A DNA stretch of 64,000 nucleotides from positions 62,001 through 126,000 of the IMG/VR virus record IMGVR_UViG_3300025789_001072. The stretch is one strand, 5' to 3'. This document shows, piece by piece, positions 1 through 64,000 of this stretch. A model generated the notes under the pieces. It did no database searches and was not told the origin of the DNA. It saw only the letters and a program-made list of their open reading frames with translations. The DNA is from a virus. Both the position numbers and the translations under genes were made by a program. Each line of letters begins with the position of its first letter. The first letter of the stretch is position 1.

Positions 1-893
1 GGACGGCTAGAATGGAAATCAACCATTTCATAATGTAGTTGTTTGTCTTGCGCATTGGCAATAATCTTGGCAAGTTCAAGGTTATCAATTTCTTGCTTGC
101 CTACGATATTAAACTTTGGACACTTTGCTCCACCAAACTCTGGTGGCATTGTAAAGTCCTTGAGATCAAGAATAAACATCAAGGCTTCGGCAACATCCTT
201 AGCATGAATATAGTGACGTGAACCAGGTACTGTGCGAGTTTTGTCACTATGAACCGTGATTGTTTCGCCATCACGAGCCTTGCGAATACACATAGGAATA
301 AACTTCTCTGGATGCTGACGCTCACCAAATACGTTCATGGTATGCGTTACATAGACGGGCAGACCATAGGTATTTTCATATGCAACCGCAAGTTCTTCAC
401 CACCTGCTTTGGCAGCACTATACGGATTGCCACTGTTATAGCGATCATACTCACCGTAATTTACACCAACTGGTGCAGGACCAAATACTTCATCAGTTGA
501 GAAATACACAAAGCGTTCTAAATTATCACACTTACGAGCAAACTCAAGAATATTGCAAGTTCCAACCACATTATCCATAACGAATTCCATAGGATAATCG
601 ATACTACGGTCAACATGACTGCCAGCGGCCAAATGTAAAATAATGTCAACAGGACCAATGCGAGTTTTGGTAAGAGGATTGATTTCGGCTTTAAGATCAT
701 GGAAGATTACCTTTACACGTGATCGTGTTTGTGGGCTATGGTCTTGCATCATGTCGTTTAAGCGGTTAAGATTGCCACTAAAATCCAAGCGGTCAAGACT
801 GATGATATTCCAGTTGGTAGTTTTAAGGATATGATCGATAACATGGGTAGCAATAAAACCTGCACCACCAGTAACTAATACGTTCTTTGACAA
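1..893 (-). CDS. NAD-dependent dehydratase/epimerase, RmlB-like (3' end outside window)
   Basis: Extended short-chain dehydrogenase of nucleotide-sugar metabolism. I translated it from a TTG start at 893, with GGAG 6 nt upstream. The N-terminus has the Rossmann motif TGGAGFIATH. Further on come STDEVFG and YSAAKAGGE, which supply the catalytic Tyr and Lys. This order fits dTDP-glucose 4,6-dehydratase or a related GDP-/UDP-sugar enzyme; the exact substrate cannot be read. The C-terminus runs off the window. A near-consensus sigma70 promoter lies just upstream inside the end of the preceding gene. The product probably feeds the glycosyltransferases encoded elsewhere in the window. Confidence 0.85.
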   Translation of the reverse strand, partial: MSKNVLVTGGAGFIATHVIDHILKTTNWNIISLDRLDFSGNLNRLNDMMQDHSPQTRSRVKVIFHDLKAEINPLTKTRIGPVDIILHLAAGSHVDRSIDYPMEFVMDNVVGTCNILEFARKCDNLERFVYFSTDEVFGPAPVGVNYGEYDRYNSGNPYSAAKAGGEELAVAYENTYGLPVYVTHTMNVFGERQHPEKFIPMCIRKARDGETITVHSDKTRTVPGSRHYIHAKDVAEALMFILDLKDFTMPPEFGGAKCPKFNIVGKQEIDNLELAKIIANAQDKQLHYEMVDFHSSR

Positions 894-916
894 TTTATTC
901 TCCGATTATTGATATT

Positions 917-945
917 ATTATATATGGTTACGATACTTTCGTCAA
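917..945 (-). promoter_or_regulatory. sigma70-type promoter for the RmlB-like gene
   Basis: TTGACG at 940-945, 17-nt spacer, TATAAT at 917-922, reading leftward. The -35 box lies inside the last codons of the 928-1152 gene. Start codon TTG at 893 follows a short leader with a GGAG ribosome site. Confidence 0.75.
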
Positions 946-1152
946 TAAATTATTGATGATATCGTTACTAATCTTTTTAGAATGCCCATTTCTATCAACA
1001 AGCACCAACCCAATGCCTGTTGGACTTGCATCATCAGGATAAAACTCTACAGTAGCTTCACTGTCCTTACCACTATCACGCAGATAACGTTTTACCATCG
1101 TCATCATACGCATGTTAATAAACATGTTTTCACAATCAATGACATTATCCAT
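928..1152 (-). CDS. hypothetical protein, 74 aa
   Basis: Not recognised. A short acidic/basic protein with no signal peptide or membrane segment. The ATG is preceded by AGGTG at good spacing. It follows the 56-aa gene on the same strand and is probably cotranscribed with it. Its 3' end carries the -35 box of the next promoter. Confidence 0.6.
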   Translation of the reverse strand: MDNVIDCENMFINMRMMTMVKRYLRDSGKDSEATVEFYPDDASPTGIGLVLVDRNGHSKKISNDIINNLLTKVS

Positions 1153-1166
1153 GGTTCACCTATCTT

Positions 1167-1337
1167 TCAATTAGTAATGGCAGTAATGCCACAAGCCTTC
1201 ATAAACATACCATAATGGAACCGTGGGTTACTCTGGCGGCAAACCTCTGCAATAGACTGTGCAATCTTTATGCGATTTTCAAGGCTGTCAATACAGGATA
1301 TAGCGGCGGCTAGAACTTCGAAATGTTTTTTACTCAT
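1167..1337 (-). CDS. small hypothetical protein, 56 aa
   Basis: Short open frame beginning MSKKHFEVLAAAISC and ending CGITAITN, with AAAGGG a few nt before the ATG. A sigma70-type promoter (1387-1414) and an upstream terminator make it the first gene of a new transcription unit. Such short Phe/His/Cys-containing proteins are common early genes in T4-type phages. Function unknown. Confidence 0.6.
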   Translation of the reverse strand: MSKKHFEVLAAAISCIDSLENRIKIAQSIAEVCRQSNPRFHYGMFMKACGITAITN

Positions 1338-1386
1338 AGGATACCCTTTCTGTTGTTTGAACCAAGTAATATTGATTCGTATTATT

Positions 1387-1414
1387 AATATACCATATGA
1401 TTAAAATTTGTCAA
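1387..1414 (-). promoter_or_regulatory. sigma70-type promoter for the 56-aa gene
   Basis: TTGACA at 1409-1414, 16-nt spacer, TATATT at 1387-1392, about 50 nt ahead of the ATG at 1337. It sits directly after the terminator at 1418-1446. Confidence 0.7.
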
Positions 1415-1417
1415 TAA

Positions 1418-1446
1418 AAAAAAGACCGCTGCGAAGCGGTCTTTTT
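1418..1446 (-). terminator. Rho-independent terminator
   Basis: Strong hairpin AAAGACCGCT/AGCGGTCTTT with a GCGA loop. On the minus strand it is followed by a run of eight T. It ends the 1494-1907 unit. Because the arms are A/T-flanked it could also act on the plus strand. Confidence 0.85.
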
Positions 1447-1493
1447 AACGGACATCTTTAGTTTTGGCTCGTGCCGACGCCGCAGGTTCTTAA

Positions 1494-1907
1494 TTACTTT
1501 GCCTTCTTTGCCTTTGGAGCAGCCGCCTTCTTAGCACGGGGCTTCTTAACTGGTGCTGCTTCTGCCGCTACTTCTGGTATTACGACTGCACTTGGTGAAT
1601 CAACAGTTACAACAACTGGTGCTACTTCAACACGATTTGGGTTTTGATCACTCATTGCCCATTCAGCGTCACTTATGTTTTCTGGCTTAGTTGTTGCCTT
1701 TGGTGTTTCGGTGGCAGTTTCAGCAACATGTAATACTTCGTCCATCTTTGCCGCTACTGCCTGCTCTGCTTCTGCCAAATTTGCCTTGGCTTCTGCTTCT
1801 AACTTATCCAGAGGATCAACCTCTGGTGTCTTGTCTTTATGATTTAGCAACTTGTAAATCACTGCAATAAGAACAGCAAGACCAAGCAATAAAATAATAG
1901 TGTTCAT
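1494..1907 (-). CDS. membrane-anchored Ala/Lys-rich protein, 137 aa
   Basis: Residues 1-20 form one hydrophobic segment (TIILLLGLAVLIAVIYKLL). The middle is Glu/Ala-rich and likely coiled coil. The C-terminal 25 residues are Lys/Ala/Pro-rich, similar to histone-H1-like tails, and could bind nucleic acid or the envelope. Own sigma70 promoter at 1940-1968, strong AAAGGAG ribosome site and a strong terminator suggest high, separate expression. Family not recognised. Confidence 0.7.
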   Translation of the reverse strand: MNTIILLLGLAVLIAVIYKLLNHKDKTPEVDPLDKLEAEAKANLAEAEQAVAAKMDEVLHVAETATETPKATTKPENISDAEWAMSDQNPNRVEVAPVVVTVDSPSAVVIPEVAAEAAPVKKPRAKKAAAPKAKKAK

Positions 1908-1939
1908 CGATATATCTCCTTTTTAGATATTTACTATCT

Positions 1940-1968
1940 ATAATATGACATTTAAATTAAAATGTCAA
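1940..1968 (-). promoter_or_regulatory. sigma70-type promoter for the membrane-anchored protein
   Basis: TTGACA at 1963-1968, 17-nt spacer, TATTAT at 1940-1945. The -35 box begins one base after the stop codon of the phasin-like gene. Confidence 0.75.
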
Positions 1969-1969
1969 A

Positions 1970-2350
1970 TTATTTGTACGATGGGGAATAAAATTTAAAT
2001 GCCTCTTTCCAAAAAGTGCTGTAAAGATCATTTGAAACCTGTTCTTGCATCTTCTTGAAATGCTTGCCAGCACTAACTTCTTCAACTGACTTTGCCATTT
2101 CACTGGAAATTACGCCCATTGCGCTTGCTGCTGCCTTAACAGCATCCTTTGTATAAGCAGATTGTGCATCAACAAATGCGTTCATGCTCTTTGCAATAGT
2201 TTCGTTCTGCACAAAAGTCTTTACCATAGTCTTTTTTGCGTTCTGTACGGTATCAATAAATTCATCGGTATCAAACATTTCATTCTCCTTTGTTGTGGCG
2301 GTTGCGCCATGGTTTATAAAATCTAATTCATCCACTGTATATGGTTGCAT
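1970..2350 (-). CDS. phasin-like protein
   Basis: The core (AFVDAQSAYTKDAVKAA...) resembles the amphipathic helices of phasins, proteins that coat polyhydroxyalkanoate granules. No signal peptide. Two starts are possible: ATG at 2350 with AAAGGA upstream, and ATG at 2278 (MFDTDEF) with a perfect AAGGAG. The second gives 102 aa and matches the conserved part better. A late-type octamer at 2413-2420 and a hairpin precede the gene. Family assignment is by eye; it could be an unrelated helical protein. Confidence 0.55.
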   Translation of the reverse strand: MQPYTVDELDFINHGATATTKENEMFDTDEFIDTVQNAKKTMVKTFVQNETIAKSMNAFVDAQSAYTKDAVKAAASAMGVISSEMAKSVEEVSAGKHFKKMQEQVSNDLYSTFWKEAFKFYSPSYK

Positions 2351-2371
2351 AGAACTGTTCCTTTATTATCT

Positions 2372-2404
2372 TTGCAGTGTAGCACAAAAAATGCTGCACT
2401 GCAA
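2372..2404 (-). terminator. hairpin between metK and the phasin-like gene
   Basis: TTGCAGTG+AGCA pairs with TGCT+CACTGCAA around an A-rich loop, about 12 bp with one bulge on each side. It follows metK and lies in the leader of the next gene, so it may terminate or attenuate metK transcripts or protect the 5' end of late transcripts. Confidence 0.6.
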
Positions 2405-2412
2405 CATAAATT

Positions 2413-2420
2413 TATTTATG
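2413..2420 (-). promoter_or_regulatory. T4-late-like promoter octamer CATAAATA
   Basis: CATAAATA on the minus strand, about 60 nt before the phasin-like start, with no -35 box at the right spacing. The same octamer precedes several virion genes in this window. Confidence 0.5.
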
Positions 2421-2425
2421 CTTGA

Positions 2426-3517
2426 TTAAAATAAATCAACGGTTTCCCAAGGCAAACCATCTTTGCCAAAGTGTCCATAATTAGTCGTAGAACTATAGAT
2501 AGGACGGAACAAGTCAAACTTGTTGATGATACCAAGTGGCGTTAAATCAACATTCTCACGAATCCACTTAGTTAGTCCACGACTATCGCCATTGCTTTCA
2601 ACATAGAAACTCATTGGCTGTTCAAGCCCAATAGCATAAGATACCTGAACCGTTGCCCAATCTGCACGACCACTTGCTACAATATTCTTTGCAAGATAAC
2701 GCATCATATAAGCAGCAGACCTATCAACCTTTGTAGGGTCTTTGCCACTAAATGCACCACCACCGTGGGGAGCAGAACCACCGTAAGTATCGACAATAAT
2801 CTTACGACCAGTTAGCCCAGTATCACCATCAGGTCCACCAATAACAAATCGTCCAGTAGGATTAATATGAAATGTTGTACGAGTATCAACTAAACGATCA
2901 GGAAGAACGCTGCGAATAAGTTGTTCTACTCGTGTACGTACCGTATACATATCAGTATCTTCACTGTGCTGCGTAGAGCAAACTACCTTGTCAATACGAA
3001 ATGGATTACTATCATCATTGTATTCAACAGTAATTTGACTCTTGGCATCTGGACCAAGCCAATTACGTCCACTCTTACGATGTTCAGTAAGTGCCTTTAC
3101 AACTTCATGGCTATAATGAATAGCACTTGGCATATAGTTTGGGGTCTCATTGGTAGCGTAACCAAACATCAAGCCCTGATCGCCAGCACCAAACGTATCA
3201 GTGCCAAGTGCAATGTCAGCACTTTGTCCATGCATTAGATTAAGAACCTTTACAGTTCTCCAATCAAATCCACTTTGCTCATATCCAATATCACGAATAG
3301 TATTGATAACGGTTGCTTCAACCAATTGACGATCAAGTTCACCTTTATATTCACCTGCAATAACTACCTGATTGGTAGTGACAAGTGTCTCACACGCACA
3401 ACGATAAGACTTATCCTGCGGTGCCATCATTAAATCTAGAACTGCATCACTGATAGCATCAGCAACTTTATCTGGATGTCCTTCACTTACGCTTTCACTA
3501 GTAAACAGATAACTCAT
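2426..3517 (-). CDS. metK: S-adenosylmethionine synthetase
   Basis: Makes SAM from methionine and ATP in the cytoplasm. Visible signatures: GHPDK at residues 13-17, GAGDQG in the middle and GGGAFSGKD in the C-terminal half. At 363 aa it is slightly shorter than the usual ~385-aa bacterial enzyme, with the loss towards the C-terminus. The ATG follows AAAGGAAAATAA and sits directly after the uvsE stop, so it is cotranscribed from the uvsE promoter. SAM supply fits the three radical SAM enzymes and several methyltransferases in the window. Confidence 0.95.
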   Translation of the reverse strand: MSYLFTSESVSEGHPDKVADAISDAVLDLMMAPQDKSYRCACETLVTTNQVVIAGEYKGELDRQLVEATVINTIRDIGYEQSGFDWRTVKVLNLMHGQSADIALGTDTFGAGDQGLMFGYATNETPNYMPSAIHYSHEVVKALTEHRKSGRNWLGPDAKSQITVEYNDDSNPFRIDKVVCSTQHSEDTDMYTVRTRVEQLIRSVLPDRLVDTRTTFHINPTGRFVIGGPDGDTGLTGRKIIVDTYGGSAPHGGGAFSGKDPTKVDRSAAYMMRYLAKNIVASGRADWATVQVSYAIGLEQPMSFYVESNGDSRGLTKWIRENVDLTPLGIINKFDLFRPIYSSTTNYGHFGKDGLPWETVDLF

Positions 3518-4543
3518 TTATTTTCCTTTGGTTAATTCTTTGTGCAATTTAAAACTAGCAAGGTTCTTAGCCTTTGCTTCTACTTGTATATCAAAATCGT
3601 TCCATAGTTCGCCAATATAGTTATTGACTGCGCTGTTCCACATAAAGTCACTGTGTGCTCGCAGTGTGCCTTTCTTGTGACCACTTTCCATTAGTGTGGA
3701 TAGATCAGGTCTGCCAACACCAGTGATACCCATAGATTCACGACTAAGAGAGTAATGAAGAGAAGGGCGGACACCCCTCCAACTCTCCTTGACCATTTTA
3801 ATACGGTCGTCAGTTGGAGATAGGTATTCTCCCGAATGAATCCAGTGATGATGAGTATCAAAAACGATAGGCAAGATATCACCCAGAGTGAGACAAGCAT
3901 CAAGTCCATATGTATATTCCTCGTTTTCTATTGTGATGAGATTTCTAGCTTCGGGCGAGAGGCGGTTGTATACGGCTCGTATAGCCAACGGACCACCTTT
4001 GCCGCTAATATGCACATTGATCTTAAAACCGTGATCGTGCCAACTAGAACCAAAACCCATCCAACGAGCCAAGTCAGCATGATATTCAAATTCAGCAATT
4101 GAATTTTGAACAACACTTTCTCTGTCACTAGCAAGGACGCAAAATTGGCCAGGATGAAAACTGACCCTAACATCGAGACGTTTAGCAGCCTCTCCAACTT
4201 TGGCCAGTCGCTTTGCAATGGTTTCACGAAGGTGTTTATCAGTCCAGAAATGGCTCCAAGTTGACTCAGTGTAAACAGGAAGTATGTCGCTACTAAGGCG
4301 TACCATTCGTAATTCTGGTGCAAGTGTTCCCACACGCTCCACCAATCGTAATGTGGCATCTGTATTGTGCTCCATGATATCCCACAATCGTTGCTCGGCA
4401 ACTGCCTTAGTCTGGCGGTTTAACCAAGCCACTGTCGTGGTTTTGTTGTTATAGCGGAGTGCATCATCCTTGGGCTTAAAGCCACCAAGTTGATCCACGG
4501 TGTCAATCCATTTGCAGCAAAAGCCGATACGTTTTTGTGTCAT
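3518..4543 (-). CDS. uvsE: UV damage endonuclease UvsE/UvdE-like
   Basis: A TIM-barrel endonuclease that nicks 5' of UV photoproducts. Family features seen: N-terminal RIGFCCKW, SFHPGQF, ENEEYTYG and FDTHHHW, which hold the metal-binding His/Glu/Asp residues. I chose ATG 4543 (MTQKRIGF) over a TTG 18 nt further upstream, because a sigma70 promoter places the predicted +1 at this ATG, giving a leaderless message. metK follows with no gap. The length of about 340 aa is near the family norm. Confidence 0.9.
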   Translation of the reverse strand: MTQKRIGFCCKWIDTVDQLGGFKPKDDALRYNNKTTTVAWLNRQTKAVAEQRLWDIMEHNTDATLRLVERVGTLAPELRMVRLSSDILPVYTESTWSHFWTDKHLRETIAKRLAKVGEAAKRLDVRVSFHPGQFCVLASDRESVVQNSIAEFEYHADLARWMGFGSSWHDHGFKINVHISGKGGPLAIRAVYNRLSPEARNLITIENEEYTYGLDACLTLGDILPIVFDTHHHWIHSGEYLSPTDDRIKMVKESWRGVRPSLHYSLSRESMGITGVGRPDLSTLMESGHKKGTLRAHSDFMWNSAVNNYIGELWNDFDIQVEAKAKNLASFKLHKELTKGK

Positions 4544-4549
4544 AATAAG

Positions 4550-4577
4550 AATATAACACAATTAAGCGCAATGTCAA
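4550..4577 (-). promoter_or_regulatory. sigma70-type leaderless promoter of uvsE
   Basis: TTGACA at 4572-4577, 16-nt spacer, TATATT at 4550-4555, then 6 nt to ATG 4543. No Shine-Dalgarno is possible. The TGA stop of the upstream SGNH gene is embedded in TTGACA. Confidence 0.8.
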
Positions 4578-5167
4578 GCAAATAGTTCAGGATAAAGTAG
4601 GGAAATATGAAATTCTTGGTCAGTTGTAATATACGTTTTAATATGTGGAATTAAACTTTGGGCTAAAACTTGGTGTCCATTTGCACTAAAATGGTTTAAT
4701 CTTGGGTCTTCAAAAGTAGTCCAATGCTTGTTATATTCTCGATTATAATCTGCTCTACTGCAATTTATTAATCCACCATTACACAGAATCCATAGTCCAT
4801 ACGTTTTATCTATAAAATCATGTTCAAAGCATGGAATGTTTATAAGTTTAATATTACGCTGTTTGCATATTTCTTGCATATCTCGTAGAATAGAACTAAA
4901 AATATACTTGCTAAAATTTTCATCATCGAGCAACCATTCTCTGCTACCATCTTTATTGTAAAATCTAGTATGCTCAGTATGACAACAAATAATAACATCT
5001 GGATTGTTTTTTATAACTTCTAAAAATTCAAGATATAATTTATATTGTGCCTGACCACGAAATCCAGATTGATGAATTACGGTGAGATTAAGTTCGCTAC
5101 AAAGTCGTTCAATCCAAGTATCTTTGTAATTGTGAGTAAAACTATCACCAATAATAGCAACCCGCAT
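4574..5167 (-). CDS. SGNH/GDSL hydrolase-like protein
   Basis: A small alpha/beta protein of the SGNH esterase type. Block I is IIGDSF near residue 5-10 with the nucleophile Ser. The C-terminal block is RLNHFSANGH, carrying the His; the usual Asp of DxxH appears replaced by Asn. Possible role: O-acetyl or other ester transfer/removal on a glycan. Its start overlaps the 5171-5824 paralogue region (TAATG-like junction), and the two flank the carbamoyltransferase operon. Activity is inferred. Confidence 0.65.
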   Translation of the reverse strand: MRVAIIGDSFTHNYKDTWIERLCSELNLTVIHQSGFRGQAQYKLYLEFLEVIKNNPDVIICCHTEHTRFYNKDGSREWLLDDENFSKYIFSSILRDMQEICKQRNIKLINIPCFEHDFIDKTYGLWILCNGGLINCSRADYNREYNKHWTTFEDPRLNHFSANGHQVLAQSLIPHIKTYITTDQEFHISLLYPELFA

Positions 5168-5170
5168 TAT

Positions 5171-5824
5171 TTAATTAAACCCTTCTGTTAAAATTGAAAC
5201 GCTATCAAATTCTTTATCACCATTTATAAAATTGTTAATGCATGGAATAATATCTGCTGCTATTATATCATGCTCAGTTGCATCAAAATGATTCAATCTT
5301 AAAATACTTGAATCATATTCTTTATCTTCTCTAGTATGAGAAGTCAGTGTCACTAACCCACCGTCAACAGTTAGCCAAAGTCCATATTTTTTGTCTAAAA
5401 AATCATGTTGAAAACAAGGAACATTGATTAGTTTTATTTTTTTATCCTTGCAAATATTTTGAATGTCAGTTAATAAAAATTTATAAATTTCTTTTGCAAA
5501 TTCTTCATCGTATAAATGATCATAATATTTTTGTACTGCATCATGAAAATCTTTTAATAAAATTTCAGGACCAGTATTAAGTTGAGGTCTAACACTGTAT
5601 TTTGGATGATATAATCTTGATGGTTCGGTATGGCATATTAGTATTATGTCAGGAAGAGTTTTTAAATTTAAAATATCTTTAAATTTTTTATATATTTTAT
5701 ATTCACTCATGCCAGGAAATCCTACATGAATGCTTAATTCTAAATTACATCCATTAACGATTTTCTCAAACCAGGTATTTGTGTAATGAAGTGCAAAACT
5801 ATCGCCAATGATTGCTATCTTCAT
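5171..5824 (-). CDS. SGNH/GDSL hydrolase-like protein
   Basis: Close paralogue of the next gene downstream: same IIGDSF start, CHTEPSRLYH in the middle, FQHDFLDKKYGLW and RLNHFDATEH at the C-terminus. Ser and His of an SGNH site are present; the acidic residue is uncertain. The start overlaps the carbamoyltransferase stop, so the two are translationally coupled. The carbamoyltransferase/SGNH pairing suggests decoration of one substrate. Tandem duplication is likely. Confidence 0.65.
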   Translation of the reverse strand: MKIAIIGDSFALHYTNTWFEKIVNGCNLELSIHVGFPGMSEYKIYKKFKDILNLKTLPDIILICHTEPSRLYHPKYSVRPQLNTGPEILLKDFHDAVQKYYDHLYDEEFAKEIYKFLLTDIQNICKDKKIKLINVPCFQHDFLDKKYGLWLTVDGGLVTLTSHTREDKEYDSSILRLNHFDATEHDIIAADIIPCINNFINGDKEFDSVSILTEGFN

Positions 5825-7287
5825 TAGAATACCACGACATTATGTAACTGAGCAAACCGTTCGGCATCCGCCCATGTGTTTACCAGCGGCTCGCCTTTAA
5901 TGTTAAGACTAGTGTTAAGCAACATTGGACAACGAGTTCTAGCATACCATGCTTCTAAAATTTTGTATGCAATACTTGGTGTAGGTTGATCTATGGTTTG
6001 AACACGAGAGGTGCCATCTACGTGACATATTGCTGGAAAATCACCGGGTGAAAGACAAGCATCTGCCCATTGCATATAATCATGGTTTACTCGCATCCTA
6101 CTATGAAAATATTCACTGAACCAAGGTTTCAATATGATAGGAGCAAATGGACGAAATGGCTCACGCTTTTTGATTTGGTTCACACGGTCTTTTACATCGT
6201 CACCACGAGGATCAGCAAGCAGCGAACGATTGCCTAACGCACGAGGACCAAACTCTGCACGACCATTGGCAATACCTACAACTTGACCTGCTTCTAGCGC
6301 ATCAACGACTGCACGAACATCAACCCTACGGTCAATATTATAACCAAGAAACGCATGATTTAAATGAACATGTTTCTTAGTATGATAGGTAATCGCACCC
6401 AAACTTAACCCACTATCGCCAGGATTTGGTGGCACCCATATATTACTAAATCCAGTAAATGTTTTCAATCGGCTATTTGCCACACAATTTAGTGCGCAAC
6501 CACCCACCAATACAAGATTATCGCTGCCAATTATATCACGAGCATAACGGCAAATTGCCATTAAGTATTGTTCATATAAGGCTTGTGCAGAGGCTGCAAT
6601 ATCTTCTGGCTTCCAACCTTCATCTTTGGGCTTAGTCCACCAACGCATACCACGATGTAGGTTATGCTTAAACTCTATGTGAGGCGGATTCCATACACCA
6701 AAGAACTCATTGAGCATGGCTTTAAGGTGCTTTGGTTCGCCGTATGCTGCCATGCCCATGACAATATATTCTTCTTCATTGGGCTTAAACCCAAGATATT
6801 CTGTGATGGCACTATAGAATAGCCCAATACTTTGTGGATAAACATTGCTCCAAACTTTAGTAAGTTTGTCTCCACGACCACGCCACACAGAAGTACACTC
6901 CCATTCGCCAATAGCATCAATTACCACAATAGCAGCATCGGAATATTCACTAGTATAGTATCCCATAGCAGCATGAGCGCCATGATGAGGTGTGGTTACA
7001 ATTGGTATTTTACCCAAACCATATTTTTTAAGATAGTCGGACAAGTTATAATGTAGTGGACGCTGCCCACTGACAAGATTACGAACCGTTCGTTTCCACG
7101 GTTGTTCGTACCATACTATTTTATCAGGTATGCCATATTGTAGCGCATCGTCAATCAATGCTTCATTTAGATGTGGATCATTCTTTACTCTGCTATACCG
7201 TTCAGCGTGACCAGCAAACAGAATGTTAGACCCGTCAACAACAGCAATACTTGCGTCGTGATTGTTAGCATTGATACCTAATAACAT
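5824..7287 (-). CDS. carbamoyltransferase, NodU/CmcH family
   Basis: Transfers a carbamoyl group from carbamoyl phosphate via carbamoyl-adenylate to a hydroxyl of a sugar or other small molecule. Seen: N-terminal NNHDASIAVV, metal-site TTPHHGAHA, and the C-terminal YrdC-like signature GRAEFGPRALGNRSLL with NTSLNIKGEPLV. At 487 aa it is a little shorter than NodU (~560 aa). ATG follows TGAGGAAAA just after the 35-aa gene. The acceptor is unknown; phage glycan or hypermodified DNA are both possible. Confidence 0.9.
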   Translation of the reverse strand: MLLGINANNHDASIAVVDGSNILFAGHAERYSRVKNDPHLNEALIDDALQYGIPDKIVWYEQPWKRTVRNLVSGQRPLHYNLSDYLKKYGLGKIPIVTTPHHGAHAAMGYYTSEYSDAAIVVIDAIGEWECTSVWRGRGDKLTKVWSNVYPQSIGLFYSAITEYLGFKPNEEEYIVMGMAAYGEPKHLKAMLNEFFGVWNPPHIEFKHNLHRGMRWWTKPKDEGWKPEDIAASAQALYEQYLMAICRYARDIIGSDNLVLVGGCALNCVANSRLKTFTGFSNIWVPPNPGDSGLSLGAITYHTKKHVHLNHAFLGYNIDRRVDVRAVVDALEAGQVVGIANGRAEFGPRALGNRSLLADPRGDDVKDRVNQIKKREPFRPFAPIILKPWFSEYFHSRMRVNHDYMQWADACLSPGDFPAICHVDGTSRVQTIDQPTPSIAYKILEAWYARTRCPMLLNTSLNIKGEPLVNTWADAERFAQLHNVVVF

Positions 7288-7293
7288 TTTTCC

Positions 7294-7401
7294 TCAATAT
7301 ATAAATGGATCACGCTTGCGCAATTCTTTGAGCAAACGACGACGCTTATACTTGTATATCATATCATCAACGATATTATAAATCCATTTAAAAATACGCA
7401 T
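7294..7401 (-). CDS. small basic protein, 35 aa
   Basis: Starts MRIFKWIYNIVDDM and ends RKRDPFIY. The ATG overlaps the stop of the fibre-like gene (TAATG) and the stop is 6 nt before the carbamoyltransferase ATG, so it is a coupled gene inside the operon. The strongly basic helix and DPFIY end resemble a short conserved ORF I associate with T4-type cyanophages. Function unknown. Confidence 0.6.
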   Translation of the reverse strand: MRIFKWIYNIVDDMIYKYKRRRLLKELRKRDPFIY

Positions 7402-8564
7402 TATAGAATCTTCCCCCAACTATTTTGACCAAGACATCTGTATATAGCCGTGCCATCACGCATGACAGCAATTTCGCCAGGTTCGCCAACTTGTTCTGGA
7501 ATACGATCTACAACATTTATTAACAACCCATTGAAACGTAATGGACCATTAATTTCTATTTTACCATCATTCTTTAATTTTAATTGGTTCTGATTATTTG
7601 TTCCAAGTATTAAATCAGTTGCACGGGTAGAACCAGCATACATTGTGCGTGGACTATGCTTTACTAGAGTGAATTCAGCATCTTCGTCCCATACCGATAA
7701 CGCACCAGCAGCACTTTCTGTATTGATACCAACCTTATTATTGGTAACTACCAGTGTTTCATGAATAATGGCTTGACCTTCAACACTCAATTCTTGTAGA
7801 TTTCCCAAACGACGTATGTTGCTGTTGATAATTTGTGGACCAAGTGTATCGTTACTCAATATTAATCTATCGCCATATACAACGTTGCGACCTGAAATAT
7901 CAATATCTTTCTTATTGCTTTGTGCAGTATAAACTGCAGCAGTTTCATCTGCAATGTTTTTTACAAATGTATCCAATCCAGCAATATGGAAATTTCCATC
8001 TACTGTGATATTTTTGAAGAATGCATTATCATCAATCAACAAGTTTTCAGCAGTAATGTTATTGGTTGTAACAATGCCATCATCAGTCACGACAAGTTGG
8101 GTTTTGCTTGCAGTATCGCTAATGCCCCTACTATTAAATTGTGGTATGATACCACTATCTAACTTTGCTGCTGGTAACTGTGCACCATCAAGATTTAAAC
8201 TGACGAATGGTATACTGCTATCTGGAAACTTAAATGTTGAGATTGCGCCATTTGCTGCTGCTTCTGCCTTGGTGTTTACAATACTTGTGATATCAAGCGT
8301 TCCTAGCAATTCACCAACTTTATTATGTCCAAGTGTCAGTAATTGGTCAGCAAGTATGTTGTTAACGAGTGCAGTGACTTCGCTCTCTAAATCACGTTTA
8401 TCTACAATTTGTGAGAATATCTTGCCTGTTAAATTGATAATAACATTGCTCACTTGCTTTTGTAAGTGTTCTGCAATGATTTCATCTAGGTTAATATTTT
8501 GAATATGCGACTCAATGCTTGCACGAACTGTGGCAGCAATTGTTTCTTCGATCTTTAAGTCCAC
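7401..8564 (-). CDS. virion structural protein, tail-fibre-like
   Basis: 387 aa. Residues 1-100 are helical/coiled-coil (DLESEVTALVNNILADQ). The middle and C-terminus have fibre-like beta repeats (GNFHIAGL, LQELSVEGQAIIHE, VGINTESAAGALSVWDED, KIEINGPLRFNG) typical of phage fibre or adhesin proteins. GTG start at 8564 with AAAGGAACAGGC upstream. First structural gene of an operon leading into the carbamoyltransferase. Exact position in the virion is not readable. Confidence 0.65.
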   Translation of the reverse strand: MDLKIEETIAATVRASIESHIQNINLDEIIAEHLQKQVSNVIINLTGKIFSQIVDKRDLESEVTALVNNILADQLLTLGHNKVGELLGTLDITSIVNTKAEAAANGAISTFKFPDSSIPFVSLNLDGAQLPAAKLDSGIIPQFNSRGISDTASKTQLVVTDDGIVTTNNITAENLLIDDNAFFKNITVDGNFHIAGLDTFVKNIADETAAVYTAQSNKKDIDISGRNVVYGDRLILSNDTLGPQIINSNIRRLGNLQELSVEGQAIIHETLVVTNNKVGINTESAAGALSVWDEDAEFTLVKHSPRTMYAGSTRATDLILGTNNQNQLKLKNDGKIEINGPLRFNGLLINVVDRIPEQVGEPGEIAVMRDGTAIYRCLGQNSWGKIL

Positions 8565-8575
8565 GCCTGTTCCTT

Positions 8576-9271
8576 TTAAACAAAACGCACCGTGATGATG
8601 TGTTCATAGTTTCTTTTATAAAAACCACGATATAACAGATTCTTCTGTATCACATATTGTGTGCCTTGTAAGTCGCTGCAGTATTTTGCCAATTGTTTAA
8701 AATACATAGTGCGGCGAGGCGTTGGTCCTAGAACTGTTAAATCATTGTGGTTTTCTATAAAGTATATATAGTTTTCCCAGTTCTGCTTATTATTTCTGTC
8801 TAAAATATTTTCTTCAACAATAATAATGTTATTGCTGTTAGAAGCATCTACTTGACTGCGCTTATGCGGAGCATTGTTTTTATAATCTTGTAGCGTTGTA
8901 ATAAGATATCCACTCAAAACTTTTTTAATTTCGTCAAGCAAATCACGTTGTTCAATTTCACTGTCAGCATAGGTAAAGTATTCGTCAAGTGCAAGGCAAA
9001 CATCTACTGTGCCTACATCTGCAAGACTATCTACAAATTCGCTTTTACTTTGCCATGAATACTTGAGGCTTTGATCTGCGACGACTACGCAGTCATAGTG
9101 TTGTTCAAGCAACAACACGATTGGATTAAATGTTGGGAATAGTATTCTTTTTGGTTTAATACCAATATTAGTAAAAAGTTTATCAATTATCTCAAATTTG
9201 GCTTGAGCAATATCAAGCCACTTACTAATCTCTGCAATTTGTTGTGTTTTTGCCCAATAATCATTTAACAA
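8576..9271 (-). CDS. conserved hypothetical protein, 231 aa
   Basis: Starts at TTG 9271. Alternating helices and strands (KRILFPTFNPIVLLLEQHYDCVVVAD...VDVCLALDEYFTY) suggest a Rossmann-type fold, perhaps a degenerate methyltransferase, but no clear SAM motif is visible. The C-terminal part (LGPTPRRTMYFKQLAKYCSDL) looks conserved in T4-type phages. It precedes the fibre-like gene by 11 nt and a strong hairpin separates it from the upstream gene. Confidence 0.55.
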   Translation of the reverse strand: MLNDYWAKTQQIAEISKWLDIAQAKFEIIDKLFTNIGIKPKRILFPTFNPIVLLLEQHYDCVVVADQSLKYSWQSKSEFVDSLADVGTVDVCLALDEYFTYADSEIEQRDLLDEIKKVLSGYLITTLQDYKNNAPHKRSQVDASNSNNIIIVEENILDRNNKQNWENYIYFIENHNDLTVLGPTPRRTMYFKQLAKYCSDLQGTQYVIQKNLLYRGFYKRNYEHIITVRFV

Positions 9272-9273
9272 AA

Positions 9274-9310
9274 CATAAACTCCCCTAATTTATATTTAGG
9301 GGAGTTTATG
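9274..9310 (-). terminator. perfect 15-bp hairpin, terminator or leader structure
   Basis: CATAAACTCCCCTAA pairs perfectly with TTAGGGGAGTTTATG around a 7-nt A/T loop. It lies between the stop of the 65-aa gene (9315) and the TTG start of the 231-aa gene (9271). There is no clear T-run, so it may be a processing or attenuation hairpin. Confidence 0.65.
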
Positions 9311-9314
9311 ACAT

Positions 9315-9512
9315 TTACTTGATTAGGATGCCAAGTTCCCTCAAGTCTTCATATAGAGTATGGTCATTTGGAATGGTTTCGGTTCTACCTTCCTTGACAT
9401 TCTTGACAATCTTCTCAATGTCACCGGCAGGCAAGTCTGTACAACGCTTGAACGCAGCACGAACTTTTGACCACTCTGGCTTATCTTTATATCCCATGAT
9501 TAACATTGTCAT
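9315..9512 (-). CDS. small hypothetical protein, 65 aa
   Basis: Charged soluble protein (YKDKPEWSKVRAAFKRC...). No membrane segment. A consensus-like sigma70 promoter at 9536-9564 drives it with a short leader containing AGAGAG. A typical early host-takeover gene by position and size, but the family is not recognised. Confidence 0.6.
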   Translation of the reverse strand: MTMLIMGYKDKPEWSKVRAAFKRCTDLPAGDIEKIVKNVKEGRTETIPNDHTLYEDLRELGILIK

Positions 9513-9535
9513 AACTCTCTTCTGTTTATTCTCTT

Positions 9536-9564
9536 AATATACTATATAGTTTGCGGGTTGTCAA
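9536..9564 (-). promoter_or_regulatory. sigma70-type promoter
   Basis: TTGACA at 9559-9564, exact 17-nt spacer, TATATT at 9536-9541, about 25 nt before the ATG of the 65-aa gene. It lies right beside the 3' strand of the structured RNA element. Confidence 0.8.
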
Positions 9565-9567
9565 TAG

Positions 9568-9771
9568 TTTTTTAACGGGTGGGTTGCTATCCCCACGATG
9601 GTTTTAGGCTGGTCTACCATTTCGGGTTTCGTTTGTCTGACACAACTACCATTACCTTAAACAGGTCTCTCACCTGTGCAGTCCACTGATATTGGTATGC
9701 ATCCCTCACAGATGGTTTTTAGTTATACTCGCTCCAACCTTTTAGCACAGCCGTGCCGCCGTTAAAAATTG
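9568..9771 (-). ncRNA. structured RNA candidate (~200 nt, family unknown)
   Basis: A non-coding stretch closed by a perfect 10-bp long-range stem: TTTTTAACGG at its 5' end (minus strand) and CCGTTAAAAA at its 3' end. Internal helices include GCACggctGTGC, ACAGGTgagagACCTGT, TTGTgtcagACAA and GTGGGgatagcaaCCCAC. An internal duplication is visible: AAAACCATC-GTG-GGGAT-GC occurs twice about 115 nt apart, each preceded at some distance by TGGTAG. No tRNA, tmRNA, 6S, RNase P or known riboswitch signature was found. Strand is inferred from neighbouring genes. Confidence 0.55.
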
Positions 9772-10581
9772 TTATGTCCATAAACCTTTTCTTATACGAA
9801 CAACAAGCATCAACATAGCAGTATCTTCTGCATCATATGCTGCTTCAATGTCATGCGTCTTATCTAATGCCACACGACCACGTGAACGTTCTTCTGGAGT
9901 TTCTTGGTCACGACTTTCAAAAATATGGTCATCTCCATACTTGTCACGCATATCATCACAATACTGGCTCCAACCACTTGCATCATGTGGGTCAGGACGC
10001 TTTGGACGATCAAACTTCCACCAGATATAAAGTTTCATTACATCCATAGCACGTTGTGCTTGGTCAGTAAGTTCGCCAAACTTTGCATCGCTTGGTTCCA
10101 TGCCCCATGATTCATCGTAAAACAATCCCATTTCCCATTTTAGGGATGCTAAACCAAGTTCAGGGCAACGACCGCTCTTCCACACAGCAGTCTTGCTTGC
10201 CTCAGTGTTTAACCAACGACTTTTCCATGCTGCTTCTTTTTCAACATAGTCAACAATACCTTGCATGATGCCATGAAGAATACGCTCATCTAAATCATGA
10301 TATTCGCCAACAGGCAATCCTGTTGGAAGAACATGGGTTTGACGCCAGAAACGATTGCGCAGATAATAACGAACATTGTCAATATGACCAACCGTATTGC
10401 GATCAATCTTATCTACGATACGAGGAAAGGTTTCAGTTACCCAATAGCCGATAGGATGTGCGGCTTTAGTCTCACGCTTCCACACTGACCAAGCACCCCA
10501 TTCAAGAGCCACTGGTTTTTCAATCTTAAATTTTTTACGAAGCCAATAGACTATTTTAGTTTCTGACCAATAACGTGACAT
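9772..10581 (-). CDS. conserved hypothetical phage protein, 269 aa
   Basis: Trp-, Arg- and Asp-rich soluble protein with no membrane segment; acidic C-terminal third. No catalytic motif recognised. ATG follows AAGGATATGTC. It lies directly downstream of tRNA-Thr, so tRNA processing probably releases the 5' end of its mRNA. Its stop is immediately followed by the structured RNA candidate. Confidence 0.55.
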   Translation of the reverse strand: MSRYWSETKIVYWLRKKFKIEKPVALEWGAWSVWKRETKAAHPIGYWVTETFPRIVDKIDRNTVGHIDNVRYYLRNRFWRQTHVLPTGLPVGEYHDLDERILHGIMQGIVDYVEKEAAWKSRWLNTEASKTAVWKSGRCPELGLASLKWEMGLFYDESWGMEPSDAKFGELTDQAQRAMDVMKLYIWWKFDRPKRPDPHDASGWSQYCDDMRDKYGDDHIFESRDQETPEERSRGRVALDKTHDIEAAYDAEDTAMLMLVVRIRKGLWT

Positions 10582-10598
10582 GACATATCCTTGAAAAA

Positions 10599-10672
10599 TG
10601 GTGCTCCCACCTAGAATCGAACTAGGAATTGAGGTTTACAAAACCACTGTTATACCACTTAACTATAAGAGC
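10599..10672 (-). tRNA. tRNA-Thr(UGU)
   Basis: Cloverleaf read on the minus strand: acceptor GCTCTTA/TGGGAGC (7 bp with two G-U), anticodon loop TTTGTAA with anticodon TGT, T-arm CCTAG-TTCGATT-CTAGG, discriminator A and encoded CCA. One mismatch in the anticodon stem. It lies 1 nt downstream of the 119-aa gene, hence cotranscribed. It reads ACA codons, which are frequent in AT-rich phage genes. Confidence 0.9.
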
Positions 10673-10673
10673 G

Positions 10674-11033
10674 TTATTCTTTAGGAACGGTGTGCTTTAC
10701 GCCATCCCATATTCTATTTACTTTAGCAGATTCTACACAAAAGTCAATAACTAAATTATAAAATTCGTCTAATTCACCACCAAATTGTCCAAGCAACATG
10801 GTAACAAGTTCTTGTGTTTTTTGCCAATCACCACTCTTATAAGCAGCAATCATCTCTACGTGAAGTTCACGCATAAATGAAAGCGTGGTAATATCTTGAA
10901 CATTAGTAATTTCAACGACTGCAAATAGTTTTATTGGTTTTTCTAAACCAGGTTGCATAATAGTATCTAACTCTAGTACTGTGTATTTTTCAGCAAGTTG
11001 TTGGGCTAATTTTTCATCAAAAATAATATTCAT
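10674..11033 (-). CDS. conserved hypothetical protein, 119 aa
   Basis: Small acidic helical protein (ALEKPIKLFAVVEI-type strand then helices). No known motif. A late-like TATAAATC octamer lies 48 nt upstream at 11081-11088. Its stop abuts tRNA-Thr, so gene and tRNA share a transcript. Confidence 0.55.
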   Translation of the reverse strand: MNIIFDEKLAQQLAEKYTVLELDTIMQPGLEKPIKLFAVVEITNVQDITTLSFMRELHVEMIAAYKSGDWQKTQELVTMLLGQFGGELDEFYNLVIDFCVESAKVNRIWDGVKHTVPKE

Positions 11034-11080
11034 AACATTATATAGGCTAATTATTATTGGAATATAAAAAAATGCAGTTT

Positions 11081-11088
11081 GATTTATA
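11081..11088 (-). promoter_or_regulatory. late-like octamer TATAAATC within a 15-nt repeat
   Basis: ATGACAATATAAATC on the minus strand at 11081-11095; the identical 15 nt recurs at 12246-12260 before the radical SAM gene. It resembles T4 late TATAAATA and sits 48 nt upstream of a start codon. Confidence 0.45.
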
Positions 11089-11096
11089 TTGTCATA

Positions 11097-12212
11097 TTAT
11101 GATTGAGTATCAAACAAGTAATTTGCAAACTCTTCTGGAAAAAGTAAATGACTATGGGTATTTCTAAACCTATCAAGCGTTTTTAACTTGGATGCACACT
11201 CTTTTAATACATTACTGTCACCATTTCTATTCAATTTGTTAATTACGCTAATAAAATTTAAATTTTTTCCTATAGTTGTTATTATTTGGTTTTTAAAATT
11301 TTCAGGTAAATTCTTAATGTTATAATAATTTGGTTCTTCAAGAAAATTAAAATTTACTTTTTTTGTTAAATCTTTCCTTAAAGAATGAAAATCTTTTTCT
11401 ATATTGAAAATATTCAGTATACTAACTGTATAATTAATTGATATAATAATATTACTAAATTTTTTTACATTATTGATATTATTTAAAATATCTACCCATT
11501 TTGCTGGCCATCTAATTATTTCAAAATTCTCTTCAACACCATCAATACTAAATTGAATATCAACTAACTTAAATGTACTCAATTGTACTAATAATGTGTC
11601 ATCAAAAATTGTTCCATTAGTATAAAAATTTAAAGTTATATTTTTAGAAAAGTTTTTTTCGACTAACCAAGATAAAATATTTTTTAATTTTTTAGAATAA
11701 AATGGTTCGCCACCATATAGCACAAGTGTTTCTACATTTTCCCAAAGTTTTTCATCTAATAACCAATCATAATTGTCTTGTTTATTTTTTTTAACAATAG
11801 GTTTATTATACATTCTTGCATCTTCACTTGCCCATCTACTACTTGAATTAGCATCGCAAGTAATACATGCAATATTGCATACATTATCTAATCGCAATTC
11901 TAAATGTTTTAAGACAAATTTATTATTAGATATAATACTTTGATCAGGTTTATGAAAATATTCTAATCTATGACTGGTTGAATTTAATTCTTCAACTTTT
12001 TTACAATGTTCACATCCACTCGACCATTGATTTTTTAAATTATCTTCTCTAATGGTTTGATGAAAATCTTCTATGTTATTATATTTTGTATTTTTATTAA
12101 AATAACAACATGGTCTATAAATCTTGTTATCTATATCAATATATAGTTCAGTAAACGCACGGAAACATAGAATATTTTCAAATTTGTTCATATATTTAAT
12201 TATCATGATCAC
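11097..12212 (-). CDS. radical SAM protein (enzyme 1)
   Basis: Cluster motif CNIACITC (CxxxCxxC) near residue 112-119, followed by YGGEPF and FYTNGT, typical of the SAM-binding strands. Extra cysteines (RPCC near the N-terminus and CEHCKK) suggest an additional metal or cluster site. MNKFENIL eight residues in is an alternative start; no clear Shine-Dalgarno for either. Very AT-rich compared with its neighbours. Substrate unknown; peptide or glycan modification is possible. Confidence 0.75.
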   Translation of the reverse strand: MIMIIKYMNKFENILCFRAFTELYIDIDNKIYRPCCYFNKNTKYNNIEDFHQTIREDNLKNQWSSGCEHCKKVEELNSTSHRLEYFHKPDQSIISNNKFVLKHLELRLDNVCNIACITCDANSSSRWASEDARMYNKPIVKKNKQDNYDWLLDEKLWENVETLVLYGGEPFYSKKLKNILSWLVEKNFSKNITLNFYTNGTIFDDTLLVQLSTFKLVDIQFSIDGVEENFEIIRWPAKWVDILNNINNVKKFSNIIISINYTVSILNIFNIEKDFHSLRKDLTKKVNFNFLEEPNYYNIKNLPENFKNQIITTIGKNLNFISVINKLNRNGDSNVLKECASKLKTLDRFRNTHSHLLFPEEFANYLFDTQS

Positions 12213-12245
12213 ATAATTCTTAAATAAAATTAAAAAAAATTATCA

Positions 12246-12253
12246 GATTTATA
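12246..12253 (-). promoter_or_regulatory. late-like octamer TATAAATC upstream of radical SAM gene
   Basis: Second copy of the 15-nt sequence found at 11081-11095, 34 nt before the longest radical SAM start. It lies in the divergent gap between the radical SAM gene and the plus-strand phosphoesterase. Confidence 0.45.
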
Positions 12254-12301
12254 TTGTCATAGTAAATACTTTTATGATAAAAAAATTGAAATTAATGCAT
12301 A

Positions 12302-13078
12302 ATGCATTTTGATTTATACAGTGATTTACATGATAATTGGTGGTCTAAGGATAAGTTATTAAACTATCGTGGGCTAGGAACTAGTCTTGTGGCAGTTGTT
12401 GCTGGTGATATTAGCAGTGATTGGGATTACACCTATGCTACGCTAGTTGAGATAGCACGTTGTTATCGTCATGTTATTTTCGTAGACGGTAATCATGAGC
12501 ATAACCATCAAATGGATATTGAGGCTAACTGCGCTGCATTTCAAGCAAAGTTGCGTAATCATAGTAACATAACCTATTTGTATAGATCATGTCTTGTGCT
12601 TGATGATACTGCTTTTGTTGGATGCAATGGTTGGTGGACATTTGATTTTTGCCAACCAGAAATTAGCACGGCAGATTGTTGGAATAACTTAATTGACTCA
12701 ACCTATAGTGAGAAATTGTTAAGCGAAATATTCATCACTGCCAAGATGGATGCCAAGATACTGTATGAACAAATAGAAACATTCAATGATGATCCACGAA
12801 TTAATAACATAGTAGTAGTTACACATACTGCACCACTACATAAATTCAGATACATCAATCCAGATATGCCACAATATCATATGGGACGCACCGGCAATAG
12901 TCTAATGAACTTATCACTCAATGCCAACACCAATAAAAAGATAAGCACATGGTGCTTTGGTCATGTGCATACCGCATACGATGAAGTAATTGACGGTATC
13001 AGATATGTTTGCAACCCACGTGGACGTGAGGAAGAAAATATCGGTACAGTATATTTCCCAAAACTTATTGAAGTTTAA
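12302..13078 (+). CDS. metallophosphoesterase
   Basis: Calcineurin-like phosphoesterase, 258 aa. All five motif blocks are visible: YSDLH, AGDIS, DGNHE, VTHTAP and GHVHTAYDE, followed by NPRGREE. These hold the two-metal site. Likely cytosolic; substrate could be a nucleotide, RNA end or phosphoprotein. One of the few plus-strand genes, divergent from the radical SAM gene and convergent with clpS (4-nt overlap of ends). Confidence 0.85.
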   Translation: MHFDLYSDLHDNWWSKDKLLNYRGLGTSLVAVVAGDISSDWDYTYATLVEIARCYRHVIFVDGNHEHNHQMDIEANCAAFQAKLRNHSNITYLYRSCLVLDDTAFVGCNGWWTFDFCQPEISTADCWNNLIDSTYSEKLLSEIFITAKMDAKILYEQIETFNDDPRINNIVVVTHTAPLHKFRYINPDMPQYHMGRTGNSLMNLSLNANTNKKISTWCFGHVHTAYDEVIDGIRYVCNPRGREEENIGTVYFPKLIEV

Positions 13079-13398
13079 GCAACAGGTTCAAGTTTTACAT
13101 TAAGTGGAAAACTGTTTGTACGAGCAAGTAACGTTGCTTCTACTGCTTTGCTTTCTGCAATTTCAAATGGTAAAACTGCAACAGCAGCCTGTCCTTGCTC
13201 ATGAATCTTTATGGTCAAGTCTGTTGCGCTATCTTCATTATGATCAAATATTTCCATAAGAACCGCCATAACAAATTGTACGGTAGTTATATCGTCGTTC
13301 ATAAAGACAACTTGAAAACTTGGCGGCGGCGTAAGATCAATGCGTGGTGCAATCTTAACTTTGGTTGTTGTTGCGGTGTCTGTGCTCATTTTGCTCAT
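13075..13398 (-). CDS. clpS: ClpS, Clp protease adaptor
   Basis: 107 aa, the same length class as bacterial ClpS. Host ClpS delivers N-degron substrates to ClpAP. Conserved residues: N34-D35-D36-x-T38, H66 in KIHEQG and the AESK helix; numbering coincides with E. coli. The gatekeeper Met40 of E. coli is Val here, which could change N-degron preference. Start at 13398 chosen; MSTDT three codons in is possible. It shares the region with hsp20 upstream, separated by a hairpin. Confidence 0.9.
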   Translation of the reverse strand: MSKMSTDTATTTKVKIAPRIDLTPPPSFQVVFMNDDITTVQFVMAVLMEIFDHNEDSATDLTIKIHEQGQAAVAVLPFEIAESKAVEATLLARTNSFPLNVKLEPVA

Positions 13399-13410
13399 CT
13401 TCTATTATTT

Positions 13411-13436
13411 ACACGGCGGGACAATTCCCGCCGTGT
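13411..13436. terminator. GC-rich 10-bp hairpin between hsp20 and clpS
   Basis: ACACGGCGGG pairs with CCCGCCGTGT around a 6-nt loop. On the plus strand a short T-run follows; on the minus strand none does. It may terminate plus-strand read-through or attenuate hsp20-clpS transcripts. Confidence 0.55.
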
Positions 13437-13451
13437 TTTGTTGCTATTATA

Positions 13452-13889
13452 TTACTTGGTTACTGGAATTTTCTTTGGCTTCTTTTCGTCTGGAACAACA
13501 TGTTCTAGTGATACGATAAGCAAGCCATTCTTAACCTTTGCAGCATTTACCACAACATCGTCACTTAGTGAGAATGTGCGAATAAACTTGCGAGCAGCAA
13601 TGCCACGGTGAAGATACTCATTGGTATCCTCGTCGGTGTTTTCGCCAGTGATAACCAATTGATTATCAGTTAGGGTGATATCAATATCTTTTTCAGAAAA
13701 ACCACTTACGGCAATCTGAATTTCATAATTGGTTTCATCGTTGCGGATGATATTGTATGGTGGATAATTCTGTTGAACATTGATAGTGTTTACACGCAGC
13801 ATATCATCTAGGATACGATCAAACCCAATAGTGGTACGGTGAAGGTTATCAAATAATTTTTGGTCAAAGACCTGTAGAAGGTTACTCAT
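13452..13889 (-). CDS. small heat-shock protein (Hsp20/alpha-crystallin)
   Basis: 145 aa with an alpha-crystallin domain: PPYNIIRNDETNYEIQIAVSGFS, the DIDITL and QLVITG strands, the FIRTFSLSD block and a C-terminal IPV motif (KKIPVTK). Holdase chaperone for unfolding proteins, a known auxiliary gene of T4-type marine phages. AAAGGAG ribosome site. Own sigma70 promoter and a strong 9-bp hairpin at the 5' end of the predicted transcript. Confidence 0.92.
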   Translation of the reverse strand: MSNLLQVFDQKLFDNLHRTTIGFDRILDDMLRVNTINVQQNYPPYNIIRNDETNYEIQIAVSGFSEKDIDITLTDNQLVITGENTDEDTNEYLHRGIAARKFIRTFSLSDDVVVNAAKVKNGLLIVSLEHVVPDEKKPKKIPVTK

Positions 13890-13919
13890 GCTTGTTTCTC
13901 CTTTTTAAAGCGAGTATAC

Positions 13920-13950
13920 TGTAGACGACCCATCATTGGCATCGTCTACA
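13920..13950 (-). promoter_or_regulatory. 5'-leader hairpin of hsp20
   Basis: TGTAGACGA and TCGTCTACA form a perfect 9-bp stem with a 13-nt loop at the start of the predicted mRNA. It does not include the ribosome site. It may stabilise the message or take part in thermal control. Confidence 0.6.
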
Positions 13951-13952
13951 TA

Positions 13953-13981
13953 TATTTAGTAATTCACACATCATTTGTCAA
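13953..13981 (-). promoter_or_regulatory. sigma70-type promoter of hsp20
   Basis: TTGACA at 13976-13981, 17-nt spacer, TAAATA at 13953-13958. The HNH gene's stop codon lies within the spacer, so the promoter overlaps the end of the homing endonuclease gene. Confidence 0.7.
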
Positions 13982-14578
13982 GGGTTTATTTTGAATTATT
14001 TTTTTACAAAGATTTATAAAATAATCTTGCATAAAATTAGCTTTCATATGATTTATATCTTTATGCACAATTTGTATGTTACTTGTTTTATATCCAATAG
14101 AATTATTAATTCTATCAATAGATGCTGTTCTATTATGGAAATCAATTTCTAATCCTGACAACGCACACTTTTTATTCTGTTTAATATAAAGATTCCAAAC
14201 ATCTTGCATCGTTATTTCAAAGACATAATTTCTATCTTTTGCTTGTTTTTGTATTCGTGCCCAATATGTGCCAGTAATTTGTTCATAGCCTTTAAAATTA
14301 TTTGGTCTTGGATTTTTCTTGCATCCACAATTTCTTACACCGTCTCTTCTTGATATTTGATTAGCAGTTCTTTCAATAAGATTTCCGCACACACATTCAC
14401 ATATCCACTTTGCAGGTTTAATACCTATTTCGGTCAATCTTTCCTTAACAATTAAATCACCAACTCTATATCCAATATCAATTTTTGCATTTACGGGTTT
14501 TAATCCTTTAACTTTTTTTCCATTTTGTCTGCTTCTTTCTTTGTGCAGTTCGCTTCTTTCAAATATTCCTTTTGGCAT
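13964..14578 (-). CDS. HNH homing endonuclease (free-standing)
   Basis: 204 aa. N-terminal basic region and a small Cys cluster (CECVCG, CGCKK) that may bind zinc; C-terminal HNH core CALSGLEI...ASIDRIN...YKTSNIQIVH..IN. This is the usual phage-type HNH nuclease that spreads its own gene. It sits between guaC and hsp20. A hairpin with a late promoter in its loop lies directly before its ribosome site, matching the control seen in T4 I-TevI. Confidence 0.9.
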   Translation of the reverse strand: MPKGIFERSELHKERSRQNGKKVKGLKPVNAKIDIGYRVGDLIVKERLTEIGIKPAKWICECVCGNLIERTANQISRRDGVRNCGCKKNPRPNNFKGYEQITGTYWARIQKQAKDRNYVFEITMQDVWNLYIKQNKKCALSGLEIDFHNRTASIDRINNSIGYKTSNIQIVHKDINHMKANFMQDYFINLCKKIIQNKPLTNDV

Positions 14579-14588
14579 TTTTATTTCC

Positions 14589-14634
14589 TTTTAGGTGGTG
14601 TGTATTATATTTATTTATCACACACCACCTAAAA
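14589..14634 (-). promoter_or_regulatory. hairpin with internal late promoter controlling HNH gene
   Basis: Perfect 15-bp arms TTTTAGGTGGTGTGT / ACACACCACCTAAAA. The 16-nt loop contains AATAAATA (14608-14615), a late-type octamer. The 3' arm touches the AAAAGGAA ribosome site. Read-through transcripts would fold and block translation; late transcripts starting in the loop would lack the 5' arm. It can also end guaC transcripts. Confidence 0.7.
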
Positions 14635-14636
14635 TA

Positions 14637-15740
14637 TTATTTTTCATAAATTTTATTAACTTGATTATTAACCAACACAAATGTTGTGCGTTTAGATAGT
14701 TCTTTCAGCGACTTGCTGCCCGTATAAGTTAGAGTGCTTCTTATTCCACCAAGAATGTCTTGTAGGGTATCGCCAACATCACCACGATACGGCACAGCAA
14801 CTTCTTTGCCTTCTGCAGCACGATATGATTTCAATCCACCACTGTGCTTGTCATTGGCAGACTTTGAACTCATACCATAGAATTTGACAAACTGTTTAGT
14901 CGTAAAGATATCATCAGGAGTGCCATCATCTTGTATCCATACTTGATTACTGCGTGTCATTTGTGATACAATTTTGCCACCACCCTGATCATGTCCTGAC
15001 AACATTCCTCCTAACATTACAAAGTCTGCACCAGCCCCAAAAGCCTTAGACACATCGCCAGGACAAACGCAACCCCCATCACTAATGATATGTCCACCAA
15101 GCCCATGAGCAGCATCAGCACACTCAATAATAGCACTAAGCTGTGGATAACCAACACCCGTTTTGAGACGAGTAGTACAGACACTGCCAGGACCAATACC
15201 AACTTTAATAATATCTGCTCCACTCAGTATCAACTCCTCTGTCATATCACCAGTTACTACATTGCCAGCAATGATAATTAGATCAGGATTTTCCATACGG
15301 AACCGTTTAACAAACTCTACAAATCGTTCTGTATAACCATTGGCAACATCAATACAAACAAACTTGATGTTATCCTTTGGCAACTTGCTTACAACAAGTT
15401 TGAACTTTTCGTATTCTTCATCTTTAATACCAAGTCCATAAGCCCAATATTCTTGAATATTAAATCCAGTGCGACCAATCCATAACACAAGTTCTTCTGT
15501 GGTATAATTCTTGCGCAAACATGTGAACATCTTATAAGTGGCAAGTTTTTCTGCCATCTCAAATGTTCCAACACCATCCATATTTGCCGCCATAATTCCT
15601 ACACCAGACCAATAACGATGACTATTACGAAATGTAAAAGTTCGTTCTAGCGACACTTCCTCACGACTCGTTAGTGTGGACCGTTTAGGCAAGATTAGAA
15701 CGTCGGAGAAATCCAACTTTTGATCGTTGATTATACGCAT
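14637..15740 (-). CDS. guaC: GMP reductase
   Basis: IMPDH/GMPR-family TIM barrel, 367 aa. [11 protein letters not shown] carries the catalytic Cys; [15 protein letters not shown], and the GMPR-type flap FYGMSS with YRAAEGK, VPYRGDV and ILGGIRST favour GMP reductase over IMP dehydrogenase. It converts GMP to IMP with NADPH, recycling host RNA purines for DNA synthesis together with the ribonucleotide reductase. No CBS insertion is present. Confidence 0.88.
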
Positions 15741-15764
15741 TTTAAACCTATTGGTTAGAGTTGA

Positions 15765-16013
15765 TTAATTAGCAACGCCGCTAGCACGAAGTTCTTTCAA
15801 CTTCTTCTGCCAACGTTTCTGTGCACGAGCCTTTGACTTCTTACGTTTCATGCTTGGCGTTTCAAAACGCTCACGTTCACGCAACATCTGGTGAATACCA
15901 TCTTGCTGCAACAACTTCTTCATCTTACGAAGTGCCTTGGTGACATCGCCATTATGAACTTCTACAAAAAGTCCTTTCTGACGAACATTTTCTAATTCTG
16001 GAGTATTACTCAT
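15765..16013 (-). CDS. rpsU: ribosomal protein bS21 homologue
   Basis: 82 aa. VEVHNGDVTKALRKMKKLL, then DGI..MLRERERFETPS and a basic tail KRKKSKARAQKRW match the bS21 fold. bS21 sits near the anti-Shine-Dalgarno end of 16S rRNA and affects initiation. Phage copies are known and are thought to exchange into host ribosomes. Start overlaps the upstream 129-aa gene by 8 nt, so it is coupled. Relevant to the leaderless mRNAs predicted here. Confidence 0.9.
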   Translation of the reverse strand: MSNTPELENVRQKGLFVEVHNGDVTKALRKMKKLLQQDGIHQMLRERERFETPSMKRKKSKARAQKRWQKKLKELRASGVAN

Positions 16014-16395
16014 TATTTTCCTCTTTTAAGTAATTATTATATTGTAGCAGCAACCAAGAATAAATGTCAAATACATTTTTATGTGTGGCTGCACCTAATT
16101 CATTTTGCCCTAATGCCCAAGTAGTACGCTGTGCAAGTAGCCAACCTTTAAGCAATTCTTTACTACCACTAAATCTGCAATTTATTAGAGTAGCATAGGC
16201 GTGTTTGTGGGCATTTATGCACCATATATCACTTTCATCTTTGCTACCATATAAAAAAATTGTAATTGGAAACTGTAGTTCTTTTATGGCGTGTGATAGT
16301 TTTTCAACATCCGACCATTCAACATCAACCAGCAATATCTTAAACCTAGCATCAAGGTCTAAATCTGGTGCGGTTACTATTCTGCTATCATTCAT
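16006..16395 (-). CDS. conserved hypothetical protein, NYN/PIN-like
   Basis: 129 aa. The N-terminal pattern (FKILLVDVEWSDVE ... ITIFLYGSKDE) recalls NYN/PIN-type nuclease domains with an Asp after the first strand, but not all catalytic acidic residues are obvious. ATGA overlap with the upstream membrane protein and 8-nt overlap with bS21. Function uncertain. Confidence 0.5.
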   Translation of the reverse strand: MNDSRIVTAPDLDLDARFKILLVDVEWSDVEKLSHAIKELQFPITIFLYGSKDESDIWCINAHKHAYATLINCRFSGSKELLKGWLLAQRTTWALGQNELGAATHKNVFDIYSWLLLQYNNYLKEENNE

Positions 16396-17903
16396 ACATT
16401 TAACGTTTCTAGTGCAGTTTGTTCAGCATTAGTCATATCGTCAAACTCAATCTCTGCTCGCTGTAATCTGCCCAACTGCCAATGTTTCCAATTTATATTA
16501 TCAGTATAGCCAGTATTTTGTGTTTTGTCAACTAAAATCCAACTATCGCCATTCCATTTATACAAGTTATTTGGTTCATTGGTTATAATAAAAAGTTGTC
16601 CAACATATGGCGTTATACCAGCCACACTTGGAAATTGTGGACCAACAATATCGGTATCAACATCAAGCAAGTATGCCTTATCATCAACGCCTGATTGTTC
16701 TTCACGTAAGATTTCATTTTCCGCATGAAGTCTATGAATTTCGTTGTTCTTTACATCTATTTCTTTTAACAACTGATCGAGTGCACCCGTTAAATCACCA
16801 ATGGTTTTTGTGTCATTGATTACTTCAACAGGAACTTCAACAATCTTTTCTACTTCTACAATCTTTTCTACTTCAACAATACGCTCAACAACGGTTATAG
16901 TTGGAACTTCTACTATCTTTTCAACGATTTGTTCTTCGTAGATAGGGACTGCTTGTGTAATCACACGTTCAATTACTTGCGGTTCACGATTGCGAAGTTC
17001 TTCTACTTCTGCTTGTAGGGCTTCTGCACGAACAATAGCATCATTATTGTAAACTGTAACTATTTTTTCAACAGGAACCTCTACAATCTTTTCAATATAT
17101 TCTACTGTGTTTTCTTCTTTAGGTTTACGCCACGACATACTCATGGTTGCACCCAACACAAGTGATACCGCAAGTGGATCAAAAACTGCTACAATAAAGA
17201 TAATAACCCAACGAACTGCTCGTTCAAGCAAGTTTTTGTCAACAGCATCACCGTATATCAATTGAGCAATATACTTGATTGGTCCAACTTCTGCTTCAAC
17301 TTTAAGTTGTGCCTGGTTAAGTTTTAACTTTTGGCTATTTAAATCCTGAATACGCTTGTTGGTATCATCAATTGTTTTGTTAGCCGCATCACGATCTTTC
17401 TTTTGACTATCACGAAGTTTGGTTGCCTGTGTGGTCAGCGTTGCTGTGCGGTTGTTGTCTTTAGTAGCATTTGATGCGCCACTGTTCAACAATCCATTAA
17501 CAGCATCATCCATTTGCGCAATAATCTTTTGATTATCTTTAATTCGTTGTTGTTCTACTGCAAGGTTTTGGTCAACCTGTTCAATGAGTAGCGTATTATC
17601 ACCTACCGAACTTGTAGTTTCAATGTGTGCACGTGATAGGAAACCAAAGATACCCATACTTGTAACAAACATTAGCACGATAACCGCAAGACTCAAGTAG
17701 TATTTGATAAAAAAATTTATCTTGTTCCAATTGCCATGCAACCATACTGTGGTAATAATCTTACCAACTTCTAACACGGTTCCCATAATGATAATAGGAA
17801 TAACTGCACCACTAAAGATGGCGGTTAAACCAGCAATACTATAATATGCTGCAACACCACTGATTGAGATGGCACTTAACAATGCTAAAATGTTTAGGAA
17901 CAT
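16392..17903 (-). CDS. large membrane protein with coiled coil and VEKIVEV repeats
   Basis: 503 aa. Two to three hydrophobic segments in residues 1-95, a long coiled coil (~105-215), a further membrane segment near 235-260, then Lys/Glu/Val repeats of the EKIVEVP type (~275-370), a second coiled coil and a C-terminal tail with NLYKWNGDSW. Homologues I associate with T4-type marine phages are unassigned. It could be a virion-associated or host-envelope protein. ATG overlaps the stop of the gene above. Confidence 0.65.
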   Translation of the reverse strand: MFLNILALLSAISISGVAAYYSIAGLTAIFSGAVIPIIIMGTVLEVGKIITTVWLHGNWNKINFFIKYYLSLAVIVLMFVTSMGIFGFLSRAHIETTSSVGDNTLLIEQVDQNLAVEQQRIKDNQKIIAQMDDAVNGLLNSGASNATKDNNRTATLTTQATKLRDSQKKDRDAANKTIDDTNKRIQDLNSQKLKLNQAQLKVEAEVGPIKYIAQLIYGDAVDKNLLERAVRWVIIFIVAVFDPLAVSLVLGATMSMSWRKPKEENTVEYIEKIVEVPVEKIVTVYNNDAIVRAEALQAEVEELRNREPQVIERVITQAVPIYEEQIVEKIVEVPTITVVERIVEVEKIVEVEKIVEVPVEVINDTKTIGDLTGALDQLLKEIDVKNNEIHRLHAENEILREEQSGVDDKAYLLDVDTDIVGPQFPSVAGITPYVGQLFIITNEPNNLYKWNGDSWILVDKTQNTGYTDNINWKHWQLGRLQRAEIEFDDMTNAEQTALETLNV

Positions 17904-18268
17904 TATATATTTACCTTGTTTTCAACCACATACCAACCAATTTTTTTAAAATCTTCACGAATCTCTTCGTCAACCATACCTTCGGAAATGTAGTTAGTAT
18001 CATCGTTAAAACTTGCTGTATAGTAACGCATATAATCACCGCTGAAAGAACCATCATATAAACCAGCAGCAATACCGCCCGCATGACGCCACGAGCAAGA
18101 CCAGTGGTCTGCTGCCAAGATTGATAGCACTTCTGCCTTTATAAATTCATTATTGCAGAGTGTAGCATAAAGATGCTGACAATATGTGTCATTATTTCGT
18201 GCTTTATCACGAATATACTGACTATAAAATAAATCTGCTTCAAGGTTTGGTTTAGGTTGATCAGTCAT
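17903..18268 (-). CDS. hypothetical protein, 121 aa
   Basis: Acidic soluble protein rich in Tyr and Trp. I prefer the ATG at 18268 (MTDQPKPN) because GGAG lies 7 nt before it; an ATG 12 nt earlier is also open. No motif recognised. Coupled to the downstream membrane protein. Divergent from the lipase gene. Confidence 0.55.
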   Translation of the reverse strand: MTDQPKPNLEADLFYSQYIRDKARNNDTYCQHLYATLCNNEFIKAEVLSILAADHWSCSWRHAGGIAAGLYDGSFSGDYMRYYTASFNDDTNYISEGMVDEEIREDFKKIGWYVVENKVNI

Positions 18269-18323
18269 AATACGCTCCATGAATATTTAATCTATCACAC
18301 ACCAAGCCATGTAGCAATATTAA

Positions 18324-18331
18324 AATAAATA
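18324..18331 (+). promoter_or_regulatory. late-like octamer AATAAATA before lipase
   Basis: AATAAATA on the plus strand, 22 nt before the lipase ATG, followed by a strong AAAGGGAG ribosome site. No -35 box is visible. Confidence 0.5.
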
Positions 18332-18353
18332 TTGTAAAGGGAGAAAATCAACC

Positions 18354-19112
18354 ATGTTAAAAGACCAAAGCCTACCCGAATTAGCCGTTACTATGGCAGA
18401 ATTAGCAAGCGCAGCCTATCAAGATGACAATAAAGCCATCTATGCTGCTCTTGGATTTAAGAAATATAAATTTTTAGATAATGAAGGCGCACAAGGGCAT
18501 GTTGCTGCAAGTGATAGCGAAGTAATTGTTTCTTGCCGTGGAACACAACCTACACAGCCAAATGATTTACTTGCCGACCTTGATACTATTCCAAAGCGTC
18601 ACGGCAAAGGATGGGTTCATGAAGGTTTCCGTCGTGAAGCACGTAAAATTCTTGACCAAGTTTTAGATTGGGCAGCGAAGAATAAGGGCAAAGACATTTA
18701 TGTTACTGGTCACAGTCTTGGTGCTGCAATGGCACTTTATATTACCCAAGAACTAGAATTTGCTGGATATCCACCAACGAAACTTATGACCTTTGGACAG
18801 CCTCGTCTTGGAAATGCTGATTATGTGTCGGACATTAAAACTGACCACTATCGTTTTGTAAATTGTAATGATATGGTTACGCATGTGCCACCGCCAGTGT
18901 TGCTATTCAAGCATCATGGACAACTATGCTATATCAACTTCTATGGCAACATTCGTCCACTAAGCCGTTATCAACGCTTTAAGGATAGCATGAGAGCGCA
19001 TTGGCGTTGTTGGAAGAAAGGTCAATTGTTTGATGGACTATATGACCACAACATGGGTCTTTATATTGAAAAGTTGACCAATATTCGTGATACTGGTCAA
19101 AGTATTAATTAA
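18354..19112 (+). CDS. class 3 lipase (alpha/beta hydrolase)
   Basis: 252 aa. VTGHSLGAAMA carries the nucleophile elbow; FGQPRLGN, an Asp in NCNDMVTHVPP and a later His complete a Lipase_3 triad. No signal peptide, so it acts in the cell or in the virion. It could attack host phospholipids during lysis or entry. Late-type promoter. Convergent with the endolysin gene, with a 4-nt overlap, which supports a lysis role. Confidence 0.85.
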   Translation: MLKDQSLPELAVTMAELASAAYQDDNKAIYAALGFKKYKFLDNEGAQGHVAASDSEVIVSCRGTQPTQPNDLLADLDTIPKRHGKGWVHEGFRREARKILDQVLDWAAKNKGKDIYVTGHSLGAAMALYITQELEFAGYPPTKLMTFGQPRLGNADYVSDIKTDHYRFVNCNDMVTHVPPPVLLFKHHGQLCYINFYGNIRPLSRYQRFKDSMRAHWRCWKKGQLFDGLYDHNMGLYIEKLTNIRDTGQSIN

Positions 19113-19579
19113 TTTGCATCCGTATAAAACCAGTGGTGTCCTATCTTTCTAATAAACTTGAACTGTTTGTTCTTAAAAGGTTTATTATTAAAGTATAGAG
19201 CACCGCCGGTTGGATCAACCATATAGGTTGAATACAACACCATCATCGCAATGCTATAAAAATCATTGCGTTCATCTACCTTATCTATTGGCTTAAATGG
19301 AAAGCAAATAAAAGTAAACTGGCAATCCATACCATGTTTTTCATAAACAATCTTACATGGTGAGTTAGGAAACTTACCACTTTGCAATCTGTTACGAACT
19401 ACCCAAGCAATAGCAACTTGTCCCTGATAGTCTTCGCCACGAGCCTCATTGTAAACGGCTTGAGCAACACACTCGCTAGGATTTTCCACAACAATAGGTT
19501 TTTGGGGTTTGGGGTCTTTGGCTAAAACAGGATAACTCACTGTTAAGAGCAGCGCCAAAGAGATTAAAAATTTTTTCAT
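19109..19579 (-). CDS. cell-wall hydrolase, SleB/Hydrolase_2 family (endolysin candidate)
   Basis: 156 aa from ATG 19579. Residues 1-20 (MKKFLISLALLLTVSYPVLA) are a signal peptide or signal-arrest segment. The catalytic part has AVYNEARGE, the conserved Glu of SleB-type lytic enzymes, then VAIAWVVRNR and CQFTF. Signal-mediated export would not need a holin. A longer frame starting upstream overlaps the tmRNA and is not credible. It directly follows the tmRNA terminator. Confidence 0.85.
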   Translation of the reverse strand: MKKFLISLALLLTVSYPVLAKDPKPQKPIVVENPSECVAQAVYNEARGEDYQGQVAIAWVVRNRLQSGKFPNSPCKIVYEKHGMDCQFTFICFPFKPIDKVDERNDFYSIAMMVLYSTYMVDPTGGALYFNNKPFKNKQFKFIRKIGHHWFYTDAN

Positions 19580-19587
19580 CGCCCTCA

Positions 19588-19606
19588 ATAAAAAAGTGCA
19601 ACTTTT
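19588..19606 (-). terminator. terminator after tmRNA
   Basis: AAAAGT-TGC-ACTTTT followed by T/A on the minus strand. It lies between the tmRNA coding piece and the endolysin ATG. Confidence 0.6.
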
Positions 19607-19890
19607 CTGTTTCGAGGTAAGTTGCCAACCCAAGAAATTAAGCTACTAGAGCCATTTCAATTAATGCATTATCGTTAGCATTTATTACGTTTACTAACAT
19701 CTACTCAAAACCTTTACTACACCTGTCGATCCTAATTGCCGCCCATCAAAGATACACCGTCATGGACTCAAACCATAATAGCATTAGAGTTAACTAATCT
19801 ATGTATCATACCCCACGTCTGGGCAGTGTATCTATGGTGGACGGCGAGAGAATTGCACTCTCGTCCAGCATGTTTATTCTGTTTTGCCTC
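19592..19890 (-). ncRNA. ssrA: tmRNA, circularly permuted (two-piece) ssrA
   Basis: Read on the minus strand the acceptor piece comes first: T-arm GAGAG-TGCAATT-CTCTC, then GCCGTCC-A-CCA ending at 19835. The coding piece starts at 19744 with GGGCGGC, which pairs fully with GCCGTCC, then AGGATCGACAGG, the tmRNA D-loop signature. The ~90-nt intervening loop is closed by AGATACAC/GTGTATCT. A GTTTTG/CAAAAC P2 helix links the pieces. Tag codons 19679-19638 encode ANDNALIEMALVA and stop. This organisation is the one known in Alphaproteobacteria. It rescues stalled ribosomes and tags peptides for proteolysis. Confidence 0.92.
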
Positions 19891-19908
19891 AACAATATTA
19901 GTATGTTA

Positions 19909-19937
19909 TTTATAGCATAGGGAAAGGGTTATGTCAA
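19909..19937 (-). promoter_or_regulatory. sigma70-type promoter of tmRNA
   Basis: TTGACA at 19932-19937, 17-nt spacer, TATAAA at 19909-19914. The sequence CTATAAATAACATAC is shared with the promoter at 21580-21608. The TATAAATA string also resembles a late promoter, so both early and late use is possible. Confidence 0.75.
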
Positions 19938-19940
19938 GGG

Positions 19941-20735
19941 TTAAATTATTTTATCCCAACTATCCAGATCAGATAACATTTCGTGAAATATAATACCAGG
20001 ATGTTTACAATCTCTTGCAAATGATTTTTTCTCTTCCATTGTAGAAAATGCTATTTTTAATTTTTCTTCATTTACTGAAAACAAATTAATATTATTTTCA
20101 TATGCAATAAATTTTATAGCATTCCAATTTCTATGCCAAAATATCTGTTGTTCATCATCGCCTGAAAAATAATTTTGATATGCATATTCATAGAAAAACA
20201 TATTTTCTTTACTAAGATTATTTCTTTGAGAAAAATCATCAGTTAATACCCAATTACCAATGCCATCACTTTGTTGTTTTTTTCTAATAAATTCTCTACG
20301 ATTTTTAAATAGTCCCATTATATAAACATTCTTTTGTTTAATAACTGGTAACCATGCCGCCATTAAACGATACATTGTTTCAATCCCAGCACCAGATTGG
20401 CTAAGATTGTAAAAACACCCACCAATTTTTCTGTTAATTTTATATCCGCATGTATCTTCTATATTAATACCATTTCCTGCAAGTATACTGCATCCTAAAA
20501 AAACATTCCCTTCTTCTGGGTTTTCCAAATTAAAATTATCTGGTGTTCTAAATCCATAATTGTTATAGGAATATATTATCTCAGCATCTATCCAATTATT
20601 TTTTTCTAATAAAATTTTATTTTCTTTTAAATTTTTTTTATATGTCTCAATAGAATCTCTATTTGCATACTTTAAAATTTTATTTGATTCATTGTAACTA
20701 TATGAAAAATTATTGAAAAATTCTTTATCAGACAT
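19941..20735 (-). CDS. SGNH-like protein
   Basis: Central VFLGCSILAGNG corresponds to an SGNH block I (GCS in place of GDS), followed by Asn-Leu-Ser-Gln-Ser-Gly-Ala-Gly-like block II (FYNLSQSGAGIETMYRL), and a C-terminal DCKHPGIIFH with Asp and His. It has about 80 extra N-terminal residues compared with the other copies. Start at 20735 (MSDKEFF) overlaps the upstream stop; 20753 is also open. Very AT-rich. Confidence 0.6.
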   Translation of the reverse strand: MSDKEFFNNFSYSYNESNKILKYANRDSIETYKKNLKENKILLEKNNWIDAEIIYSYNNYGFRTPDNFNLENPEEGNVFLGCSILAGNGINIEDTCGYKINRKIGGCFYNLSQSGAGIETMYRLMAAWLPVIKQKNVYIMGLFKNRREFIRKKQQSDGIGNWVLTDDFSQRNNLSKENMFFYEYAYQNYFSGDDEQQIFWHRNWNAIKFIAYENNINLFSVNEEKLKIAFSTMEEKKSFARDCKHPGIIFHEMLSDLDSWDKII

Positions 20736-21570
20736 TTTTTGTTTGGTCGTCAATATAGGCTAAGATTTGAAATGCTTCTGCGGGATTATCAAGACTTAAA
20801 CTGCTCTTGATGTTTGTTTTAAGACGACCTTGACAACGATAACCAGCATTTAATATCTTGATGGTTTCATTACCAATTTTTTTCACCACGCCACCATTTC
20901 GTCCAAGTCTAAATTCAATTTGGATTTGACCTTCAAATTTTGGCACGGGCAGATCGTATATGTTATCATTAAGGTAGAACAGACCAGCACCACCGATCTG
21001 AATATAATATACTTTTTTCAGATTATATGCTTTAGTGATGATCGATGTATCATTAAAATTAACTTTTTCACCAAGTGCTGCGAGTAAACCAGCACTTTTG
21101 GCATTATTCCATGCTTTGCTCGTAATTGCACCAATAGGAAAACTATCAATTCTGCTATGCATTTCCACGGGTTCTTGCTTTTGAACAAATTCGATATAGT
21201 CAATGATAGCTTGCTTCTTTGATTGCACCGCATTTAGAAAATATGGCTGCGCTTCATCATCAATAGTATCACTGTTTACTATCTCAGCCAGATCGGTTGC
21301 GGGATTATACCGAATACTGGTGCCGCCCATTTGCGCATCTTTATTTTTTTTAATCTCAATATTAAACGGTGCGCCATTAACTTGCAATTCAAGATCAATA
21401 CCTACGCTGCTATAACCAGCAGTGGCAAAGTTAAGATTGGTAAACTTAACACGGTCTTGAAAGTGTGGAATTACATGTTGCACAGATTTTACCACAGCAC
21501 TTTCATATTCTAAACCGCCTGAATTAATACTCATTTCGGTTATGCTTTCTGTGATCTCGTGAATCTTCAT
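20728..21570 (-). CDS. PD-(D/E)XK-like nuclease candidate, 280 aa
   Basis: Residues ~45-75 hold GYSSVGIDLELQ...PFNIEIKKNKD, the spacing of Asp and Glu-x-Lys expected for a PD-(D/E)XK core. No clear DNA-binding domain. The N-terminus MKIHEITESI resembles other genes here (MRAVEFLSEI, MKLLEVAPDF), perhaps a shared targeting or processing segment. Own sigma70 promoter close to the ATG, with no Shine-Dalgarno. Nuclease assignment is tentative. Confidence 0.5.
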   Translation of the reverse strand: MKIHEITESITEMSINSGGLEYESAVVKSVQHVIPHFQDRVKFTNLNFATAGYSSVGIDLELQVNGAPFNIEIKKNKDAQMGGTSIRYNPATDLAEIVNSDTIDDEAQPYFLNAVQSKKQAIIDYIEFVQKQEPVEMHSRIDSFPIGAITSKAWNNAKSAGLLAALGEKVNFNDTSIITKAYNLKKVYYIQIGGAGLFYLNDNIYDLPVPKFEGQIQIEFRLGRNGGVVKKIGNETIKILNAGYRCQGRLKTNIKSSLSLDNPAEAFQILAYIDDQTKNV

Positions 21571-21579
21571 GGTATGTTA

Positions 21580-21608
21580 TTTATAGCCCTAAAGTTATAA
21601 CTTGTCAA
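21580..21608 (-). promoter_or_regulatory. sigma70-type promoter close to start codon
   Basis: TTGACA at 21603-21608, 17-nt spacer, TATAAA at 21580-21585, then 9 nt to the ATG. It shares CTATAAATAACATAC with the tmRNA promoter. Predicted leader is 0-3 nt. Confidence 0.7.
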
Positions 21609-21614
21609 GCGTTT

Positions 21615-24600
21615 TCAATGGCGCTTCGGTGAAGTATAATCACCATCTGGACCACTGCCGCCCCACGCATTAACATCATTACGATCCATCGCAGTATTGG
21701 TATTGTTAAGGATTGTGGTAAAGAATGCACGTAGTTTATCCAAGAATCCACCAAGTGCAACACTTCCTAACAATGTTTGTTTGAGTGCATCAATGTTGTG
21801 CGGCGTAAGTTGACCTAACATTTCCAACATACCATATACCATTTGATCAGTAAAGAATGGAGTTTCATACTTGGTAGTTCCGATATCACCATACAACATT
21901 TTGTTAAGAACGCTTAGCATGGTTCCTACAAATAACTGGTTATTGTTTAACAGCAAACCATTTTGATCCATTGTAGCAAATAGATTTTGACTACGATCAA
22001 GTCCAACCACATAACATTTATTGCCGATTACCAAGATATTACGATTAACTGCTTCTTGTAACATGTTAAGACCGATGTTCTCAAGAACTGCAGGTGACGT
22101 TGATATCCAACGCAAATCATAATACTTCTCATCTGCTTGTGCTGGCAACATAACAGTTGGATCATAACCATTATCAATTAACGTTTGATTACGCATTTCA
22201 ATATACAAATCTTGTGGAGTTTGTGGAATAATTTGGTCTACAAGTTGTGATGGTGTAAGTGGTAGGTTTCCTGTATAAGCATCCATATAGAAGCCCATTG
22301 GATCACGATAGTATTGACTATGTGGTAACTGGAATCTATCTGTTTGAATACCAAGTGGCTCTAATGCAGCAGCATTACGCCCCATGCGCATTGCAGCCTT
22401 GATACTATCACCATAAATGTTATTACTGGCAACTTGTTCAATATAGTGTCCAATTTTACCGTAACCATTATCATTGCCAGCGCCAGATAAACCTGCAGCA
22501 AACACATAAGCAGTAACAGGAGTATTTGAACTATTCTCGAACAGGTTCATGTTATAAGTTTGGATAAAATGATTTTCTTTGAGTATCTGTGCACAACTTG
22601 CAGCATGTGCAGTTTCTGCTGCTTGAATAATTGCCTGAATAGTTGGATCACTGATGTTCTTGATAACGGTTAACTGTGCTTCCACATACGTTATTGCTGC
22701 CAATACTGCAGCATCAAGTGTAGTAAATGAACCTAAGTCTGGAACAATAATAACATCAGCCACTGCGGGTGATCCACTATTTGAATCAGCAGGTGAACCT
22801 GGCACATAGTAAGTGCCGCCAACCAATGACTGTAGAACACCGATACGGCGAGTTAGTTCTTGTCCTTCTGGTCTTGCAGCAATTACTGTATTTGCATCAA
22901 TAATATATGGCAAGGTATCATTATGAACATAACCACCAGCAGTTCCAATAAAATCTGCAGTGGTAATTTCACCCAGTGTACCACCGCCATAACCAAATGT
23001 TTGCATAAGACTGTTTGCTGCAGTGGAAGTAATAGGAGTTGGATTTTGGCTCAAGTATTGTAGGTTTAGACCAGGATCAACCTTAGCAAATGCAGTGCCA
23101 TAATCACTAAATGTTTGTCCCTTTGTCATACCGAGAGAAATAAACTGTTGTCCAAGATCACTGAAACTTTGACTTGGACTACTTTGCGCTAGGTTGGGAC
23201 ACATATGAGCGAAATCTGTTAATTGTCCAAGATTTTGCAGCGGCTTGGTAATATTAAATTGTGAACTTACTGCGCCAATGGCATTGGTATCAGTAATTGA
23301 ATTAAGTATGGCTTTAACTGGTGCGTCATGCAGTGGATTATCAATGCCAGCAACAGGTAGACCTGCACTCACAAGACTAGAAGTTAGCCCCGTAACACCA
23401 CCCAATCCTGCATTTAGTATTTGATTAGCAACATTAGCGGGTTGTTGTAAACGTAGCAGCGATGAGGTGTCCATGTTTCCAAGACCTAACATATCACTAG
23501 CAGCACCGCCGACATCTCTGGTAACTGATGTTAGCCCATAACTTATAAGATCATTATTATTTCTTATATTAGCACCAAGACCATTTATGCCATTTCCAAA
23601 TTGTTGTGCAACAGCTTCGGCAGTAGCGCCAACAACATTGTTTGCAATACCACTATAAGCACTTGCCATACCAATATTATTGACAAAGTTGTTCATGTTT
23701 CCGCTGCCGCCGCCAACCATATTTTGTGCAACAGTTTGAATCATTCCATTCAATCCGCCAGCAGCACCAAATTGCTGAATTGCATTTGGAAATGGACTAT
23801 CTTTCAAAACACCATTTAGTGGACCTAATAAATTACCTACAACGCCTTGTGTAACATTGCCTACGACGCCATTTAACATGCCATTGACGCCGCCTCGCAG
23901 ACCGCCAACGATTGCACTGTTAACAAGTCCGTTTATTCCACCTGGCAGAACACCAGTTAAACTTGGTAGAATGTTAGCACCCATTTGACTTAGTGCCTGA
24001 AATGCGCCGCCACTGATACTATTGAGTGCAGTTGCTATTAATCCGCCAGCACCACCAGCAAAGTTACCAACAGCACTACTAATTACGTTACTAATACCAC
24101 CAGTTGCTGCATTCATCGCAGCATTAACTATATTGCCACCACCGCTCATGACAGCAGATGCTAAACCTGTGATTGGGCTTGCACCAACTGCTTTTGTTAC
24201 AGCATCAAGAACACTGTTTACTCCCATTGCACCACCAACAGCAGCCGAAGCCATTGCCATCAATCCAGCAGGTGATAAACCAGCAGCAGCACAACCTGCG
24301 CCACCAAAACTAGTTCCGCCGCTATTTGTTCCCTCTACTGCACCATTGCCTTTTGGCGGTGTGCGATTAGATGTAGGTACACCGCTTGTATCTAAGCCTG
24401 CACCTTTAGCAAGACCAGCGCCACCAGCATATTGTCCTTCAATATGATTGATTGCATCGCCTGTTGTTCCATTTAGATCAACACCGTTGACCGCAAGATT
24501 ATGTTGAAGACTCGGAGATAATGAACTAATTGGTGTGCTTGGATCACTGTTAAACAACGCATGCGCACCACCACTGCCTTGCTGATAGATTACATAGGCT

Positions 24601-24875
24601 TCGGATGGAGTATATCCTGCTGCTTGTTGTGCAGCAAAAAAGTTACTAGCAGCAGAAATGTTGTCATCTGGGTTTACTGTGCTACCGCCAGGATTCCATT
24701 GTGACATGAATCCTTGAGTTTGTTGTAACGGACCTTTAATGCCCGTGCTACTGGTTGCATTTGGATCACCACTTGGATTTTCTACACCAAGTAGCGCAGC
24801 ACCAGCGCCCGCTGGTAATCCTTTGGCCTGAAAGGCTGCATCAACTTTTGAACCAAAATTTGCATTATATGCCAT
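21615..24875 (-). CDS. large tail/baseplate protein with N-terminal transglycosylase-like domain
   Basis: 1086 aa. Residues 1-115 resemble a lytic transglycosylase fold (LLGVENPSGDP, GIKGPLQQTQGF, AYVIYQQGSGG). Residues ~180-560 are Gly/Ala/Asn/Val-rich with repeated amphipathic helices like tail-tape or membrane-active regions. The C-terminal half is a conserved-looking globular part. Likely a virion enzyme or structural protein that acts on peptidoglycan during entry. It heads a cluster with the next virion gene and the PAAR tip. Confidence 0.65.
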   Translation of the reverse strand: MAYNANFGSKVDAAFQAKGLPAGAGAALLGVENPSGDPNATSSTGIKGPLQQTQGFMSQWNPGGSTVNPDDNISAASNFFAAQQAAGYTPSEAYVIYQQGSGGAHALFNSDPSTPISSLSPSLQHNLAVNGVDLNGTTGDAINHIEGQYAGGAGLAKGAGLDTSGVPTSNRTPPKGNGAVEGTNSGGTSFGGAGCAAAGLSPAGLMAMASAAVGGAMGVNSVLDAVTKAVGASPITGLASAVMSGGGNIVNAAMNAATGGISNVISSAVGNFAGGAGGLIATALNSISGGAFQALSQMGANILPSLTGVLPGGINGLVNSAIVGGLRGGVNGMLNGVVGNVTQGVVGNLLGPLNGVLKDSPFPNAIQQFGAAGGLNGMIQTVAQNMVGGGSGNMNNFVNNIGMASAYSGIANNVVGATAEAVAQQFGNGINGLGANIRNNNDLISYGLTSVTRDVGGAASDMLGLGNMDTSSLLRLQQPANVANQILNAGLGGVTGLTSSLVSAGLPVAGIDNPLHDAPVKAILNSITDTNAIGAVSSQFNITKPLQNLGQLTDFAHMCPNLAQSSPSQSFSDLGQQFISLGMTKGQTFSDYGTAFAKVDPGLNLQYLSQNPTPITSTAANSLMQTFGYGGGTLGEITTADFIGTAGGYVHNDTLPYIIDANTVIAARPEGQELTRRIGVLQSLVGGTYYVPGSPADSNSGSPAVADVIIVPDLGSFTTLDAAVLAAITYVEAQLTVIKNISDPTIQAIIQAAETAHAASCAQILKENHFIQTYNMNLFENSSNTPVTAYVFAAGLSGAGNDNGYGKIGHYIEQVASNNIYGDSIKAAMRMGRNAAALEPLGIQTDRFQLPHSQYYRDPMGFYMDAYTGNLPLTPSQLVDQIIPQTPQDLYIEMRNQTLIDNGYDPTVMLPAQADEKYYDLRWISTSPAVLENIGLNMLQEAVNRNILVIGNKCYVVGLDRSQNLFATMDQNGLLLNNNQLFVGTMLSVLNKMLYGDIGTTKYETPFFTDQMVYGMLEMLGQLTPHNIDALKQTLLGSVALGGFLDKLRAFFTTILNNTNTAMDRNDVNAWGGSGPDGDYTSPKRH

Positions 24876-24887
24876 CTATTTTTATTC

Positions 24888-26162
24888 CTAGTTCTTCTGT
24901 ACTTTATAAACTATAGGTGTAAATGGTGCATCAATAGGTTCATCACTTTCAACTTTAGCATTTAACAAACCTGGTATAGCAATAGGAGCACCTGTTGCAC
25001 TTAGTTTCTTTAATTTTAGTGGAGGCAATCGTAAATTTTGATCTTGATTGATACCTAAGTTATTGTTATTGCTATCTTTTAAGGTATCTAGTGCAGATTT
25101 TTGATTTAGATATTGAGTAGCATCGCTGTGATAATCGGTAACTCGTGGCACATTTACACCTATGGCAGTTGCAAATTGATGAACTCTGCTATTCGCAATA
25201 AGTGCATTTGCATTGTTAGCATATATTAATGGATCGCTATCTGCAAGGTTTTGTATAAAATGAGAATTATATAAACTATTGCGAACATTTGTTGCATCTG
25301 TTCCAAATGCACGATGTTCAGTATCAAAATCACCAACGCTAAAGAAATCACCTGAGATGTTCAAGCCAGCATTGCCATATACATATGAATTTAGTAGTGC
25401 TGCGTTTGTAGTTTTAGTTGGCGCTAGATTTGGATCAAGATAGACATTTGCACGGGCGGTTGTATTCGTAAACACACTTGCTGGCAAATCAACTAATTGT
25501 CCAGTTACGCTATCACGAATTGGTGGATGATACTTGTGAACAAAACTTGCGCCTGGTATTAAACCACTCGTAGCCCATGAAAATAAATTACTGTTAAGTT
25601 GATCTAACTTAGGGTTAGTATTGACATCGCTATATGATGTTCCAAAAAGAGTAGTACTGTAAACTACAGGTGATTGTTTGTAAAATACCGTATTAGATAC
25701 ATTTGCCGCACTATTAGAATTTAATAGAATAACATTATTATCTATAACCATTTCTACGGTGCCAAGATATAGATTAGCACTATTTGTTGTAGAATTTGGT
25801 TGATAGATTGCATCACCATATTTTAAGTTTGAGATAAATGCCGTATTATTTCCAAATACCATGTTAGTGATATTACTTGCTGTAATATTACCAATACAAT
25901 TATAACTGTATGCTATAGTATTTGCAGTAAATGCGGCTACTTTATAACTTGCACTATTAACAGCAAGATTAGCATTTGCTCGTAAAGTTATGGCAGTATT
26001 GCTTGTTACATAACCAACATAACCAATAAACACATTACCAACGTTAGCAATGATACTGCCTGGCATATAGTTTGTAAAAGTAGTTCCACTACCAATAACA
26101 TTGGCATTAGTGCTAAATGTTGTGATAGTTCCACTGCCAGAGATAAAACTTCCAACAGGCAT
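24888..26162 (-). CDS. virion structural protein, 424 aa
   Basis: Beta-rich, Asn/Thr/Ala-rich protein with repeated short strands at the N-terminus (GSGTITTFSTNANVIGSGTTF) and a polar C-terminal half. Located between the large tail protein and the PAAR tip, with a 1-nt overlap to PAAR. Probably a baseplate or fibre component. Confidence 0.6.
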   Translation of the reverse strand: MPVGSFISGSGTITTFSTNANVIGSGTTFTNYMPGSIIANVGNVFIGYVGYVTSNTAITLRANANLAVNSASYKVAAFTANTIAYSYNCIGNITASNITNMVFGNNTAFISNLKYGDAIYQPNSTTNSANLYLGTVEMVIDNNVILLNSNSAANVSNTVFYKQSPVVYSTTLFGTSYSDVNTNPKLDQLNSNLFSWATSGLIPGASFVHKYHPPIRDSVTGQLVDLPASVFTNTTARANVYLDPNLAPTKTTNAALLNSYVYGNAGLNISGDFFSVGDFDTEHRAFGTDATNVRNSLYNSHFIQNLADSDPLIYANNANALIANSRVHQFATAIGVNVPRVTDYHSDATQYLNQKSALDTLKDSNNNNLGINQDQNLRLPPLKLKKLSATGAPIAIPGLLNAKVESDEPIDAPFTPIVYKVQKN

Positions 26163-26431
26163 TAGGCTAAACCTACCAACACATCTGCTTCAACTGGCAA
26201 CATAACGTGACGACATGCGTCTGGACTGCCTAAGAAACCTTGCGGTCTTAATCCTACAAGAACGCTTGCACTGCCCAATACAATAGGATTGGCAGGATGC
26301 AAATGTGGATGCGGAGTAACCATATCACCAAAACGGCTTGATGGTCTGCCGTTCATGATGACAGTGGGATCACCTTGAAATGATACTCCACCACCGCTGT
26401 TAAAAGTTCCAAATTTTGCTGGAATAGGCAT
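26162..26431 (-). CDS. PAAR-domain spike-tip protein
   Basis: 89 aa. Gly/Pro/His-rich repeats (RFGDMVTPHPHLHP, VLGSASVLVGLRPQG, ADVLVG) fit the PAAR cone that caps the central spike of contractile tails, as T4 gp5.4. Histidines and a Cys would bind a metal at the tip. Confidence 0.8.
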   Translation of the reverse strand: MPIPAKFGTFNSGGGVSFQGDPTVIMNGRPSSRFGDMVTPHPHLHPANPIVLGSASVLVGLRPQGFLGSPDACRHVMLPVEADVLVGLA

Positions 26432-26441
26432 TGACTCTCCT

Positions 26442-26738
26442 TTAGGCAGTAGCCAACGTCAGTCCTGTCGTTTTAGAAAGATACTGAGTGGCAATATCGC
26501 TTTCAGTTTTACCAGAAAGAACAACTGCTCTCTTATTTAACACAATCGTATCTGAGGGTCCAATACTATAAACTGCTGGCGCTAATCCAAATCCACCTTG
26601 TGGAGTAACAATCATAACCAGTGGCTTTAGCAACGTGTAAGTAGTAGCATCACTTTCACTAACACGACTAATGATTTCTTCGCCAGTGACAGTCTTAAAG
26701 GTATAGACAGTATTCTTGTCAGTCTTATTGATTAGCAT
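26442..26738 (-). CDS. conserved phage protein, Sm-like candidate
   Basis: 98 aa, all-beta pattern starting YTFKTVTGEEIISRV and ending YLSKTTGL. I associate this type with a conserved small protein of T4-type cyanophages with an Sm-like beta barrel. It could bind RNA or have a virion role. Start overlaps the glutaredoxin stop region. Confidence 0.5.
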   Translation of the reverse strand: MLINKTDKNTVYTFKTVTGEEIISRVSESDATTYTLLKPLVMIVTPQGGFGLAPAVYSIGPSDTIVLNKRAVVLSGKTESDIATQYLSKTTGLTLATA

Positions 26739-26976
26739 TCTTTCTTTCCTGTAATTCGTTGATAGACAATTTACTTAGTCCACTGTAACCGCCCTCTACT
26801 AAAAGTTTGTCGTTGAAGTAAATCTGCGGCACAGTCTTATGACCTTCGGCTACAAGCCAATCACGAACACCCTCATCATTGATATGAACTTCAGTATATT
26901 CTTCACCCCAACTGTTTAGTAGATGTTTTGCTCCATCGCAATATGGGCAGTTATCTTTTGTATAAAGTGTAATCAT
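26725..26976 (-). CDS. glutaredoxin
   Basis: 83 aa with active site CPYC at residues 11-14, TVPQIYF (cis-Pro) and GGYSGL. Reduces ribonucleotide reductase and other disulfides. Lies in the nrd cluster, separated from nrdB by the GIY-YIG gene, which probably inserted between them. Confidence 0.92.
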   Translation of the reverse strand: MITLYTKDNCPYCDGAKHLLNSWGEEYTEVHINDEGVRDWLVAEGHKTVPQIYFNDKLLVEGGYSGLSKLSINELQERKNANQ

Positions 26977-26979
26977 TGA

Positions 26980-28098
26980 TTATTCCTTTTCTATTACTTC
27001 TATTTTCCAATTTTTTGCTTTGCCACGATTTGGTATTCTATTATATAGATATGCGGCGTGAATGGTTGCAAAACTTAAATTTAATTTTTCACATAGTCCT
27101 TTAAGATTTCCAACCTGTTGATATACTTTACCCGTTGGAGATGTAAGTTTCCAATGGTTGCTAAAATAATGGTTTTCACCAGTTGGCATTATTCTATTTT
27201 CTTTAATTTTTTGTATAGTTTCTGGGCTATGATGTTTACCATACATTGGATTATTGCTGCCAGCAGTAAGTTCTCTAAACTTTGCACGAGTTTCTTCACT
27301 GTGCGTTTTAGGTCCATAACCGCCTCGATCTTTCTGCAATTGCGAACGCTTGGCTCTTTGGATTTCTGCACCTTCTTTGCCATATATTTGTTCATAAGTT
27401 TTTCCCTTATGATTTGGTGGTCTTGCATCTAAACATACATTTGTTAAAATACCATAAGGTTCATATCCCTTGCGACCATATCGCAATATTAAATCTTCTT
27501 CCATTTTATAAGCAAGATTTTCATCAATAATATCTTCTGCAAGATATTCAACTTGTGGTTCTAATCCTGCTTTTCTAATAGCATCAATTTTATTTTCTTT
27601 GTGAATATTATCACTTCTTGACATATCCCAAAGATGGGTTTGTGCTCTTTTTCCAGTCCCCTTGCCAATATAAAAAGGCATATTGTTTCTTGGGTCTATC
27701 AGAGCATATATATAATACATAATTTCAATCTCCTGATTATATTTATCAAGAGATAGAGAATATATATTATTTGTGATATATTTTTGTATATTATTTTTTA
27801 ATTTGGCAAATACATTTGTATTTCTTTTATCAGCAAATGGAGTAATATCTATCAAGTTCCCATCACTATCTTGCCATACACTATGTAGTATTGCTTGATA
27901 TCCCCACGCACTTTCTAAAAAGTAATAGCCAAGTATTTTTTTACCACCGTGTCCAAGAATATAATTTTTTACATTCGTATGGCATATATTTTCTTCACAA
28001 CTTGCGTCAGGATTGGTTGGAATATTTCCCAACCAATCACAGCCAATATTACGAGCAAAGTCAGCAACACCATTTACTGACGGTATCAACCAAATCAC
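26980..28098 (-). CDS. GIY-YIG homing endonuclease with extra N-terminal domain
   Basis: 372 aa. Residues ~128-215 form a GIY-YIG nuclease (YYIYALIDPRNN, FYIGKGTGKRAQ, catalytic Glu in ME.DLILRYG). It is followed by NUMOD-type DNA-binding repeats (SEETRAKFRELTAGSNNPMYGKHHS) and a C-terminal GKVYQQVGNLKGLCEKLNLS helix-turn. Residues 1-125 are an unrelated domain (ILGHGGKKILGYYF, HSVWQDSDGNLIDITP) that looks like a separate phage protein. ATGA overlap with nrdB suggests capture of, or fusion to, a resident gene. Confidence 0.85.
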   Translation of the reverse strand: MIWLIPSVNGVADFARNIGCDWLGNIPTNPDASCEENICHTNVKNYILGHGGKKILGYYFLESAWGYQAILHSVWQDSDGNLIDITPFADKRNTNVFAKLKNNIQKYITNNIYSLSLDKYNQEIEIMYYIYALIDPRNNMPFYIGKGTGKRAQTHLWDMSRSDNIHKENKIDAIRKAGLEPQVEYLAEDIIDENLAYKMEEDLILRYGRKGYEPYGILTNVCLDARPPNHKGKTYEQIYGKEGAEIQRAKRSQLQKDRGGYGPKTHSEETRAKFRELTAGSNNPMYGKHHSPETIQKIKENRIMPTGENHYFSNHWKLTSPTGKVYQQVGNLKGLCEKLNLSFATIHAAYLYNRIPNRGKAKNWKIEVIEKE

Positions 28099-29198
28099 AA
28101 ACTAAATCCACTGAACGAATTACTATCAACATCTTGCTTGGTTCCACCAATAACATAACTTGAAATTTGCGTTTGTTGTGGAGCCACTTGAACATCTGCG
28201 CCAGCAATCCACTTTTGTGTCCATGGCAGTGGATTATTCTTTGTAGGATATACCGCACCAAGACCGATTGCTTGCATACGCTTGTTGGCAATAAACTCAA
28301 CATATTCAGCAAGTAGTTGGTAGTTCAATCCAATCATAGAACCATCCTTGAACAAATATTTTGCCCATGCCTTTTCTTGATTGACAGCATCATCAAATAA
28401 CTTGATGGCTTCATCACGACATTCTATTTCAATCTTTTCAAATGCTGGGTCATCTTTGGGAAGAAGTTTAAGAAGTGTCTGTGTGCCAGCGAGATGTAGA
28501 TTTTCATCACGAGCAATCAACTTAATAATCTTTGCATTGCCTTCCATTTTCTTCAATTCAGCAAATGCCCAAGAGCAAGCAAATGACACATAGAAGCGAA
28601 CACCTTCAAGAATGTTTACGCTCATAAGTGCAAGCCAAAGTGCCTTCTTGTGTTCATATAAAGCAAATCCAGGATGTTCCTTATCTGCATAAAAATTGTT
28701 CATTTCAATTAACTTGTCATAAAGTGCAGTAATATCGCCAGCACAATCAACAATTTCTTGAATATCCATCAGTTCATCAAAGATTTTACTTGGATTGGCA
28801 TACACATTACGGATAATATGAGTATATGAACGAGAGTGAATAGTTTCACTGAATGTCCAAGTAGTAATCCAAGTTTCTAATTCTGGCAAAGAGCAAATAG
28901 GACCAAATGCCACTGCTGGCGCACGACCTTGCACAGAATCAAGAAGAATCTGTCGCTTTAAATTGCTTGTAAAGATATGTTGTTCATTTGCCGTTAAGTC
29001 TTTGAAATCTTTGGCATCACGAAGAATATCAACTTCTTCTGGTCGCCAAAAGAATCCTAACTGCTTATCGGTCAGTTTATCAAACTGCTTATACTTTAGC
29101 GTATCATAGCGTTGGATACTTACACCGCCGTTAGGGTCTAGGAATGCTAGTGACTTTGTGTGGTCGCTCTTGTCGTTTGCGTCAAATACCGTGCTCAT
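28095..29198 (-). CDS. nrdB: class Ia ribonucleotide reductase, beta subunit
   Basis: 367 aa. Di-iron ligands and radical Tyr lie in WTFSETIHSRSYTHIIRN and the later ARDENLHLAGT helix. C-terminal tail binds NrdA. Supplies dNTPs with NrdA and glutaredoxin. GAGGTGATATA ribosome site. Confidence 0.95.
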   Translation of the reverse strand: MSTVFDANDKSDHTKSLAFLDPNGGVSIQRYDTLKYKQFDKLTDKQLGFFWRPEEVDILRDAKDFKDLTANEQHIFTSNLKRQILLDSVQGRAPAVAFGPICSLPELETWITTWTFSETIHSRSYTHIIRNVYANPSKIFDELMDIQEIVDCAGDITALYDKLIEMNNFYADKEHPGFALYEHKKALWLALMSVNILEGVRFYVSFACSWAFAELKKMEGNAKIIKLIARDENLHLAGTQTLLKLLPKDDPAFEKIEIECRDEAIKLFDDAVNQEKAWAKYLFKDGSMIGLNYQLLAEYVEFIANKRMQAIGLGAVYPTKNNPLPWTQKWIAGADVQVAPQQTQISSYVIGGTKQDVDSNSFSGFSL

Positions 29199-29232
29199 TA
29201 TATCACCTCAATTTTAATAATTATGTCATATT

Positions 29233-29946
29233 TTATAGTATATTGCAATCTTTTTTAGTTATAAATTCATATAATTCGTTGGCTAATATATGTTGACCTT
29301 CTGGTGAAATATGATAACCAGGGTCATCTTCACCTATTAATTTATAATCATGATATATTTCCTGAAATCCCAATCGTTGAGGTAAGAAATATCTATCAGT
29401 AAACCAATCAGGCATTCCCAATTCACCATCAATATTAAACCATGGATTATAATAGAATTTAATACCTAACTCGTGTAAGGCCCACAATCCTTCTTGCAAC
29501 ACATATCGATCAAGTTGTCGTTGCCAATTAACATCATGCAAATAAGTTGCATATTGCGCTGCGGCCTCTTTTGCTTCCTTTGTCAATCCACGCATTCTAC
29601 GATGTATTGGTCCATCAATGATATTCACTAATGTTTCGCTTAACATCACGCTATCGGGCGTAGCATCATAATTAAAATCACGCAATCTTAACTTGTTGCT
29701 TGATTTAGCATTAGGATTTCTAGGTAATATAATACGGTCTGAACTAGTAGCCCCGATTATTACAACGTCAGATTTAAGTCTAATGGCTTCATCTATTTGA
29801 ATTCTTATTGCGCCATTGCTTATGCCTTGCCTGGCAAGATTATGCAATTCTGCATTCATCTTGCCAGCCAATATTTCACTCCAGTGCGTATTGGGAGCCT
29901 TAGTTGCAACAGCACTAAAACTACATCCACAAACTGCTAACTTCAT
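29233..29946 (-). CDS. SGNH-like protein
   Basis: 237 aa. Block I VCGCSFSA (Cys before Ser), block II LARQGISNGA, and C-terminal YHISPEGQHILANELYEF supplying His. Type common in T4-type cyanophage genomes. ATG after AAGGTAATATT. It sits inside the nrd cluster. Esterase activity on a glycan is inferred. Confidence 0.65.
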   Translation of the reverse strand: MKLAVCGCSFSAVATKAPNTHWSEILAGKMNAELHNLARQGISNGAIRIQIDEAIRLKSDVVIIGATSSDRIILPRNPNAKSSNKLRLRDFNYDATPDSVMLSETLVNIIDGPIHRRMRGLTKEAKEAAAQYATYLHDVNWQRQLDRYVLQEGLWALHELGIKFYYNPWFNIDGELGMPDWFTDRYFLPQRLGFQEIYHDYKLIGEDDPGYHISPEGQHILANELYEFITKKDCNIL

Positions 29947-29968
29947 AATATTACCTTAATTTTAATTA

Positions 29969-30727
29969 TTATATTGTTTTGTTAACATCAAATATAATTT
30001 TAATATTACCATTATTATCATGATAATATATCGGAGATAAATCTAAAATAAGAAAATCAATGTATTTTTTGTATTTTTTTTCTAAATTTTGTAAAACTTC
30101 AATAATATATTCGTGAGTAATATGCCAATTTGATTGATTAATGTCAGTTGTTCCAAACAATTTTAATAATGTTTTTTCATCGGTGTATTCTATCATTTTC
30201 CCAACATTGAATGTTATAAATCCTCTTCCATTTTTTTTAAAAATAGAAACAAATTTGAGAAATTGTTTCTTGATATTTGTAATTGGTATAAAATGCAATG
30301 AATTGATTGCCCATGCATATTCAACAAAATTTTTATTTTTTTCAGAAAATTCTTCAAATGTAATTTGCAAATCAGGGTGAGTTAGTAATGAATATACAGT
30401 ATAATCGTCGGAAATAAATTTTTCGTTATTTTTTCGAATTGGGTATGGTTCTATTGCAACAATACTAACAATATCTTTTAACAAAAGTTTAAAATAACTA
30501 TTTCCAGCGCCAATATCATAAATTACATTTGGGTTCTGTCTCACTATATAATCCAAGTAATAATATATAATATGATTTGATTTATAATCTATTAAATCTC
30601 TTGGTCGATAATCAACAATATTTTTTAAGTATGACTGAATATCAAACGTTTTAATCGCCTCATAGTAGTTACTTTGATAAAAAGTTTCAATAAATTGATC
30701 TTGATTATCAAATAAATTATTAGACAT
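29969..30727 (-). CDS. SAM-dependent methyltransferase-like protein
   Basis: Class I motif VIYDIGAGNSYFKLLL with an acidic end of strand 2 (VAIEPYPIR). Start chosen at ATG 30727, which overlaps the nrdA stop (TAATG); a TTG further up inside nrdA is less likely. Very AT-rich. Substrate unknown. Confidence 0.65.
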   Translation of the reverse strand: MSNNLFDNQDQFIETFYQSNYYEAIKTFDIQSYLKNIVDYRPRDLIDYKSNHIIYYYLDYIVRQNPNVIYDIGAGNSYFKLLLKDIVSIVAIEPYPIRKNNEKFISDDYTVYSLLTHPDLQITFEEFSEKNKNFVEYAWAINSLHFIPITNIKKQFLKFVSIFKKNGRGFITFNVGKMIEYTDEKTLLKLFGTTDINQSNWHITHEYIIEVLQNLEKKYKKYIDFLILDLSPIYYHDNNGNIKIIFDVNKTI

Positions 30728-33033
30728 TAAATTGTACAACTTTCACAATTCTCTTGATCATCAAGAGTAGCAAATGCAGCAGCCAGTGGTTGTTCTTGAG
30801 ACAACTTGTTGACATCAATCTCACCTTGACCATCATTAGTATTAAAATAATACAGTGTTTTGATGCCATATTTGTAGCATAGAAGAATATGCCCAAGCAT
30901 TTCACTCATTGGAATCTTTTCATCTTCATAATGAGCAGGATTATATGAAGTGTTTGTTGAAATACTCTGATCAATATACTTCTGTAGTACAGCAACTAGT
31001 TTCAAATAACCTTCTGGTGATTTCTGATCCCATAGAAGTTCATACTTGTTTTTTAACTTACGGAACTCTGGAACAACTTGCTTCAACACACCATGTTTAC
31101 TCTGCTTAATGGAAATAAGCGAACGAGGCGGTTCAATGCCGTTTGTAGCATTAGCAACCTGTGCTGATGTTTCTGCTGGCATAAGTGCCATAAGAGTAGA
31201 ATTACGAATACCATGTTCACGAAGACTTGCACGAAGTGATACCCAATCCATACGCTCCACATGTGGCACAAGTTCATCAACTTCACGCTTATATGTGTCA
31301 ATAGGCAGAATACCCGCACCATACTTTGTTTCATCGTTTTTTGGCGCAGCACCACGTTCAATAGCAAGTTGATTGCTTGCACGAATAAGATAATAACTCC
31401 ATGCCTCTGCATATTCATCAACGAGTGCCAACGCACGAGGATCACTATAACTCATATCATTCTTGGCAAGAAAATATGCAAAGTTAATTATTCCTACGCC
31501 TAGTGGACGACGATTCATAGTGCTCATCTGTGCTGCAATAACTGGATAGTTCTGGTAGTCAAGTAGCGCATCAAGACCACGAACCGCAAGGTCACACATC
31601 TTTTCAAAGTCTTTTGGTTCTTTAACATTGCCCCAATTAATCGCAGAGAGTGTGCAAAGTGAGATTTCACCTTCTTCATCAAAGATATGATTAAGTGGTT
31701 TTGTAGGCAATGCAATCTCAGCACACAAATTACTTTGCTTGATTACGGCTTTACTTTCAATAAACGCACCATGGGTGTTAGCATGATCAACATTCATAAG
31801 ATAAATGCGACCTGTATTCTTGCGCTCTTCCATGAACTGCGAGAACAAATCAATTGCTTTATAGGTTTTCTTGCGAATCTTTGGATTCTTCTCTGCCTTC
31901 TCATACAGTTCCTTGAACTTATCTTGGTCAGCAAAGAACGCATCATACAAACCAGGCACATCGCTAGGTGAGAAGCAAGTGATATCACCGCCACTTAACA
32001 GACGCTCATACATAAGTTTGTTAAACTGAACACCATAATCCATCTGGCGAATACGGTTATCTTCTGTTCCTTTATTGTTCTTGAGAACTAATAAATCTTC
32101 TACTTCATAGTGCCATAGCGGATAATAAAGAGTAGCAGCACCGTTACGAACACCGCCTTGTGAGCATGATCTAACTGCTGCTTGGAACATCTTATAGAAT
32201 GGAATTAAGCCTGTATGAGAGGCATCGCCACGACGAATAGGTGAGCCGATAGCACGAATAGAACCCGCCCCAATGCCAATGCCAGCCTTTTGTGAGACAT
32301 ACTTAACAATGGCACTGCTTGTTGCATTAATGCTGTCTAAACTGTCGCCAGTTTCAATCAATACACAAGATGAGAACTGACGCTGTGGTGTGCGAAGACC
32401 TGCCATAATTGGCGTCGGTAACGAGATATCATGCTTAGAAATAGCATCATAATAATCACGAACATACTTTAGGCGTGTTTCTTGTGGATACTTGGCAAAT
32501 AGAGTTGCTGCAATGAGTGCATAAGCAACCTGTGGAGTTTCCATAATTTCGCCAGTAACACGATTCTGCACCAGGTATTTGCCACGAAGTTGTTCCATTG
32601 CAACATAGGTAAGTTGCATATCACGTTCATGTTCAACAAACTTATTGATGCTTGCCCATTCTTCTTCTGTATAATCACTTAGTAGATTAGCATCATAGAA
32701 ACCGCTGCCTACATTCTTCTTGATAATATCAATTAGCGGAAGCGGTTGATAGTCATTATATACTTGCTTGCGAAGATGATAATTTACAAGACGACCAGCA
32801 ACATATTGATAATTTGGCGCTTCTTCTGAAATAAGATCAGCAGCAGCCTTAATTAACGTTTCCTGTACCTCAGTAGTTTTAATGTTATTATAAAATTGAA
32901 TTTGACTTCTAATTTCTAATTCACTTGCACTTACACCGCTTAGGTTTTCAGTTGCCCAAAATACTACCTTGTGAAGTTTTTCAATATCCAATGGTTCCTT
33001 GCGACCATCACGCTTAATAACATTGATTGGCAT
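30727..33033 (-). CDS. nrdA: class Ia ribonucleotide reductase, alpha subunit
   Basis: 768 aa. N-terminal ATP-cone (KRDGRKEPLDIEKLHKVV), active-site Cys in QFSSCVLIETGDS and NLCAEIALP, and a C-terminal CESC redox pair two residues from the end. Reduces ribonucleoside diphosphates. Cotranscribed with a methyltransferase-like gene and close to nrdB. Confidence 0.97.
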   Translation of the reverse strand: MPINVIKRDGRKEPLDIEKLHKVVFWATENLSGVSASELEIRSQIQFYNNIKTTEVQETLIKAAADLISEEAPNYQYVAGRLVNYHLRKQVYNDYQPLPLIDIIKKNVGSGFYDANLLSDYTEEEWASINKFVEHERDMQLTYVAMEQLRGKYLVQNRVTGEIMETPQVAYALIAATLFAKYPQETRLKYVRDYYDAISKHDISLPTPIMAGLRTPQRQFSSCVLIETGDSLDSINATSSAIVKYVSQKAGIGIGAGSIRAIGSPIRRGDASHTGLIPFYKMFQAAVRSCSQGGVRNGAATLYYPLWHYEVEDLLVLKNNKGTEDNRIRQMDYGVQFNKLMYERLLSGGDITCFSPSDVPGLYDAFFADQDKFKELYEKAEKNPKIRKKTYKAIDLFSQFMEERKNTGRIYLMNVDHANTHGAFIESKAVIKQSNLCAEIALPTKPLNHIFDEEGEISLCTLSAINWGNVKEPKDFEKMCDLAVRGLDALLDYQNYPVIAAQMSTMNRRPLGVGIINFAYFLAKNDMSYSDPRALALVDEYAEAWSYYLIRASNQLAIERGAAPKNDETKYGAGILPIDTYKREVDELVPHVERMDWVSLRASLREHGIRNSTLMALMPAETSAQVANATNGIEPPRSLISIKQSKHGVLKQVVPEFRKLKNKYELLWDQKSPEGYLKLVAVLQKYIDQSISTNTSYNPAHYEDEKIPMSEMLGHILLCYKYGIKTLYYFNTNDGQGEIDVNKLSQEQPLAAAFATLDDQENCESCTI

Positions 33034-33046
33034 TTTATTTTCTCTT

Positions 33047-33532
33047 TCAAATTTTTAAATTTTTATGTGTTACGATGTTTATGAGTTCTGCCGATTCGGG
33101 GACAGAGAGACTATTTACAACCTCGCCTATATTGTAATTAAGCGTATATAATCCGTCTTCACATCGCAATAAATTAAGGTATTCATGATTTTTTCTATCC
33201 TTGTAAATCTCTATTTTCATAGTATCACGAAACGGATAAGAAGTATAGTATAAAGTGTAAAACATACCAAGAGCACGTGCTATATCGCAATAATTACCTT
33301 CACTAACCAAGGTCCAAGGATCAGGCCAGTCTCTGCAATCATCGTATTCAAGATAATTTGGAATAATTGGGCATTTAGCCCAATCTTGTGCTATGGTTTG
33401 CAAATGGTTGCTTGCAATATTGCGACGATATTCTCGCCATTGTAATATTCTATCTGCAGAATTACCACTAAACCAGTTATAACATTTCGAGGTATCTGAT
33501 AGCATAATTGAGGAGACCTGTTCCATTTCCAT
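33047..33532 (-). CDS. conserved hypothetical protein
   Basis: 161 aa from the longest start; MLSDTSKCYNWF nine codons in is an alternative. Trp/Tyr-rich soluble protein. It overlaps the tailspike stop by ~55 nt in another frame, so the shorter start is plausible. No motif recognised. Confidence 0.5.
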   Translation of the reverse strand: MEMEQVSSIMLSDTSKCYNWFSGNSADRILQWREYRRNIASNHLQTIAQDWAKCPIIPNYLEYDDCRDWPDPWTLVSEGNYCDIARALGMFYTLYYTSYPFRDTMKIEIYKDRKNHEYLNLLRCEDGLYTLNYNIGEVVNSLSVPESAELINIVTHKNLKI

Positions 33533-36500
33533 CTGATGTATAAGTTAAATCGGTTCCATTGAAACCAAATGTTACTCCAACATCCGAATTTTGAGTGCTA
33601 TCATCATCTATACCATATACACCACTAGAAGTCAAACTAAATTTAACCATACCAGTACGAACACCGCCGTTTCGTGAAATACTATAATCTATGAACATAT
33701 TGGCTATTACACCAGTAAATCCATCATCATAACCAGTACCCAACACAGCAGTAGTACTTGCAGCAATTGATAAACTTTTACCGTTGTTGTGTTGTATTGT
33801 TCCTAATCGTAAGGCTTCGCTGTAATTCCATTCACTAGTATTTGCTGTTTCTGATACTTTGTTTAAGTCGCTTCTATCATAACTATCACCGATAGTTGCG
33901 CAACCAACAGCAGTGTTATCCCAATAAATTACTGGTGTAGACGGGGTAGATGCACCATTTAAGTGATCGCCAACATCTTTAAAATAATTTGTTAAACTAG
34001 TAAAGTTATTACTATTGATTACATAAACACCATTTTGATAGATAGCATCCATGACACTATTTGCTAGTGTAAATCCTTTTGAATTTGCTCCAATTAGGTA
34101 TATGCCATAATAAAGATTATAGAATGTGCAACTATCCATCAGTGTATTTGAAGCATATTGACTTGCTGGTAAGTAAACGCCACTATTAAATCCGTTGAAC
34201 AAACAATCAATCATGTTTACGTCACTTGCAAATGCAAGATTGCGACCTAATATTTTAACACCAGCAGTTGTATTACCACTGATTGCGTCAGTTCCTGTAG
34301 TTACTGTACTATTTGGTCCTTGTAGACGCACATTATCAAGTGTAACACGACTGGCACTATCAATAATAATGCCATCATTTAGACTTTGAAGTGTTAAGTT
34401 AGTGATTGTAATATCATTTGGTAAGATTGCGCCATTCAATCCAATTAGGTTTTGAATCTGTTGTAGACTATCTGCAGTATACATTACCCAAGTAACATAT
34501 GGATATACATATGGATTTGCAGTCTGGGTAATTTGTGTGTTATATGTGCCTTCGCCAATAATTCTAGCATGTGAAGGAACATTAATACTGCCACTTACAA
34601 TATAATTGCCTGCTGGAAAATAAAGAGTTTTTCTTGCAGCAATACTAGTTGTTCTGCAGTATAATTCATATAACGCACGATTAATTGCTTCGGTATCATC
34701 CGTTACGCCATCACCATGCGCACCAAAATCTTTTACACTAACAAAGTCATCTAGCTTGCGTTGTAGACTTCTGATTGTACTGTTACCACCATAACTAAAA
34801 CTTAAACTAGTCCATGCAATACCATCACTGCTGTATGAAACCTGACCACTTGCACCGACTGCAACAAATTGGGTAGTATAAATTACATTGTTTAGTGTAT
34901 CATAAAGTTGCTGTGTTCCCTGACGGAAGTATTTGTATTGGCTTGTACTATGATAGGTATAACCATACTGACCAACGATTACATTATATGTTCCGCTAGT
35001 TGCTAAACTATAAACATCGGGTGTTAACAAGTTAGCACTATAATAAATGCTATTTGCAGCCCATGCACTCGCATCTTGACTGACATCATATGTTAAACCA
35101 ACGTCACCTACTGTATAAAAATATGTTCCACTGTAAGCAATGCCTTGAAAGTCACTTACCGTATAAGTTGTTTTAGTATACCAAGTAGTGCTGTTTGAAC
35201 TTAGTAGCAGTCTGCCGTTATCACCAACTGCAATATAGTAACTATATGTTGTAGTATTAGGCGCAGTAAACGTAAGATACATAACCTGATTTAGATCGCC
35301 AACACTTACAGAAGCACCCGTAGGATCGGTTGCACTATTGCTTAGTGCAGTAGTCCAAGTAAGACCATCACTACTAGTGATACCAATACCACCACGACCA
35401 ACCGCAATTGCCTTGTATGTACCGCCACCTAAATTAGCCACCGTAACACTACGCAAATCAACTGTTACACCGCTACTACGAGTAGTCCATGTTGTTGCAT
35501 TAGGACTAGTTACGATAGTTCCGCTTACGCCTACCGCAATCCAAGTAGTTGTTGACAATTTGTATACACTAAGAAGGTTGTTTGTTACACCACTGGTGCG
35601 TGATGTAAATGTTGTACCGTTTGTACTGGTTAGAATTACACCACTGTCGCCAACGACAACCCATGTTGTTCCATCGTAATATAGTTCGTTAAGACCAGTT
35701 GACACACCGCTTGTACGAGAGGTCCAAGTACTACCATTACTACTGGTATAGATTCCACCACTGCCAGTGAGTACAGTAAACAATCCTGCACCATTATTAT
35801 AGATATTTGTAAAGTTTTCAATTCCACTTGCAACCGATGCAACATAAGCAAATGATGTTGTTGTTGCCTTATAAACATCGCCCCAACTGGTAATTGCCCA
35901 ACCAAATGTTCCGTCACTGGTAACTGCAACAAAGGTGTCAATCAAACTACGATACCATGTAGTGCCATCGCTACTGTATAGGGCTTTATTATTTTTTCCA
36001 GTGGCAACAAATGTACTGCCTTGATAATTAACACCAAGCAAATCACTATTGCCAACAGTTTGATTGCTCCAACTTGTTGCAGTGTTATCACTACTGGTTA
36101 ATATTAAGCCACCACTACCAACAGCAACAAATTTAGTACTACCAAACACAACACTATTAAGTGGGGTTGTTACACCGCTTGTACGAGCAGTCCAAGTAAC
36201 ACCAGTGCTACTAGTATAAATGCCACCAAGTAGGGTAACCGCCACAAATAAACTATTACCAAATGCAATATTGTTTACTGTGGTATACGAAACTGCACCA
36301 CTCTTCTGCCAAACTTTTCCATCAGTGCTATAAATTATTGTGCCATTTGCACCGCCAGCAACAAATGTTCCGCTACCATACGTAATAGTAGTTAAGTTGC
36401 TTGTTGTTCCACTGTTTGTGTTTACCCAAGTAATGCCATCTAGACTGTATAAGATATGTCCACCAGTGCCAACAGTAACATATACTCCATTGCCATATGC

Positions 36501-36776
36501 TACGGCATTATATACTGCACGAGCATTTCCAGTTTGTGGATTATACCCAGCATCACTGTTCTTAAAACTATAAGTGTTTGCTAGATTTAGGATATCACTA
36601 TATTCGGTGAGGATTTCAGTATTGCCAGTTTCTGGAGCGCCATCATTGAGCGTACCATTACCAACAAACAACTGGCGAGTGTCTACACTATAACCTAGTT
36701 CTGCTTTGCTTAACTGTGGTAAATTCTGATTTAAACCACTACGATGCGAAATGCGTGATATTTGAACGATTGACAT
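33477..36776 (-). CDS. tailspike/tail fibre with BNR-type repeats and pectate-lyase-like domain
   Basis: 1099 aa. The first ~50 residues resemble a virion-attachment segment (LSKAELGYSVDTRQLFVGNG). Residues ~80-680 are at least ten sialidase/Ycf48-like repeats with recurring YSSDGTTW and ARTSGVTT-like units, expected to fold as a beta propeller. From ~700 comes SVKDFGAHGDGVTDDTEAIN, the pectate-lyase-superfamily entry to a right-handed beta helix. Likely receptor-binding and glycan-degrading. Late promoter CATAAATA and a GAGAG ribosome site. Confidence 0.85.
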   Translation of the reverse strand: MSIVQISRISHRSGLNQNLPQLSKAELGYSVDTRQLFVGNGTLNDGAPETGNTEILTEYSDILNLANTYSFKNSDAGYNPQTGNARAVYNAVAYGNGVYVTVGTGGHILYSLDGITWVNTNSGTTSNLTTITYGSGTFVAGGANGTIIYSTDGKVWQKSGAVSYTTVNNIAFGNSLFVAVTLLGGIYTSSTGVTWTARTSGVTTPLNSVVFGSTKFVAVGSGGLILTSSDNTATSWSNQTVGNSDLLGVNYQGSTFVATGKNNKALYSSDGTTWYRSLIDTFVAVTSDGTFGWAITSWGDVYKATTTSFAYVASVASGIENFTNIYNNGAGLFTVLTGSGGIYTSSNGSTWTSRTSGVSTGLNELYYDGTTWVVVGDSGVILTSTNGTTFTSRTSGVTNNLLSVYKLSTTTWIAVGVSGTIVTSPNATTWTTRSSGVTVDLRSVTVANLGGGTYKAIAVGRGGIGITSSDGLTWTTALSNSATDPTGASVSVGDLNQVMYLTFTAPNTTTYSYYIAVGDNGRLLLSSNSTTWYTKTTYTVSDFQGIAYSGTYFYTVGDVGLTYDVSQDASAWAANSIYYSANLLTPDVYSLATSGTYNVIVGQYGYTYHSTSQYKYFRQGTQQLYDTLNNVIYTTQFVAVGASGQVSYSSDGIAWTSLSFSYGGNSTIRSLQRKLDDFVSVKDFGAHGDGVTDDTEAINRALYELYCRTTSIAARKTLYFPAGNYIVSGSINVPSHARIIGEGTYNTQITQTANPYVYPYVTWVMYTADSLQQIQNLIGLNGAILPNDITITNLTLQSLNDGIIIDSASRVTLDNVRLQGPNSTVTTGTDAISGNTTAGVKILGRNLAFASDVNMIDCLFNGFNSGVYLPASQYASNTLMDSCTFYNLYYGIYLIGANSKGFTLANSVMDAIYQNGVYVINSNNFTSLTNYFKDVGDHLNGASTPSTPVIYWDNTAVGCATIGDSYDRSDLNKVSETANTSEWNYSEALRLGTIQHNNGKSLSIAASTTAVLGTGYDDGFTGVIANMFIDYSISRNGGVRTGMVKFSLTSSGVYGIDDDSTQNSDVGVTFGFNGTDLTYTSDGNGTGLLNYAIRYLEML

Positions 36777-36795
36777 ATATATCTCTCTTTAAAGA

Positions 36796-36803
36796 TATTT
36801 ATG
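36796..36803 (-). promoter_or_regulatory. late promoter CATAAATA of tailspike
   Basis: CATAAATA 19 nt upstream of the tailspike ATG, with AGAGAG in between as ribosome site. No -35 box. Confidence 0.6.
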
Positions 36804-36804
36804 G

Positions 36805-37500
36805 TTATTCTGAATAGAACTCGGAAACCCTATCCCACCAAATTCCTGTCCATTTGTCAAACTCATCACCATTGATAATCCAACGCTGTGGCTCACAATC
36901 TTTAGAACACATTAAGATAACAATCTGTGAAATATCGGTACCAAACAAATGATTATGAGCAGCAGCATAGGCAGCACCTTGGATAAAATAATCATCAATC
37001 CATTCAGTTTTCTTTGGCTTATTCGTTTGTTTATAATCTACAATAGATGGCTTACCATTGTATACGCCAACAAGATCAGTGGTGCCAGCATAAAGTTCAG
37101 GATAATATAGCGCAGTTTCCATGCCCCAATACTCTTGCATCTGACCTTTCATATATTCTTCAATGATAACCGTTGCCATCTTGGCACTTTGTTGGTGAAC
37201 TGCATTGCCACCAGTTTTAAGATCGCCAAACTCAAGCCAGTTTTCTAACTGTTTATGCATTGATGTACCACGACCAGCGGCTTCCGTAGTAATCTCTTGT
37301 GCTTTAGTTACACCTACACGTTTGCGCCATTCGTGCAATGCTTGTACTTTTTGTTTAGATTTAGTCTTATCAAGAATAGTTGTGACACTTGCTACCACAT
37401 CACCTTCGGGTGTCTGATACCTACGACCAGCATTGGTTTCTTTACGTGTGATTTTCTTATAATCATACAGCGGATTGTGTGTAATGTATGGATTTGTCAT
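36805..37500 (-). CDS. PD-(D/E)XK exonuclease
   Basis: 231 aa. GTTDLVGVYNGKPSIVDYKQ holds the Asp and D-x-K of the PD-(D/E)XK core (RecB/Cas4-like nucleases). Helical N-terminus with GRGTSMHKQLE as motif I. Likely exonuclease in recombination or host DNA breakdown, as in T4-type cyanophages. Its promoter predicts a leaderless mRNA. Confidence 0.8.
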   Translation of the reverse strand: MTNPYITHNPLYDYKKITRKETNAGRRYQTPEGDVVASVTTILDKTKSKQKVQALHEWRKRVGVTKAQEITTEAAGRGTSMHKQLENWLEFGDLKTGGNAVHQQSAKMATVIIEEYMKGQMQEYWGMETALYYPELYAGTTDLVGVYNGKPSIVDYKQTNKPKKTEWIDDYFIQGAAYAAAHNHLFGTDISQIVILMCSKDCEPQRWIINGDEFDKWTGIWWDRVSEFYSE

Positions 37501-37506
37501 ATTAAT

Positions 37507-37535
37507 AAACTACCACAGATTTGTTAATCTGTCAA
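37507..37535 (-). promoter_or_regulatory. leaderless-type promoter of exonuclease
   Basis: TTGACA at 37530-37535, 17-nt spacer, weak TAGTTT at 37507-37512, then 6 nt to ATG 37500. The -10 is poor, but the geometry matches the other members of the class. Confidence 0.5.
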
Positions 37536-37542
37536 GTGTTTA

Positions 37543-37881
37543 TTACCAACTAATATTCCAGTAAATGTGCTGAGCATCGGTGCTTGCACGACTTACAGTA
37601 TAACCTAGTTTCTGAAAGTTATCTATTACAGATGCCATTTGACCTGCTGCTAGGTTATTTGCTGTGATGGTTTGCCAACTCGCATAATAATTTGTATCAA
37701 GTGTCATTGGAGTCCCAACTAGGGTGTTTGCACCAATCATTGTGTGTGTATTACCATTAATTTGCACAGATGTTTGATTGTTATCAACTGCATTAATAAT
37801 ATTGATGTTAATTAGGGCAAGTTCAGTCTCAACGACTACGCTGTCAATACTTGCAATTCTGGCATTAGTGGCTGTAAACAT
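37543..37881 (-). CDS. hypothetical protein, probably virion-related, 112 aa
   Basis: Small Asn/Thr/Ala-rich beta protein. AATAAATA late octamer at 37898-37905 and a GGAG ribosome site support late expression. Family not recognised. Confidence 0.55.
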   Translation of the reverse strand: MFTATNARIASIDSVVVETELALININIINAVDNNQTSVQINGNTHTMIGANTLVGTPMTLDTNYYASWQTITANNLAAGQMASVIDNFQKLGYTVSRASTDAQHIYWNISW

Positions 37882-37897
37882 ATGATGACTCCACTAT

Positions 37898-37905
37898 TAT
37901 TTATT
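37898..37905 (-). promoter_or_regulatory. late-like octamer AATAAATA
   Basis: AATAAATA 16 nt upstream of the 112-aa gene's ATG, overlapping the last codon of the SGNH-like gene above. Confidence 0.5.
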
Positions 37906-38662
37906 CAATCATTTGTTTAATAAAAGGTGACAACATATTTGATATTTTAACATGACCGTCTTTGGTAGGATGAAAACTATGTGGATTTAACATACCTTGA
38001 GTAATTCCAACTTCGGCAGTAGATCGTGCAAGATGTCCTTTATCAAACGGAAAATCATTAATTGTAGTAGTATCTGTTATCTTTGATAAAATATCCCGTG
38101 GAGCATGATCGTAAAATAACATATTTTCTACATTAATTGGATAATGATTGTGTATAAACGTATCAAACCAAATATTTTTTATATTTTTTAAATTAAAATA
38201 ATCATTCCAGAATGTCATATCAATCGATAATTGTTCAACTTCATGTGCATTGTCATAACAAATACTATGAATAATTTTTGAAAATTTTTCATTATCGTGA
38301 AGATATTTAAAATTATACATTCTTCCATGTTTTACTGAATATATTTCATTTCTTGCAGTACTAGTAATTCCCCATATTACTATTACGTTATCATGTGTTT
38401 CTTTTAATATTTTAAATTCATCACTAATAAAAAAATTCTTAGCAAGTCTAAACTGACGTTGATTACTTGAAGCATTTTCAGCAAAGTTTATGTTAGTAAG
38501 ATTAAATTTGTCCGAAAGCAGTCCTCTAAAACTAAATTTGTCGGCTAATTTTTTTTCATCTGCCAATTTTAGATATTCTTCTTTGGACATATTTTCAACA
38601 TATCCAACTCCACGGCCAAAAACCCAACTACATCCAAATGTAATTAATAAGTTATTTTTCAT
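37901..38662 (-). CDS. SGNH-like protein
   Basis: 253 aa. ITFGCSWVFGRGV (GCSW block I), ENASSNQRQFRL block II and C-terminal NPHSFHPTKDGHVKIS with His. Same architecture as the other SGNH-like copies but no close sequence match to them. Located within the structural region. Confidence 0.6.
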   Translation of the reverse strand: MKNNLLITFGCSWVFGRGVGYVENMSKEEYLKLADEKKLADKFSFRGLLSDKFNLTNINFAENASSNQRQFRLAKNFFISDEFKILKETHDNVIVIWGITSTARNEIYSVKHGRMYNFKYLHDNEKFSKIIHSICYDNAHEVEQLSIDMTFWNDYFNLKNIKNIWFDTFIHNHYPINVENMLFYDHAPRDILSKITDTTTINDFPFDKGHLARSTAEVGITQGMLNPHSFHPTKDGHVKISNMLSPFIKQMIE

Positions 38663-38676
38663 AAGATTACTTAATT

Positions 38677-39927
38677 TTATTTCTTTTTACGACGACCAGC
38701 GCAGTGCGCCTTTTGACTAAACCCTTTAGGATGAGAGCAATCTATACTGCGTTTATATTTCTTGCTCCACTTTTCGCTCAACTCTTCTTCTTTAACAATT
38801 TTCTTGTTCTTTTTTACTTTGTATTTCTTGCCATCAACTATAAAATAATCTAGGTTATTATTTCTGGCAGTGTTTAATGCGCCTAAAAAAGCGTTACCTT
38901 CTGCCACATTGCCATTACCTTTAACTCCAACATAGGCTTTAATAGTAGTAATACCCAATGCTTTTGCTGCATTTGCTCTATGATAACCATCAAGAATATG
39001 TCCATCGCCTACTACAATAGGTGGAGCCTTAGTAAAATCCATGTTTTTGTATTGTTCTACTTTTTCTTTTTCTAATCCACTCAATTCAGTATCAAGTGAA
39101 CTTACGGGAATATTTTTTAAAACAAACTTACTAAATGTTCTTAAATGCTTGAGATAATCCTGATGTAAGTTTGTGTCATGATATTGTCTTAGATATGCAA
39201 TCATGTCGTTGGTAGACATTGCGTTAGAGAAACCTTCATCAAGACTTAATTCTTTATCAGTCTCAATAGTTTCGGCATCATATAATTTCTGAATTAAGCC
39301 AGTGTTGCGAAGTAATTTAAATGCTAAGTTTTCTACGCCAAACTCACCATTCTTTTCTAATCCACTTTGACGCATATCTTTAATGCGTTTTTTAAGTCTC
39401 GCAATTGTCTGTGGATCACCACTTTCAAGTGCTTGTTTAATTTCTTCTTCTAAGTGTTCAAACTTATGTTCAATATTAGTAACATCTGGCTTGGCAGTTA
39501 TCTTCTTTGGAAAATGTACCCAATTATCATTATAAATGCTGTATACGCCGTTTGATATGTGAGCATCTTCGCTGCCTTGAACATATACTTCAACTGCGTG
39601 TCCTAAAACAGTAATATCATGTTGATCATTAAATATTACTTTTTTAGCTTGGAATAAGTCTTTGAGATTAACTTTACAAGGTCCATTACTGTTAGCAATA
39701 AGATGAAGGTCAATATCACTTTTGTTATTATAATTAAAACTAGCATTGCTACCACTTATTGTAATATCGGTAAGTTCTAAGTCTTCTACATTGATAAATT
39801 CAACAAATGCTTTTGCAATTTTAAACAGTGCAAGACGCACTTGTGGCTTTAAACGATTGCCTTCCCATAAATCTGGGTTAAGTTTATCATGGAATGTAGT
39901 TAGGGTTTCTAAATCACCTATACGCAT
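38677..39927 (-). CDS. nucleotidyltransferase-ParB-like fusion protein
   Basis: 416 aa. Residues ~55-80: ISGSNASFNYNNKSDIDLHLI, the GS...DxD pattern of polymerase-beta-type nucleotidyltransferases. Middle: charged helices. Residues ~300-330: PPIVVGDGHILDGYHRANAAKALGI, a ParB/sulfiredoxin-like nuclease/CTPase motif. The C-terminus is a basic tail with CSHPKGFSQKAHCAGRRKKK, with two Cys and one His that could bind zinc. Such fusions occur in T4-type phages near head genes; function unknown. It is coupled to the 112-aa gene upstream. Confidence 0.65.
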   Translation of the reverse strand: MRIGDLETLTTFHDKLNPDLWEGNRLKPQVRLALFKIAKAFVEFINVEDLELTDITISGSNASFNYNNKSDIDLHLIANSNGPCKVNLKDLFQAKKVIFNDQHDITVLGHAVEVYVQGSEDAHISNGVYSIYNDNWVHFPKKITAKPDVTNIEHKFEHLEEEIKQALESGDPQTIARLKKRIKDMRQSGLEKNGEFGVENLAFKLLRNTGLIQKLYDAETIETDKELSLDEGFSNAMSTNDMIAYLRQYHDTNLHQDYLKHLRTFSKFVLKNIPVSSLDTELSGLEKEKVEQYKNMDFTKAPPIVVGDGHILDGYHRANAAKALGITTIKAYVGVKGNGNVAEGNAFLGALNTARNNNLDYFIVDGKKYKVKKNKKIVKEEELSEKWSKKYKRSIDCSHPKGFSQKAHCAGRRKKK

Positions 39928-39939
39928 TAAGTATTTAGA

Positions 39940-40278
39940 TTAAAACTTACTTGCATTGCTTGCCATATTATCTACTGTGGCAGTTTGTTTTTCAGCCTCT
40001 GCTTCATCAGGTTCTTTGTTAGCAATACTTTCTTTGCCTAACACAATATGATCTTTGTTATAATTGCCAATCATGTCTTCAATCGCTGGTGTATTTTGAA
40101 TAAGTTCTTGAAGATTATCATAGTTAAAACTATAACCAGCATTATTCATTAACTTAGCAATATTTGCCATTGGTATTTGTGTACCAGGTTTAGTTTTATT
40201 CTCCAGATATTGCAGAATAGTCATCAGAACACCTGCCTGACTTTTTACGAAATCTGGAGCAACCTCAAGCAATTTCAT
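39940..40278 (-). CDS. conserved hypothetical protein, 112 aa
   Basis: Helical N-terminus (MKLLEVAPDFVKSQ) and an Ala/Glu/Lys-rich tail. Sits 2 nt from the 312-aa gene and 12 nt from the fusion gene in a late operon. Possibly a virion or assembly protein. Confidence 0.5.
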   Translation of the reverse strand: MKLLEVAPDFVKSQAGVLMTILQYLENKTKPGTQIPMANIAKLMNNAGYSFNYDNLQELIQNTPAIEDMIGNYNKDHIVLGKESIANKEPDEAEAEKQTATVDNMASNASKF

Positions 40279-40280
40279 AA

Positions 40281-41219
40281 TTATGCTCTACGACCACGAC
40301 CCAATTCAGCAGTGCCACCAACAGCAGTGTCAGCAGCATCTAATTCACTTTCGCCGTCACGTGGAGGAGTGATTGCTTCTTCTTCGCCACCAAGTGGTGC
40401 ATTCATATCAGGAGCAGCGACGCCCATGTCTGCACCGCCCATATCAGGAGCAGCACCAGTATCCATTTCGTTGCCGCCATAGATGCCACGACTTGCATTA
40501 TCAAGTGTATCACGTGCGCTGTTTGCAGCATCTAACAAACCTTGTAAGGTTTGCTTAGTTGAATCATTAAATGAATTAGCCTGTTCCATGCCAACTTCAT
40601 CTTTCATAGCACTAACAAGTGCTGGAAGTTGTTCATTTTGCATCTTGCTGATCTTCTCAACAATGTCTTGAACTGTATCAGTAAGGTCACGAGTAGCCAT
40701 AGTAACACGTGCTTGTTCAATTTCACCTTCAGTTAGTGCAGGTGGTAATTCATAACTTTCATTCTTTGCCATCTTAGTAGCAGTGGCATACATAACTTCT
40801 TCGCCACGCTTACCGTAACGTTTTTCAAAGTCACCCTTCTTTCCTTTAAGTGCCTTTGCAAAGTGCTCACGCTTCTTGAGTTCACTTGGACTAAGTTCAC
40901 GTTCGTTAAGAGAAACTGAACAATATGAATCAATTGCTTGTATTTTTTCTGCGATAATTTTGCGACCGTATGCCATTTCATTTTTCCATGTTTCGAGGAC
41001 TTTATTAACCATAACGGCTTCCATATATTCTGGAACACGTTCAGCATAATGTGCTTGGTTAGTTCGTTTAATGTTTGTCATTTTATTTTGAATAGTTGCT
41101 AGCATACGTTTAGCATCGTTCTCATTGATCTTCTTAAGATCAAGTTGCCAATTATATACTTTGTTTAGCTGCTTATTCAGATCATGTGCTGATACAGCGT
41201 TAAATTCTTTTACAAACAT
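40281..41219 (-). CDS. conserved phage protein, possible scaffold/virion protein
   Basis: 312 aa. Long helices, a block LSPSELKKREHFAKALKG..KGDFEKRYGKRGEEVMYATATKMA that I have seen in T4-type cyanophage proteins, and an acidic Met/Gly/Asp-rich low-complexity C-terminal 60 residues. Late CATAAATA promoter. Role in head or core assembly is an inference. Confidence 0.55.
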   Translation of the reverse strand: MFVKEFNAVSAHDLNKQLNKVYNWQLDLKKINENDAKRMLATIQNKMTNIKRTNQAHYAERVPEYMEAVMVNKVLETWKNEMAYGRKIIAEKIQAIDSYCSVSLNERELSPSELKKREHFAKALKGKKGDFEKRYGKRGEEVMYATATKMAKNESYELPPALTEGEIEQARVTMATRDLTDTVQDIVEKISKMQNEQLPALVSAMKDEVGMEQANSFNDSTKQTLQGLLDAANSARDTLDNASRGIYGGNEMDTGAAPDMGGADMGVAAPDMNAPLGGEEEAITPPRDGESELDAADTAVGGTAELGRGRRA

Positions 41220-41242
41220 TTTATTGCCCTTGCATTTAATAA

Positions 41243-41250
41243 TATTTATG
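41243..41250 (-). promoter_or_regulatory. late promoter CATAAATA
   Basis: CATAAATA 23 nt upstream of the 312-aa gene's ATG; a weak GCAAGGGC ribosome site follows. Confidence 0.55.
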
Positions 41251-41683
41251 CCAACGCAACACTTTTTTCTAAAAGATGTATTTGTTGGTTCAACAAGTCT
41301 AGTTCGCTGTCAACACGACTAAGACGATCTGCTGTTACATCATTTTCTGGATTGCGTTTAAGCCGTACACGAAAGTAATTTTGATCTTCAAGATAGATAT
41401 CCAATTGACGATCAATCACACTAACACTACTTGCATCACGATACATACGCTTTGCAACAAGTGCAGCAGTTAGTATAGCCAAACGACGTTGACGCAATAC
41501 ACTAATTATAGTTTTATCTTTAATCACGTGCCATATATTACCATTGAGTTTTACTTCAATGTTATTGATTACATATCCGCTCCCCACGGATTTTACAATC
41601 ACTGCGCCTTTGTTGGGCAAGTGATCGTATTCTTCCGTGACGAATTTTTTGATTTTGTTGAGTGTTTTGCTTTCATCTATCAT
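41246..41683 (-). CDS. conserved hypothetical protein, 145 aa
   Basis: N-terminal alpha/beta domain and C-terminal coiled coil (DRLSRVDSELDLLNQQIHLLE). Expressed from a promoter of the leaderless class. Family not recognised. Confidence 0.6.
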   Translation of the reverse strand: MIDESKTLNKIKKFVTEEYDHLPNKGAVIVKSVGSGYVINNIEVKLNGNIWHVIKDKTIISVLRQRRLAILTAALVAKRMYRDASSVSVIDRQLDIYLEDQNYFRVRLKRNPENDVTADRLSRVDSELDLLNQQIHLLEKSVALA

Positions 41684-41689
41684 GCTATT

Positions 41690-41719
41690 AATTTAGCACA
41701 AAGCAGCACTGTTTGTCAA
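41690..41719 (-). promoter_or_regulatory. leaderless-type sigma70 promoter
   Basis: TTGACA at 41714-41719 starting right after the upstream TAA, 18-nt spacer, TAAATT at 41690-41695, then 6 nt to ATG 41683. Confidence 0.65.
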
Positions 41720-41992
41720 TTAACTATGCGTTTTTGCCACATATAATATAAGTCCCAAAAGTGCCGTTAATAGTGAGCCAATAATGCCAATTCCTAAGCC
41801 AACGAGTTTTTTATAAGCCAAAGTTTCTTTTTCGATTAACATAGATTTAATATCGCTGACTATGGATTCAACCTTTGCAAGTCTTAATTCCATAGTATCC
41901 ATTTTCGTATCCATTTGTTCATAACGCTCTGCACAGATATCGACATGCGCTTCTAAACTGGTTCGCTCTATTTCATATGGTTTCTTTGCCAT
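41720..41992 (-). CDS. small membrane protein with coiled coil, holin-like
   Basis: 90 aa from ATG 41992 (MAKKPYEIE), with GGAG 6 nt upstream; ATG 42007 is open but lacks a site. Coiled coil at ~20-55 and one membrane segment near the C-terminus (GLGIGIIGSLLTALLGLILYV). This layout fits XhlA-type haemolysin/holin proteins. Late octamer AATAAATA at 42017-42024. Confidence 0.55.
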   Translation of the reverse strand: MAKKPYEIERTSLEAHVDICAERYEQMDTKMDTMELRLAKVESIVSDIKSMLIEKETLAYKKLVGLGIGIIGSLLTALLGLILYVAKTHS

Positions 41993-42016
41993 AACAACTC
42001 CATGCATTGCAAATAT

Positions 42017-42024
42017 TATTTATT
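42017..42024 (-). promoter_or_regulatory. late-like octamer AATAAATA
   Basis: AATAAATA 24 nt upstream of the holin-like gene's chosen ATG. Confidence 0.5.
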
Positions 42025-42031
42025 ATGACAC

Positions 42032-42397
42032 TTATAATAATAAAAACACTATATTTTGATTATCGCCACTCATGATTGTATAGTGGTCAAGATTGCTAAC
42101 CGTTTCTTCTAAACCAGTAATCATTGGTATTAGATTAATATTGTTTTTCAATTCTGTTAAATCACCATCAAAGTTGTCTATATCAAAGTCAAACATCCAA
42201 ATTTCTTCATGTCCACTATACTTTGATCCAAACCCTAGACCATCTATGTTGCGAAAAAATCGCTTTGGATAGGATTGAATGGTAGGAATTGATTGTAAAT
42301 TGATTGCCTGCAGCAGTGTGTGCCAATTTTTTAATTGGTTACTTGCATGATAATCACCATTTCTGGTAATATCAAATAATGTCATACATCTGATCAT
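42032..42397 (-). CDS. hypothetical protein, 121 aa
   Basis: Soluble, Asp-rich (MFDFDIDNFDGDLTE). A TATAAG box lies 7 nt before the ATG, without a clear -35, just after the terminator of the upstream gene; possibly another near-leaderless message. Start at 42397 or MTLFDITRN four codons in. Confidence 0.5.
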   Translation of the reverse strand: MIRCMTLFDITRNGDYHASNQLKNWHTLLQAINLQSIPTIQSYPKRFFRNIDGLGFGSKYSGHEEIWMFDFDIDNFDGDLTELKNNINLIPMITGLEETVSNLDHYTIMSGDNQNIVFLLL

Positions 42398-42433
42398 GTT
42401 TTTACTTATAGTAAAGTAATTTAGACAAAGAAA

Positions 42434-42456
42434 AAGGGCGATTGCTCGCCCTTAAA
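42434..42456 (-). terminator. Rho-independent terminator of the 140-aa virion gene
   Basis: AAGGGCGA-GCAA-TCGCCCTT followed by TTTCTTTG on the minus strand. A strong, textbook hairpin. Confidence 0.9.
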
Positions 42457-42479
42457 CTTTGTACTATATCTAGTATATA

Positions 42480-42902
42480 TTATACGAAACTTAGCTTGAA
42501 GCCCTTGTTTACGAACAATGAACCACTGCAATCAACTGCGTTGTTACCAGCAGCAGTTAGACTACGAACAGTTGACTGAACAACAGTTGCGATACCAGCA
42601 TCAGTTGATGCAAGACCCTGTGCACCTTCAAGAAGAATACTGATGTTACCACCAGAAGTTGCTTCAATCTGATACGCAAGAACAGTCACGTTTGACTCAA
42701 TTGCATTGATGATTGCAGGAATTGCATAGTTTACTGCGCTTTCACCACGAATATCTTGTGCTGTGCCGCTAGTGTTAGCGATATAACCTGCAAGTGCTAC
42801 AGGGAACTTTCCGATAAAGCTAGCACCGATTGCTGTTGAGATAAAACCCTTACCATCACCAACTACACCAGCATTACCATTTGTACGATAAAAATCTGCC
42901 AT
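42480..42902 (-). CDS. probable abundant virion protein, 140 aa
   Basis: Gly/Ala/Ser/Asn-rich beta protein (MADFYRTNGNAGVVGDGKGF). Single-gene unit with late promoter, GGAGAATTAAA ribosome site and strong terminator. High-level late expression suggests a tail or head surface protein; family not recognised. Confidence 0.65.
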   Translation of the reverse strand: MADFYRTNGNAGVVGDGKGFISTAIGASFIGKFPVALAGYIANTSGTAQDIRGESAVNYAIPAIINAIESNVTVLAYQIEATSGGNISILLEGAQGLASTDAGIATVVQSTVRSLTAAGNNAVDCSGSLFVNKGFKLSFV

Positions 42903-42941
42903 TTTAATTCTCCAAAATTTGCGTCTTTACAACGCTGTAAT

Positions 42942-42949
42942 TATTTATG
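42942..42949 (-). promoter_or_regulatory. late promoter CATAAATA
   Basis: CATAAATA 39 nt upstream of the 140-aa gene, no -35 box; the leader contains GTTGTAAAGACGC. Confidence 0.6.
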
Positions 42950-42988
42950 CTGATATGCAAAAAATATATAGAATTAAACTTTATTATT

Positions 42989-43810
42989 TTAATTAGGTTT
43001 TGGTGCACCAGCTTGTTGCAACTTATGAGCAAGTTCTGTTGGTCCGCCTGGTTTGTACAGCATATTAACCAACGACTGTAAAAATTCTGGTTTCTCTTGA
43101 TTTATGCCGACTGCTTTTGAAATTATTTTACCATTACGACTAGTTCCAATTGATTGAATTCCACTGTTTGTTTGATCACCAGTCATCTGCGCCCAAAGTT
43201 GTGGATTTTTTGCTTTAAGTTGGCGATTTCTATACCAAACTTGTGTTGCACGTGTTGCTAATCCATCAATTTCACGTGGTGTAAAAACAATCGCATTATT
43301 TTTTAAATTTAATACTGCTTCTTCAACCGATTCACCTGTTGCATTTTTTTGAGTTTGTTTATCAAGTGCGGCAGACATTGATGCGTATCTAGGATCACTT
43401 GGTTTAATTGTTTCACCACCAACAGTTATAGGTTGCGGAGCATTATTTGCAGTTTGTGAAGGTTGTGTAGCTGTTTGTTTTTGTGTTCGTGACCCACTGC
43501 TAAAGTTAATTTTATTTAATCCAATATCGTTTAAATCTCTTTTAGTAATAAATTTATTACCTTTTGCTATCAACGTGTTTGATAATATTTCTTGAAAATC
43601 TGTAACCATTTTGTTACGATCTTGTATGCGTTTTTTATATTCGGTAGGAGCCATTTGTTTCATATCATTGAGATTTTTACTGTAGTCTGCAATAGTTTGC
43701 TGTATAATTTGCACAAATGTTTGTTTACTCTTCTCAAATTCAATATCACCTGCTTTCGGTGGCGGAGCATCTGGTTTTGTTATTTCTGATAAAAATTCAA
43801 CGGCTCTCAT
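42989..43810 (-). CDS. conserved hypothetical protein, 273 aa
   Basis: Starts MRAVEFLSEITKPD, like other genes here. Helical first third, a Gln/Thr/Pro-rich linker (~110-150), then a compact C-terminal domain. It overlaps the 82-aa gene by 14 nt. Probably a late virion-assembly protein; no motif. Confidence 0.5.
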   Translation of the reverse strand: MRAVEFLSEITKPDAPPPKAGDIEFEKSKQTFVQIIQQTIADYSKNLNDMKQMAPTEYKKRIQDRNKMVTDFQEILSNTLIAKGNKFITKRDLNDIGLNKINFSSGSRTQKQTATQPSQTANNAPQPITVGGETIKPSDPRYASMSAALDKQTQKNATGESVEEAVLNLKNNAIVFTPREIDGLATRATQVWYRNRQLKAKNPQLWAQMTGDQTNSGIQSIGTSRNGKIISKAVGINQEKPEFLQSLVNMLYKPGGPTELAHKLQQAGAPKPN

Positions 43811-44045
43811 TGATCTTCCTTAAACCACGTACGAATTTCTGTGGGTCTTGTCCACGAATAGCGTTAATAAGTCTGCGCTCTAACTCGTCTGCTTCTGGAG
43901 CATCATAGTTTTCACGTATTTGATTGATTAAGTTTACTGCACTGTTGATAATATGGTTAGCACGACTTTCTAGAACTAGACCAGCGTTTTGTCCAACAGG
44001 CATTGAACTTAATTCATCCAATATACTACGAGTTTGTTTACGCAA
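43797..44045 (-). CDS. conserved hypothetical protein, 82 aa
   Basis: Helical protein ending RGLRKINESR. TTG start at 44045 with GGAG upstream and AATAAATA late octamer at 44065-44072. Similar short helical proteins occur in T4-type phages. Confidence 0.55.
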   Translation of the reverse strand: MRKQTRSILDELSSMPVGQNAGLVLESRANHIINSAVNLINQIRENYDAPEADELERRLINAIRGQDPQKFVRGLRKINESR

Positions 44046-44064
44046 AATAGTTACTCCGTACTTT

Positions 44065-44072
44065 TATTTATT
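44065..44072 (-). promoter_or_regulatory. late-like octamer AATAAATA
   Basis: AATAAATA 19 nt upstream of the 82-aa gene, just after the radical SAM stop. Confidence 0.45.
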
Positions 44073-44077
44073 GGAAA

Positions 44078-45088
44078 TTATGCTTGCGGAACATTTCCAC
44101 ACATTATATCGCATGTCATGATAGCACCCTCTTCATAACTATCTTTTGTCCAGGCACTTTCAACTTTGCCAAACCAAGCAATGCATGTTTCTAAATCATA
44201 CTCATGTAAACTATTTTTTTCTAGTAGTGGTTTAATTTGACGATTCATTTTACCATTCCAACCTTTGTCATAGGTCTCTGGACTAAATCCAAAGAAACAA
44301 CATGGATATACTTTGCCTACTGCAGAAATATAAATTGATTTTTCATTTTTCGTAAAGCATGAATGGGTGGTGCCAACAACATGTGGGTTAATATAAAATT
44401 CTTTATTCTGATTACTTTTATCCGCAATAATATTTTCAATAACTGTATCACCCCCCCATTCGCCCATAATATGAGATAGGGTGCCATCACGATTGAAGAC
44501 TGGTCCTATATTTCTACCATGATCTATGAGGTCAAATCTTTTAAAACCACAATCCACGGACATACTGCGACATTCTTCTAGTTGATGTGCATTATGGTCA
44601 AATTTTATCATTTTCCAAATTGCAGTTCCACCGCCATCCATATATGTCTTTGCATTTTGTAAAATTTTATTAAAATCAGTATCTTGACGATAAAGATGAT
44701 GTGTATCCTGTAATCCATCCAAACAGAAATGCACTTCTGTACTTGTTAATTTTCCTAACTCAGACCAAAACTGTGCGTTTCTTGCGCTACCATTTGTGCT
44801 TATTTCTATTTGCAAATTTTCATTGCATGACTTAAAATATTGTAGTATTTCTAGGGATTCTAAATTAGATGTAAAATCGCCAAAGTTTCCATTAACCAAC
44901 AACACTCGCAATTGTGAAATGAATGACGGACTAAAAGATTTTTTAACAAGTTCTAACGTTAAGTTTGTTTCCACGTAACCCATATTAAATGGATAACCAA
45001 ATAGGTTACGTGGACATTGTGGACACCTAGCATTGCATAGCGAACTAAATTCAATATGCAAATGTTTTATATTTTGTAGGGAAATCAT
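44078..45088 (-). CDS. radical SAM protein (enzyme 2)
   Basis: 336 aa. CNARCPQC cluster motif at ~18-25, STNGS strand and later VYPCCFFG and TCDIMCG cysteines, suggesting a second (SPASM-like or twitch) cluster. It may modify a peptide or cofactor. Cotranscribed with the helicase, 7 nt downstream of it. Confidence 0.75.
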   Translation of the reverse strand: MISLQNIKHLHIEFSSLCNARCPQCPRNLFGYPFNMGYVETNLTLELVKKSFSPSFISQLRVLLVNGNFGDFTSNLESLEILQYFKSCNENLQIEISTNGSARNAQFWSELGKLTSTEVHFCLDGLQDTHHLYRQDTDFNKILQNAKTYMDGGGTAIWKMIKFDHNAHQLEECRSMSVDCGFKRFDLIDHGRNIGPVFNRDGTLSHIMGEWGGDTVIENIIADKSNQNKEFYINPHVVGTTHSCFTKNEKSIYISAVGKVYPCCFFGFSPETYDKGWNGKMNRQIKPLLEKNSLHEYDLETCIAWFGKVESAWTKDSYEEGAIMTCDIMCGNVPQA

Positions 45089-45095
45089 AGGGTAT

Positions 45096-46490
45096 TTAAG
45101 TTTTTTTAATGTTGGCTAGCATTTGTTTTAGTTTACTGCTGTTAACATCTGCCACAATTTTGCCACTTTCTTCTGGTTCCGTACTTGGTATAACCGTGCT
45201 TTTATTCTTTATACCATCAAAGATGCTACTAACAGGCTTCTTAAACTGGTGAGTGTCACCATCATCTGGCAAATCACGAATACGCAAACTGTCAACATCA
45301 AACTCAAGTTCAACCTTTTGACCAACACCACTAGATGAACGAGTCTTCATAATCTGCAACTGGTATTTGCCATGTTCACGCATACTACGAGAAGTAAAGA
45401 TACCAAATAGATTATCAGCAGTGTTAATCTTGGAAATACCACCCGAAATATGGCTATGGTCAAACTCTACTTCTTCCACAGATGCACGATTCAACTGCGA
45501 TGCAGTAACTAATAGAATTTGCATTTCTTTGGCAAAGTTACGAATTTCCTCACTTACATACTTGTCTTTAACAAACAAATCACTTGGACTAACTTTGGCA
45601 CTAACAGGCATAAGCAAGTCAAGATAATCGATCATAATAAAATCAACCTTACGACCAGTGCGGATTTGAAGTTCCTTTACATAAGAACGAACATCGTTGA
45701 TGTTGCTTTGGGCTGGCAAATACTTAATCTGTAATCTACCACTCTTCTTACCCATCATGACAACCTTCATATCAACATTGTCAATGTCTTTGAAGATATC
45801 CTTACTGGCAATATTGGTTACCATACTATCGATACGCATAGAGGTAAGTTCTTCGCTCAATTCTAGCGTAACATATACACCATTGAGACCAAGTTGCATC
45901 CAATTAACTGCAATGTTCTGCATGAACAGTGACTTACCGCTACCTGAACCACCAGCAAAGATATTCAGTTCTCCCTTGTTGAAACCGCCAAAGAGTTTCT
46001 GGTCAAGTGCATTCCACCCCGTCGAAACCTGACCATTATTATCTTTGATTTTCATCAAACGTGCTTTGGGATCAGCAAAGTAATCGGTTCCAAGGTCTTT
46101 AGTCAAACTAATTTGAACTGCATCCTTGATAAGTTTTTCAACTGGACCAAAGTCACCTTTCTCAAGCAAATCTGCGGCGGCAAGAATGGCTCGTTCAAGT
46201 TCTTTTTGCTTAGTAAAATCTTCAAACTCTTCCAAGAACCAACTAGTATGATCATCAGTCATGCCAGGAACTTGAGCAAAGGTATTGTTGGTAGCAGCAT
46301 TAATCTGCTCAACAATAGGCATAACGGTGTGCTTTTCACAGTGTTCTTTAATAAACTCTGCTGCACCCTTTAAACTACGGTCAAAGTTGTTTGGATTAAA
46401 GATGTTTTGAACACGCACATAGCTTTGCGGATCACTCAACATCATCTCAACGAATAACTTTTGTATTGCGCTATCGTATGTTTTTGCCAT
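45096..46490 (-). CDS. 41: replicative DNA helicase, gp41/DnaB-like
   Basis: 464 aa, RecA fold. Walker A GGSGSGKS near 180-187; Walker B IMIDYLDLL; DnaB motif H3 TASQLNRASVEE; R-finger-type region near RSMREHGKY. N-terminal helical domain of DnaB type. Unwinds DNA at the fork together with the primase encoded just upstream. Leaderless-type promoter. Confidence 0.93.
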   Translation of the reverse strand: MAKTYDSAIQKLFVEMMLSDPQSYVRVQNIFNPNNFDRSLKGAAEFIKEHCEKHTVMPIVEQINAATNNTFAQVPGMTDDHTSWFLEEFEDFTKQKELERAILAAADLLEKGDFGPVEKLIKDAVQISLTKDLGTDYFADPKARLMKIKDNNGQVSTGWNALDQKLFGGFNKGELNIFAGGSGSGKSLFMQNIAVNWMQLGLNGVYVTLELSEELTSMRIDSMVTNIASKDIFKDIDNVDMKVVMMGKKSGRLQIKYLPAQSNINDVRSYVKELQIRTGRKVDFIMIDYLDLLMPVSAKVSPSDLFVKDKYVSEEIRNFAKEMQILLVTASQLNRASVEEVEFDHSHISGGISKINTADNLFGIFTSRSMREHGKYQLQIMKTRSSSGVGQKVELEFDVDSLRIRDLPDDGDTHQFKKPVSSIFDGIKNKSTVIPSTEPEESGKIVADVNSSKLKQMLANIKKT

Positions 46491-46496
46491 TAGGTA

Positions 46497-46525
46497 ATTA
46501 TATACTTTTCATTTGAGATTGTCAA
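46497..46525 (-). promoter_or_regulatory. consensus leaderless promoter of helicase
   Basis: Perfect TTGACA at 46520-46525, 17 nt, perfect TATAAT at 46497-46502, then 6 nt to ATG 46490. The primase TGA stop is embedded in TTGACA. Confidence 0.85.
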
Positions 46526-47520
46526 AACCATTTTTTAGTATGGAGTTGAATTTTTAACTTATTAGTTTGCACACTATCTAAAATACTGCGCATCGTGAAC
46601 AATGTGCCATATTTTGCAACGGCATCAGCTACGTCCTTAATACCATCGCCCCAATCAGGAAATGCCACGCTCCACCCATACCTTAGCGCAGCATCAACCA
46701 TTGCTCCACCAGCCTTATCACGATCAGGTACAACAATGATATCACGGTCTAATGTTTCAATAACTTGAGCCTGACCATCATTAATTTCATTCGAACAAAT
46801 TGCAAGCGCACCGATAGCAACCGCATCAAGCAATCCTTCTACAACAATACAAAACTTTGCATCCTTGTGTTGTTTGTCATATCCCCATATCATATTGCTT
46901 GGATAGTTAGAGAAGTATTTTATCTTCTTCTTACCATCTTCAAACAACCGACCGCTAAATCCCATAGGTTTGTTTTTCCAAGTAAATGGAACTAACACAC
47001 GGTTTCTTAAAGAAGGGTCGTCTGTCCAGTAAAAATCAGATAGCTTATCGCCAAACCCTCTAGAATCAAGATAATTAATAGCAGTTTCAAGAGAATTATA
47101 ATCGTCTTCATTGATATACCCATCATTTAACCAACTTGTAATAGGACGACCAGGACATGGCTCACGAGGTTCATAGGTAGGCAATTGCCGTGGTTCTGGC
47201 GCAATTGGTTCTGCAGATGCAGTAGCCATTGCAAACAAACTAAGACGAGAAATAGTATCATCGGCAATACCAAGCCAAGCCATCCAACGGCGCATCTTAT
47301 ATGAAAGACGATTACCTGGTTGCCAAGCGGCAGTGTAATGACAATTAAAACAGTGAGCAGTAATACCGCCCTCTGGTGACGGCATAACACCACCACGACC
47401 ACGAGTATCTACACCGTGACCATTATGATGGCAGCAGACAGCATTGAAACTTATCCAACCGCTAGGTGTGGATTTGCGTTTCCATGGCAGATGCTGCAGG
47501 ATTTGGTCAGTTATTTCCAT
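46522..47520 (-). CDS. 61: DNA primase, gp61/DnaG-like
   Basis: 332 aa. Zinc-binding N-terminus (CCHHNGH...CFNC) and TOPRIM core: VVEGLLDAVAIGAL and VVPDRDKAGG with the D-x-D. Makes RNA primers for lagging-strand synthesis. Leaderless promoter upstream. Confidence 0.92.
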   Translation of the reverse strand: MEITDQILQHLPWKRKSTPSGWISFNAVCCHHNGHGVDTRGRGGVMPSPEGGITAHCFNCHYTAAWQPGNRLSYKMRRWMAWLGIADDTISRLSLFAMATASAEPIAPEPRQLPTYEPREPCPGRPITSWLNDGYINEDDYNSLETAINYLDSRGFGDKLSDFYWTDDPSLRNRVLVPFTWKNKPMGFSGRLFEDGKKKIKYFSNYPSNMIWGYDKQHKDAKFCIVVEGLLDAVAIGALAICSNEINDGQAQVIETLDRDIIVVPDRDKAGGAMVDAALRYGWSVAFPDWGDGIKDVADAVAKYGTLFTMRSILDSVQTNKLKIQLHTKKWF

Positions 47521-47526
47521 ACAACT

Positions 47527-47554
47527 AATATAACAGATTTATGGCAAAAGTCAA
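47527..47554 (-). promoter_or_regulatory. leaderless promoter of primase
   Basis: TTGACT at 47549-47554, 16 nt, TATATT at 47527-47532, then 6 nt to ATG 47520. The stop TGA of the upstream virion gene is part of the -35. Confidence 0.75.
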
Positions 47555-48339
47555 GGACGATATGCGATATAATTCACTGTGCCATTAACTTGTGTGATTT
47601 TAAAACGAACAGCGTTAAACTTGCCTTGAAAGTTAAAATATCCATTACCGCTAAAGTTGTTAAGTGCAACAGTGTTAATAGTAATATAAGAGTTTGGATT
47701 TAACGTGGTTGGTATTTCTTGCGTGATTTGTAGATCAATATTGCCAGTAAATGCATTAGCGTTGTACTGAACCGTTTGTTGTACTGCTACACCCTTAACA
47801 CGATCAGCAATGACACTGGTGCCAGTGTAAGCAACATTCATATAATTTGTATCACTGTTATTGCCATATTGTAAAATAGTAGGCAGCAGCGTTGGCACAA
47901 ATGCAGGATAAACATTTTCGTTTACTCGTGCTTGTCCTTGTGCATTATAGTTGTCATCACTATAAGCAATCTGTTGTTCACCTTCACCATTGGTAACTAC
48001 AATGCTATAATTGTATAAGCCAGCATTAATATTGTCTAACAGCGTCTGTTCCATTGTGGCGGTTGCAGTGCCAGTATCGGTATAAACAACGACTAGGTTT
48101 CTGCTAAACACTAATTCTTGAGAGGTAGGATCAATAAGGTTAAATAAAACTGTACTATCTAATAAACTCACAGGCTTTTGATCGGCATTTTTAATTAGAA
48201 TCTGAAATTTATTATCTATACCTTTATAAATTTGTAATGGACGAGCATACACTAACTGATTCTCCCTGTGAGGTGCAAAGTCATTATTCTTTACAACTGT
48301 TATAACTTGTTTATATAAATAACCTGAAATTGGCTGCAC
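47551..48339 (-). CDS. virion structural protein, BppU-like
   Basis: 262 aa. N-terminal part (QIYKGIDNKFQILIKNADQKPVSL...GTATATMEQTLLDNINAGLYNYSIV) resembles the immunoglobulin-like BppU baseplate domain. C-terminal half beta-rich. GTG start at 48339 with GGAG upstream. Late AATAAATA at 48358-48365. Confidence 0.65.
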   Translation of the reverse strand: MQPISGYLYKQVITVVKNNDFAPHRENQLVYARPLQIYKGIDNKFQILIKNADQKPVSLLDSTVLFNLIDPTSQELVFSRNLVVVYTDTGTATATMEQTLLDNINAGLYNYSIVVTNGEGEQQIAYSDDNYNAQGQARVNENVYPAFVPTLLPTILQYGNNSDTNYMNVAYTGTSVIADRVKGVAVQQTVQYNANAFTGNIDLQITQEIPTTLNPNSYITINTVALNNFSGNGYFNFQGKFNAVRFKITQVNGTVNYIAYRP

Positions 48340-48357
48340 AACAATGGACTCCGCATA

Positions 48358-48365
48358 TATTTATT
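48358..48365 (-). promoter_or_regulatory. late-like octamer AATAAATA
   Basis: AATAAATA 18 nt upstream of the BppU-like GTG start; shared gap with the divergent 123-aa gene. Confidence 0.45.
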
Positions 48366-48737
48366 ATGATTTCAATTGAACAAATGTTAGAAAAATATCC
48401 CTTCCTAAGTTATATACGATACACGCATAGTGATTACATTGGTGTCATTCAAAACTTTGACAACGATATCATTAGCATGTATGCATTTAACAAACTACGA
48501 ACAGATAAAGATAAGATTGCTTTTTTAGAAGCAGCAGAAATATGGTGGTGGGAAAGTAACCGTCTTATCCCAATAAATATATTCTTAAAAGATACTTGGA
48601 ATCCTTTCCGTTACAGCACTGTAACTCTTACATGCAAAGATATCCAAGAACAGCAAGGCCATGTTGTTTCCATTGCCAAACTTGCAGAACGCAGAACCAA
48701 ACGTCGTGTAGTTCAGTTAGTTAAGCGTCTCGCTTAA
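48366..48737 (+). CDS. conserved phage protein, 123 aa
   Basis: Begins MISIEQMLEKYPFLSYIRY; 48330 gives an artificial extension that overlaps the divergent start. Helical with two Trp-rich segments (AEIWWWESN). Resembles a conserved T4-type cyanophage ORF; function unknown. TTGGCT-18-CATATA-6-ATG could be a weak leaderless-type promoter. Ends inside the HNH gene (17-nt convergent overlap). Confidence 0.6.
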   Translation: MISIEQMLEKYPFLSYIRYTHSDYIGVIQNFDNDIISMYAFNKLRTDKDKIAFLEAAEIWWWESNRLIPINIFLKDTWNPFRYSTVTLTCKDIQEQQGHVVSIAKLAERRTKRRVVQLVKRLA

Positions 48738-49389
48738 TCAATAATAATAATTCCTCAACACTTATTATACTTTTAGAACCTTTACTTGAATTTTTATTTG
48801 CTTCTAATACCTGTAAGTTTGCGGGATGGTTTACTACATTTATTGGCAAGTTTGCATTCCACGCATCTAAAATACTTAACTTATGATCTACATGATAGGT
48901 TTGGCGTCCCAAATTATATCCTTGATCTTTAGCCCATATCTGTGCCGCTGTTCTAATCTTTCTTGCATAATGACGAAATTCTTTTGCAATTTCTGGTGTT
49001 ATTAAACCAGATTTTTTTCTTCTAACATTTTTACTTTTTTCAATTGCATCTGTATTGTTTGCACAAGTTTTTAAAAATATTTCTTTTGTTCTCTTCTTTC
49101 GTTCTATTGCTTCGGGCCGTTTCCATTGTTCTTTAACAAAATTAGAATGTTTTTTAATATATTCAGGACAATTTTGTGCAATTGGCAAACACGTATATTT
49201 TCCATGTGTGTTTATAATTGTAGCCAATTGACCACATCCATGATCACACAACTTTCCCTCTGGTATAGGGTCGTGTGTTTTTTTATGATATGAATACATT
49301 GCTGGATTATTGCTTATGTATTCACAATATTCACATTTTCGAGGATAATTTTGTTTAACCCAATTATCATAATTTTTACTTTTCGGCAT
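48721..49389 (-). CDS. HNH endonuclease with N-terminal zinc finger
   Basis: 222 aa. N-terminal CEYCEYI...YHKKTH and CDHGCGQ segments look like C2H2/zinc ribbons; the C-terminal YHVDHKLSI..AW..N and NHPANLQVLE with N..KG.K form an HNH (treble-clef) nuclease. Homing endonuclease. Late octamer CATAAATA lies only 5 nt before the ATG. Confidence 0.85.
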   Translation of the reverse strand: MPKSKNYDNWVKQNYPRKCEYCEYISNNPAMYSYHKKTHDPIPEGKLCDHGCGQLATIINTHGKYTCLPIAQNCPEYIKKHSNFVKEQWKRPEAIERKKRTKEIFLKTCANNTDAIEKSKNVRRKKSGLITPEIAKEFRHYARKIRTAAQIWAKDQGYNLGRQTYHVDHKLSILDAWNANLPINVVNHPANLQVLEANKNSSKGSKSIISVEELLLLIKRDA

Positions 49390-49394
49390 AATAT

Positions 49395-49402
49395 TATTTA
49401 TG
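49395..49402 (-). promoter_or_regulatory. late octamer abutting HNH start
   Basis: CATAAATA with 5 nt to ATG 49389. If it acts at the T4 late spacing the message would begin at or after the start codon. Confidence 0.5.
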
Positions 49403-49416
49403 CTTACTTCAAAAAA

Positions 49417-49977
49417 TCACACGTTTTTTTCGCAAAGTAGATTCATGTGAATCATAACCAATAATGCGTAGGAAAAACTATGCGCACGTTTAAAATAATA
49501 ACCTTCACTAGGTTTAATCCAAATTTCTTCTGCAATCTCTCGCCATCGTTTGCCAATAAGATATCGCTTACTTGGACGAATCAACGCCAATACCATTGCT
49601 AATTTCTCTAGCGTATCGGGAAAATGTTTCTGCACCGTATCAAAATGATTGTTGAGATGCATCAACTTATCAACAAATTCTTTATCTTTGAGCAAATTCC
49701 AATCAGGTTCTTTTGCGACTAACTCATCAAGATGCTCATTGCTCTTGACTAAATTATAGATATGCACATTCAACATATCTAATTTCATATAACCTAATTC
49801 TTCGGCTTCATTATAATCAATATTGGATAATCCTGTTAGCGGATTATAAGGAATAGTATTGACATAGACTCCAGTGTTATGCTTGACAACAACACCATCA
49901 CGAGTAATACTCGCAGGAATATGCTTGATAAGTTTCAAGATATCCTCACGGTTTCCAAAGTCTATGTCAATGTCCAT
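49417..49977 (-). CDS. conserved phage protein resembling a fragment of C-family DNA polymerase
   Basis: 186 aa from ATG 49977, coupled (TAATG) to the gene above. Begins MDIDIDFGNREDILKLIKH, then VVVKHNTGVYV, AEELGYMKLDML. These recall DnaE/PolC palm strings (D-x-DID, G.VK.DFLGL). Only this part is present, so polymerase activity is unlikely; a regulatory or nuclease role is possible. Type common in T4-type cyanophages. Confidence 0.5.
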   Translation of the reverse strand: MDIDIDFGNREDILKLIKHIPASITRDGVVVKHNTGVYVNTIPYNPLTGLSNIDYNEAEELGYMKLDMLNVHIYNLVKSNEHLDELVAKEPDWNLLKDKEFVDKLMHLNNHFDTVQKHFPDTLEKLAMVLALIRPSKRYLIGKRWREIAEEIWIKPSEGYYFKRAHSFSYALLVMIHMNLLCEKNV

Positions 49978-50192
49978 TATTTGAATCCCCAACGCAAAAT
50001 AAACAATGCTGCATCTTCTTCATCATAAAATCTAATTCCCCAGCGATACTCTTGACCATTGCCAATAAACCATCTTGGGCTTTCATCATTTGGTGGGTTG
50101 GGCATATTCTCGTCAAGCCATATTCCAACTTCAACAATGTCATGATTCCATAAATCTTCGGAAAATTCAATATCGATATGACTCACGACCAT
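49977..50192 (-). CDS. small protein, 71 aa (paralogue A)
   Basis: Ends YDEEDAALFILRWGFK, alike to the end of the next gene up (ADEEDRMLFLMRWS). Overlaps it by 10 nt. A tandem pair of small acidic proteins. Function unknown. Confidence 0.55.
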   Translation of the reverse strand: MVVSHIDIEFSEDLWNHDIVEVGIWLDENMPNPPNDESPRWFIGNGQEYRWGIRFYDEEDAALFILRWGFK

Positions 50193-50443
50193 CTCATCAA
50201 GAATAACATTCGATCTTCTTCATCGGCAAATACTAATACCATGCCAGTTTGCCAACTTTTATTTCCCCATTGTTCCCACGCAGGTGATACTTTTTTTAAA
50301 CTAGCATTTACCCATGTTCGAATTTCAATTTCATTTGCTTGCCAAAACTTAACATCAGAAATAACTAACATACTAAGACCTTTGCCACAATTAATACCTG
50401 GTATTGGCGAAGGAACAACAAATCTTTGTTTTTCTTTAGTCAT
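50183..50443 (-). CDS. small protein, 86 aa (paralogue B)
   Basis: C-terminus matches paralogue A; N-terminus differs (FVVPSPIPGINCGKG). TAATG coupling with the zinc-finger gene. Confidence 0.55.
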   Translation of the reverse strand: MTKEKQRFVVPSPIPGINCGKGLSMLVISDVKFWQANEIEIRTWVNASLKKVSPAWEQWGNKSWQTGMVLVFADEEDRMLFLMRWS

Positions 50444-51168
50444 TAGAAACCTGCTTGCGCCATAATATGACGAGAAAGTTCAGCATCAGCCGTATAATCT
50501 TTTAACTTACGTTGCCAAAATTCAAAATCAATCCATGTTATTAGCATTGTAATTTGTTCTTCGGATAGCGTTTGCAACTTTTCAATGCCACTATCACAGC
50601 AATAGATTGCCCATGGTGAAATACGACCATTGGTAATATGCAATACCAAGCGATTGTTGCTTATTTTATTGAAATAGTCGTTGATTTGATTGCCAGTTTC
50701 TTCTGCCCATTCTTGCATAGTAATTACACTGCGCTCTAGCGCATCAGTTGAACTTTCACTGCGCAACAATCCATATAGGTATTCTTCATAAACCTTATCT
50801 TTGCACCAGTTATCAATCTTGATTTGATTCTTTAGCACATAATCCATAAATTGTTTAACATTAATTGCACTAATTGCAACACAATGCCGCCCAAACTTTA
50901 CAAATGCATTGTAGAAGTTATTGCTACAAAAATCTTCATAAGTCTTTAACTTTGCTGAACCTTGAGTAAGTTCATAAAACCGTAACCAAGTTTGAAATCC
51001 AATGATAACACCTTTTTCACCTTGCTGCAAATCACGGCGCTTTGGCTCACATTGATGAACTTGAAGGGTGCTTTCACGCACAAAACCTTGACCACAATAT
51101 TTGCATTTGTGTTCGCCTGATTTCATATCACGCCTTGCTTCTTCTGCAATCTTTTGCAATTCACTCAT
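50443..51168 (-). CDS. C2H2 zinc-finger phage protein
   Basis: 241 aa from ATG 51168. Residues ~20-42 contain CKYCGQGF...LQVHQC, a C2H2/C3H-type finger; the rest is helical. Starts with a leaderless-type promoter, which is why I prefer ATG 51168 over 51174. Possibly nucleic acid-binding. Function unknown. Confidence 0.6.
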   Translation of the reverse strand: MSELQKIAEEARRDMKSGEHKCKYCGQGFVRESTLQVHQCEPKRRDLQQGEKGVIIGFQTWLRFYELTQGSAKLKTYEDFCSNNFYNAFVKFGRHCVAISAINVKQFMDYVLKNQIKIDNWCKDKVYEEYLYGLLRSESSTDALERSVITMQEWAEETGNQINDYFNKISNNRLVLHITNGRISPWAIYCCDSGIEKLQTLSEEQITMLITWIDFEFWQRKLKDYTADAELSRHIMAQAGF

Positions 51169-51174
51169 AACCAT

Positions 51175-51203
51175 ACTTTAACACACCAGTTATTCGTTTA
51201 CAA
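51175..51203 (-). promoter_or_regulatory. leaderless-type promoter, weaker match
   Basis: TTGTAA at 51198-51203, 17 nt, TAAAGT at 51175-51180, then 6 nt to ATG 51168. The -35 lies in the last codons of the glycosyltransferase gene. Confidence 0.5.
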
Positions 51204-52101
51204 TATCATTGATGATATCGGTGGCAATTTCAATATTGCATATGCCAGTATCAACCCAGAAGGCAATAATTTGATTTCGTAAATCATCGTTCATCTTAAT
51301 AATAGCACGACGATGTATACCAGACACTAATATATTACTGTTTGTCATATAAGATTGTGTTAAAAATTTTGATAAGGACATATCAGTAGTAATTAAGTGT
51401 AAATCTCTATCCCATAAACTGTTGACAAAATCATTTGTTATAAAATAATGATCTTCTAATTTGCCATGCTTAGATATAATATGCGATTGCATAGGATAAA
51501 ATTCATTTGTGTGTGCTGGCACAAAATTTCCAAAAAAACTGTCAGGTGTTAAATTAAAATCAGATAACAGTACTACTTCCAACTCTTCAAGAAATTTTCG
51601 CTTAATTAAAAATGGTGTAACTATTGGTAATGTTTTAACAGACATATCAATATTAAATAAATCAAATACATATTTTTTCAATGGATAACATGGCAAATCA
51701 CCTTCTAATATATCGTTGTCATATTGCGCAATAAGTTTACCATCATTTATAAAAGTATGTTCATTGATTTCTTTAATAAAAAAATTCTTTGCATCTAATA
51801 TTACTATATTCTCGGCGTGACATGCTTTATGTGCAATAAGTTTAAGAACTTGTTGACGCACATATCCATCTTCGGTAAGATGACCGCTATAAATTTCCTG
51901 CCATCTAACAATTTTAACGAACCTTGCAAGATTGCCAAAGTGTAAACTAATATCTTCAATATTATATGTGGGATTATTAGAATTTTCAACTATTACAATC
52001 TGATTAATTGGTAATGATTGGCAAAATTTACTAACACTGTGAGCAAGTATCTTTAAAAGAGGATAATCATTTTCATAAACAACAACAAATAAATCAAACA
52101 T
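51190..52101 (-). CDS. glycosyltransferase-like protein, DUF6492 type (copy 1)
   Basis: 303 aa. MFDLFVVVYENDYPLLKILAHSV and VILDAKNFFIKE (DxK in place of DxD) with a C-terminal HRRAII. GT-A-like fold. Close paralogue of the next gene. Overlaps it by ATGTTTGA. Probably adds sugars to a surface or DNA acceptor. Confidence 0.65.
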   Translation of the reverse strand: MFDLFVVVYENDYPLLKILAHSVSKFCQSLPINQIVIVENSNNPTYNIEDISLHFGNLARFVKIVRWQEIYSGHLTEDGYVRQQVLKLIAHKACHAENIVILDAKNFFIKEINEHTFINDGKLIAQYDNDILEGDLPCYPLKKYVFDLFNIDMSVKTLPIVTPFLIKRKFLEELEVVLLSDFNLTPDSFFGNFVPAHTNEFYPMQSHIISKHGKLEDHYFITNDFVNSLWDRDLHLITTDMSLSKFLTQSYMTNSNILVSGIHRRAIIKMNDDLRNQIIAFWVDTGICNIEIATDIINDIVNE

Positions 52102-53050
52102 AATTTTTTATACCGTTGATAACATCGGTTGCCTCGCTATAATTACATAGATCAAGTTTTATCCAAAACAATTTTAACTGTTCAATAACATCATCCGTCA
52201 TAAGTCTGATAGACCTACGATGCACACTGCTACAAAAAATATTGTCACCCACCGCCCATTCCAATGTTAATACTTGTTCTAAATTTCTAGGAACTTTTGC
52301 ACCATCAATTAAATCCCAATGAAAATCATTCCATCTTTCAATATCTATTGGCCATATTCCGCTATTATAACTTCCGCACTGTGGGTTGTCATTCGTAAAG
52401 AAAAAATACGATTCAAAATTGCCATATTTTTTTAAAATAAATGATTGTAGAAGCATGAACTCGTTTGTTTTATCTTCTTTATTATGTCCAATAATATCTT
52501 GCGGTAGATAATTGAAGTGTTCTGCAATATAATCAAGACATTCTTTTAATGTTTCTCGTTTAATAAAAAAAGGAGTTCTTACCATTATTTGACGGCTATC
52601 AGATGATAAATCAAATAGGCTATGTGTAAAAATTTTATTTTCTAACCAAAATTCTGCGGTAGTATCATATACTGCTCGTAATTTATTGCGTTGAATTATC
52701 GCATTTAACTCAACAGGTTTGACAAAGAAATTCTTAGCATCAAGAATCATAATATATTTACTGTTACAAAGTTTAAATGCATTTAACTTTAGTATCTGTT
52801 GAACATCATATCCATCATGCCATGGACCATCATATATTTCATTGTAATTATGTATGCTTACCTTGTTTGCAAATGAACCAAAGTAATGACATTGATTGGT
52901 TAACGCATCATTTATATTTTCATGATGATCATTGCCAACAACAACAATTTTGTTAATTGGAAAATTGTGACAAAATTTATCAATACTTCTGGCAAGTATT
53001 TTTAGTTGTGGAAAATCATCTTTACATACAACAACAAATATATCAAACAT
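52094..53050 (-). CDS. glycosyltransferase-like protein, DUF6492 type (copy 2)
   Basis: 318 aa. Same landmarks as copy 1: MFDIFVVVCKDDFPQLKILA, IMILDAKNFFVKP, SVHRRSIRLM. Start overlaps the PIG-L stop by the same octamer. Tandem duplication is likely. Confidence 0.65.
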   Translation of the reverse strand: MFDIFVVVCKDDFPQLKILARSIDKFCHNFPINKIVVVGNDHHENINDALTNQCHYFGSFANKVSIHNYNEIYDGPWHDGYDVQQILKLNAFKLCNSKYIMILDAKNFFVKPVELNAIIQRNKLRAVYDTTAEFWLENKIFTHSLFDLSSDSRQIMVRTPFFIKRETLKECLDYIAEHFNYLPQDIIGHNKEDKTNEFMLLQSFILKKYGNFESYFFFTNDNPQCGSYNSGIWPIDIERWNDFHWDLIDGAKVPRNLEQVLTLEWAVGDNIFCSSVHRRSIRLMTDDVIEQLKLFWIKLDLCNYSEATDVINGIKNYV

Positions 53051-53570
53051 TTAATTTTAACTCTGGAATCGTATGATATTGACTAATAGTAAGATCAAAC
53101 CCATTAATAATATCTCTATGTATTGGCAGTTCACTTAAATCATACGATGGATTTCCATGTATAGCATAACTGCCATATTCAGGATGATGACCAAAATATA
53201 CTTTAGGGACATTAATGTGTTGCACTGCCTGATTAATGAATAAATGATGTGGATGACCATATTCACCAAAGTGATTATGAGTTAAAATAGTATCTGCTTT
53301 ATAACAATGATAATCTATAAATTTCTTTGCATCGATATCATTGAATCCTATTTCCCCATTCTTTACCGATTTCCAATCGTCGATAAAACCACCAAAATTA
53401 GTTTCAATTCCACGAGATGTCCAGAAATTTTTCATTTCTATGGCTCGTTCATGTGGCAAGTTGTATGTAAGATAGCATATATTCCAATCCCAATCGCTGT
53501 GTTCCATTATATAGTGGTAACCAAAAATTACACAATCATCAGGATGTGCTACCATACACAATGCTTTCAT
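53043..53570 (-). CDS. PIG-L family deacetylase
   Basis: 175 aa from ATG 53570 (MKALCMVAHPDDC), ATGA overlap with the upstream gene. AHPDD is the zinc-binding motif and HNHFGEYGHPHH the second His block. De-N-acetylates GlcNAc-type sugars. It sits between glycosyltransferases, so it probably acts on the same glycan. Confidence 0.85.
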   Translation of the reverse strand: MKALCMVAHPDDCVIFGYHYIMEHSDWDWNICYLTYNLPHERAIEMKNFWTSRGIETNFGGFIDDWKSVKNGEIGFNDIDAKKFIDYHCYKADTILTHNHFGEYGHPHHLFINQAVQHINVPKVYFGHHPEYGSYAIHGNPSYDLSELPIHRDIINGFDLTISQYHTIPELKLNV

Positions 53571-54427
53571 ATTATATTCCGTTTTTTTAAATAATTTAGC
53601 CAACGTTCTTGTTGATTAGTTGTTAATAATTTAAATGCAGTAGGATGAATACTGGCAGTAAATACTTTTCCTATTTCGGTTTCATCTTCTACTCGTTGCA
53701 TCCACTCTTCAAAATCTTGTGCCATTGATTGTTCATAATTATAATTAGTAGTAAGTTGCTTTCCATTATACAGTATCTTAAATAAATTTTCTTTAAAAAC
53801 CCAAACAGAATAACACAGAAATTCAGAAATAGCATCAGAATCAGGAATATTTGGATCATAAAAAAGACAATGTGTATGAAACCATTCAATAAAGTTTAGA
53901 TTATCATCAACCATTGCTCGCATAGTAGGCACATGCGCCATAAATGGCACACCACCTGGACTTACCCATGAATCTAATTCTAAAACATTGTATACTTTTT
54001 TAAGATATGAAAATCCAGGTTGCCAATATTCACTAACTTTAACTTTTGAAAATCTAGCACGATTTTCTTGAAATACTAAATTTATATAAAATTTGTTAAC
54101 CATAAAAGTTTTAGAATCGAAAATAAAACACCAATCACTTTCACAATTGGCAGTTCCTAAAATTTTACATAATTGCTGTGTATACCAACCCCATAATGTT
54201 GCTGGTGGGAAATAACCAATATCATTACGATGAATTACTCGCACTTTATCTTTATTGGTATTCCACCAAGATATATCAATATCGGCATGTGTTAAATTAT
54301 CATCGTTTAAAATAACATAAAGATTTTTTACATTATCATCATTAACATAAGTTGAAAAACTTTGCGCTTGTTTTTTTAAAAAATCAAGATCATTACGATA
54401 TACAACTGTAAGAAAGTCAATATTCAT
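53567..54427 (-). CDS. glycosyltransferase-like protein, DUF6492 type (copy 3)
   Basis: 286 aa. FLTVVYRNDLDFLKKQAQSF, CFIFDSKTFMVNK (DSK) and SIHPTAFKLL correspond to the landmarks of copies 1 and 2, but it has diverged more. ATGA overlaps on both sides. Confidence 0.6.
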   Translation of the reverse strand: MNIDFLTVVYRNDLDFLKKQAQSFSTYVNDDNVKNLYVILNDDNLTHADIDISWWNTNKDKVRVIHRNDIGYFPPATLWGWYTQQLCKILGTANCESDWCFIFDSKTFMVNKFYINLVFQENRARFSKVKVSEYWQPGFSYLKKVYNVLELDSWVSPGGVPFMAHVPTMRAMVDDNLNFIEWFHTHCLFYDPNIPDSDAISEFLCYSVWVFKENLFKILYNGKQLTTNYNYEQSMAQDFEEWMQRVEDETEIGKVFTASIHPTAFKLLTTNQQERWLNYLKKRNII

Positions 54428-54639
54428 TTTGTTATTTCATGCAATACTTTGACACTATTAAGTGCATCCATCACACTAGTATTATTACTCTTAAACACTG
54501 GTCCCCATTCCTTCCAGAACGCAACCAATTCCATCATTTCAATAGAGAACCTAATATCAATATTTTGTCCACCATGTGTTTCTTGGATGTTAATAAACGC
54601 AACATCACCTGCATTAGTAAAAGCACTTTTAAGTGTCAT
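54424..54639 (-). CDS. small hypothetical protein, 71 aa
   Basis: Soluble (NIQETHGGQNIDIRF). Coupled by ATGA at both ends, in the long uvsW operon. No family. Confidence 0.5.
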   Translation of the reverse strand: MTLKSAFTNAGDVAFINIQETHGGQNIDIRFSIEMMELVAFWKEWGPVFKSNNTSVMDALNSVKVLHEITK

Positions 54640-55292
54640 TTCATTGCCTCTTTGATTTCTTTGATGGTTAAATCAAGTGGCCCAAAATTTGCATGTTTAA
54701 CTTTATCTGCTAATAATTCTCCAAAAATTTTATTTGTAGTAGTATTCATATGATTTTTCATATCTTGTCCCTTTGTAACTAATTGATTCAATGAGAAGTT
54801 AGTATACATAAAATCATTATTCCAATTTTTATTTGCAACGTTGATTGAAATTAAACTATCAGAAAAACTTGGTAATAAAATTATTTTAGTGTGTTTATGA
54901 AAATATGTAATAATATGTGCTAATATATTGTCATAGAGAAATTTATGTACTTCAGTATTATAAAATTTTTCATAATAGTTTAAATGAGCAATGTTATGTT
55001 TTTTTTCTTCTGTATCAATTGGTTCTTTTTCAACTTTTCCTGTATAATATGACATATGTGCATTGCTGCAATATGGTATTCTTCTATAATTTGTACATGT
55101 GATAATTAAATAATCATAATAATTATTTAAAATTTTATGTTGCTCTAAATTGATTTGACTGTATGCCGACCATAAACTACTTCCTTCAATACTTGTATTT
55201 TTAAAATCTAATTTAAGTTTGTTAGAAAAAAAATGTAACCATGTTTCTTTATCATCCCATGCACTGAAACTATCACCAGCAAATAAAATCAT
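54636..55292 (-). CDS. SGNH-like protein
   Basis: 218 aa. ILFAGDSFSAWDDKETWLHF with GDSF; block II EGSSLWSAY; C-terminal GQDMKNHMNTTTNKIFGE with His but no Asp. Coupled to its neighbours. Confidence 0.65.
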   Translation of the reverse strand: MILFAGDSFSAWDDKETWLHFFSNKLKLDFKNTSIEGSSLWSAYSQINLEQHKILNNYYDYLIITCTNYRRIPYCSNAHMSYYTGKVEKEPIDTEEKKHNIAHLNYYEKFYNTEVHKFLYDNILAHIITYFHKHTKIILLPSFSDSLISINVANKNWNNDFMYTNFSLNQLVTKGQDMKNHMNTTTNKIFGELLADKVKHANFGPLDLTIKEIKEAMK

Positions 55293-55750
55293 TTCAACGC
55301 CTCTTTAATTTCTTTATCATTCCAACCTAATTCTACCAACATTGCCTTGAACTCAGGGTCAGGAATACTTGCTGCCAACAATTCGCAATCATCAAGTTTA
55401 TATTCTGGATATAATTTGGCAATAATATCTGCTCGTTTGTTCTTTGACTTGCGAGCACTAAATGCCATCCACTCATGACGATGTTTGCCCATGTTAGGGC
55501 TTACAGTAGTCAGTAGCAGCCATTGTAGTTTAGGATGCTTACCAAGGTCAAAAAAACGCTTATTAACACGCTCATTCATTGCTTGCAGATAGTATTGTTG
55601 TAGTATTGGCTCACCCGTTACGGCACTTCCCCAACGCAACATAAGATATGTAGAGAACTTCTTGCGTTCTTCATCGGTAAGTTCATCATAGAAGGCACGA
55701 TTCTTGGTGTCTAACTGTGCCATTTCATAGCCAATGTCAAGTTTATTCAT
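55289..55750 (-). CDS. possible clamp-loader small subunit (gp62-like)
   Basis: 153 aa. The segment LMLRWGSAVTGEPILQQYYLQAMNE and KHPKLQWLLL recall the pattern of T4-type gp62 (position before replication genes, length, Asn/Leu-rich helical). No gp44 homologue is in the window. Low-identity recognition only. Confidence 0.4.
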   Translation of the reverse strand: MNKLDIGYEMAQLDTKNRAFYDELTDEERKKFSTYLMLRWGSAVTGEPILQQYYLQAMNERVNKRFFDLGKHPKLQWLLLTTVSPNMGKHRHEWMAFSARKSKNKRADIIAKLYPEYKLDDCELLAASIPDPEFKAMLVELGWNDKEIKEALK

Positions 55751-55762
55751 TTTTATATTATA

Positions 55763-56263
55763 CTACACTATGTTCTGGATGTCAATAGTCTCACTTGCAC
55801 GGCTGATTTCTTTAACAAAGTAGGCACATACTGGCTTTGGTCCATCGCTTAGCGGAATGCAAAGTAGTTGACCATTCTTTAGTTTAGGAAAATACCAACG
55901 CACATCCTGATAAACATCTGTAATTTCAATATTCATAAATGCCGCACGGAATGAACTCAGGGGATTAAATGTAAATGCCTGAAATCCACGATCATTTAAC
56001 TTGGTCAGTGGTAAGGCTTCCAAATCACCAATTTCTGCTTCACCAATAAGAATACGCCAATTATATGGCATCATTATCTTATGGTCGCCTATCTTTAGCA
56101 TTAGTGCAGGATCATTAAATGATTCTAAAAATACCAATGGTAAGAAATAATAATCTGCTTCACTTGGGTTACTATTATCCAATACACAGAATCGCAAATC
56201 ATCTACTTGATCTGGCAAGTTATTCATTTCAAATACGGTATTGTCTACGGTTAGTATTCTCAT
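55763..56263 (-). CDS. conserved phage protein, 166 aa
   Basis: Beta-rich protein: LPLVFLESFNDPALMLKIGDHKI, LPLTKLNDRGFQAFTFNPLSSFR, KPVCAYFVKEI. I associate it with a conserved ORF of T4-type aquatic phages; function unknown. ATGA overlap with the SGNH gene. Confidence 0.55.
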   Translation of the reverse strand: MRILTVDNTVFEMNNLPDQVDDLRFCVLDNSNPSEADYYFLPLVFLESFNDPALMLKIGDHKIMMPYNWRILIGEAEIGDLEALPLTKLNDRGFQAFTFNPLSSFRAAFMNIEITDVYQDVRWYFPKLKNGQLLCIPLSDGPKPVCAYFVKEISRASETIDIQNIV

Positions 56264-56988
56264 ATTAAATTTCTACCTTTTAAGTTATCTAGAATAAATT
56301 TGTTTATTTCATTGTTTAATTCAACACATTCTAGTGGATGTGCTGATATGTTCCATTTGTTATCGTGCATGTCTGATTTACGAAAAGGAATATTACAATC
56401 ATGCAAATGTTGATTCATGCACCAGTCAAATATATTATAAAATCCACTATCGTTTTCTATGTCTGATGCCACTGTAAATTTAAATTTTTTAAAAAGTGAA
56501 AAATCTGTAAGTGTTTGATTCCAAATAAGATAGTCATGATTTACACTGGTCAACCAAGCAGCAGTAAATTTAATCTGCTGCAAACTTTGTTCAATAAACA
56601 ATCGGTTATTTGATTTAATGTTTACAAGATAATCTATAAAAATGTTTAGTAGTCGTTCATTTTTATCTATGTCAGAAAAATCATGAATACCATCATTGCC
56701 TACTAAATGATCATTGTTAAGCGTTGCCCACATACTGACATTTGACTTTGGATTATTATATGGAACATCAATACGATGCGGATGACTTAACCCCCATATT
56801 ACCAATGCCTTTGGAAGTTTTGCAACCGTGTTATAGATATGATTTATAACATATTCATGAGCACTGCCACTACGATATAACATAATAGGTTCTGCACCAA
56901 GTTGATTGCATAGGTCTAGGTGTCCACCAGCATCAATATAACATCTCATATAACTATCACCACAAAATACTACATGACTATAACTCAT
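56260..56988 (-). CDS. SGNH-like protein
   Basis: 242 aa. VVFCGDSYMRCYIDAGGHLDL with GDSY; block II YRSGSAHEYV; C-terminal NISAHPLECVELN with His. Coupled to uvsW by ATGA. Confidence 0.65.
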   Translation of the reverse strand: MSYSHVVFCGDSYMRCYIDAGGHLDLCNQLGAEPIMLYRSGSAHEYVINHIYNTVAKLPKALVIWGLSHPHRIDVPYNNPKSNVSMWATLNNDHLVGNDGIHDFSDIDKNERLLNIFIDYLVNIKSNNRLFIEQSLQQIKFTAAWLTSVNHDYLIWNQTLTDFSLFKKFKFTVASDIENDSGFYNIFDWCMNQHLHDCNIPFRKSDMHDNKWNISAHPLECVELNNEINKFILDNLKGRNLI

Positions 56989-58430
56989 TTGTAGATACTC
57001 TTTTCTTGTGTAAATGGATAATTGGCTTCTTTATAAAATTGTTTACGCTTAGTTAAGTGTCGTTTGGCAAACTTACAATCAGCAGTCAAGTCCCAGATTT
57101 GAACAAAGTCTTTGTCTTCTGCCTTACGAATGCCACGACCGATAGACTGAATGACACGAACGAATGACTTGCCAGGTTCAATAAGAACAAGGTTAAAAAT
57201 ACGAGGAACATTAATGCCAACCGCAGCCACTCCATAAGTTGCAACAATGATTTTGTCACTGACGTTAGCAATCTCATCATAGTGTTCTTTGCGTTTTGCA
57301 TTCTTCATGTCTCCTTGAACAAACACACTGTTAGGCAGTCGTGCAACCAATTCATCGCCGCACTCACGGCGATCAACCAACACAAGCGTATTTCCTGTTT
57401 TAATAACTTCACTAAGAAAACTTGCCATATGGTCAAGACGATCTTTATTAGTTGTTAGATATTTTAGTTCTTCTTGATAATTTCTAAAATCACTGTGCTC
57501 AACTGTCTGAACAATGTTTACATGACAGTTAGACAGCACACCAGCCTCTTGTAAGGTGCTAGCACTGAGTTGACTGATAACATCACCAATTGCTACTTTA
57601 AGCGCAACTTGTTCAAATGCTTCTTTTGGAATAGTTCCAGTCAATCCCCAACGGATAGGAACATCGGCAAATTCAGTGGTAAGCATTGATTTGAGAACTT
57701 CTGCTTTTGCCTGATGTACTTCGTCAACAATAACTGCTGCAACATTAAGCATCATGGTCCATTCATTGCCTGTGCCTTTAGTGCTCTTGTAAAGGCTATT
57801 AAGGCTCTGCCATGTGCAGATAGTATGTGTGCGACCTAATTCTTTGCGTTCACCAAAATAAACACCAACATCTAACCCAAGATTTTTATAATCTTCTTCT
57901 GTTTGTAGAACTAAACTCTTGCTAGGAACAATAACAATAGAACGACCATATGGCTCAACCATAAGGCTCAGGGCTGCTGTCATGATAGTCTTGCCCGCAC
58001 CAGTGGCTACATTCTGAACACACTGAGTATTACCAAGAAACTTATTGATGATTTCAATTTGATAATCACGCAGAACAATTGGTTGTCCTGCAACAGGATG
58101 ACCCTTTGGCCATGTCTTGTGTGCAAATGTGTTTTCATCTACTTCATTAAATTGAAATGACTGACGAGATGAACGGTTATCTTCTATCTCAAATTCCCAA
58201 TTGCGTTCGGTGAGATATTCAATAATATCTGGAAGAAGGTTGATGTAAGTAGAACCACCTAATTGAAAGTATGCAACCTTACCATCCCAACGACCTAATC
58301 GCACACTTGGCAAATGACGAGCATACGGAACTTCATACTTGAATTTTGCAACAAGGCGGCGGCGAGTGTCCGCATCAAGTCCTTCAAGTTTACAATTTAC
58401 TTCGTCTCTGATAATTATTTTGCACAACAT
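56985..58430 (-). CDS. uvsW: DNA/RNA helicase UvsW
   Basis: 481 aa. SF2 motifs: GAGKTIMTA (Walker A), DEVHQAK (II), GLTGTIP (III), VATYGVAAVGINVP (V), QSIGRGIRKAEDK (VI). N-terminal RLGRWDGK domain, as in T4 UvsW. Resolves R-loops and branched DNA; in T4 it shifts replication mode late. Leaderless promoter. First gene of a ~7-kb operon. Confidence 0.95.
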   Translation of the reverse strand: MLCKIIIRDEVNCKLEGLDADTRRRLVAKFKYEVPYARHLPSVRLGRWDGKVAYFQLGGSTYINLLPDIIEYLTERNWEFEIEDNRSSRQSFQFNEVDENTFAHKTWPKGHPVAGQPIVLRDYQIEIINKFLGNTQCVQNVATGAGKTIMTAALSLMVEPYGRSIVIVPSKSLVLQTEEDYKNLGLDVGVYFGERKELGRTHTICTWQSLNSLYKSTKGTGNEWTMMLNVAAVIVDEVHQAKAEVLKSMLTTEFADVPIRWGLTGTIPKEAFEQVALKVAIGDVISQLSASTLQEAGVLSNCHVNIVQTVEHSDFRNYQEELKYLTTNKDRLDHMASFLSEVIKTGNTLVLVDRRECGDELVARLPNSVFVQGDMKNAKRKEHYDEIANVSDKIIVATYGVAAVGINVPRIFNLVLIEPGKSFVRVIQSIGRGIRKAEDKDFVQIWDLTADCKFAKRHLTKRKQFYKEANYPFTQEKSIYK

Positions 58431-58437
58431 TTATCTT

Positions 58438-58466
58438 AATATACAGGGTTGTTTGGTATAATGCAA
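58438..58466 (-). promoter_or_regulatory. leaderless promoter of uvsW
   Basis: TTGCAT at 58461-58466, 17 nt, TATATT at 58438-58443, then 7 nt to ATG 58430. It abuts the terminator of the radical SAM gene. Confidence 0.7.
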
Positions 58467-58492
58467 TAAAAAAACAGGGTGTTACCCCTGTT
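58467..58492 (-). terminator. terminator overlapping the radical SAM stop codon
   Basis: AACAGGG-GTAACA-CCCTGTT followed by TTTTTATTG. The TAA stop of the gene lies in the loop. Confidence 0.85.
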
Positions 58493-59927
58493 CAATAAAA
58501 TTACTTTTGATTTTTAAAAATTTCATTCTTTTTTCTAATAGGTTTAAATTTTTTTCTAAGAAAATAATATTGTTATTATCTCGAATGGTATAACCTAAAT
58601 TCTTACAATGTTCTGTTAAGATTTTTATACGATTTAATCTTTCTCGCAATGTCAATGTTGGGTTATCTTTATTAAGCCAATTATTTTCATTTTTCTCGTC
58701 TAAAATTAAATTTAATAAATCAGATTTATTGTATAAAAAAGTATTAGGTAATACCCCAAGACTTGAACCCGCAGCTATATTTTGGATAATGCTCTTAAAT
58801 GGCAAATACCTATTAAACATTTCCAATGTATCCTGAAAATCTTTTTCAGTTTCAGTTGGATATCCAACGATTAAAAGTATCTCACATGCTATATTAAACT
58901 CAAGAAGTCGTTGTATAGTTACATCAAGATCAGCATTAGTAAATTTTTTCTTCATATGCAATCTAACTGTATCGCTACCAGTTTCTACACCAATAGCCAA
59001 CCAAGATGCACCGCTATCTTTTAATAATTTCCAATATTCAAGATCATTATTTGTATCACGTCTTACTATATATTGACCAGTCCATTGAATTGGTTTATCT
59101 GCTGTCAGATTATAGTCTGCAATTATTTTAATAAATTTTTTAAATTCTTTTATGCTACCATTTACTAAACTGTCAGTAAAAGAAAATGTTTGTATATTAT
59201 GTTTTTGGCTCAAGTAAATTATTTCATCTGCAATACTTTTACCACTACGGTACACATATTTCCAATGTTCATGTATATCACAAAACGTACATTGTCGCAC
59301 ACAGCCACGACTTCCAGTAATTGGTAGTCTATTCCTGTAACTTAAAAGATTATAATCGTCATAATTTGGCATCAATGCATTATCTAAATCAATATTTTGT
59401 AAAAAGTTATCACCATTAATGCCAGTATAGTCAGTATTTCCACTTAGTAATTCTACAATTGCTTTTTCACCTTCACTAACTATCCAATAATCAATTAGCC
59501 CACGGTTATATAAGCTATTAACCCAAACTTTTTTCCCTTCAATACCACCATCGCTTATGCCTTGTCCACCCAATATAATTTTACTATCTGAATATTTTTT
59601 TAAAAATTTACAAAATATTTCAGTGGCATTTCTATTTTGATATGTAAAAACACTTATTCCGATAAATTTAGGTTTATACTTAATAATTTCTTTAACCCAA
59701 CCTTCAATAAGGTTCTCTGCTTGTTCAATTAATTCTGGATTAAATCCCTGTATAAAATAATTTTCTAAATTTGAAAAGTTAAAAATATTTGTTTTTTTAA
59801 AAAGAATATTGAAGTCAAACGTCTTACAAGTATATCCTGCATCAATTACATAGGATTTTAAAATTGCAGGTGCTGCTGGCAAAGCATATGATGTTTCGCC
59901 AGGCACTGACAAGATTATTAAATCCAT
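58482..59927 (-). CDS. B12-binding-type radical SAM protein (enzyme 3)
   Basis: 481 aa. N-terminal cobalamin-binding-like domain (SYALPAAPAILKSYV...KFIGISVFTYQN...IILGGQG), radical SAM motif CVRQCTFCDI near 200-210, GVETGSD. Such enzymes methylate or rearrange unactivated carbons. Coupled with the 59927 gene. Confidence 0.82.
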   Translation of the reverse strand: MDLIILSVPGETSYALPAAPAILKSYVIDAGYTCKTFDFNILFKKTNIFNFSNLENYFIQGFNPELIEQAENLIEGWVKEIIKYKPKFIGISVFTYQNRNATEIFCKFLKKYSDSKIILGGQGISDGGIEGKKVWVNSLYNRGLIDYWIVSEGEKAIVELLSGNTDYTGINGDNFLQNIDLDNALMPNYDDYNLLSYRNRLPITGSRGCVRQCTFCDIHEHWKYVYRSGKSIADEIIYLSQKHNIQTFSFTDSLVNGSIKEFKKFIKIIADYNLTADKPIQWTGQYIVRRDTNNDLEYWKLLKDSGASWLAIGVETGSDTVRLHMKKKFTNADLDVTIQRLLEFNIACEILLIVGYPTETEKDFQDTLEMFNRYLPFKSIIQNIAAGSSLGVLPNTFLYNKSDLLNLILDEKNENNWLNKDNPTLTLRERLNRIKILTEHCKNLGYTIRDNNNIIFLEKNLNLLEKRMKFLKIKSNFIEQG

Positions 59928-60106
59928 TATTTTGTTTTCTTTTCTAGCAGTTTTTGTATGGTTACCTTAGCACCAGGTTCAGCACCATACTGCATTGTAA
60001 CCAATCGTCTAGCACTTGTTTGATCATTGGCATTAACAGTTAAACTAAAATTAACCAATGGCATACGTGGACGTTTAATGTATCCGCTTATATCGTATGT
60101 CTTCAT
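59927..60106 (-). CDS. small hypothetical protein, 59 aa
   Basis: From ATG 60106 (MKTYDISGYIKRPRMP), ATGA overlap with the AAA+ gene and GAGGAAC site; the longer frame upstream is an extension inside the ATPase gene. Beta-rich and basic. Confidence 0.6.
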   Translation of the reverse strand: MKTYDISGYIKRPRMPLVNFSLTVNANDQTSARRLVTMQYGAEPGAKVTIQKLLEKKTK

Positions 60107-60888
60107 GCACCGTTCCTCATAATCGTTACTTCTGCAACACGCTGCCAACGGTTTGGCTGCGACTTACGAAGGTCTGCCAACTTAAGTGCAGTACGCAGTG
60201 ACATTTCACGGAACCGCTTGGCATTGTCCTTCATAAACTGCAGAATTTCTTTTTCCTGTTCTTTGGTCATATCATAACCGCTAAACAGTGCACCGCTTTC
60301 TGCAATCTGCCGAATACGAAGATATTTATCGTGTTCAGTATCCATCGTCAAATCAATATAATGACAACGAGACTGCAATGCACCAAGATGGTCTTGCAGT
60401 TTCTTAGAACGAATGTTCTCGAACTTCAAGTTAGTGATGAAGATAACGCCACCCTTGAAATCAAACTTGTTGGGGATGCCTTGCTTATGTAGCAGATTGC
60501 TATCGGCGTTCCAATGGATGGTACGGCGTTTGCCACTGTCAAGTGCGGCTTTGAGAATGTTAAGTGACAGTTCATCCATAAGAACACTATCACAATCATC
60601 AAATACCAACACACTACCAGCATCGCTGAACTCATACAACTTAGCGTATAGACCAAGCGCAGTCATAGCACCCTTGACAACCTGATACTTGACCTTGCCA
60701 GCAACTTCGTCATAAAGTGAATGCTCGTCCAACTTTTTATGAACGCCATAGGATTTACCCACGCCTGGCGGTCCTACCACAATCATGGCACGAACATCAC
60801 CTTCCTTTACGGCAGTGGTCATGTCTTCAAGGATTTCAAACCGCTCGGCAATACGAGCCATAATTGCTTCATCTGTCATGCGAGTCAT
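60103..60888 (-). CDS. AAA+ ATPase
   Basis: 261 aa. Walker A VGPPGVGKSYG, Walker B VLVFDDCDS, sensor-type IFITNLKF, C-terminal lid. No known partner domain. A phage-type AAA+ ATPase of unknown target; not a gp44 clamp loader on inspection. AGAGGG site; -35 TTGACA at 60943-60948 with weak TATTGT at 60921-60926. Confidence 0.75.
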   Translation of the reverse strand: MTRMTDEAIMARIAERFEILEDMTTAVKEGDVRAMIVVGPPGVGKSYGVHKKLDEHSLYDEVAGKVKYQVVKGAMTALGLYAKLYEFSDAGSVLVFDDCDSVLMDELSLNILKAALDSGKRRTIHWNADSNLLHKQGIPNKFDFKGGVIFITNLKFENIRSKKLQDHLGALQSRCHYIDLTMDTEHDKYLRIRQIAESGALFSGYDMTKEQEKEILQFMKDNAKRFREMSLRTALKLADLRKSQPNRWQRVAEVTIMRNGA

Positions 60889-60920
60889 GGGAACACCCTC
60901 TGTGTTTGAGCCTATAACTT

Positions 60921-60948
60921 ACAATAGCATAAATATCCATGTTGTCAA
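60921..60948 (-). promoter_or_regulatory. sigma70-type promoter of AAA+ gene
   Basis: TTGACA, 16 nt, TATTGT; leader about 30 nt. It overlaps a plus-strand late octamer. Confidence 0.5.
60928..60935 (+). promoter_or_regulatory. late octamer CATAAATA, plus strand
   Basis: CATAAATA 48 nt upstream of the 109-aa plus-strand gene, inside the spacer of the opposite promoter. Confidence 0.5.
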
Positions 60949-60983
60949 GCATTATTTTTTATTAAAAAAAAGGAAAGTTAACC

Positions 60984-61313
60984 ATGTTAATTAAGAGAAT
61001 TAGAACAAAAACTCGTCCATCCATCAATATTGAATGGAATTGGGTAGATGAAACCAATGAAATAGTTATACAAATGGATACGCTTGAACAGGCATTGCTT
61101 GATAATGGAATCATACATGCAGTATTTTCAACGGTGAGTGAGGATGAATTGACTAACACAAAAGAATTACAATTCACATCCATTGAAAATTATGTCAGTT
61201 ACGAAAAACAACATTCTGAGTTGCAATACAGCAACGGAGATTTTATTAATAGTGTGCAGTACATGATAAACAATGGAATAGCACATACTGCATCTTATAC
61301 TTTTAAACCGTAA
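60984..61313 (+). CDS. hypothetical protein, 109 aa
   Basis: Plus-strand gene with AAGGAAAG site. Soluble, no motif. Convergent with the glycosyltransferase gene (3-nt gap). Confidence 0.55.
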   Translation: MLIKRIRTKTRPSINIEWNWVDETNEIVIQMDTLEQALLDNGIIHAVFSTVSEDELTNTKELQFTSIENYVSYEKQHSELQYSNGDFINSVQYMINNGIAHTASYTFKP

Positions 61314-61316
61314 TTT

Positions 61317-62030
61317 TTACTTTACGTAATTTTCACGTGGATAACGTTCACGATAATGACGATCACCTGGTTCCAGGCTACGAGCAAGTTCTACGTAGTC
61401 TGGATTTTTGCTATGTAACCATGCTTCATGATCAAAACGCCAATGCTGTATAGTGGGATGCGGTTTAAATTGAGTATAGGCACGGTTTAACTTATCTTCT
61501 GGATGATGTAGCGCATCAAGTGTCTTGATATAACTTAACTTAGCCCACCAGAAATTGCCAGCAAAGTGTGGCCATGGTTCTGTACCATAGTTTGTGCCTA
61601 CTACTTGCGCACCCTCATCAAGTGCCTCTACATTATCCTGCCACTTTTCAATGGTGAAGTAATTCATAAAGTTGCGCCAATCACCAACATTTTCATCGCC
61701 CCAACGCAACAATCCTTTTAGATGGATATAGCAGACATAACATTCACTATCTGTATTATTAGCAACAGTATGCAAGAAGTTAAGTGTTGGGTATTCATGG
61801 AAGGCAGCATCTTTGTTAACATTTACTAACTTAATTTTGCCATCGGTATCAACGATATTTTTAGATGATAACCATGCTTCAAAAGTCCAAGGTTGACCAT
61901 TCATACAGATATTAATTTCACTGGCAGCGTCCCATAGTCCAGATTTGACAATCAAGTCCCATTGTTGGTCCATTACATTGTGGTAACCATTTAGTTCGTT
62001 TACGTGCCAGAAAACTTTAATCGGGGTCAT
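61317..62030 (-). CDS. glycosyltransferase-like protein
   Basis: 237 aa. YIHLKGLLRWGD and HFAGNFWWAKLSYI with WRNFMNYFTIEKW match a GT-A-like family common in aquatic phages and bacteria. AAGGTAATAAT site. Lies just downstream of tRNA-Ala. Confidence 0.65.
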   Translation of the reverse strand: MTPIKVFWHVNELNGYHNVMDQQWDLIVKSGLWDAASEINICMNGQPWTFEAWLSSKNIVDTDGKIKLVNVNKDAAFHEYPTLNFLHTVANNTDSECYVCYIHLKGLLRWGDENVGDWRNFMNYFTIEKWQDNVEALDEGAQVVGTNYGTEPWPHFAGNFWWAKLSYIKTLDALHHPEDKLNRAYTQFKPHPTIQHWRFDHEAWLHSKNPDYVELARSLEPGDRHYRERYPRENYVK

Positions 62031-62052
62031 ATTATTACCTTGTTGATGTTAG

Positions 62053-62124
62053 GGGAGAATAGCGGAATCGAACCGCTGAATTCTGCGTGCAAGGCAGACG
62101 TGTTACCACTAGCACTAATTCCCC
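62053..62124 (-). tRNA. tRNA-Ala(UGC)
   Basis: Acceptor GGGGAAT/ATTCTCC contains G3-U70, the Ala identity pair. Anticodon loop CTTGCAC (anticodon TGC); T-arm AGCGG-TTCGATT-CCGCT. The 3' CCA is not encoded (CCTA follows). D-stem is 3 bp. Own sigma70 promoter. Confidence 0.88.
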
Positions 62125-62134
62125 AATAGATAAT

Positions 62135-62163
62135 AATATATATCATACTGTATATGCTGTCAA
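62135..62163 (-). promoter_or_regulatory. sigma70-type promoter of tRNA-Ala
   Basis: TTGACA at 62158-62163, 17-nt spacer, TATATT at 62135-62140; predicted start ~4 nt before the tRNA. Confidence 0.8.
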
Positions 62164-62164
62164 T

Positions 62165-62192
62165 AAAAAACCCCCATTGTGTGAGGGTTTTT
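62165..62192 (-). terminator. Rho-independent terminator
   Basis: AAAAACCCTC/GGGGGTTTTT hairpin with a T-run on the minus strand, just before the tRNA-Ala promoter. Confidence 0.85.
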
Positions 62193-62290
62193 AACAGCAT
62201 AACTCCTGAAAGTTATGGACTACTACTACGAATAGTAGCAGGGGGTAAGTTAGTTATAGGCGATACGGTCCTTTGACCCATTCCCTATGA
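62193..62290 (-). ncRNA. structured 3' UTR / small RNA candidate
   Basis: Three hairpins follow the DUF3563-like gene: GGTC/GACC (62267-62278), CTACTA-TTCG-TAGTAG (62223-62238) and CATAACT/AGTTATG (62198-62217), ending in the terminator. No ORF. May be a stable 3' fragment or regulatory RNA. Confidence 0.45.
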
Positions 62291-62296
62291 TTTTAT

Positions 62297-62479
62297 TTAG
62301 CGGATTTGCAATCCACCAAAATTTCTTTTATCCATACCATAGCCACGGTCCCACATCTGTAGACGATATTCTACATCACGAATATCGTGACAGTCAGCCA
62401 TAAACGCTTCAAACTTGCGCTGCATCTCTTCTTGAGATGATGGGAAAAGATACTTCCATACCTTATTAAGTGTGTTCAT
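62297..62479 (-). CDS. DUF3563-like small protein, 60 aa
   Basis: From ATG 62479 (MNTLNKVW), with AAGGAG at ideal spacing. FLPSSQEEMQRKFEAFMADCHDI and the RDVEYRLQMWDRG pattern resemble DUF3563, a small proteobacterial protein. Function unknown; perhaps acquired from the host. Confidence 0.5.
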   Translation of the reverse strand: MNTLNKVWKYLFPSSQEEMQRKFEAFMADCHDIRDVEYRLQMWDRGYGMDKRNFGGLQIR

Positions 62480-62571
62480 TGTTTTCTCCTTGCACTGCAC
62501 AATTACTTATAATATATATAGTGCGTTGCAGCATAAAAACAAGGGATTTTTAGGAAACTCTGGTATGCGTT

Positions 62572-62778
62572 TTACGCAGAGGTCTTGACACTCTTGACCA
62601 CTTCTATGAATAATTGCTTGAACTCATCTTTGGCTGGTAAAAACACTTCTTCTTTAATTTTATTACGCTCACGATAGTTAGAATACTTTTCTTCTTCCCA
62701 CATATCATCTTGGGCATCAATCATTTTTTCCATTGCCAATAGCATTCTTTCTAGCAGTTCATCAGTTGTGGTCATCAT
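62572..62778 (-). CDS. small hypothetical protein, 68 aa
   Basis: Helical and acidic (LLERMLLAMEKMIDAQDDMWEEEK). No family. It is 1 nt downstream of the methyltransferase gene. Confidence 0.5.
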   Translation of the reverse strand: MMTTTDELLERMLLAMEKMIDAQDDMWEEEKYSNYRERNKIKEEVFLPAKDEFKQLFIEVVKSVKTSA

Positions 62779-62779
62779 T

Positions 62780-63511
62780 TTACAATCCTAATATGCTTTG
62801 ACTGCGATCAATCCATTCTAGGACTAAATCACCTTCGTTAAATTTGTCAATACCATCTAATACAGCATCAAGACAGTATGGAAGTCTGCCAGTTTCTTTT
62901 AATTCATATAGGCTGCTGTACAATCGTGGTTCATCGATGGTTTTGTAAACTGCCACACGTAGCCAACCGCTTTCTTTATCCAATTGGAAGTTAGCCTGAC
63001 GACAATCAAAACCTGCACTTGCTAATTGAACAATAAGACTACTCATTGTGTAAACATGATACATTCCGCTTACCATAGCAACGTTTACTGTGTTATGTTC
63101 AATATGACTATGCACAGAAAGTGAATAAGGTATTTCTACAACTAGCAAACCATCTTGACGCAGTAATTTATGCCAATGGAATAGCGTACCAACAGGATTC
63201 ATACTATGATGTAGCGCATTGTGACACCATATAAGGTCTTGTGGCGGCAGTTCAACTGTACTCATATCCTCAAATTTCCACAACATTTTACCAGCAGTTT
63301 TAATTTCTACACTTGGAGCAACTTCAACCGCAGTAACATTAAAGTTATAAGGACGACCACCTTGATCATGTAGTGTTGCCCACCACACAGCATCTAATCC
63401 GATACCAGCACCCATAACAGCAATATTGCTCATGCCCGATAGATAATCATCAAGTAGTGCAAGATGGTTTAGGGTTTTAAGACTGTGTTGATGGCTTTCT
63501 TGAGGTGTCAT
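62780..63511 (-). CDS. class I SAM-dependent methyltransferase
   Basis: 243 aa. AVMGAGIGLDAVW (motif I), TAVEVAPS (acidic strand 2), LIWCHNALHH (motif IV) and LLVVEIPYS. UbiE/BioC-like type. Substrate unknown; small molecule or sugar. Divergent from the epimerase gene. Confidence 0.8.
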   Translation of the reverse strand: MTPQESHQHSLKTLNHLALLDDYLSGMSNIAVMGAGIGLDAVWWATLHDQGGRPYNFNVTAVEVAPSVEIKTAGKMLWKFEDMSTVELPPQDLIWCHNALHHSMNPVGTLFHWHKLLRQDGLLVVEIPYSLSVHSHIEHNTVNVAMVSGMYHVYTMSSLIVQLASAGFDCRQANFQLDKESGWLRVAVYKTIDEPRLYSSLYELKETGRLPYCLDAVLDGIDKFNEGDLVLEWIDRSQSILGL

Positions 63512-63528
63512 TGGGTTTCCATTAAATA

Positions 63529-63557
63529 TTGATATACATTATATATTAGGATATTAT
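63529..63557 (+). promoter_or_regulatory. leaderless-type promoter, plus strand
   Basis: TTGATA at 63529-63534, 17 nt, TATTAT at 63552-63557, then 6 nt to ATG 63564. It is the plus-strand member of the class. Confidence 0.7.
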
Positions 63558-63563
63558 CATCAT

Positions 63564-64000
63564 ATGAAATTATTAATCACAGGCGGCAGCGGTTATATCG
63601 GCAAGTATCTTGTCAAGTATTATGCAGAGTATGGTCATCAGGTTTTAGCACCAAGCAGTAGTGAACTTGATTTAACAGACTTGGCGGCTACAGAACGCTA
63701 TATGGCTGAACATCCAGTTGACTGTGTAATTAATGCTGCATTTTATGGTCGTGAAATTATTCACAATCCAGATGATAATTTTTATATTATAAACTCGGCA
63801 ATGTTTAGTAACCTATTGAATCAATCACAACATTACAAGAAGTTTATCCATCTTGGCAGTGGTTATGAATACGATAACGAACGTAACATTGACTTTGCGG
63901 ATGAAGATGATGTTCTATATGTAAAACCAAAACTGCCATATGCTGCGCTAAAGCACGAGCAAGCAATGCAGTTGCTTGAACGAGACAATTGCTATAATAT
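63564..64000 (+). CDS. NAD-dependent epimerase/dehydratase (3' end outside window)
   Basis: I translated MKLLITGGSGYIGKYLVKYY (Rossmann GxxGxxG), VINAAFYG, IHLGSGYEYD and YAALKHEQA (catalytic YxxxK type). Nucleotide-sugar enzyme. No Shine-Dalgarno; leaderless-type promoter. With the RmlB-like gene at the other end it suggests sugar-nucleotide synthesis by the phage. Confidence 0.82.
   Translation, partial: MKLLITGGSGYIGKYLVKYYAEYGHQVLAPSSSELDLTDLAATERYMAEHPVDCVINAAFYGREIIHNPDDNFYIINSAMFSNLLNQSQHYKKFIHLGSGYEYDNERNIDFADEDDVLYVKPKLPYAALKHEQAMQLLERDNCYN

Follow-up and report, generated by a model that had tools for sequence, protein, structure and literature searches.

The 64,000-nucleotide stretch of DNA analysed here (the window) carries, on its minus strand at 19595-19941, a complete gene for a circularly permuted tmRNA of the alphaproteobacterial type, as identified by covariance models and by ARAGORN. 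The match to RF01849 (alpha_tmRNA) is full length and scores 89.9 bits (E=4.8e-23), above the curated cut-off of 50, and that to RF04321 (tmRNA_permuted) is likewise full length at 84.9 bits (E=8.1e-15; curated cut-off 47). Among the alpha, beta and cyano models of the clan the window's match is RF01849, and its relatives fall under the same model. ARAGORN calls a permuted tmRNA with the tag ANDNALIEMALVA, and the predicted fold has a z-score of -3.05, none of 100 shuffled sequences being equally stable. Downstream of the tmRNA is a gene for an endolysin-like cell-wall hydrolase of the Hydrolase_2/SleB type (19109..19579, minus strand, ATG at 19579), which matches PF07486 in Pfam (1.3e-19) and the PHROG endolysin family (5.8e-15) and has a signal-peptide-like N-terminus. 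An earlier note on this DNA had proposed a phage-encoded, circularly permuted tmRNA of the alphaproteobacterial form beside an endolysin gene, and the covariance models, the base-pair covariation and the conserved synteny described below bear this out. A DNA similarity search with positions 19200-20400 among isolated phages gave no match.

The permuted order is visible directly, with the 3′ acceptor half lying 5′ of the coding half and a 90-nt segment between them; all of the features that follow are on the minus strand. The acceptor piece, or tRNA-like 3′ half, spans 19835..19904 (5′ end approximate; from the RF01849 and RF04321 alignments and covariation). It contains the 5′ strand of the D-stem (CATGCTG, 19872-19866), the T-arm GAGAG-TGCAATT-CTCTC (19862-19846, by direct reading) and the 3′ strand of the acceptor stem (GCCGTCC, 19845-19839), followed by the encoded ACCA that ends at 19835. 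The T-loop TGCAATT is non-canonical, as are the T-loops of alphaproteobacterial tmRNAs (GGCGGTA). The intervening segment (19745..19834), which is presumed to be excised, is closed in the predicted fold by a 10-bp helix between AGATACACTG (19833-19824) and CGGTGTATCT (19759-19750). The coding piece starts with the 5′ strand of the acceptor stem, GGGCGGC (19744-19738), whose third pair with GCCGTCC is the wobble G3.U70, the alanine identity pair; A73 and the encoded CCA of the alanine identity set are also present. The D-loop motif AGGATCGAC (19733-19725) and the 3′ strand of the D-stem, CAGGTG, together occupy 19717..19733 in the RF01849 alignment, and the tag frame (19638..19679; ARAGORN and translation) runs from the resume codon GCT to TAA, encoding ANDNALIEMALVA*. 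The acceptor pairing, the D-loop motif, the closed intervening loop and the tag codons had all been named in the earlier note, as had a sigma70 promoter in front and a terminator-like hairpin behind, and each was located by direct reading.

The putative sigma70-type promoter (19909..19937, minus strand) consists of TTGACA at 19937-19932, a 17-nt spacer and TATAAA at 19914-19909, with the extended -10 element TGCTATAAAT. Syntenic relatives keep TTGACA-N17-TATAAA with diverged spacers. At the other end of the gene GCAACTT and AAGTTGC form a hairpin (19625-19598, minus strand) with the 14-nt loop ACCTCGAAACAGAA, followed by T6 at 19595-19590, and hairpin and T6 together are likely to be an intrinsic terminator. 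In the alignment to RF01849 this hairpin falls at the 3′ end of the model, and in relatives its stem is re-paired and its loop related. A simple promoter and terminator scan listed neither signal: the final A of TATAAA kept the promoter out, and the hairpin loop exceeds the 8 nt that the strict terminator scan allows; the support for both as candidate signals comes from their conservation in relatives. The exact promoter pattern occurs twice on the minus strand of the 64-kb window, the second copy (21580-21608) being just upstream of an ORF at 20728-21570.

The source record (G000), a linear viral contig in IMG/VR, is 130,704 bp long and comes from a lake phage. Matches to contig G010 (338,435 bp), mostly in the same order, were found for 56 of the 63 window ORFs tested, and the match leaves G010 at one end and resumes at the other, so that G010 looks circular or circularly permuted. 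The window's phage looks like a fragment of a jumbo phage (~340 kb) similar to G010, whose terminase is nearest, among jumbo phages, to those of PA5oct (53.6%), Atu_ph07 (51.7%) and Phosso (50.4%). The fragment encodes, among others, a ribonucleotide reductase, a DnaB-like helicase, a primase, a baseplate-type protein, DnaJ and S-adenosylmethionine synthetase. An alphaproteobacterial host is likely because of the tmRNA type and the Rhizobiales hosts of two of the nearest terminase relatives among isolates; the case of phage Melnitz illustrates that the tmRNA type of a phage can differ from that of its host (PMC9004378). The S-adenosylmethionine synthetase gene, metK (window 2426-3517), is 93-96% identical in close relatives and ~75% identical in many large phage contigs. 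It was rejected as a lineage marker, the ~75% relatives being other huge phages, and only those at 93-96% were taken as close kin. Elsewhere in the record (G000 L004:10872-12923) a 683-aa protein combines a CHASE2 sensor with adenylate/guanylate cyclase domains, adjoined by RimK-like and glycosyltransferase genes.

Comparison of the tRNA-like domains of related phages bears on whether the structure is maintained. Across 24 distinct phage domains every pair of the T-arm and acceptor stem is standard, and 9/12 pairs have changed on both sides. With strands extracted under a pairing requirement, G3.U70 not being imposed, the covariation score for the 24 distinct combinations is 0.671 vs 0.136 +/- 0.023 in shuffles. 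When the extraction was repeated with no pairing criterion, using simply whichever CCACCA lay closest upstream of the D motif together with the first GGG preceding that motif, 7/7 acceptor pairs were found in 24/24 combinations and the full T-stem, in fixed register, in 22 of the 24. Acceptor positions 4-7 vary freely among these domains, with G3.U70, A73 and the encoded CCA invariant. Most relatives retain the helix closing the intervening loop with different base pairs, and the 3′ hairpin occurs as GCAACTT/AAGTTGC, GCAACCA/TGGTTGC, GGTGGGA/TCCCACC and GGGGGGA/TCCCCCC. The acceptor stem, the T-arm and the 3′ hairpin thus all carry compensatory changes, which show that the structure is under selection.

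The window's tag frame has an alanine resume codon, a hydrophobic, alanine-ended C-terminus and a stop codon. Tags at the endolysin locus differ among relatives yet retain the AND-N start and an L-A/V-A end, reading after ANDN as ALIEMALVA, ALIEMALAA, APFEMRLAA, ASFEMRLAA, AFTEMSLAA, NAYDLRLAA, MAYDLRLAA, MAHDLRLAA, FAFEHALVA and APVEMRLAA. The suggestion made beforehand that the ALVA ending might route tagged proteins differently found no support: the nearest relative, L014, has ALAA through one C-to-T difference and L033 also ends in ALVA, so special routing is an unnecessary assumption. In E. coli, LVA acts as an ssrA degron. Outside the window, at G000:1172-3409 (L002), lies a gene for a 745-aa ClpA-like protein that matches TIGR02639 at 832.6 bits, under the equivalog cut-off of 993, and the E. 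coli ClpA structure 1ksf with an E of 2.5e-186. An IGF tripeptide (IIGFGGG) is found at about the position of the ClpP-docking loop of ClpA, as judged from sequence. The G010 counterpart is 78% identical, and a DnaJ gene (G000 3440-4318) adjoins the unfoldase gene. ClpA-like proteins were present in 9/9 huge-phage records searched, which also hold shorter AAA+ ORFs of ~400 aa, and ClpP in 5 of 11; ClpP was not found in G000 or G010. It is plausible that the phage unfoldase would act with host ClpP on tagged proteins, and the finding of both genes in one phage suggests that certain jumbo phages supply not just a tag but also a component of the machinery that may recognise it. SmpB was not found in the 24 phage records searched, and function is therefore presumed to depend on host SmpB.

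We consider it about 85% probable that a jumbo phage of ~340 kb has here a functional gene for a two-piece tmRNA, which works together with host SmpB in ordinary trans-translation. The anatomy of the gene, its conserved structure, the synteny and the co-encoded ClpA-like gene are direct observations, and from them we infer transcription, processing, charging, tagging, degradation and benefit as follows. The host-type sigma70 promoter would give a single precursor ending at the 3′ hairpin, from which host tRNA-processing enzymes would excise the 90-nt intervening loop, leaving the acceptor piece with its CCA end and the coding piece, which the acceptor and D-type stems would keep together. The molecule would be charged by host AlaRS via G3.U70, and together with host SmpB and EF-Tu it would enter ribosomes that have stalled on mRNAs that are broken or lack a stop codon. 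The sequence (A)ANDNALIEMALVA would then be appended to the incomplete protein, and at the stop codon of the tag the ribosome would be released, the LVA tail routing the product to Clp protease, possibly via the phage ClpA-like unfoldase and host ClpP. The most likely benefit would be that ribosomes and amino acids are kept available during destruction of host mRNA.

Scanning viral contigs for the endolysin gave 21 viral loci. Wherever the contig extends far enough upstream, the endolysin gene is immediately preceded by a permuted tmRNA on the same strand (the contig of L013 starts inside the tag). In most relatives the hairpin and T-run are immediately 5′ of the endolysin start codon. The pair is kept in distant phages, with endolysin identities of 56% (G009), 48% (G010) and 42% (G012).

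Within this arrangement the tmRNA segments do not track the flanking genes. Between the window and L015 the first 120 nt of the endolysin gene are 97% identical, the acceptor piece 61% and the tag 64%, and L025 and L015 share the acceptor, intervening loop, D region and tag at 99-100% with endolysin genes at 75%. The window and L025 have the same 3′ tail (100%), the rest of the tmRNA being 58-64% identical. L029 and L025 are 90% identical in the intervening loop and 52% in the acceptor, and L030 and L019 are 100% identical in the tag and tail and 63% in the acceptor. The window and L014 share the intervening loop at 97%, and both halves of their acceptor stems differ in matched fashion. A single acceptor stem, CGCCTCC/GGGGGCG, is common to 50 of 62 parsed alphaproteobacterial tmRNA genes, a sample of better covariance-model scores in which divergent lineages are under-represented. 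The phage alleles of the lineage all come from metagenome assemblies, in which chimeras are possible; several of them recur across contigs of different metagenomes. No recent bacterial donor of the divergent L020 and L015 alleles was found, since BLAST against 385 alphaproteobacterial genomes, run without a positive control, gave only 29-38-nt matches for the L020 tmRNA and no match for that of L015.

A tentative and, on balance, rather doubtful reading of these patterns is that promoter, tmRNA, hairpin and endolysin form a fixed locus at which phages circulating together exchange tmRNA modules. Recombination of the acceptor, intervening-loop, tag and 3′-hairpin segments would be independent of the flank, helix halves would arrive matched, and tagged products would be fed to the phage-encoded ClpA. 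Such turnover could reflect selection for phage-phage over phage-host pairing of the pieces, or escape from a host nuclease that attacks tmRNA. Module exchange at a fixed locus beside an endolysin looks new, a literature search of partial coverage having turned up no description of it or of the tmRNA-endolysin arrangement.

The same-strand adjacency in every assessable relative, down to 42-56% endolysin identity, and the usual position of hairpin and T-run, immediately ahead of the start codon, also raise the idea that the locus mainly controls lysis, in which case transcription past the hairpin, or the supply of free ribosomes, would time production of the adjacent endolysin. Adjacency alone is, however, no proof of coupling; ~440 extra bases separate the two genes in L032 and L124, and other phage groups have a tmRNA that lacks an endolysin neighbour, so we regard this role as improbable. 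We think it quite improbable, too, that the tRNA-like domain is an interfering decoy, mainly titrating SmpB of the host or competing with its tmRNA, a role that has been proposed for the RNA of mycobacteriophage DS6A. A tRNA-like-only phage tmRNA does exist, and a molecule of this kind has an inhibitory effect on tmRNA (PMC4131195, PMC11915505), and the lack of an SmpB match in the 24 phage records would fit, but the whole coding piece, with its resume codon, L-A/V-A tag end and stop, is kept across relatives with differing tags, and a decoy would not need it. The DS6A molecule is without a tag frame, whereas the window tmRNA has one and is not of that tag-less type.

A functional gene for trans-translation also accounts better for the locus than a functionless passenger captured on integration at host ssrA. 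Integration often targets tmRNA genes, and fragments of ssrA can be carried by phages (PMC9004378), but the gene here is a complete one, promoter and hairpin included, its acceptor stem, T-arm and 3′ hairpin carry compensatory changes, and its D-arm pattern was found in only 4 contigs of 84,980 species genomes vs 35 viral contigs, which makes this origin very improbable. Host contamination or misassembly, conceivable in that the lineage's records are all metagenome assemblies, can be given almost no weight, as the same arrangement occurs in many contigs of several metagenomes and in the collinear 338-kb phage G010, and the isolated jumbo phage Phosso also has a permuted tmRNA.

Taken as a tmRNA for trans-translation, the window gene resembles the alphaproteobacterial permuted tmRNAs (RF01849, RF04321) in its order of acceptor piece, intervening loop and coding piece, in G3.U70 and the encoded CCA, and in the GGATCGAC motif, the ANDN tag start and a related 3′-end loop (...AACAGAA). 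Unlike them it is phage-borne, its intervening loop is 90 nt vs 9-76 in the bacteria sampled, and the phage acceptor and T-stems are highly variable. Two-piece tmRNAs in phages are as such already published: Buchholz et al. 2022 (PMC9004378) describe two-piece ssrA in the Methylophilales phage Melnitz and in pelagimyophages, and the 53 two-piece forms among their 133 unique phage tmRNA structures contradict the earlier view that permuted phage tmRNAs are rarely described. Melnitz, a lytic myophage of 141.5 kb, likewise has a complete permuted alphaproteobacterial-like tmRNA; its ssrA precedes a transcription coactivator and is accompanied by a glutamine riboswitch, whereas that of the window precedes an endolysin in a jumbo phage. 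No riboswitch family, including the Melnitz-type glutamine riboswitch, exceeded its Rfam cut-off in the window. The tmRNA database holds 79 bacteriophage entries (PMC11915505). In the parts of these sources covered here, huge phages are described with tmRNA and SmpB (Al-Shayeb et al. 2020, PMC7162821) and the jumbo rhizobiophage AP-J-162 with tmRNA, Clp proteins and DnaJ (PMC11242549). These are large phages with a tmRNA like that of the window, AP-J-162 also sharing Clp and DnaJ, and the same parts do not describe the permuted form, module exchange or endolysin synteny; unlike in those huge phages, SmpB was not found in the 24 phage records searched here.

Phage tmRNAs have been catalogued and apparently hardly tested. 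In this lineage a single locus occurs as a series of related alleles that differ in tag and keep the structure intact, which allows one to ask whether such tmRNAs serve to rescue ribosomes, to recycle protein, or have to be kept orthogonal to the two-piece tmRNA of the host. As a search pattern, TAGGATCGACNNGNNNNNNGTNAAGG gave six matches in viral contigs and was set aside, the five checked by covariance model holding no tmRNA. A separate family of permuted tmRNAs with long tags is found in huge phages (L114-L116, L118 and L311-L329; viral contigs, including phages of 133-347 kb). The tags are 27-29 codons long in two ARAGORN-called examples, ANVNKTVTVSGKNIKFSARSAKEALAV and ANASKGEVTVSGKGIRFSARTAQRQTLAV, and have a core VTVSGKxIxFSAR, mostly ending in LAV; the core pattern occurs in 19 contigs in several distinct variants. 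Conservation of this core suggests that the tag has a role beyond marking for degradation. One contig, G017 (IMGVR_UViG_3300032562_000004), has two different permuted tmRNAs (143658-143932 and 172862-173101), with tags ANDESYALAA and of the long VTVSGK type. An unannotated stretch of Sinorhizobium phage Phosso (PV764938.1, 349596-350198; L254) contains a permuted tmRNA whose intervening segment measures 410 nt and whose tag is ANDNVSTKVALAA, making this isolated jumbo phage a culturable test case.
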